Virus record (IMG/VR): IMGVR_UViG_3300028794_000188
Location: 1-22,938 of that record
Length of the DNA stretch: 22,938 nt
Origin: a virus
Direction: 5' to 3' (one strand)
The translations under genes were made by a program, and so were the position numbers. Position 1 is the first letter of the stretch. Each line of letters opens with the position of its first letter. Under the pieces are notes generated by a model. The model searched no databases, was not told the DNA's origin, and saw only the letters and a list, made by a program, of their open reading frames with translations. Shown in pieces: positions 1 to 22,938 of the stretch.

Positions 1-459
1 ATGAAAACTTCTTATAAATTCAAAAACGCCCAACAGTTGGGGGAGTTGATAGACGATTATTTTTTATACATCAAAGGCGAGTATGAATTAACGCAGCCAA
101 AAGGACGATCGGCAAAGCCAAGTCAGAAAATTTATAGTCGCGAGCCCGAATTCCCTACCATTAGCAGCCTGGCTTTATTCCTGGGATTTAGTAGTATGAC
201 GGATTTTAAGCAATATGAAGGGATGCGAAACTATTCAAGGCCTTTTAATCATGCCAGGCTGCGTATTGAAGCCGCATACCAACAATTACTTTTTGAAAAG
301 CCAACCGCTACCATATTCGCACTGAAAAGCATGGGCTGGAACGATAAACAGGAAGCGACTAAAACATCAACCGAAAGCCACAAAACCCTCAAGGTCGAGA
401 TAACCAGTACCGGCCCGAAACCTGCATCTACCGAAAAGGAAGTGGATGTTTTAATTTGA
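1..459 (+). CDS. Terminase small subunit (gp3-like DNA-packaging protein)
   Basis: This 152-residue protein probably recognises phage DNA and brings it to the large terminase for packaging. The N-terminal helix region resembles the opening of gp3-type small terminases (a phrase like 'F.NAQQLGELIDDYF', residues 7-21). Next comes 'PTISSLALFLGF' (residues 52-63), the usual helix-turn-helix entry of these proteins, and then a helical stretch ending in 'ATIFALKSMGWNDKQE' (about 103-118), a phrase typical of the family. The last 30 residues are rich in Thr, Ser and Lys and look disordered. The gene begins at base 1 of the window with a plausible ATG, so an earlier start cannot be excluded. The large terminase follows directly, which is the standard pairing. 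The family assignment rests on recognised motifs only. Confidence 0.85.
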   Translation: MKTSYKFKNAQQLGELIDDYFLYIKGEYELTQPKGRSAKPSQKIYSREPEFPTISSLALFLGFSSMTDFKQYEGMRNYSRPFNHARLRIEAAYQQLLFEKPTATIFALKSMGWNDKQEATKTSTESHKTLKVEITSTGPKPASTEKEVDVLI

Positions 460-487
460 GAATTTGAAAATGAATAGCCCAATGACC

Positions 488-531
488 AATGACAGCGAAG
501 CGAATGACTAATGACAGCGAAGCGAATGACC
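488..531 (+). repeat. Two tandem 22-base units over the terL start
   Basis: Units at 488-509 and 510-531 are identical except for the last base (T versus C). Each contains AATGACAGCGAAGCG. The repeat covers both possible start codons of the large terminase gene, and because 22 is not a multiple of three the two units are read in different frames. Similar 'AATGAC/AATGAAC' wording appears before the gene at 5662. Confidence 0.85.
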
Positions 532-1781
532 AATTAACCAACGACCCCAAATTTGAAGTATCCATCCTGTTTGGGCAAAATTACAATACCGACGCCCATG
601 TTGTGGTAAACCAGGGCGGCACAAGCTCGGGTAAAACCTACGCTATTGGGCAGGTACTATTTTGCATAGCATGCCAGGCGCCCAAACAGGTTATAACCAT
701 AGTAGGCCAGGATATTCCAAATTTAAAAGCAGGCGTACTGCGCGATGCCTTATCTATTTACAATAGTTCGGCAGTATTGCAAACGGCGGTAAAAAGCTAT
801 AACAAAACCGACAGGATATTTGAGTTCCACAACGGTACCATCATAGAATTTAAAAGCTACGCCGATCCGCAGGATGCAAAATCGGGCAAGCGCGACTACC
901 TGTTTATAAACGAAGCCAATGGCATCAACTACGCGGTTTATACCGAGCTGGCCCTACGCACCCGCAAGCGAATTTATATAGATTATAACCCTAACAGCAC
1001 CTTTTGGGTACATGAACAGGTAATAGGTAAACCCGGCGTACAAACTATTATATCTGATCATCGTCATAACCCCTTTTTGGATGATGCCATCAGGACCAAA
1101 ATAGAATCGCTAAAAACCGAGGACATCGAGCTTTGGAAAGTGTATGCCCGCGGTATTACCGGCAAAATTTCGGGCCTTATATTTCCCAACTGGTATATTT
1201 GCGAAAACATACCCGCCGAAGCCAGGCTCATTGCCACCGGTTTAGATTTTGGTTTTACCAACGACCCAACCGCCTGCCTGCAAGTATACCAGCAAAACGG
1301 CGAGCTATGGATACACGAATTGATATACCAAACCGGGCTCACCAATACCGATATAGCCACGAGGCTAAAAGCCGAAGGCCTGAGCCTTAAAACCGAGATT
1401 ATTGCCGATAGCGCCGAGCCAAAATCGATAGAAGAATTTAAACGCATGGGCTGGTACATTACCGGGGCAAAAAAAGGTGCCGATAGCATCAACAACTCCA
1501 TTGATATACTCAAACGGTACAAAATAAATGTAACCCGCGCCAGCGTTAATTTGCGCAAGGAGCTCGACCGTTATAAATGGCGTATCGACCGTAGCGGCAA
1601 AACTATTAACGAAGCTGTAGATTCCTACAACCACCTCATCGATGCGCTAAGGTATGTGGCTTTAAATAAACTGACAATAAATAACCCCGGGAGAAAATTA
1701 AGATCGCGACTGCCATATAATCCTAAAGCAACCATCCGCAGTGTATTTGACGAGCTGATAAGCCCACAAGGCTTCGCTTAA
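489..1781 (+). CDS. Terminase large subunit (ATPase/nuclease)
   Basis: This 430-residue protein is the packaging motor that cuts concatemeric DNA and pumps it into the prohead. The ATPase half shows a Walker A motif GGTSSGKT (residues 43-50), a Walker B DYLFINEAN (136-144, with the catalytic Glu near 142) and DYNPNS (165-170). The nuclease half shows LDFGF (252-256), IIADSAEPKSI (304-314) and HLIDALRY (382-389); these supply the metal-binding Asp residues expected of the RNase H-like fold. The layout and motif wording fit the PBSX/Terminase_3 group, and the length is normal. The start is uncertain: ATG 489 and ATG 504 are both in frame, and both lie inside a 22-base tandem repeat, so the first 10-20 residues are repeat-encoded. 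Conserved sequence begins at about residue 22. Confidence 0.95.
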   Translation: MTAKRMTNDSEANDQLTNDPKFEVSILFGQNYNTDAHVVVNQGGTSSGKTYAIGQVLFCIACQAPKQVITIVGQDIPNLKAGVLRDALSIYNSSAVLQTAVKSYNKTDRIFEFHNGTIIEFKSYADPQDAKSGKRDYLFINEANGINYAVYTELALRTRKRIYIDYNPNSTFWVHEQVIGKPGVQTIISDHRHNPFLDDAIRTKIESLKTEDIELWKVYARGITGKISGLIFPNWYICENIPAEARLIATGLDFGFTNDPTACLQVYQQNGELWIHELIYQTGLTNTDIATRLKAEGLSLKTEIIADSAEPKSIEEFKRMGWYITGAKKGADSINNSIDILKRYKINVTRASVNLRKELDRYKWRIDRSGKTINEAVDSYNHLIDALRYVALNKLTINNPGRKLRSRLPYNPKATIRSVFDELISPQGFA

Positions 1782-1888
1782 AGTTATTTGCAAATACCAT
1801 CAAAAAAAGCACAACAACAAATTCAAAAAAACTTTGCGGCTCTGCGTCTTTGCGCGAAAAAAGTTATCCCCCCCCTTCCAATTTTGTT

Positions 1889-2596
1889 ATGATAGAAAAA
1901 ACATTAAAAACAACTACAGGCAAACTGCAAATCAAAATCCCTACGCAGTTAAGCGATGTTACGCTTGGGCAAATGATGGCCATGCAGGCCAAACCCAATT
2001 TAAATGATATTGAAGCCATCAGCATTTTATCGGGGATAGCTATTCACGAACTTCAGCAGGTAAAAGATGCCAACGATTTTCTTGTTTTTGCCGATAGTGT
2101 ACTGGTACTGGCATACCAGATCAAATACCTGTACAACAGCGACGCGATACCCAAACAAGTAAGTTTCCTGCTGCCCGGCGAAAACCGGCCAAAAACAGTA
2201 AAAGTACTGGATAACCTATCAGTTGAACCGGCCGGCGCTTTTATGGCCGCGCGGGAGATTATTGCCGAAGAAGTAAACACCCACATTAAACAATTTGGCG
2301 AAGAGGATTGGAAAGAAAACTTCAATCCATCGTTAAACGCCTGTTGCCAGGTACTGGCCCACTATTTTTACTGCCGGGCAACAGGCAAACCCTACAACGA
2401 ATACCAGGCCGAAGAATTTACAAACCAGGTAAAAAACATGCGGGTAACGGAGGCACTGCCCATATCCAAACATTTTTTTTCCTGTTATCCCAGCTTATCG
2501 AAACCGAGAACAAACTTCTGGCATCGCCTGCAACAATTTTGGAAAAACGGGCTGGCATACAATCGTTCGAAAAGTTTAAATATATCAACACCATAA
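1889..2596 (+). CDS. Putative tail assembly chaperone, unshifted (G-like) form
   Basis: Read without frameshifting this gives 235 residues. I chose ATG 1889 over an upstream TTG at 1850 because the extra 13 residues (Pro-rich, read through a C-run) are read from intergenic repeat sequence. The protein is mostly helical and soluble, with a beta-like N-terminus (residues 1-20) and the phrase 'LSDVTLGQMMAM'. No enzyme motif is visible. The coding character is convincing up to about residue 197; after the T-run at 2473-2480 the last 38 residues (rich in Arg, Trp, Asn) look like a shadow frame, and the real coding signal moves to the -1 frame. This layout matches lambda gpG/gpGT-type tail chaperones, which bind the tape measure protein during tail assembly. 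The role is inferred from this architecture and the neighbouring tail genes, not from a recognised family. Confidence 0.6.
   Translation: MIEKTLKTTTGKLQIKIPTQLSDVTLGQMMAMQAKPNLNDIEAISILSGIAIHELQQVKDANDFLVFADSVLVLAYQIKYLYNSDAIPKQVSFLLPGENRPKTVKVLDNLSVEPAGAFMAAREIIAEEVNTHIKQFGEEDWKENFNPSLNACCQVLAHYFYCRATGKPYNEYQAEEFTNQVKNMRVTEALPISKHFFSCYPSLSKPRTNFWHRLQQFWKNGLAYNRSKSLNISTP
2473..2480 (+). promoter_or_regulatory. Candidate -1 ribosomal frameshift site (T8 run)
   Basis: Eight consecutive T (…CCAAACATTTTTTTTCCTG…) sit where coding character moves from frame 1889 to the -1 frame. In the zero frame the codons are CAT TTT TTT TCC, so T TTT TTT (2473-2479) is a perfect X XXY YYZ heptamer. I see no strong hairpin or pseudoknot just downstream. 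Confidence 0.6.
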
Positions 2597-2736
2597 ATGC
2601 CCTCGCCGATGGCGACATCACCAAATGGGATACCATCCTGAATATGCCTTACGAAAGGGTGCTCACTAAGCTTCTTCTCAATAAAACCGAAGCGGAGTAC
2701 CAGAAAAGGTATGGGGAAATTAGTCGGGAGTTCTAA
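2479..2736 (+). CDS. Frameshift extension of the tail assembly chaperone (T-like part)
   Basis: This is the downstream half, in the -1 frame relative to 1889-2596. Joined at the slip site it adds 85 residues to the first 197, giving a 282-residue product. The extension has clear coding character (for example 'INALADGDITKWDTILNMPYERVL'-type helical sequence, quoted in part as ADGDITKWDTILNMP) and ends at a TAA at 2734-2736. The frame is open back to an ATG at 2308, but the 5' part (2308 to about 2470) is Arg/Gly/Pro-rich shadow of the other frame. No other ATG precedes the real part, so independent translation is unlikely. Alternatives to programmed frameshifting are transcriptional slippage on the T-run, or a one-base sequencing or mutational deletion in a T9 run. 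Confidence 0.6.
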   Translation, partial: FLLSQLIETENKLLASPATILEKRAGIQSFEKFKYINTINALADGDITKWDTILNMPYERVLTKLLLNKTEAEYQKRYGEISREF

Positions 2737-2783
2737 GTTTTGAGTTTAAACCCTTGAGCGCCCGAAACCCTAAAAATAAAAGA

Positions 2784-2889
2784 GTCATGCCGAACTTGTT
2801 TCGGCATCCCACATGCTAAGTCTGCTACCTGCAAATCGAAAGTAAGTCGGCTACCGTCCTGTGGGATCATGAAACAAGTTCAGGATGAC
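2784..2889. repeat. Long inverted repeat between chaperone and next tail gene
   Basis: Arms at 2784-2812 and 2861-2889 are 29 bases each and complementary at 24 positions, with a 48-base loop. The left arm holds its own perfect 8-base stem (ATGCCGAA…TTCGGCAT at 2787-2807). This could fold as a nested RNA hairpin or act as a terminator or processing site. The wording (…GAACTTGTTTC…) is a type I associate with dispersed intergenic repeats in Sphingobacteriaceae. Confidence 0.75.
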
Positions 2890-2924
2890 TATACGTTCAA
2901 CGTTTTCAACTCTCCTGCTTTAAA

Positions 2925-2956
2925 ATCAATAATTCACTAAATCAATAATTCACTAA
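2925..2956 (+). repeat. Two tandem 16-base units before the 2964 gene
   Basis: Two identical copies of ATCAATAATTCACTAA (2925-2940 and 2941-2956) end 7 bases before the ATG at 2964. Related 'TCAATAATTCA' wording recurs before the genes at 15642 and 16406. Confidence 0.85.
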
Positions 2957-2963
2957 TTAAAAA

Positions 2964-3404
2964 ATGCGCAACCAAATAGAAACCATCGTACAATCATTAA
3001 CCGGCGGCCCAACGTTTGCATACGGTACCCAAAACGAGTTAAACACCCTGGCCGATGATAAAACTTTTCCGTGTGTGTTTATGTACCCCCTGCAGCCCAT
3101 CGAGGTATCGCCGCAGGTAAACGGATCTGTTGATAACACATTTACCATTTATCTTGAATTCCTGTTCAAAACCGATTTCGGGCAGTTTACTGCCGATAAC
3201 GAAACCTATGTGCAGCAGGCGCTGCAAATGGCTAACCAGTTTATTGTAAAAGCATCAAAGTACCGCGAAGGCGAAGGCCGGTACTTCCGCATAAAGGCAG
3301 GCATCAAGGCAAAATGCCTGCCCGTTTATAATAAGTTTGATGTAAATACTACGGGGATTGGGCTAACCATCACGCTGCCAACCATGTACTACGATACATT
3401 TTAA
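2964..3404 (+). CDS. Small phage protein, possible tail terminator/completion protein
   Basis: This 146-residue soluble protein has no signal peptide or membrane segment. It has a helical start (residues 1-12), then alternating beta-like and helical sequence (FPCVFMYPLQP at 36-46, TFTIYLEFLF at 59-68), a helix (about 82-96) and a final beta-like 'TTGIGLTITLP'. Size, fold impression and position between the chaperone and the large tail proteins suggest a tail terminator or head-tail completion protein. I recognise no definite family and this is inference. The ATG follows TTAAAAA, the A-rich start context used throughout the window. The next gene begins 37 bases downstream, so the two are probably co-transcribed. 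Confidence 0.7.
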   Translation: MRNQIETIVQSLTGGPTFAYGTQNELNTLADDKTFPCVFMYPLQPIEVSPQVNGSVDNTFTIYLEFLFKTDFGQFTADNETYVQQALQMANQFIVKASKYREGEGRYFRIKAGIKAKCLPVYNKFDVNTTGIGLTITLPTMYYDTF

Positions 3405-3441
3405 TCTGACCTAAACACCTAAAAATCAAAACAATAAAAAT

Positions 3442-5514
3442 ATGGCTATAGTAGCAAACATCACCATTACCAACACCACCAGCCCCAGCGACGACCAGGT
3501 TTATGGCGACGGTCACATTTTTTTAACCGATTCTGAAACCAACCAGCCGGTAAACGGCAACAATGTTGTTGTAACCTTCACCCAAAATGTCAACGGTAAC
3601 ATTTCCACGCGGTCGGTCACCATACCGGGGCAGAGTATTAAAATATTTTCGGGCCTTATTGCCGATAAAATAACGGGGTATTTTGTAACGTTTAGTACAC
3701 CGCAGCTTGGTACCGTTCCAGATCCGCCGCCACCTGTAAACACCTGCGACCTGAAGATCAATTTTATCCACGTAGATAAGCCCGAATCGGCGCCCGGCGC
3801 AGCCGATGCCCAGGTTACGGTTAACGCGTCGTCAACCTATGGCCCTATCCTGTATAGTATCGATCTGGGCGATACGTGGCAGGCATCAGCTACATTCTTC
3901 AACCTTAGCGGCGGCCTGCTTTCCGTGTTAGTTAAAGACGCCAATAGCCTTGGCTGTACGGCCAATGGTTCGGTAAACATCCCTACACTAACCGACCTTT
4001 TGATCAGCGATCCATCAGTAACCATCGGCGGCAATACCTCCCGCTGGAACGCGGCATTTAATCCCGTGGTGTTCACCTATCAGCGTAAAGATTTTAGCGT
4101 ATCGGCCGTTACCACCAATTACGAAGCCGGCTACGCCTGCATCACCCTAAACACAAACCTAACCAACCTGGCCGGCGACTACCTGGTAAAAACCGGCGAC
4201 AAAATTTACATCAACGCCGGCTTTTACCAGGGTGTTTATGAAATAGTAAAACCTTATACGTATAATCAGCTGGTTATAAAAACCCCATTTGTTGGCGATG
4301 CAACCGGTTTTATCAACATTAACAATTTGCGCCCGTACTATAAGGTAATTACACAAATTACCTATATAGATAAACTCACCGGCCGCCAGGAAACCATCAC
4401 CTCAAACAACCGGCCTGATAGCACAGGGCTGGTAAAGGCAGATTTATCAAACTTTTTGCAAAGCCTTTTGCGCCCCGCCGATAACAGCGATTATACCCAA
4501 ACCAATTTTCGCGACGATAACCTGAGCGCCAGCTATCAAATACAGTATGCCCAACATTGGGACGATGGTACAACCGACGGCCACACCTCGGCCTTTGTAA
4601 ACCTTGCCAATCCTTATTACCTGGTTTACGCCGCAAAGCAACTGGGCGAGCAATATGGCGGCAACCTGGCAGCATATGTCCCTTTTGCCCAGGTTACTGA
4701 TGCTAATCAACGCGCCCGCTGGATAACTGATTTTACCGAGCCGGCCTACTCTATAGGCTATCCTTTTGATATCGGTTTTATTTACAGCGAAGAGATGGTT
4801 GGCCGGCAATTATATTGCGAATTAACCTTGCTGGATATTAACCGCCAGCCATTAGCCGGCGGCACCCAGGTAAGCAGCCTGCTTAACGAAGATGGCTCAT
4901 GGCTGTTAAGCCAGGATGGCAGCAAATACCTTATTGCCGGGCAAAACCAGGTAAGTTTTCCTGTTCCCGGCCAGTTAGGCTTAAACCGGCTGATGATTAA
5001 TAACAGCTTCCCGCGCGAGGCATTTTACTTTAACCTCACCCTTAAGTATGACGATGAGCATGGCACACATACCATAACCCAAACGCAGACTATAAGGATA
5101 GACGATGCAGTAGACGACCAATCTGTTTACCTGCGATGGATAGGCCTGAGCGGTTCATGGAATTATTACCGTTTTGTTTTTAACCAGGAGCTTAGCCTCG
5201 ATGTACAAAATGCCACCATCATCAAAAACTACGTACACGATTGGGAAAACCAGCAGGGCATTGAAGAAGTGATCAGCAAAACTGCCGGCCAAAAAATGAA
5301 GGTAATGGCCGAAGACCTGTCGGTAGCTGATATCAAAGGCCTCCAATCCATCAAATACTCGCCCAAAGTACAAATGCTGATCAACAAAAACCCGGTAAAA
5401 TGGCAAACCATCGTCATCAACACCGCCACCTTCAGCGAATACGAAACCCGCAACGGCCAGGCCCCTTTCAGCATCACGTTTAATATGCCATCGATAAATA
5501 TACAAACGCAATAG
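3442..5514 (+). CDS. Large tail-tip/baseplate protein with SprB-like domain
   Basis: This 690-residue protein is probably a structural component of the tail tip. Residues 1-92 form a beta-rich domain, followed by a Pro linker (DPPPPV, 94-99). Residues about 103-182 resemble a SprB-type repeat of gliding Bacteroidetes: 'YSIDLGDTWQASATFFNLSG' and 'LSVLVKDANSLGC' correspond to the usual 'YS.D.G.tw.....f.nL..G.ysv.VkDa..C'. The remaining 500 residues are mixed beta sequence with aromatic clusters and a C-terminal 'VYLRWIGLSGSWNYYRF' (about 560-576), wording I associate with Bacteroidetes phage tail proteins. No enzyme motif or signal peptide was seen. It lies between the completion candidate and a second tail protein of nearly the same size. 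A distal-tail/baseplate role is inferred. Confidence 0.75.
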   Translation: MAIVANITITNTTSPSDDQVYGDGHIFLTDSETNQPVNGNNVVVTFTQNVNGNISTRSVTIPGQSIKIFSGLIADKITGYFVTFSTPQLGTVPDPPPPVNTCDLKINFIHVDKPESAPGAADAQVTVNASSTYGPILYSIDLGDTWQASATFFNLSGGLLSVLVKDANSLGCTANGSVNIPTLTDLLISDPSVTIGGNTSRWNAAFNPVVFTYQRKDFSVSAVTTNYEAGYACITLNTNLTNLAGDYLVKTGDKIYINAGFYQGVYEIVKPYTYNQLVIKTPFVGDATGFININNLRPYYKVITQITYIDKLTGRQETITSNNRPDSTGLVKADLSNFLQSLLRPADNSDYTQTNFRDDNLSASYQIQYAQHWDDGTTDGHTSAFVNLANPYYLVYAAKQLGEQYGGNLAAYVPFAQVTDANQRARWITDFTEPAYSIGYPFDIGFIYSEEMVGRQLYCELTLLDINRQPLAGGTQVSSLLNEDGSWLLSQDGSKYLIAGQNQVSFPVPGQLGLNRLMINNSFPREAFYFNLTLKYDDEHGTHTITQTQTIRIDDAVDDQSVYLRWIGLSGSWNYYRFVFNQELSLDVQNATIIKNYVHDWENQQGIEEVISKTAGQKMKVMAEDLSVADIKGLQSIKYSPKVQMLINKNPVKWQTIVINTATFSEYETRNGQAPFSITFNMPSINIQTQ

Positions 5515-5661
5515 GATTTGGGATTTCGGATGTCCGATTTCGGATTTATTTGATTTTGAAATTCACCAATAACAGCGCAGACTACCCGGCGACATGACCA
5601 ACGATAGCCCGCCGAAAAGCACCAATGAACTAATGAACCAGTGAACTAATGAACCAACAAG
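5515..5661. repeat. Word-like repeats in the gap between the two large tail genes
   Basis: The left part repeats GATTTCGGAT-like words just after the stop codon and includes a small palindrome TCGGATGTCCGA. The right part holds TGAACTAATGAACCA twice (5626-5640 and 5642-5656), ending 5 bases before ATG 5662. No gene is seen in the gap. Confidence 0.7.
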
Positions 5662-7740
5662 ATGAACGAATTACAGTTATATATAAATAACCAACTGGTC
5701 GATTTGAGCGAGGACAGCCCAATTGCCCTCAGTTTCCAGATCAATAACCTGGCCGAGGTTAAAAACCAGCAGGGCAATACCAGCAACCAGTTTAAGCTGC
5801 CGCTTACCCAGCGCAACCGGCAAATATTAGGCTTTGCCGATGATGTGGCATTTACAACCAGCCTGCCCTATGATTATTACGATGCCCGCATTATACAGGA
5901 TGGGCTGGAGATTGTGCCATACGGCATTGCGCAACTCAACAACATCGAACAAAATACAGCCAGTATTACCGTACTAAGCGGCAATGTTGACTTTTTTGAT
6001 GCTATTGAAGGTAAGCTGTACGATATGGGCGATAGTACAACGCCTTACGGCATCAACAAACCCTTTGATACCTATCAGCATAAGTGGAATGTGGAGAATG
6101 TTGTTGCATCGCAAATAAAAACCGATGGCTGGATATGGCCGGTTGTTGATTATGGCAACCTGGTTTACAATTTTGCAGGTGATAACGAAATTAATGTACG
6201 GCAGCTAAGGCCGGGCTTTTTTATAAAAACAGCTATCGATTTGATGCTGGCGAGTAACGGCTATAAGGGCACCGGTTCATTACTCAAAAACCCGGTTTAT
6301 CCCCTGCTGATAGCCCAGTTCAGTAATGATAATTTTGTACATGGCACCGATTACCAAAACCAGCCGGCCACCAATGGCAGTATTGTTTATAATGGTTTAA
6401 ATATCAATGTATCAAGGGCAAAAAATTCAGGCTTACAACCCGGCGGCGAAATCGGCTTTAGCAATATCCAATCCGATCCTAACAGCCATTATGCCAACAA
6501 CAGGTACACTGCAAAGGAAATTATCACCGTTGAGGCTACACTCACTATCCCGAAATTCTATTTTTACGGCCGGGCATCTGGCGATCATAAAAGCAGTGTA
6601 GATATCAGCATTGTTTTGGATACCCCAGGCTTGCCAAGGCAATATTTACAAACCACAACCTTTGATTTTAATGATGGTTACGATTCCCCAAGAGATAGCG
6701 GCAGCGGCGGATCTATACAAGCCCACAAAACCTATTTAAACACAGCAATAAAAGCTACCGATATTGAAATGGGCGTTGGCCAGCAGTTATTGGTTGAATA
6801 TGATTTTCATGGCGACGCGCCTTACAATTTCACTATTTATGCCGGGGCTACATTTTCCATCACAGCCCAAAATGAAACGGTATTATACGGCCAGGAAATT
6901 CAATGTGAAAGGATCTTCCCGGATATCAGCCAGAAAGACCTGCTGAAAGATACCTTACAGCGATTTGGCGTTATCTGCCAAACCGATAATACCACCCGCA
7001 CCATTAATTTCGCATCCTTTAAGGATATTGTTGGCAATAGCCCCAATGCAAAAAACTGGACCGGCAAATGCCTCGACCAGGGTAAAACCGTGAGCTTCCA
7101 GCTGGGTGGCTACGCGCAGGTAAACAACATGAAATACAAAACCGACGACAATGTACTACCCAAAAGCTTTGCCGACGCGCAGATAAAAGTAGCCGATAAA
7201 ACCCTGCCCGCTACTGCCGATTTGTTCGAGAGCCAGTTTGCCCCTACCCTTAACCGGCCTTATATCGGCGGTACCGTTGCCCAGATAAAAATGATTGACG
7301 ATACATCCGACGACAACAGCTTTAGCATTGGCGTTACGCCACGGATATTGGTTGATTCCAAAGTACGGCTGGCAGGCAAAACCATCAAATTTACCGATGG
7401 TGATGCAGCCAAGGATATGTTTGTTAACGATTGGATATCGGCACCCTATTTTTACAAGCCCGATGGCGAACATAACCTATGCTTTACCGATATGCCGGGC
7501 AACGGCCAGGGCAAAATGCTGCCGGGTTTAAAAACCCTGTATTATCCCGAACTGGAGAAAATACTGCAGCAAACCAAAAAGGTAGTGCGCTATTTTTTAC
7601 TTACGCCGCGCGACATCCTGGATCTTGACTTGCTGATACCCGTTTACCTGGAGCAGGACAGCTGCTACTACTACATCAATAAAATTGACAGCTGGCGCAA
7701 AGGGCAGCCTACTAAGGTGGAATTGGTGAAGCTGGGATGA
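5662..7740 (+). CDS. Large tail protein, probable baseplate/tail hub
   Basis: This 692-residue soluble structural protein is the second member of the tail-tip pair. Its N-terminus (LYINNQLVDLSEDSPIAL, then EVKNQQGNTSNQFKLPLTQ at about 33-51) is a pattern I recognise from Bacteroidetes phage tail proteins that open a baseplate hub or tail-associated protein. The rest is mainly beta sequence: an inner domain at about 280-400 with 'TVEATLTIPKFYFYG' and 'NFTIYAGATFSIT', and a C-terminal part with 'LLTPRDILDLDLLIPVYLE' and 'YYYINKIDSWRKG'. No peptidase or lysozyme motif is visible. It is followed by two AT-rich morons rather than directly by the tape measure gene. Structural role is fairly secure from context; the exact tail position is inferred. 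Confidence 0.75.
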   Translation: MNELQLYINNQLVDLSEDSPIALSFQINNLAEVKNQQGNTSNQFKLPLTQRNRQILGFADDVAFTTSLPYDYYDARIIQDGLEIVPYGIAQLNNIEQNTASITVLSGNVDFFDAIEGKLYDMGDSTTPYGINKPFDTYQHKWNVENVVASQIKTDGWIWPVVDYGNLVYNFAGDNEINVRQLRPGFFIKTAIDLMLASNGYKGTGSLLKNPVYPLLIAQFSNDNFVHGTDYQNQPATNGSIVYNGLNINVSRAKNSGLQPGGEIGFSNIQSDPNSHYANNRYTAKEIITVEATLTIPKFYFYGRASGDHKSSVDISIVLDTPGLPRQYLQTTTFDFNDGYDSPRDSGSGGSIQAHKTYLNTAIKATDIEMGVGQQLLVEYDFHGDAPYNFTIYAGATFSITAQNETVLYGQEIQCERIFPDISQKDLLKDTLQRFGVICQTDNTTRTINFASFKDIVGNSPNAKNWTGKCLDQGKTVSFQLGGYAQVNNMKYKTDDNVLPKSFADAQIKVADKTLPATADLFESQFAPTLNRPYIGGTVAQIKMIDDTSDDNSFSIGVTPRILVDSKVRLAGKTIKFTDGDAAKDMFVNDWISAPYFYKPDGEHNLCFTDMPGNGQGKMLPGLKTLYYPELEKILQQTKKVVRYFLLTPRDILDLDLLIPVYLEQDSCYYYINKIDSWRKGQPTKVELVKLG

Positions 7741-7765
7741 TGCTAAAAATAAATTTCTTGGCTTA

Positions 7766-7797
7766 TTTGCAACAAACAAATGTGTTTATTATCTTTA
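7766..7797 (+). promoter_or_regulatory. Bacteroidetes-type promoter for the first moron
   Basis: A -33 box TTTG (7766-7769) and a -7 box TATCTTTA (7790-7797) are separated by 20 bases, close to the Bacteroidetes primary-sigma consensus (TTTG, about 19-20 bases, TAnnTTTG). Transcription would begin about 7804, roughly 20 bases before ATG 7826. Confidence 0.6.
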
Positions 7798-7825
7798 CCA
7801 ATAAAATTAGCAAAACCTTATAGCA

Positions 7826-8374
7826 ATGCCTAAAAACAAAACGACTATTGAAAGAAAGTATATAATTGCAGCCATAGTTGTGTTAATAATTGTTCTGGGC
7901 TGTTTTTTTAGGGTTTACATAATTGCCGCATATCAAACATTAACATTTAAAGTTGTAAAACCGGGCGATAAGTTTTACGCCACAGATGAGTTTGCACAAA
8001 GTTCAATACCAAAATCCTTATTTTGGCTGGTAATTAAAAAAACGCCCGCAGAAATTGATAAAATGGACCTGTCTGCAGAGAAAAAAATCGCTCTAAAAAA
8101 GCGTCTAACTGGTTTAGCTAACTTTAAAATAATTGATTCTGGAGCAGCATTTGTAGGAGACAGCTTACGGAAATACAAAACCTTATTTCTTGGAGAATGC
8201 CTGGATACAACATCGGCTCAATATAAAGATGTTGTTGATATAAGCAAAATGAGTATTAATAAAAAAGTTATTAACTTAAAATATAATAATGCCGATGCAA
8301 TTCCCGAAGGCTATAAAATTTTAGACGATAGTTTCTACATGCGATCTTACGGCTACGGTTTGGATGTTAAATAA
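7826..8374 (+). CDS. Membrane-anchored moron protein, paralogue 1
   Basis: This 182-residue protein is not from a family I recognise. Residues 1-10 are basic, residues 11-36 form one transmembrane segment, and about 145 polar residues follow, so the bulk should lie in the periplasm. Shared blocks with the next gene are PGDKFYATDEF (46-56), AEIDKMDLSAEKK (75-87), DSLRKYKT (112-119) and IPEGYKILDDSFYMRSY (159-175), showing that the two are tandem duplicates. It is visibly more AT-rich than the flanking tail genes and has its own promoter, so it looks like a moron: a gene inserted in the late operon and expressed on its own, often in the lysogen. Superinfection exclusion or lysogenic conversion are the usual roles of such genes, but nothing in the sequence proves either. 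Confidence 0.75.
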   Translation: MPKNKTTIERKYIIAAIVVLIIVLGCFFRVYIIAAYQTLTFKVVKPGDKFYATDEFAQSSIPKSLFWLVIKKTPAEIDKMDLSAEKKIALKKRLTGLANFKIIDSGAAFVGDSLRKYKTLFLGECLDTTSAQYKDVVDISKMSINKKVINLKYNNADAIPEGYKILDDSFYMRSYGYGLDVK

Positions 8375-8389
8375 CTTATTAAACTATTA

Positions 8390-8423
8390 TTTGAGCTTGC
8401 CATTTGATCGATTTTTAATTTTA
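8390..8423 (+). promoter_or_regulatory. Candidate promoter for the second moron
   Basis: TTTG (8390-8393) and TAATTTTA (8416-8423) are 22 bases apart, a weaker match to the same promoter type as at 7766. The leader that follows (8436-8459) matches the leader of the first moron (7797-7820) at 21 of 24 bases. Confidence 0.45.
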
Positions 8424-8461
8424 TCGATTAGTCCCACCAATATAATTAGCAAACCTTTATC

Positions 8462-9118
8462 ATGACACCTGACAAAAATCAAACCGAGTCAACTACCAAT
8501 ATTATTCCGGATAAAAAAAGTGGATTCAGAAAATATAAAGTATTAATGATTTTGGGGACATGTTTAGCCATCGCTATAGGGCTATTGTTGTATAACAGAA
8601 CATATTTAACCCTATATTACATTGATTTAAAATACAATCCATTTCATGTAAATGATAAGCTTTACGCAAACGAATGGTATATAAATAAAAAGTCGAAATA
8701 TGGTTCATACAATTTGGATTTATATAGAAAAATCCGGCCATTAAACAATGATGATATTGATGCCATGAATATTTCGTTGGCAGAGAAGGCACTAATTAAA
8801 AGTAATTTAAGTACTTCCAATAAACCGGCCCTTACGGAATGCGCATGGAGCATAAGCAGTGATAGTTTACGTAAATACAAAACGGCCTGTATTGGTAACT
8901 ATACCGGATCCGAAATATTATCCATTAAAATTGACAAGAAATATTATCCCATGTTATTTTTTTCGATAACAACCAATAAAAAGGCATTACTAAAAAAAGA
9001 GTACGGCAGCCAGAACGAATTACCTCCAGGTTACGTTTATGATGATGGCCCTTTTTATGTTCGATCTTTTGATGTAACACAAAAAGAAGTTCAGCAATTT
9101 GGGGTAGTAATTAAGTAA
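8462..9118 (+). CDS. Membrane-anchored moron protein, paralogue 2
   Basis: This 218-residue paralogue of the preceding protein has a longer polar N-terminus (residues 1-25), one transmembrane segment (about 26-45) and a C-terminal domain predicted to be outside the cytoplasm. Conserved with its neighbour are NDKLYANEWYI (64-74), DDIDAMNISLAEK (97-109), DSLRKYKT (134-141) and LPPGYVYDDGPFYVRSF near the C-terminus. Overall similarity is modest, so the duplication is old or the proteins evolve fast. Cys residues at 127 and 143 could pair in the periplasm, though this is speculation. It shares the AT-rich composition, promoter type and leader of paralogue 1. I recognise no family. Together the two form a small independent cassette between the tail hub and the tape measure gene. 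Confidence 0.75.
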   Translation: MTPDKNQTESTTNIIPDKKSGFRKYKVLMILGTCLAIAIGLLLYNRTYLTLYYIDLKYNPFHVNDKLYANEWYINKKSKYGSYNLDLYRKIRPLNNDDIDAMNISLAEKALIKSNLSTSNKPALTECAWSISSDSLRKYKTACIGNYTGSEILSIKIDKKYYPMLFFSITTNKKALLKKEYGSQNELPPGYVYDDGPFYVRSFDVTQKEVQQFGVVIK

Positions 9119-9248
9119 ACACAACATCTATACATACTGACAGTCAGCTTTACTCAATATTCATCGTGTGTTGTTCAAAGCTTATGTTTACCTGCCTTTA
9201 AGTTTACCTTATTCTCATAATTTTAAAGTATCAATAATTTTTAATAAT

Positions 9249-9270
9249 AATTATGCCAAATGGCATAATT
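9249..9270. promoter_or_regulatory. 22-base palindrome upstream of the tape measure gene
   Basis: AATTATGCC-N4-GGCAT with the palindrome extended outward: two perfect 10-base arms around a 2-base centre, ending 13 bases before ATG 9284. A near copy of the core lies at 12726-12745. It could be an operator for a dimeric repressor or an RNA hairpin over the start region. A weak -7-like TAATTTTA (9218-9225) lies upstream. Confidence 0.5.
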
Positions 9271-9283
9271 AAAATAAAGGACC

Positions 9284-11983
9284 ATGTCGAATCAAAATAA
9301 CAGTACGAACGTCACAGACGATGACATCAAAAAATCAAAAGAATATACCGATGCAATGGATAAACTAAAAACAGCCATTAGCGGTGTAAACAGTAAATTA
9401 CCAGAATTTTCTGACGGCCTGCAAGCAGGCCTAAAAGCACTTGGCGAAAAATTGCCGGACGTTGTGGAAGCAATAACCAAGCTAAACGCTCAAAATAAAG
9501 AATTGGCTGCATCCGGCCAAAAACCTGTTAGCATATTGTCGCAATTAGCATCATCTATGTTTTCGTGGAATTCCCTGATATCCATCGGCATTACCTTACT
9601 TACCACTTATAGCGGTGCAATTATAAATTGGGTAAGTGATTTAATAAAAGGCGAAACACGGCTATCTGCCTTAGGTAAGGCAATGAAAGATAGTGCCATT
9701 GTGGCCAATGCACTTATTGAAACTCGATTGAGAGGCGCACAATCGGCCCAGGGAGAGCTTACAGCATTAAACTCTTTATACAGAGCCACACAGGAGCATG
9801 GTAAAGCTCTTGCATTCAAAAAGGGCGTTATCGATCAATTGAAAGATCAATGGCCCGCCGCTTTCAAAAACTTTAAAGATGAAGAAATAGCCGCCGGTAA
9901 AGCATCCGATGCCTATAAAAACTTGAAAGAGCAAATAATGGCAGCCGCTTACGCTGAAGCCTATAAAAACAAAATAGCCTCAAATACAAGTAGGGTTTTG
10001 GAAAATGATTTAAAAATAGCCAACGAAAGGGAGAAAAACCTAAAGATCTTGGTTGCTCAGAAAACGGCTCAAGATAATTTAGATTCATATAATCCCTCTA
10101 ATAAAAACTCAGGTTATGAAAATTTTTTAAAATCGCAGGCTTTAACAAGGAAAGAGGATATAGGAGCCCAAAATGCTGTCGACGATCAAACAAAATTGCG
10201 GGAAGCGAGTGATAAAATTCTTTATGATTTAAATACCGATAGCAAATTACTGACCGAGCAGAACAATAAAATGGGCGACTCTATTGAAGCTCTTTTTAAT
10301 AAATATGGATCAAGCGCGTTGACAGGAAAAGAAACCTTTAAAGAGCAAGAAAAACAACAATCCAAACTTAAAACTCAGACAGAAGACTATCTTTCTGAAG
10401 CCGAAAAACTCCGTAAGGATTCACTTGCGCGGCAGCTCCAAACTATTTTTGAGGGTTATGGTGCCGAAGCTCAGGCAGAAAACAAGAGATACGATCAGGA
10501 ACTGGGAGGGCTAAAAACTCTATTTTCTAAAAAGAAGATTAGCCAGGAAGAGTTTAATAAAGTAAGTAAACAACTTACAGCCGAGCACAACGGTAACTTA
10601 AGCAAACTTATAGACAAATATAACCGTGAAGATGCCGCTAAGGTAGAGCAGGCCCAAAATGAGTTGATTGACCTGCAAAACAAAGGAATGCAGGAGGGCG
10701 CCGAAAAACAAAAGAAAATCCTGGTACAGCAACAGGAAGAAAACTTGCAACAAATTAAAAAAAGCGACGATGAAATAATTGCACAGCAGCAAAACCTACA
10801 GATTCAGATGGCATTGGCAATAGGTACCGGCGACACCAAAGATGCAGGCCTTTTGGCCCAAAACATAAGTGCAAAGGAAAAGTTGTTGGCAACAAACGCG
10901 GCTAAACGTATTGAAATTGAAAACCAAACACAAAATGAATTAGACAAAATTGATAAAGAAACCACCCAAAAAGAAAAGCTGAAAAAAGACCAGGAAAATA
11001 TCGATGATGACCAATCAAAAGTTGATAACGCCAATAGCCCATCAGCAAAACTGGCCGCACAAAAGAAACTAATATGGGACCAGGCCCAATATGAAATTGA
11101 TGCGGCGAATGGTAACAGCGTAAAAATATTACAAATTGAAACAAAACGAAATAAGGCCATTGCCGATTTGGATAAACAAAGCCGAAAGCAACGCCAGGAC
11201 CAAGAGATCCAGATAGCCCAGCAAGTTGCCAGCGCCGCTTTCTCCCTCATCAGCAACAGCATCAAATCATCCAGCGAAGCCAAAATAAAAGGATTGGAAA
11301 GCGATAAGGCTAAAGAACTAAGCAACACCAACCTCACCAAAAGCCAGAAAGCAGCCATCGAGGCCAAATACAAAAAAAAGGAAAACGACGAAAAAGTAAA
11401 AGCTTTTAAAGCCGAGCAAAAAATGCAAATAGCCCAGGCGGTTATTAACGGCGCCATCGCCGTTACAAAAACATTGTCGACCATGGCCCTGCCAGCTGCC
11501 ATTCCGTTTATAGCAGCAGATGTAGCCATGACGGCCATGCAAATAGCCACCATAGCATCGCAAAAGCCGCCGAAATTTGCACGGGGCGGCCAGTTTATAT
11601 CTGATGGCCGGGGAGCCTTATTACCCGGCTACAGTCGTACCGATAATACCAATGCGTACCTGCGCTCGGGCGAGGCGGTTGTGGTATCCGAAGCCATGCG
11701 CAACCCCTGGGCCCGTAACCTGGTAAGCGCCATAAACGTGGCCCACGGCGGTCGCGATTTCTCGGCACCAAACCCGGGCAACGGTTACGCCATCGGCGGC
11801 ATATTTACCGACGGCGGCAATGCCAACCGGTACTATAACCAACCGGTAAATGATGTAAAAGAACTGGCCAATACCGTAGCCTACCAGATGATTAACAACT
11901 TCCCCCCTATCTACGTAGATGTGAAGGACGTTAACAACCAGCAAAATATACTGGCGCAAACGGTGGATAGGGTGAATCTTTAA
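9284..11983 (+). CDS. Tail tape measure protein
   Basis: This 899-residue protein is the ruler that sets tail length and probably helps DNA entry. It is the longest gene in the window and overwhelmingly helical: coiled-coil sequence rich in Lys, Gln, Glu and Ala runs from about residue 350 to 700. A hydrophobic segment (about 97-116, including LISIGITLLTTYSGA) lies near the N-terminus. A second hydrophobic region (about 715-765, with VINGAIAVTKTLS and AIPFIAADVAMTAMQIA) is followed by the Gly-rich 'FARGGQFISDGRG…LLPGYS' and 'SGEAVVVSEA' segment typical of tape measure C-termini. At about 1.5 angstrom per residue the tail would be near 130 nm long. In most phages the chaperone gene lies immediately upstream; here the two tail-tip genes and two morons intervene. 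A 22-base palindrome precedes its start. Confidence 0.9.
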   Translation: MSNQNNSTNVTDDDIKKSKEYTDAMDKLKTAISGVNSKLPEFSDGLQAGLKALGEKLPDVVEAITKLNAQNKELAASGQKPVSILSQLASSMFSWNSLISIGITLLTTYSGAIINWVSDLIKGETRLSALGKAMKDSAIVANALIETRLRGAQSAQGELTALNSLYRATQEHGKALAFKKGVIDQLKDQWPAAFKNFKDEEIAAGKASDAYKNLKEQIMAAAYAEAYKNKIASNTSRVLENDLKIANEREKNLKILVAQKTAQDNLDSYNPSNKNSGYENFLKSQALTRKEDIGAQNAVDDQTKLREASDKILYDLNTDSKLLTEQNNKMGDSIEALFNKYGSSALTGKETFKEQEKQQSKLKTQTEDYLSEAEKLRKDSLARQLQTIFEGYGAEAQAENKRYDQELGGLKTLFSKKKISQEEFNKVSKQLTAEHNGNLSKLIDKYNREDAAKVEQAQNELIDLQNKGMQEGAEKQKKILVQQQEENLQQIKKSDDEIIAQQQNLQIQMALAIGTGDTKDAGLLAQNISAKEKLLATNAAKRIEIENQTQNELDKIDKETTQKEKLKKDQENIDDDQSKVDNANSPSAKLAAQKKLIWDQAQYEIDAANGNSVKILQIETKRNKAIADLDKQSRKQRQDQEIQIAQQVASAAFSLISNSIKSSSEAKIKGLESDKAKELSNTNLTKSQKAAIEAKYKKKENDEKVKAFKAEQKMQIAQAVINGAIAVTKTLSTMALPAAIPFIAADVAMTAMQIATIASQKPPKFARGGQFISDGRGALLPGYSRTDNTNAYLRSGEAVVVSEAMRNPWARNLVSAINVAHGGRDFSAPNPGNGYAIGGIFTDGGNANRYYNQPVNDVKELANTVAYQMINNFPPIYVDVKDVNNQQNILAQTVDRVNL

Positions 11984-12140
11984 TTCAAAAGTCAAAATTA
12001 AAAAGTTAAAAACAGGAGTATGCTGAAGAATAGCTATGTCAAAAAGCATAACGAACATACCCTTTTGCCTTTTGCCTTTTGCCTTTTGCCTTTTGCCTTT
12101 TGCCTTTTGCCTTTTGACTTTTGACTTTTGACTTTAAAAA
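11984..12140. repeat. Inverted-repeat gap with heptamer tract before the 12141 gene
   Basis: The left part, directly after the tape measure stop, contains CAAAAGTCAAAA (11986-11997); this is complementary to TTTTGACTTTTG in the right part (about 12113-12130), which ends a few bases before ATG 12141. Between them lie about 60 bases without a gene and then the heptamer tract described separately. Confidence 0.65.
12062..12131 (+). repeat. Heptanucleotide tract: 7 x CTTTTGC then 3 x CTTTTGA
   Basis: Ten uninterrupted 7-base units end 9 bases before ATG 12141. Perfect short units of this kind change copy number by strand slippage, so this is a candidate variable tract in the leader of the small gene. 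Confidence 0.95.
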
Positions 12141-12371
12141 ATGAATATTAAAACAGCAAACACATTATTTGACAATGGCGTATTTTCGGCCATGTACAAG
12201 GCGGGGTTTATCACCACCAAAATTTTCACATACCGCGAAATTTACCTTTGGATCCACGCCCAGATGCAGATCCGCAATATCACCAAAAACCAGGCAGTAC
12301 TGGAAGCTGAGGTAAAATTTGGTAAGGATGAACGTACCATCTGGCGGGCGTTGAATTGCTTTACAGAATAA
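12141..12371 (+). CDS. Small helical protein of unknown function
   Basis: This 76-residue soluble protein starts at ATG 12141 after an A-rich run. It appears wholly helical. The C-terminal part (about 46-72: ITKNQAVLEAEVKFGKDERT followed by IWRALN) looks like a compact helix-turn-helix, as in small DNA-binding or packaging-associated proteins, but no family is recognised. It lies alone between the tape measure gene and the long repeat-filled gap before the head genes. The heptamer tract next to its start is the most unusual thing about it. It could be a regulator of the head operon or a small virion component; the sequence does not decide. Confidence 0.65.
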   Translation: MNIKTANTLFDNGVFSAMYKAGFITTKIFTYREIYLWIHAQMQIRNITKNQAVLEAEVKFGKDERTIWRALNCFTE

Positions 12372-12394
12372 TCAGTTGCGGGATGCGTGAAATA

Positions 12395-12527
12395 GTTGTC
12401 AGAATAAGAATTTACAGGATTAAAGAATTAGCAGAATTTTAAACCCTGCATCAAAATCCAAAAAATCTGATAAATCCGAAAAATCCCGGTTCAGAAAAAT
12501 TCACCTACTGACAAACTACTGTCACCA
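12395..12527. repeat. 133-base repeat, copy 1
   Basis: First of two direct copies 170 bases apart in a 494-base gene-free gap (12372-12865). No insertion or deletion separates the copies and only scattered bases differ. The left half (…CAGAATTT…) is loosely complementary to the right half (…AAAATCC…GGTTCAGA), so each copy can fold on itself. I see no open frame of note. Confidence 0.85.
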
Positions 12528-12564
12528 TCGCATTAAACTATTGTTCCGATATTTGTATCGTTCA

Positions 12565-12697
12565 GTTGTCTGAATCAGAATTTACAGGATTAAAGATTTA
12601 GCAGAATTTTAAACCCTGCATCAAAATCCAAAAAATCTGATAAATCCGAAAAATCCCGGTTCAGACGAAATCAACTACTGACAAACTACTGTCACCA
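12565..12697. repeat. 133-base repeat, copy 2
   Basis: Second direct copy. Here the hairpin ends are intact (GTCTGAA at 12568-12574 and TTCAGAC at 12660-12666), whereas in copy 1 they carry mismatches. Both copies end with the same CTACTGACAAACTACTGTCA tail. Confidence 0.85.
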
Positions 12698-12725
12698 CCA
12701 AAACAAAAACTAATCACGATCTTTG

Positions 12726-12745
12726 AATTATGCCAATCGGCATTA
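12726..12745. promoter_or_regulatory. Second AATTATGCC-N4-GGCAT palindrome, upstream of the head genes
   Basis: The core matches the palindrome at 9249-9270 (spacers AATC here, AAAT there). It directly follows GATCTTTG (12718-12725), one base from the -7 consensus TAnnTTTG, so a protein bound here would cover the transcription start. No clear -33 box is present. Confidence 0.4.
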
Positions 12746-12795
12746 AAAACATCAGCAATAATAATCGAATTCAGGCTAATCTGAGCCAAACAAAA

Positions 12796-12860
12796 CTTCC
12801 GGACTTTCCGACTTACCGGACTTCCGGACAAAAAATCTCATATCTAACATCTCAAATCTA
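12796..12860 (+). repeat. Word-like repeats just before the protease gene
   Basis: Short imperfect repetitions of TTCCGGACTT-type words (12796-12829) and of ATCTCATATCTAACATCTC-type words (12835-12858) fill the last 70 bases before ATG 12866. They resemble the other gap fillers in this window. Confidence 0.6.
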
Positions 12861-12865
12861 AAAAG

Positions 12866-14062
12866 ATGAGCTACAAAATCTACTTATACGATACCGAAAC
12901 CGATTGCATCGGGTCGGGCAGTTTATCATCGGCATACATACAAACGCAGCTGCAGGAAGCCGCCGGGCAGGACCTGGAAGTGCACATCAGTTCGGTAGGC
13001 GGCAGCGCGTTTGATGCCATTGCCATATATGATCTGCTTAAAAAATATCCGGGTAATGTAACTACCTACATTGATGCCCTGGCCGCCTCGGCTGCCTCTA
13101 TAGTGGCCATGGGTGGCAAAACCATCGTGATGAGCAAATATGCGCTGCTCATGATCCATAAACCCATGGTTGGCAGCGGCGGCAATGCCGATGAACTTTT
13201 AAAAGATGTGCAGATGTTGAATGTAGTACAATCGCGCCTGGCGCAAATCTACATGGACAAGTCCGGGTTGGACGGAGTAACAGTAAACAGTTTAATAAAC
13301 TCCGTCACCTGGATGACTGCCGACCAGGCTCTTGACATGGGCTTTATTGACCAGGTAGAGGATTACAGCCCGGATATTACCAACAGCGTCCTCATCAAAA
13401 AATACACCGGCACCGCTCCTGCGGTTTACCAGCGATGCATTAACAAAATCTTAAACAATAAAAATAACATGAACATCGAAAACAAAGAACTTATCGAAAA
13501 AACCACGTCGGTTTTGGATAAGATTATGAACTTTTTCAAAAAAGTGGTTAACAAGCAAACCATTACCGACAAAGGCACCCTGCACCACGCCGCTGAGTTA
13601 GGCGAAGGCGCCGAAGTGTACAACGACGAAGACATGAGCACCCCCGCTGCAACCGACACCTACACCACCGCCGATGGTAAAAAAATTGACGTTAAAGAAG
13701 GCCAGGTGCAAAAAGTAGCCCCCGCGCCGGAAGCCGACCCCGAGGCCGAAGATGAGGACGATGATGTACCAACAAGCAAATTAAACCCGGCAAAAAAAGC
13801 TACCGAAATTCAAAACCGCCTGCAGCAACTGAAAGCACGGCTACACGCCCAAAACGCGCTGTTAACCGAAGCCCGCACCGCCCTTGAAGAAGCAAGTAAC
13901 CGCCTGCAAAAAACCCGCACCGAAGTTAAAAACGAAATAAAATCAACCTACAGCCCCGAAGGCTCCAAACGCAGCAACAAAGCAAAACACGAAACCACAC
14001 CCTTCTTCGCCCCACAAAGCGACCTGGCTAAGAATGCGGTGAAAAGGGCAATTTCTAAATAG
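12866..14062 (+). CDS. ClpP-type prohead protease with fused scaffold-like C-terminus
   Basis: This 398-residue protein should cleave scaffold and capsid protein during head maturation. Residues 1-165 are an S14 (ClpP-like) peptidase: VHISSVGGSAFDAIAIYDLL (39-58), the nucleophile region DALAASAASIVAMGG with Ser75, then MIHKP with His98, and WMTADQALDMGFID (149-162). The position that usually carries the third, acidic residue (ETWMTA in relatives) is Val147 here. Residues 166-398 are unlike protease: a basic helix (204-230), an acidic stretch (289-300, EADPEAEDEDDD), then a strong coiled coil (about 312-360) and a basic end, as in internal scaffolds. The capsid gene follows, as expected. An internal ATG at 13469 could give the scaffold alone. 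Confidence 0.9.
   Translation: MSYKIYLYDTETDCIGSGSLSSAYIQTQLQEAAGQDLEVHISSVGGSAFDAIAIYDLLKKYPGNVTTYIDALAASAASIVAMGGKTIVMSKYALLMIHKPMVGSGGNADELLKDVQMLNVVQSRLAQIYMDKSGLDGVTVNSLINSVTWMTADQALDMGFIDQVEDYSPDITNSVLIKKYTGTAPAVYQRCINKILNNKNNMNIENKELIEKTTSVLDKIMNFFKKVVNKQTITDKGTLHHAAELGEGAEVYNDEDMSTPAATDTYTTADGKKIDVKEGQVQKVAPAPEADPEAEDEDDDVPTSKLNPAKKATEIQNRLQQLKARLHAQNALLTEARTALEEASNRLQKTRTEVKNEIKSTYSPEGSKRSNKAKHETTPFFAPQSDLAKNAVKRAISK
13469..14062 (+). CDS. Possible separate scaffold protein from an internal start
   Basis: ATG 13469 lies in frame at residue 202 of the protease gene, after AAACAATAAAAATAAC. This context closely matches the start context of the gene at 3442 (AAACAATAAAAAT). Translation would yield a 197-residue acidic/coiled-coil protein without the protease domain, comparable in arrangement to lambda C and its internal scaffold Nu3. 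Seen: the start context and the sharp change in composition at this point. Inferred: that it is used. Confidence 0.4.
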   Translation: MNIENKELIEKTTSVLDKIMNFFKKVVNKQTITDKGTLHHAAELGEGAEVYNDEDMSTPAATDTYTTADGKKIDVKEGQVQKVAPAPEADPEAEDEDDDVPTSKLNPAKKATEIQNRLQQLKARLHAQNALLTEARTALEEASNRLQKTRTEVKNEIKSTYSPEGSKRSNKAKHETTPFFAPQSDLAKNAVKRAISK

Positions 14063-14244
14063 TATCAAGTAGTAAGTATCAAGTAGCAAGACAGCTGCAA
14101 TATTTAAGTAGCAAGTCGTAAGCATATAGTAGTAAGCACACTGCAACGCTTTAAGTCCGAAAGTCCATCAAAAGTCTCATAGTCCAATAGTGCTAAAAGC
14201 AGATAGCCAAAAATCTTGATACTTGATACTTACTACTTGATACC
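14061..14244. repeat. Near-perfect 24-base inverted repeat between protease and capsid genes
   Basis: Arms at 14061-14084 and 14221-14244 pair at 23 of 24 bases across a 136-base loop. The left arm begins inside the TAG stop codon of the protease gene. The arms are built from AGTATCAAGTAGTAAGT-type words, and further copies (AAGTAGCAAG, AGTAGTAAG) lie in the loop. Confidence 0.9.
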
Positions 14245-14280
14245 CTTCCCAAATCAACAATAGAACTCCAAAACAAAAAC

Positions 14281-15489
14281 ATGGCTCAATTTACATTCAC
14301 CAACAACACCTATGCCGGCGAAGCGCTGGCCGGGTTCATGGCAAGCACGCTGCTGGAAGCCGATTCTGTAAAGCGTGGACTGCTCACCGTTATTAACGAC
14401 GTTAAAGCACGCAAGATTATACTTGATGTAGACGATGACGTAGTACTGCAAGATCCATCGGGTATATTCCATGACCAGGGCACAACCACCCTGCAAACCG
14501 AAAGCTACCTTGACCCCGTAGTTTACGAATTCATGAAACAGGAACAATGGGACAAGCTGGCACAAAGCTGGGAAGCCCAATCCCTGAAACCCGGCGCCTT
14601 TATGGATTACGAAGGCATTGTCGACCTATCCGACTTTATGGTTCAGCGTTATTTAACCAAAATACAGGTAGCCAACGAGCGACTGTACTGGCTGGGTAAA
14701 GGATCAACTAAAGAAGCAACCTTTAGCGCCCCATTCGCCGGCTTATTGCCAACTATAGCCGCAGCATCCGGTGTTTACAAAGTAGGTTTAGGCAAACCAA
14801 CAACATCTATGAGCGCTACAGCAATTAACGCATCGGGCGTTGTAAACGTAGCAGATACATCAACATTGGCCGACGGCGACGTAGTGACCATCACCAATGT
14901 TACCGGCACCAGTAAGGATACCACCAACGGTGGCGCGGGTATTGATTTACCGGGCCAATCGTACTTTATCCAGGTATTAACGTCAACCACGTTCAGGCTG
15001 GTACGCAACTATAACGAGGTTAACAGCCGCAAGCCTGCAACATTCCTGAACACCTCATCTGCGGCAACCATCAGCTACATCAATGTAAGCAACGTATTGC
15101 AGGTTTTAGGCAGCGTTTACGCCCAGCTTGACCCGGCCGACCGCATCCAGGAAGATTTTAACCTGCAAATCCCTTTACACGTAGGTTACGCTTACGCACA
15201 GGCACAGGCCAATAAAGCCCTGAACGTTATCAACGCCTTTACGGATATGAAGAAAATGGATTACCTGGGAATCCCATTACAAATCATGAACCACTGGCAG
15301 GCCAATACCATACTGGGTGCCCGTTCATCAAACCTGTTTTTAGGGGTCGATTTGCTGGGCGATGCTTCAGAACTATCAACCGTTTACATGAAGCCCTACA
15401 CCAACGATAACGTAGTACGCATGAAAGCCCGCATGAAAGCAGCCGTAAACTTCAAGTTTGCCAATGAGCTATTTTACTTAAGTGCGTAG
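14281..15489 (+). CDS. Major capsid protein (HK97-like fold) with inserted beta domain
   Basis: This 402-residue protein is the most likely shell protein. It lies directly after the protease/scaffold gene and has the right size. Residues 1-175 include the E-loop and spine-helix candidates (long helix about 76-100; 'SDFMVQRYLTKIQVANERLYWLG' spans about 117-139, quoted in part as QRYLTKIQVANERLY). Residues about 271-402 give the A-domain-like end with 'IPLHVGYAYAQAQANKAL' and 'AVNFKFANELFYL'. Between them, residues about 176-270 form a beta-rich insertion with 'DGDVVTITNVTGTS', 'GQSYFIQVL' and 'TSTTFRL', resembling FCCH/Ig-like decoration modules in phage proteins. The mature N-terminus cannot be predicted, because no clear long delta domain is visible. 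The gene is preceded by AAAACAAAAAC, a strong start context in this group, fitting high expression. Confidence 0.85.
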   Translation: MAQFTFTNNTYAGEALAGFMASTLLEADSVKRGLLTVINDVKARKIILDVDDDVVLQDPSGIFHDQGTTTLQTESYLDPVVYEFMKQEQWDKLAQSWEAQSLKPGAFMDYEGIVDLSDFMVQRYLTKIQVANERLYWLGKGSTKEATFSAPFAGLLPTIAAASGVYKVGLGKPTTSMSATAINASGVVNVADTSTLADGDVVTITNVTGTSKDTTNGGAGIDLPGQSYFIQVLTSTTFRLVRNYNEVNSRKPATFLNTSSAATISYINVSNVLQVLGSVYAQLDPADRIQEDFNLQIPLHVGYAYAQAQANKALNVINAFTDMKKMDYLGIPLQIMNHWQANTILGARSSNLFLGVDLLGDASELSTVYMKPYTNDNVVRMKARMKAAVNFKFANELFYLSA

Positions 15490-15497
15490 CACTTAAT

Positions 15498-15600
15498 AGT
15501 ATCAAGTCGCAAGTATCAAGATTTTTGGATGTTGGAATATTTAAACAAGTTAGAAATCCGATGCAACAGTCTTGATACTTGATACTAACTACTTGATACT
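15498..15600. repeat. Inverted repeat between capsid gene and 15642 gene
   Basis: The left arm (15498-15521) and right arm (15570-15600) pair as 12 + 10 bases, with a few extra bases in the right arm. The words (AAGTATCAAG, CTTGATACTT) are the same as in the previous gap. The left arm begins 8 bases after the capsid stop codon. TCAATAATTCAATAATTAA-type repeats fill the rest up to ATG 15642. Confidence 0.85.
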
Positions 15601-15641
15601 AAATCACTAATTCAGTCATTCAATAATTCAATAATTAATCA

Positions 15642-16229
15642 ATGTCAATTTACAATAAAATAAACGCGGGCTTTAAACTGGGTACAGATGAGCCTGTAAC
15701 ATCGGGGATAGAGGATGTTATATACATTTTTAACCAGGACGATATCACCCTTACTTATGATGTAGCCAATCCCTTAATCATTACCGGTTTAACAGCGGTA
15801 GGTACTGCAAAAATCTACAAGTTTGAGGGTACAAACAATAGCTTCAACACCATGAGCAAGCTCACCAAAACACAGGTGGGGCCACGTTATACCGAAGAGA
15901 TAGATTTTAATATTGCCGGTTTATCTGTTGATATTAAAGGCCAGCTGATGGCCATGGGCTACGGCCGGTTACGCGCCATAGCGGTTAACAACTACAAATC
16001 GAGCGACTCGGCAATTGAGCTTTTTGGCGCCGTGAACGGATTGATCCTGACAGATGCCGAACGCAACGCTGCCGACGAAACCCTGGACGGCGGCTACAAA
16101 CTAAAGCTAACCAATCCCGACAAGTTAAAAGAGCCCTACCCGCCCCGCGCCATATCTATCGCACCCGAATCAGGTTCGGCCACTTACACCAGTACTATTG
16201 CCGCTATCGAGGCGCTGTTGGCTATTTAA
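15642..16229 (+). CDS. Small beta-rich structural protein, possible tail tube protein
   Basis: This 195-residue soluble protein has mainly beta-type sequence: DDITLTYDVANPLIITGLTA (about 33-52), VDIKGQLMAMGYGRLRAIAV (96-115), and a segment 'AIELFGAVNGLILTDAERN' (124-142) followed by 'LDGGYKLKLTNPD' and 'EPYPPRAISI'. The combination of a 'G..NGL' turn with a 'GY.L.L' strand resembles small Bacteroidetes phage proteins that I take for tube or capsid-associated proteins, but I am not certain. Its size would fit a tube subunit, and no other gene in the window is a better candidate. Its place between capsid and portal genes would be unusual for a tube. It could equally be a head decoration protein. 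Confidence 0.55.
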   Translation: MSIYNKINAGFKLGTDEPVTSGIEDVIYIFNQDDITLTYDVANPLIITGLTAVGTAKIYKFEGTNNSFNTMSKLTKTQVGPRYTEEIDFNIAGLSVDIKGQLMAMGYGRLRAIAVNNYKSSDSAIELFGAVNGLILTDAERNAADETLDGGYKLKLTNPDKLKEPYPPRAISIAPESGSATYTSTIAAIEALLAI

Positions 16230-16353
16230 TTATTGAATTATTGATTGACTGATTTATTGAATATTGGATTATCGCTGACAGTTAAATTAATACTCCATTT
16301 CAAAACCTGCCTTATCAATCAGTAATTCTGTCAATCAATAATTCAGTAATTAA
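16226..16353. repeat. Inverted repeat between 15642 gene and portal gene
   Basis: Arms at 16226-16249 and 16330-16353 pair at 23 of 24 bases. The left arm covers the TAA stop codon (16227-16229). The words are TTAATTATTGAATTATTG and the complementary form. Confidence 0.9.
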
Positions 16354-16363
16354 TCCCCCCTTA

Positions 16364-16402
16364 TCAATCAATAATTCAATAACTCAATAATTCAATAATT
16401 AA
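16364..16402 (+). repeat. Extra right-arm words before the portal start
   Basis: A further right-arm-like sequence (TCAATCAATAATTCAATAAC, then CTCAATAATTCAATAATTAA) ends 3 bases before ATG 16406. It could pair with the same left arm at 16226-16249, giving two competing stems. Confidence 0.8.
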
Positions 16403-16405
16403 CAC

Positions 16406-17689
16406 ATGAAAACCTACTTACCGCAAATTGAGCGAAGAATATTGGTAAGGCCCAACCAAACCTACGGGATATTAAACTACGACCTGGATAACGCTTACCC
16501 GCAACGGATGCTGGAACTGGTTGCCGGATCGCCAACGGCTAAGGATTGCTGGAACAAACGGGCCAAGTTTATTGGAGGCAACGGGTTTGAAGCAACTGCT
16601 TTAGGCAAACAGATCATCAACGCCAAAGGCTTAACCCTGGCTAAGCTTTTGAAAGCGCTGGCAACAGATAAAGCCCTTTTTACCGGCTTCGGCATCCACG
16701 TAAATTACAATGCCAATTTCAAAATAGCTTCGGTTAATTACATTAAGTTCGAGGATATCCGCATGGGCGATACCGATTGCCCCGAAACTGCCAATAAGTT
16801 TGCCATTTATAACGATTGGGGCCGCAAGACATGGAAGAATATCATGCGCAGCAAGGTTATATTTTTAGATAAATATAACCCCGACCCGGCGGTTGTGCAG
16901 CAACAGGTTGACGATGCCGGCGGGTGGGACAAATACAAAGGGCAGCTGCTTTACTTTAACCCCGAAATTGATGATTACCCCCTGATAGAAGCAGACTCAG
17001 TTTGGGAGGATTTTGAAACCGAAGCCGGCATCAAAATTTTTAACAACCGCGAGGTCACCACAGGCTTTTTGCCATCAACCATGCTGTTCATGAAATCGCG
17101 CCGCGAAGAGGCCGATAACAGCAGGCCCGATGCCGATGAATTTGCAGGAATAAATACCCCCTCGCAGTTGGAACAGGATCTTGGAGCTTTCCAGGGAACC
17201 AAAAGCGCGCAAAAAATTATTGTTATCGAATACGAGGATGAAAATTCAAAACCAGAATTTAAGGCCTACCCTATCCAGAATAACGATAAGCTGTTTGAAA
17301 CAACCGAACGATCCGTTGAAGCCCGCATCATCAAAGGTTTTTCTGTCCCCAAAGAACTGGTTAATCCCGAAAAATCATCCGGCTTAAGCAACGGCGGCGA
17401 AAAGAAACAGGCTATCATCGAATTTAACGACAATACCGCGCCCGACAGGCAGGAGCTGACCGAAACGCTTGCAGAAGTATTCAGTCACTTTTATACCAAT
17501 ATTAATCCGGCCGGTAATTGGGCTATTACACCTGTGCCAGCTATAGCTGCCGATGATAGTCCGGGGATTAAAGCGGGTAATGCAATCAATAACCTGCTTT
17601 CATCAGCCATCCCATTGCAAAATAAAATAGCCGCCCTGGTTTATGCATACGGCTTTAAACAGGCCGAAGCAGAGGCGATGTGTAAATAG
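16406..17689 (+). CDS. Portal protein
   Basis: This 427-residue protein should form the ring at the head vertex through which DNA is packaged and to which the connector binds. Recognisable portal wording includes 'CWNKRAKFIGGNGF' (about 47-60), 'LFTGFGIHVNYN' (about 91-102), the 'VEARIIKGFSVPKELVNPE' stretch (about 304-322), where portals have a helix then 'fgVP.ellg', and the following 'SSGLSNGGEKKQAIIEF' wing. The length is typical for the smaller Bacteroidetes portals. It comes after the capsid gene, whereas portals usually precede protease and capsid. The connector gene follows, separated by 170 bases of hairpin sequence. No alternative family fits as well. Confidence 0.85.
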   Translation: MKTYLPQIERRILVRPNQTYGILNYDLDNAYPQRMLELVAGSPTAKDCWNKRAKFIGGNGFEATALGKQIINAKGLTLAKLLKALATDKALFTGFGIHVNYNANFKIASVNYIKFEDIRMGDTDCPETANKFAIYNDWGRKTWKNIMRSKVIFLDKYNPDPAVVQQQVDDAGGWDKYKGQLLYFNPEIDDYPLIEADSVWEDFETEAGIKIFNNREVTTGFLPSTMLFMKSRREEADNSRPDADEFAGINTPSQLEQDLGAFQGTKSAQKIIVIEYEDENSKPEFKAYPIQNNDKLFETTERSVEARIIKGFSVPKELVNPEKSSGLSNGGEKKQAIIEFNDNTAPDRQELTETLAEVFSHFYTNINPAGNWAITPVPAIAADDSPGIKAGNAINNLLSSAIPLQNKIAALVYAYGFKQAEAEAMCK

Positions 17690-17694
17690 CAGCA

Positions 17695-17855
17695 AGCCCC
17701 TCCTAAATCCTCCCCGGAAGGGAGGACTTCAAAACAATTATTAATCCATCGGCCAAAAGTCTCCCCTACCGGGGAGATTTAGAGAGAGCTTACAATTAAC
17801 TTATCCATTAACACAATCAAAAAGTCTCCCCTACCGGGGGAGATTTAGAGGGGGC
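17695..17855. repeat. Inverted repeat with two right arms between portal and connector genes
   Basis: The left arm (about 17695-17731, AGCCCCTCCTAAATCC…) is complementary to two right arms at about 17755-17790 and 17820-17855 (each AGTCTCCCCTACCGGGG…, then …GATTTAGAG). Each right arm also holds its own small stem (CTCCCC…GGGGAG). The second right arm ends 4 bases before ATG 17860. The G-runs (GAGGGGGCT) are the only G-rich pre-start sequence in the window. Confidence 0.85.
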
Positions 17856-17859
17856 TACT

Positions 17860-18474
17860 ATGATCTATCTCATCAACCAAACCACGTTTCAGCAATACGA
17901 GGATATTACTGTAAACATAAAACCCGAACGCCTGAAGATATTCATCAAAAAAGCGCAGGAACTGGATTTAAAACCCTTTTTGGGGCATGCCTTATACTAT
18001 GATTTTTTAAACCACTTTAATGAAGATGGCACCTTACAGGACGATGCCCCGCAACCCTACAAAGACCTGCTGAATGGCACCGAGTACCTTGACGATTACG
18101 GCCATATTGTATTGTACGAAGGCCTGGCCCCAACCATGGTTTACTTCACCTTCGCCCGCTTTATTGAAAACGACGCGGTGCACTATACAGCCACCGGCCC
18201 GGTAATTAAAAGGCATGAAAACGGCGATGCCCTTTCATCTCCCGAAGTGGTAAAGCTGGTACAGCAGCAACGCAGCATTGCCAACGCCTACGCCAACGAT
18301 ATTGAAAAGTTTTTGTGGGATAACAAGGCCGATTTTCCGCTATGGCGATATAACGCCAAAAACAAAAGCAGCAGGCAGGCTGGCCCACGGATAAGGGGTG
18401 TAGATAAAAATGACTTTAATTATCCTGGCAGCTACAACAATTACAATTTAACCATTACCGAATTTTTAAACTGA
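17860..18474 (+). CDS. Head-tail connector protein
   Basis: This 204-residue soluble protein is mostly helical. It opens with 'MIYLINQTTFQQYEDITVNI' (1-20), then 'PERLKIFIKKAQELDLKPFLG' (about 22-42), wording that I recognise from Bacteroidetes phage connector-type proteins found next to portals (I believe the DUF6712 group, without a search to confirm). A helical middle (about 82-110) and a Ser/Lys/Arg-rich C-terminal arm follow. It should seat under the portal and join the tail. The stop codon overlaps the next start (TGATG at 18472-18476), so the fibre gene is probably translated by coupling. Confidence 0.75.
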   Translation: MIYLINQTTFQQYEDITVNIKPERLKIFIKKAQELDLKPFLGHALYYDFLNHFNEDGTLQDDAPQPYKDLLNGTEYLDDYGHIVLYEGLAPTMVYFTFARFIENDAVHYTATGPVIKRHENGDALSSPEVVKLVQQQRSIANAYANDIEKFLWDNKADFPLWRYNAKNKSSRQAGPRIRGVDKNDFNYPGSYNNYNLTITEFLN

Positions 18475-19406
18475 TGGCAACCGATAAAAAAATAACCGAT
18501 CTACCGGTAGCATCCGCCATCGCCGCATCCGACAGCTCCATCCTGGTAAAAAACGGCACCGATTACCAATTTGCCTTTGATTCACTGCTGGAGTTTATTG
18601 GCACCGGATTAACCGTAGGCGCGGCCATCTCCTTCGGCACTACCCTGCCTGCCAACATATCGGGCAAAAACGGCGATGTTTTTATCAACACCGCCGCCGG
18701 TGCCATGGCACAAAAAATAGCCGGCACCTGGGCAGTGGTTTACACCTTCCCGTCCGGAAATGCAGCCGACGGAACCGTTTTGTACGGCACCAGCATCCCG
18801 GCAACCGCCACCGGCAAAAATGGCGACACTTATATAAACACGCTAACCGGCATCTTCTACAAAAAATCAGCCGGATCCTGGTCACAGGTATTTTCCATGC
18901 AAACCGGCCCGGCCGGGGTTGCGGGCCCGCAAGGCGCAACCGGCCCCGCCGGCGCCAACGGCAAAACCATTTTAAGCGGAACCACCAACCCCTCCAATTT
19001 GTATACTGGCACCAATGGCGATTATTACATCAATACCGCAACCTACACCTTCTTCGGCCCAAAAGCAGCCGGTGTTTGGCCGGCAGGCTTTTCGCTGGAC
19101 AACACAGATGCGGAAGCGATAGCTGATGAGGCAGAGTTGAGAAGTGCAGCGGATGAAGAATTGCAGGGGCAGATAAATGCGCTTGCGGGCGGCACATTTG
19201 ATATGACGGCTTACATAGCTGCCGCACCAACCTACGCCACCGAGGAGGCAGCCTTCACCGGAGGATTGGCCCCCTATACATTTTACAAAACACCAACAGG
19301 CGAATTAAGATACAAATTACCTGACACCGTTACTCCCAATGCGCCAACAGGGGGCACTGTTGATGATGCGGCAGACACATTCACATACACAGGAGGCGAA
19401 GCATAA
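18474..19406 (+). CDS. Tail fibre protein with collagen-like segment
   Basis: This 310-residue protein is probably a thin trimeric fibre. The N-terminal 'ITDLPVASAIAASDSSILV' (7-25) is a typical opening of phage fibre proteins. Three imperfect modules follow (about 54-90, 103-141 and 167-207), each with a 'GKNGDVFINT' or 'GTNGDYYINT' core and then an 'AG.W' end. Between the second and third lies a collagen-like run of six Gly-X-Y triplets (145-163). A short helix (about 211-236) is followed by 'TEEAAFTGGLAPYTFYKTPTG' type sequence (about 257-276) and the start of a beta domain that seems to continue in the next gene. It overlaps the connector gene by one base and the SGNH gene by one base (TAATG at 19404-19408). 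Confidence 0.8.
   Translation: MATDKKITDLPVASAIAASDSSILVKNGTDYQFAFDSLLEFIGTGLTVGAAISFGTTLPANISGKNGDVFINTAAGAMAQKIAGTWAVVYTFPSGNAADGTVLYGTSIPATATGKNGDTYINTLTGIFYKKSAGSWSQVFSMQTGPAGVAGPQGATGPAGANGKTILSGTTNPSNLYTGTNGDYYINTATYTFFGPKAAGVWPAGFSLDNTDAEAIADEAELRSAADEELQGQINALAGGTFDMTAYIAAAPTYATEEAAFTGGLAPYTFYKTPTGELRYKLPDTVTPNAPTGGTVDDAADTFTYTGGEA
19391..19396 (+). promoter_or_regulatory. AGGAGG before the SGNH start
   Basis: A full AGGAGG lies 9 bases before ATG 19406. Such sites are rare before Bacteroidetes genes; here it also encodes part of the preceding protein (Thr-Gly-Gly). It may aid coupled initiation at the TAATG overlap. Confidence 0.35.
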
Positions 19407-21061
19407 TGAAACGACCACTTACAGATCACGAATACCAAATAAATGGCGGCGAATGGATAGGCTGCACCACATCTAACTGTACCGATCACGGCGACGGCAC
19501 TTACACTATCACCGATGGCTTAGACGTTGACATTCCCATAGGCCAGCTAAAAGTGCGGGTAAAGGCTTTGGGCGCTAATCCGGCAAGCGCAGCGTTGTTG
19601 AATTCAGTGGCATTTAATGCGTCGACAGCACGTAACTACCAGATAATTTTTATCGGTGATAGTATTTCGGCCGGTGTCGGCACAACAACCTCAGGCAGCT
19701 CGGCAAGCGGTGACTTCAATGGGGGCAACGATTTTCCGTCGCGGGCTCTGACACATTTAACCGGGCTTACGATCAGTAAACAGATCATGCCATTTCCTGG
19801 TCGTTCTGCTAATTGGTTTAATAACAATGCCATACATGATACTATTTTGCTTTTTGATAAGGTAAATCATACCGATATCTATTGTATCGTCGAATTCGGA
19901 GCAAACGATTTAGGTATAGGCGGCGAAGGTTTGGCAATCTATAAAACAGCTATAGCGCTAACGTGCGCTACGCTTAAAGCAGCCGGCGCAAAAGTTATAC
20001 TTACTCCGATTTTGAACCGTAAAGATGACTTTGCAGGTGGCAGTTTTGCGGCGGATAGGAACAATGCAAATTCATGGTTAGTCGCCAACTATATTACCAT
20101 TGGCGCTAATGCATTAGTGGATTATAGCGACCATCCTGAAATATTTAGCGATACCGCGCCGGATAACGCAACCTACTTCAATACTGTTGATCCTGATGGA
20201 CTGACAAAAGTTCATCCTACTGATGTAGGAGCGGCAATTATTGGAACATGTGTGGCGACATCAATTACTATGCTATCAACCACAGCATCGCTTGCAATTA
20301 CATTGCCAAACGAAGCTGCCGACTTTATTACTGCTGCTGGTATTACCGACAGTACACAGATTGCCGCCGTAACGACTTTGGTTAGCGACTTGAAAAGCGC
20401 CGGGTTATGGTGGAAATTACGAGCTATCTACCCATTTGTAGGAGGTACTTCAAGCGCCCACAAATTCAACCTGCGCAATGCAGTTGATAGCGATAGCGCC
20501 TATAGGTTGACATATTATAATACACCCACTCACGATGCTAACGGCATTACTTTTGCTAACGATTCAAAGGCCGATACAAAATTCACTCAAAATCAGCAAT
20601 CGGCATTTACCTTTGGCAATATATCATTGCATTACTATTCGCGAACGGCAAACGCAAGCCCCGAGGGTGTTGATATGGGTATGGGTACAGGTTCGGTATT
20701 GAGATTAGGTTTCCGGTTAGGCTCACAAAGCTACACTGAAGTTAACCAATCGGGGGGTAGCGGAGTAGGCGAAAGCTATTTAAACGGGTTGGGTTTCTTT
20801 TCAACGGCCCGTGCCAATAATCTGAACTTACGAAGCTTTTATCGAAACGGCGTTTTGATCCGTGACACAGCAGATGCGGCAACAAACACACCATTAGGTA
20901 CATTGTTGATTGGAGATCAAAACTTTACCGGCTCAAATAGTTATCCGTCAAACAGGAATTGCGCTTATGCAGCATTCGGCTATGGCTTAACCGCCGTGGA
21001 AGAAGCAACGCATTACACGATTGTGCAAGCCTATCAAACCGCTTTAGGCAGAAACGTTTAA
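19406..21061 (+). CDS. SGNH/GDSL hydrolase receptor-binding tail protein
   Basis: This 551-residue protein is probably a tail-tip enzyme that removes acyl (often acetyl) groups from surface glycan. Residues 1-75 look like the second half of a beta sandwich ('DHEYQINGGEWIG', then 'IGQLKVRVKALGANPAS'). Residues about 79-285 are an SGNH domain: IIFIGDSISAG (block I, Ser86), PGRSANW (Gly132, block II), FGANDLG (block III, Asn167), and DGLTKVHPTD (block V, with candidate Asp264 and His270). The rest (about 300-551), with 'AIYPFVGGTSSAHKFNLR' and a final 'YQTALGR', is a lectin-like beta domain common in receptor-binding proteins. No signal peptide is present, as expected for a virion protein. It is coupled to the fibre gene, and its stop codon overlaps that of the opposing acyltransferase gene. 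Confidence 0.85.
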   Translation: MKRPLTDHEYQINGGEWIGCTTSNCTDHGDGTYTITDGLDVDIPIGQLKVRVKALGANPASAALLNSVAFNASTARNYQIIFIGDSISAGVGTTTSGSSASGDFNGGNDFPSRALTHLTGLTISKQIMPFPGRSANWFNNNAIHDTILLFDKVNHTDIYCIVEFGANDLGIGGEGLAIYKTAIALTCATLKAAGAKVILTPILNRKDDFAGGSFAADRNNANSWLVANYITIGANALVDYSDHPEIFSDTAPDNATYFNTVDPDGLTKVHPTDVGAAIIGTCVATSITMLSTTASLAITLPNEAADFITAAGITDSTQIAAVTTLVSDLKSAGLWWKLRAIYPFVGGTSSAHKFNLRNAVDSDSAYRLTYYNTPTHDANGITFANDSKADTKFTQNQQSAFTFGNISLHYYSRTANASPEGVDMGMGTGSVLRLGFRLGSQSYTEVNQSGGSGVGESYLNGLGFFSTARANNLNLRSFYRNGVLIRDTADAATNTPLGTLLIGDQNFTGSNSYPSNRNCAYAAFGYGLTAVEEATHYTIVQAYQTALGRNV

Positions 21062-22149
21062 CCTGTTTTTATAAGCTTGCTTCCCGCTTTTTGCATAGGC
21101 AATTCAACGGTATAATACAGCATAGTTGACACCACTATTGTTAAAGATAATATGATGGTGTAGTTTAAAATGAAATTTAAAAACGCTGATGGTTCGTTTG
21201 TTGCATGATAAATGTTAATGATTTTGTATTTGTTAACAAAGTAAATAACACTCCAGTGCGTTAGGTAAATTGTGTAGCTGATGTTACCTATGTAGGTAAA
21301 TATCGGGTTGAACAATAGCCATGGTTGGTAGCGCTGTAGTGCGATGATTAACAGAAGAAAGGTAAGCCCGAAATAAAAAATTTCTGATAATACCTGGTCG
21401 TGTTGTATAGAAATGCCCACGGCTAACATGACAAAAGCAGCTAACAATGTTTTGGAGTTTATTTTAAACCCGGTGTTGTCATTTAATAAATAATAAAGGA
21501 TAATGCCCAAGGAAAAAACCGGCAATTGATTTGGGAGGTACAGAAATAAATATTCGCTCCATAACCGCCGGTCGGTAATTAAGCAATATCTTTCAAAAAT
21601 CAGCAGTAAAACAAACCTTAATAGAAGGGTGGCTAATGTAAATAATACCGCCTGCTGTAGGTTTTTTATGTATCTAAACAAGAGGGGGAGCATACAATAA
21701 AACACCACCTCAATTGCTACTGACCAGCCGCCCGGCACAAGACTTGCAATCCAATAGGGACTAAAGCCATGCGTAAATGTAAAATTGGATATGATATTAC
21801 CTAACGATATTCCAGGGGAATTACCAAGCCAATAGCGCGGCCCTGTGCCGTCTTGCCATAAGTAATAGATAATTGCGAGATAATATAATGGTGCTATCCT
21901 AAAAAAACGCCTGATAAAATAATTTTTTATTGGTGTATTTTCATTGTTGTTCCGGTAGCTAAATGATAGGAATAAGGTAAAAGCGCTGAGAATATAGAAC
22001 AACTGAACGCCCCTTGCTCCGTTGTCCATTATCGAAATAATAAAGGGATGTAAATGATCTATACCGGCAGATTGTTGTCTCACATGTACTACCAAAACCG
22101 CTAAAATTGCCAGTGCACGTAAAATGGTGATATATTTCAGCTTTTTCAT
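21058..22149 (-). CDS. Membrane O-acyltransferase (acyltransferase 3 family)
   Basis: This 363-residue integral membrane enzyme probably moves acyl (usually acetyl) groups onto a cell-surface sugar. It has about ten hydrophobic segments. Family marks are ILRALAILAVLVVH with Arg11 and the proposed catalytic His22, LFYILSAFTLF (about 50-60), the RRFFRIAP block (80-87), PGGWSVAIEVVFY (139-151, Trp142 and Glu147), 'YTIYLTHWSVIYF' and a C-terminal VELP. It is the only minus-strand gene supported here, is visibly more AT-rich than the fibre genes, and converges with them with overlapping stops (TTAA at 21058-21061). Such genes in phages are known for O-antigen conversion that blocks re-infection. 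I see no clear promoter in the 288 bases upstream. Substrate unknown. Confidence 0.9.
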   Translation of the reverse strand: MKKLKYITILRALAILAVLVVHVRQQSAGIDHLHPFIISIMDNGARGVQLFYILSAFTLFLSFSYRNNNENTPIKNYFIRRFFRIAPLYYLAIIYYLWQDGTGPRYWLGNSPGISLGNIISNFTFTHGFSPYWIASLVPGGWSVAIEVVFYCMLPLLFRYIKNLQQAVLFTLATLLLRFVLLLIFERYCLITDRRLWSEYLFLYLPNQLPVFSLGIILYYLLNDNTGFKINSKTLLAAFVMLAVGISIQHDQVLSEIFYFGLTFLLLIIALQRYQPWLLFNPIFTYIGNISYTIYLTHWSVIYFVNKYKIINIYHATNEPSAFLNFILNYTIILSLTIVVSTMLYYTVELPMQKAGSKLIKTG

Positions 22150-22437
22150 TCGGCGTAAATATCATCTTTTAGTCCCAAAAACGGTACAAGTGGTTTTAAT
22201 TTTTTGGCGCAAGTGTTTTTTGATTTATCAATATTAAATGGCGACAGAATAGAATATTTTCAAGATTTTACAGATCAATCCGTATAGGCTGACAATATTT
22301 ACATGAAGGTATGATCATTGAATATTTATTAAACAATCTCTCGACCTAATTCCCCCGTTCTTTCTAACAAGCTCAAATCGGGCACTAATCAACACATAGC
22401 CCACTAAAAACCTGGGGGTATCTTAAAGTAACTAATT
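22150..22437. other. AT-rich divergent gap without a gene
   Basis: These 288 bases lie between the acyltransferase start (minus) and the holin-like start (plus), so they should carry the promoters of both. I see no strong TTTG/TAnnTTTG pair in either direction, no inverted repeat of the kind filling the other gaps, and no coding frame. Confidence 0.5.
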
Positions 22438-22671
22438 ATGGAAAAAAAATATTCGTTCTGGGAACGTATCACCGGTGATACGCCCTCATTTTTTAAAAAA
22501 GTTCAAATTTTAGGCGCGGGCCTTGTGGCTATTTCGGTTTCACTTACCGGAGTTGGCCTTGTTCCGGTTGCTGTTACAGGCATAATAGCTGCTGTGGGCA
22601 CCACTATGGGTGCCATTGCCCAGCTTGCAGTAAAACAACCTGGACCCGATACCTCCGCTCCGGAAAAATAA
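22438..22671 (+). CDS. Holin-like small membrane protein
   Basis: This 77-residue protein has an N-terminal basic, aromatic segment (EKKYSFWERITGDTPSFFKK, 2-21), then two hydrophobic segments (about 23-40 and 44-66, separated by a short turn at GLVP) and a polar Pro-rich tail (PGPDTSAPEK). Two membrane segments and small size fit a class II holin or a related phage membrane protein, which would make pores for release of lytic enzyme. Its place at the end of the tail region, just before another small membrane protein, supports lysis. No family was recognised for certain, and the expected lytic enzyme would have to lie beyond the window. Confidence 0.65.
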   Translation: MEKKYSFWERITGDTPSFFKKVQILGAGLVAISVSLTGVGLVPVAVTGIIAAVGTTMGAIAQLAVKQPGPDTSAPEK

Positions 22672-22686
22672 TTAATTCAACCAGTT

Positions 22687-22938
22687 ATGACAACACTCGA
22701 TCAACGTGAAATCAGGGGGATCACCCTCAAAAATATCACCGTTACTATCATCAGCACGATTAGTATTGTTGTTTCTGTGATGACAACTTACTTTCAACTA
22801 AAGGGCGATATCCGGGATGTGCGATCAACCCAGGAAACCCAAAACAGGGTTAACGAGATCCGCCTCAAGGTTCTTGAGGGAGAGGTGGCTATCCTGCAAC
22901 AGGAAGTGAGGGAACTAAAAGACAACAAAAAATCGTGA
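22687..22938 (+). CDS. Membrane-anchored coiled-coil protein, possible lysis accessory
   Basis: This 83-residue protein has one transmembrane segment (about 16-38, ITVTIISTISIVVSVMTTYF) followed by a charged coiled coil (about 42-80, with the heptad-like LKVLEGEVAILQQEVRELKD). This shape fits an inner-membrane spanin, a holin partner or an XhlA-like protein. It begins 15 bases after the holin-like gene and is surely in the same operon. The stop codon is the last three bases of the window, so the gene is complete. The role is inferred from shape and position. Confidence 0.65.
   Translation: MTTLDQREIRGITLKNITVTIISTISIVVSVMTTYFQLKGDIRDVRSTQETQNRVNEIRLKVLEGEVAILQQEVRELKDNKKS

Follow-up and report, generated by a model that had tools for sequence, protein, structure and literature searches.

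Hairpins of unrelated words in a recurrent position after stop codons, in a prophage head operon and in Mucilaginibacter chromosomes

Why should successive gene gaps of one operon each carry a long inverted repeat, laid out in the same way but spelled in different words? The question is raised by IMGVR_UViG_3300028794_000188, a virus contig of 22.9 kb with a gene set of prophage type, analysed here as one stretch of 22,938 nt (the window). In the genome collection, prophage relatives whose portal is 70-98% identical come almost exclusively from Mucilaginibacter; a 97% relative is present in Mucilaginibacter strain OK283. The genes that matter here are the following.

489-1781, large terminase gene
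9284-11983, tail-tape-measure-like gene (tmp)
12866-14062, + strand, ClpP-like head maturation protease gene (prot; PF00574, phrog_94)
14281-15489, + strand, presumed major capsid gene (mcp), named by inference from position and conservation
15642-16229, + strand, g13, head-operon gene with no assigned function (phrog_21217)
16406-17689, + strand, portal protein gene (phrog_11226, E 3e-77)
17860-18474, + strand, DUF6712 gene (PF20459)

Of 101 Mucilaginibacter genomes sampled, 54 have the capsid gene family, nearly always in single copy, and the same chromosomal gene block adjoins the prophage element on its upstream side in 7-8 of the 10 genomes examined. This is possibly a vertically inherited and perhaps domesticated prophage or gene-transfer-agent-like operon, or an element with a single fixed attachment site.

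The sequence-only reading of the window had reported long inverted repeats in five gaps, and all five were confirmed.

11979-12011 with 12105-12137, + strand, hairpin of the tmp/g10 gap (inverted-repeat search; folding z -2.7)
14062-14091 with 14214-14243, + strand, hairpin of the prot/mcp gap, TATCAAG/CTTGATA words (z -7.2)
15497-15520 with 15578-15601, + strand, hairpin of the mcp/g13 gap, TATCAAG words (z -4.6)
16226-16260 with 16319-16353 or 16368-16402, + strand, hairpin of the g13/portal gap, ATTGAATTATTGA words (z -5.8)
17695-17730 with 17824-17857, + strand, hairpin of the portal/DUF6712 gap, AGCCCCTCCTAAATC...GATTTAGAGGGGGCT (folding z -6.0)

Arm-pairing scores of the five gaps are 18-27 versus 9-13 in dinucleotide shuffles. 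RNA folding of each gap from the upstream stop to the downstream start, the check proposed in that reading, gave structures more stable than shuffles in every case, at the z values listed. In all five minimum-energy folds the left arm starts at the stop codon or within about 10 nt of it, and both the start codon and a few bases or more in front of it are single-stranded. The tmp/g10 left arm starts within the last codons or stop of the upstream gene, the first base of the prot/mcp left arm is the last base of the TAG stop, and the g13/portal left arm begins at the TAA stop and has two alternative right arms. The full extent of the prot/mcp repeat in the inverted-repeat search is 14051-14091/14214-14254, and a 37-nt unpaired leader precedes the ATG at 14281. 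The mcp/g13 gap carries TCAATAATTC words at 15604-15638, 3' of its right arm, and the portal/DUF6712 gap an inner self-hairpin at 17758-17791. The tmp/g10 right arm lies inside a (CCTTTTG)n/(CTTTTGA)n heptamer array at 12061-12135 (10.7 copies, period 7). This array is a variable-number repeat, mostly CCTTTTG in the window and CTTTTGA in the relative L150, and its unit and copy number vary among close relatives (also at G001:C12:44667-44758).

The remaining gaps of the window fold with z near 0, except 2737-2963 (-4.9) and 9119-9283 (-2.1); the first of these holds, at 2783-2890, a different, REP-like hairpin, AGTCATGCCGAACTTGTTTCGGCATCCCACA / TGTGGGATCATGAAACAAGTTCAGGATGACT. Before the head protease gene, at 12372-12865, there are tandem units of about 170 nt. 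Each has conserved TACTGACAAA and TGTCACCA half-sites, with CCGATATTTGTAT close to a hairpin that varies. Similar units are present in relatives, and the array looks like an operator or promoter array. Short palindromes, ATTATGCCAAATGGCATAAT (9241-9278) and ATGCCAATCGGCAT (12730-12745), lie upstream of the tape-measure and protease genes and are a possible operator pair.

Orthologous gaps were mapped in 60 genome and about 130 viral loci (71-196 loci per gap position), similar gaps were removed at an 8-mer Jaccard above 0.35, and a hairpin was called at z>3. Hairpins were found in 92 of 111 distinct gaps at mcp/g13 (83%), in 48 of 90 at prot/mcp, 48 of 93 at portal/DUF6712, 30 of 115 at g13/portal and 14 of 58 at tmp/g10, and at g10/prot in 1 of 25 (4%), so that their frequency is heterogeneous among the prophage gaps (chi2 p=8e-23). 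They are also commoner in prophage gaps (239/518) than in chromosomal tandem gaps (77/482; p=2e-25). The words seen in relatives include TATCAAG, ATTGAATTA, GGTTGATT, CATGGACTATGG, GTTCATGG, GTCATTAG, GCAGTTTGC, GCAGTAGC and CCCCCTAAAGGGGG, among others, the families being assigned by regular expressions that many gaps do not match at all. A search with an exact 18-mer of the GGTTGATT family, too strict a query, gave no match. Several unrelated words occur at one and the same gap position. Even among relatives with 97% portal identity, prot/mcp has TATCAAG in the window, CATGGACTATGG in L150 and L010 and GCAGTTTGC in L011, and the end of the leader, ACTCCAAAACAAAAAC, is identical in the window and L011 despite the different hairpin words. 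Across orthologous gaps generally the words are unrelated, while protein C-termini are conserved (that of the capsid up to its stop, FANELFYLSA*) and the leaders partly so. The claim of one layout with differing words is thus borne out: the layout is far above chance and recurs, with other words, at the orthologous gaps of relatives. As judged from these comparisons, the shared layout is likely due to selection or to a common mechanism.

The position 16230-16405 is occupied differently in many relatives (for example L194, L198, L199 and L201), where a small gene (MTKKYILKPGKHQFAPGS...) that is absent from the window lies between g13 and portal, often with hairpins upstream of it.

At prot/mcp the stop codon is TAG in 27 of 31 members of the TATCAAG, GGTTGATT, CATGGAC and GCAGTTTGC families, and TAA in 9 of 10 members of the CCCCC family, in which the last codon also comes from the element (AIAP* in L014). 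Since stop codon type tracks the hairpin family, the element often brings the stop codon. At mcp/g13 the two arms match better within a locus (18.2) than between loci (11.5). Paired positions there show 239 double changes versus 90 expected (2.7-fold, uncorrected for phylogeny), of which 151 are Watson-Crick; single-sided changes (1592) outnumber them, so that individual base pairs are not strictly maintained. In 127 of 164 prophage hairpins the left arm contains more G than C, and periods of 7 and 8 are enriched in the arms. The idea that the 7-nt words serve to place stops in all three frames was rejected as a general explanation: prophage left arms are richer in such stops (0.111 vs 0.077 per nt), chromosomal ones are not (0.065 vs 0.069).

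The layout had been described as running from stop to start. Measured against a null in which each half-gap was rotated, and with prophage stops taken from homology-extended reading frames, the left arm lies within 5 nt of the stop in 148 of 199 prophage hairpins (74% vs 33% in the null, p=4e-30) and within 15 nt in 191 of 199. The distance from right arm to start has a median of 14 nt versus 16 nt in the null (p=0.59). The stop-side half of the description stands, and the start-side half does not, because the right arm is placed relative to the start as in the null. Chromosomal tandem gaps, with genes from a home-made caller, gave the same picture: the left arm begins 15 nt or less from the stop in 42 of 59 hairpins and 5 nt or less from it in 46% (27% in the null), with no preference on the start side (p=0.29). 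Stop anchoring was not significant in chromosomal convergent gaps (p=0.33). The sequence-only reading had held that the phage layout would be incidental if host gaps had the same words at no preferred distance from stop and start. Host gaps do share the words and show no start-side preference, but the stop is preferred (p=1e-4).

These measurements bear on translational coupling, in which a stem joining stop and start, or hiding the start, would make translation of the next gene depend on termination of the previous one. A stem that starts at the stop and leaves unpaired, between stop and start, a stretch of about a ribosome footprint would suit such a device. However, the right arm shows no preferred distance to the start, and start regions at mcp/g13 are equally unpaired with and without a hairpin (0.69 vs 0.70), a result that gives no support to occlusion of the start codon either. 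Similar hairpins moreover occur in convergent chromosomal gaps, which contain no start codon. The earlier proposal that a stop-start stem gates the next gene is not supported, with leader and start outside the stem, accessibility unchanged and the start side unanchored, and we consider coupling very unlikely.

A terminator lies after the capsid gene of T7. If the hairpins similarly adjusted head-protein ratios, as terminators or attenuators, this would agree with a hairpin frequency that is highest after the presumed capsid gene, and with the presence of hairpins in convergent gaps as well. However, the flank 3' of the right arm is A-rich and not T-rich (T 0.18-0.32, A 0.34-0.51), and the loops are long, with a median of about 40 nt in tandem gaps. 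An intrinsic terminator with a U tract was not supported, there being no T tract and the stems being mostly AT-rich instead of short and G+C-rich. We give this explanation little credence.

Four Mucilaginibacter genomes, about 1.56 Mb, were surveyed for chromosomal gaps of 50-400 nt with a hairpin at z>5. Hairpins were present in 49 of 482 tandem gaps (about 1/10), 28 of 133 convergent gaps (about 1/5) and 1 of 141 divergent gaps. Some of the convergent ones are ordinary terminators or REPs, and many of the tandem ones belong to prophage word families. Presence in tandem and convergent gaps and near-absence from divergent ones fits a role for the elements, or their tolerance, in transcribed 3' regions, with no downstream start needed. 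Words were also counted in 42 whole genomes, where reversed-pattern controls gave 0-1 per strand. Eight genomes contain 29-106 copies of ACTWRCTACTTGATAC, and about half lack it; CAACTTAATCMAMC is abundant in another set that partly overlaps the ACTWRCTACTTGATAC-rich one. Dispersed copies number tens per genome in some species and none in others. For each of two words, the prophages that use it are found mainly in genomes with many copies (MWU p=2e-5 and 4e-4); copies within the prophage itself are part of these counts, and species that are close relatives are non-independent. Three TATCAAG-rich genomes have no TATCAAG in the prophage. Where copies of a word in the two orientations are near each other in the genomes, read by eye, the reverse one precedes, with the G-richer arm 5'.

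How do the hairpins reach their places? A homologous element of about 125 nt lies in prot/mcp of some loci and in mcp/g13 of others, and its right arm recurs in many host gaps. Some relatives have short, hairpin-free gaps (28 nt in L192, L202 and L200; 2-8 nt in portal/DUF6712). Marks of MITE-type mobile elements are target-site duplications, empty sites and inverted repeats at the termini. Unit changes are concerted in both arms, TTATTGAA to TTAGTGAA going with TTCAATAA to TTCACTAA. Taken together, these observations suggest that the hairpins are copied and homogenised. The exchange pattern may be compatible with transposition, gene conversion and template switching alike, and the excess of double changes at mcp/g13 would also be expected under template switching. 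Mobilisation by RAYT was rejected: PF01797 genes are present in all five genomes, and their 160-nt flanks, read by eye, carry other repeats (6 of 30 loci had no gene call). A broader proposal, that a mechanism recognising the place after the stop swaps whole cassettes, so that structure and position would be inherited and sequence would not, with species vocabularies spreading between host and prophage and selected as sequence-independent 3' RNA structures, is tentative and on balance doubtful.

The shared element of about 125 nt and the short hairpin-free gaps are also what neutral or selfish repeats, non-autonomous and either mobile or copied, would leave if they accumulated where they are harmless, just after stops, in a layout without function. 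Such accumulation, sparing promoters under purifying selection, would equally give the absence from divergent gaps. Two observations speak against it, both hard to obtain without selection: the strong heterogeneity among the gaps of a single operon (83% at mcp/g13, behind the presumed capsid gene, versus 4% at g10/prot), and the fact that a hairpin gives way to an unrelated hairpin and is not simply lost. We regard neutral accumulation as unlikely.

REP and BIME elements are dispersed palindromic intergenic repeats, with GTAG and CGTC super-families (PMC3733652; RepRanger survey, PMC12306157). The survey cites earlier work (its ref. 17) in which E. coli REPs no more than 15 nt from a stop reportedly cause ribosome stalling and reduced translation (PMC12306157). 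The Mucilaginibacter hairpins are likewise intergenic, dispersed and at gene ends near stops, and the 15-nt distance matches the one given there for E. coli. They differ in their arms of 25-35 nt, loops of about 40 nt, AT-richness and 7-8-nt tandem words, and in the many unrelated families per genome. The terminal, unpaired GTAG/CGTC tag of REPs, which are palindromes of 20-40 bp, was not seen by eye in the words of the five gaps and the 199 relatives, nor were hairpins seen by eye beside the tyrosine transposases examined in five genomes, as in GTAG-class RAYT linkage. Some chromosomal gaps do carry CGTC-like repeats (CGTCATTGCGAGG) and a repeat resembling those beside tyrosine transposases. 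The hairpin class thus resembles REPs in distribution, without their tag, size and transposase features. Heptamer direct repeats of TAACTGA are known from Beggiatoaceae, cyanobacteria and Bacteroidetes, near starts and once after a stop (MacGregor 2015, PMC4679880). They too are intergenic 7-nt tandem words, with other heptamers in the vicinity and, in relatives, shorter gaps free of repeats, but they are one word, nearly all direct with one inverted repeat (PMC4679880), whereas Mucilaginibacter has many words in stop-anchored inverted pairs. A search of the literature on Mucilaginibacter and Pedobacter intergenic repeats, which covered few subscription journals, gave no description of these hairpins. 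The STRR repeats of heterocystous cyanobacteria are likewise short tandem 7-nt intergenic words, but direct repeats, and we know of no stop-anchored hairpin layout among them.

Based on these findings, the most likely explanation, to which we give a probability of roughly 0.58, is that the hairpins of the five gaps belong to a class found throughout Mucilaginibacter at gene ends, swapped as cassettes and acting as post-stop RNA stems. The elements consist of 7-8-nt words, imperfectly repeated in one arm with the reverse complement in the other. They are set directly 3' of the upstream stop, which is often the first codon of the element, and a short, A-rich leader separates them from the next gene. 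Dispersed in the host genome, they have a vocabulary that differs from species to species, and the prophage words come largely from this host stock. Sequence comparison shows that whole cassettes are exchanged between the stop codon and the leader. The hairpins are probably kept as post-stop RNA structures, and the stems would shield the 3' ends of cistrons from exonucleases or insulate them from the neighbour; because of this 3'-end role their retention would be strongest behind the presumed capsid gene. In a variant of the post-stop model, by analogy with E. coli REPs, they may tune down the upstream gene locally.

The surprising part is that hairpin words are swapped in a conserved slot. 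The dozens of natural replacements at orthologous gaps separate sequence from structure. With them one can test directly whether folding is what selection acts on in the post-stop hairpins of operons, and by what route such repeats come to be copied to gene ends.
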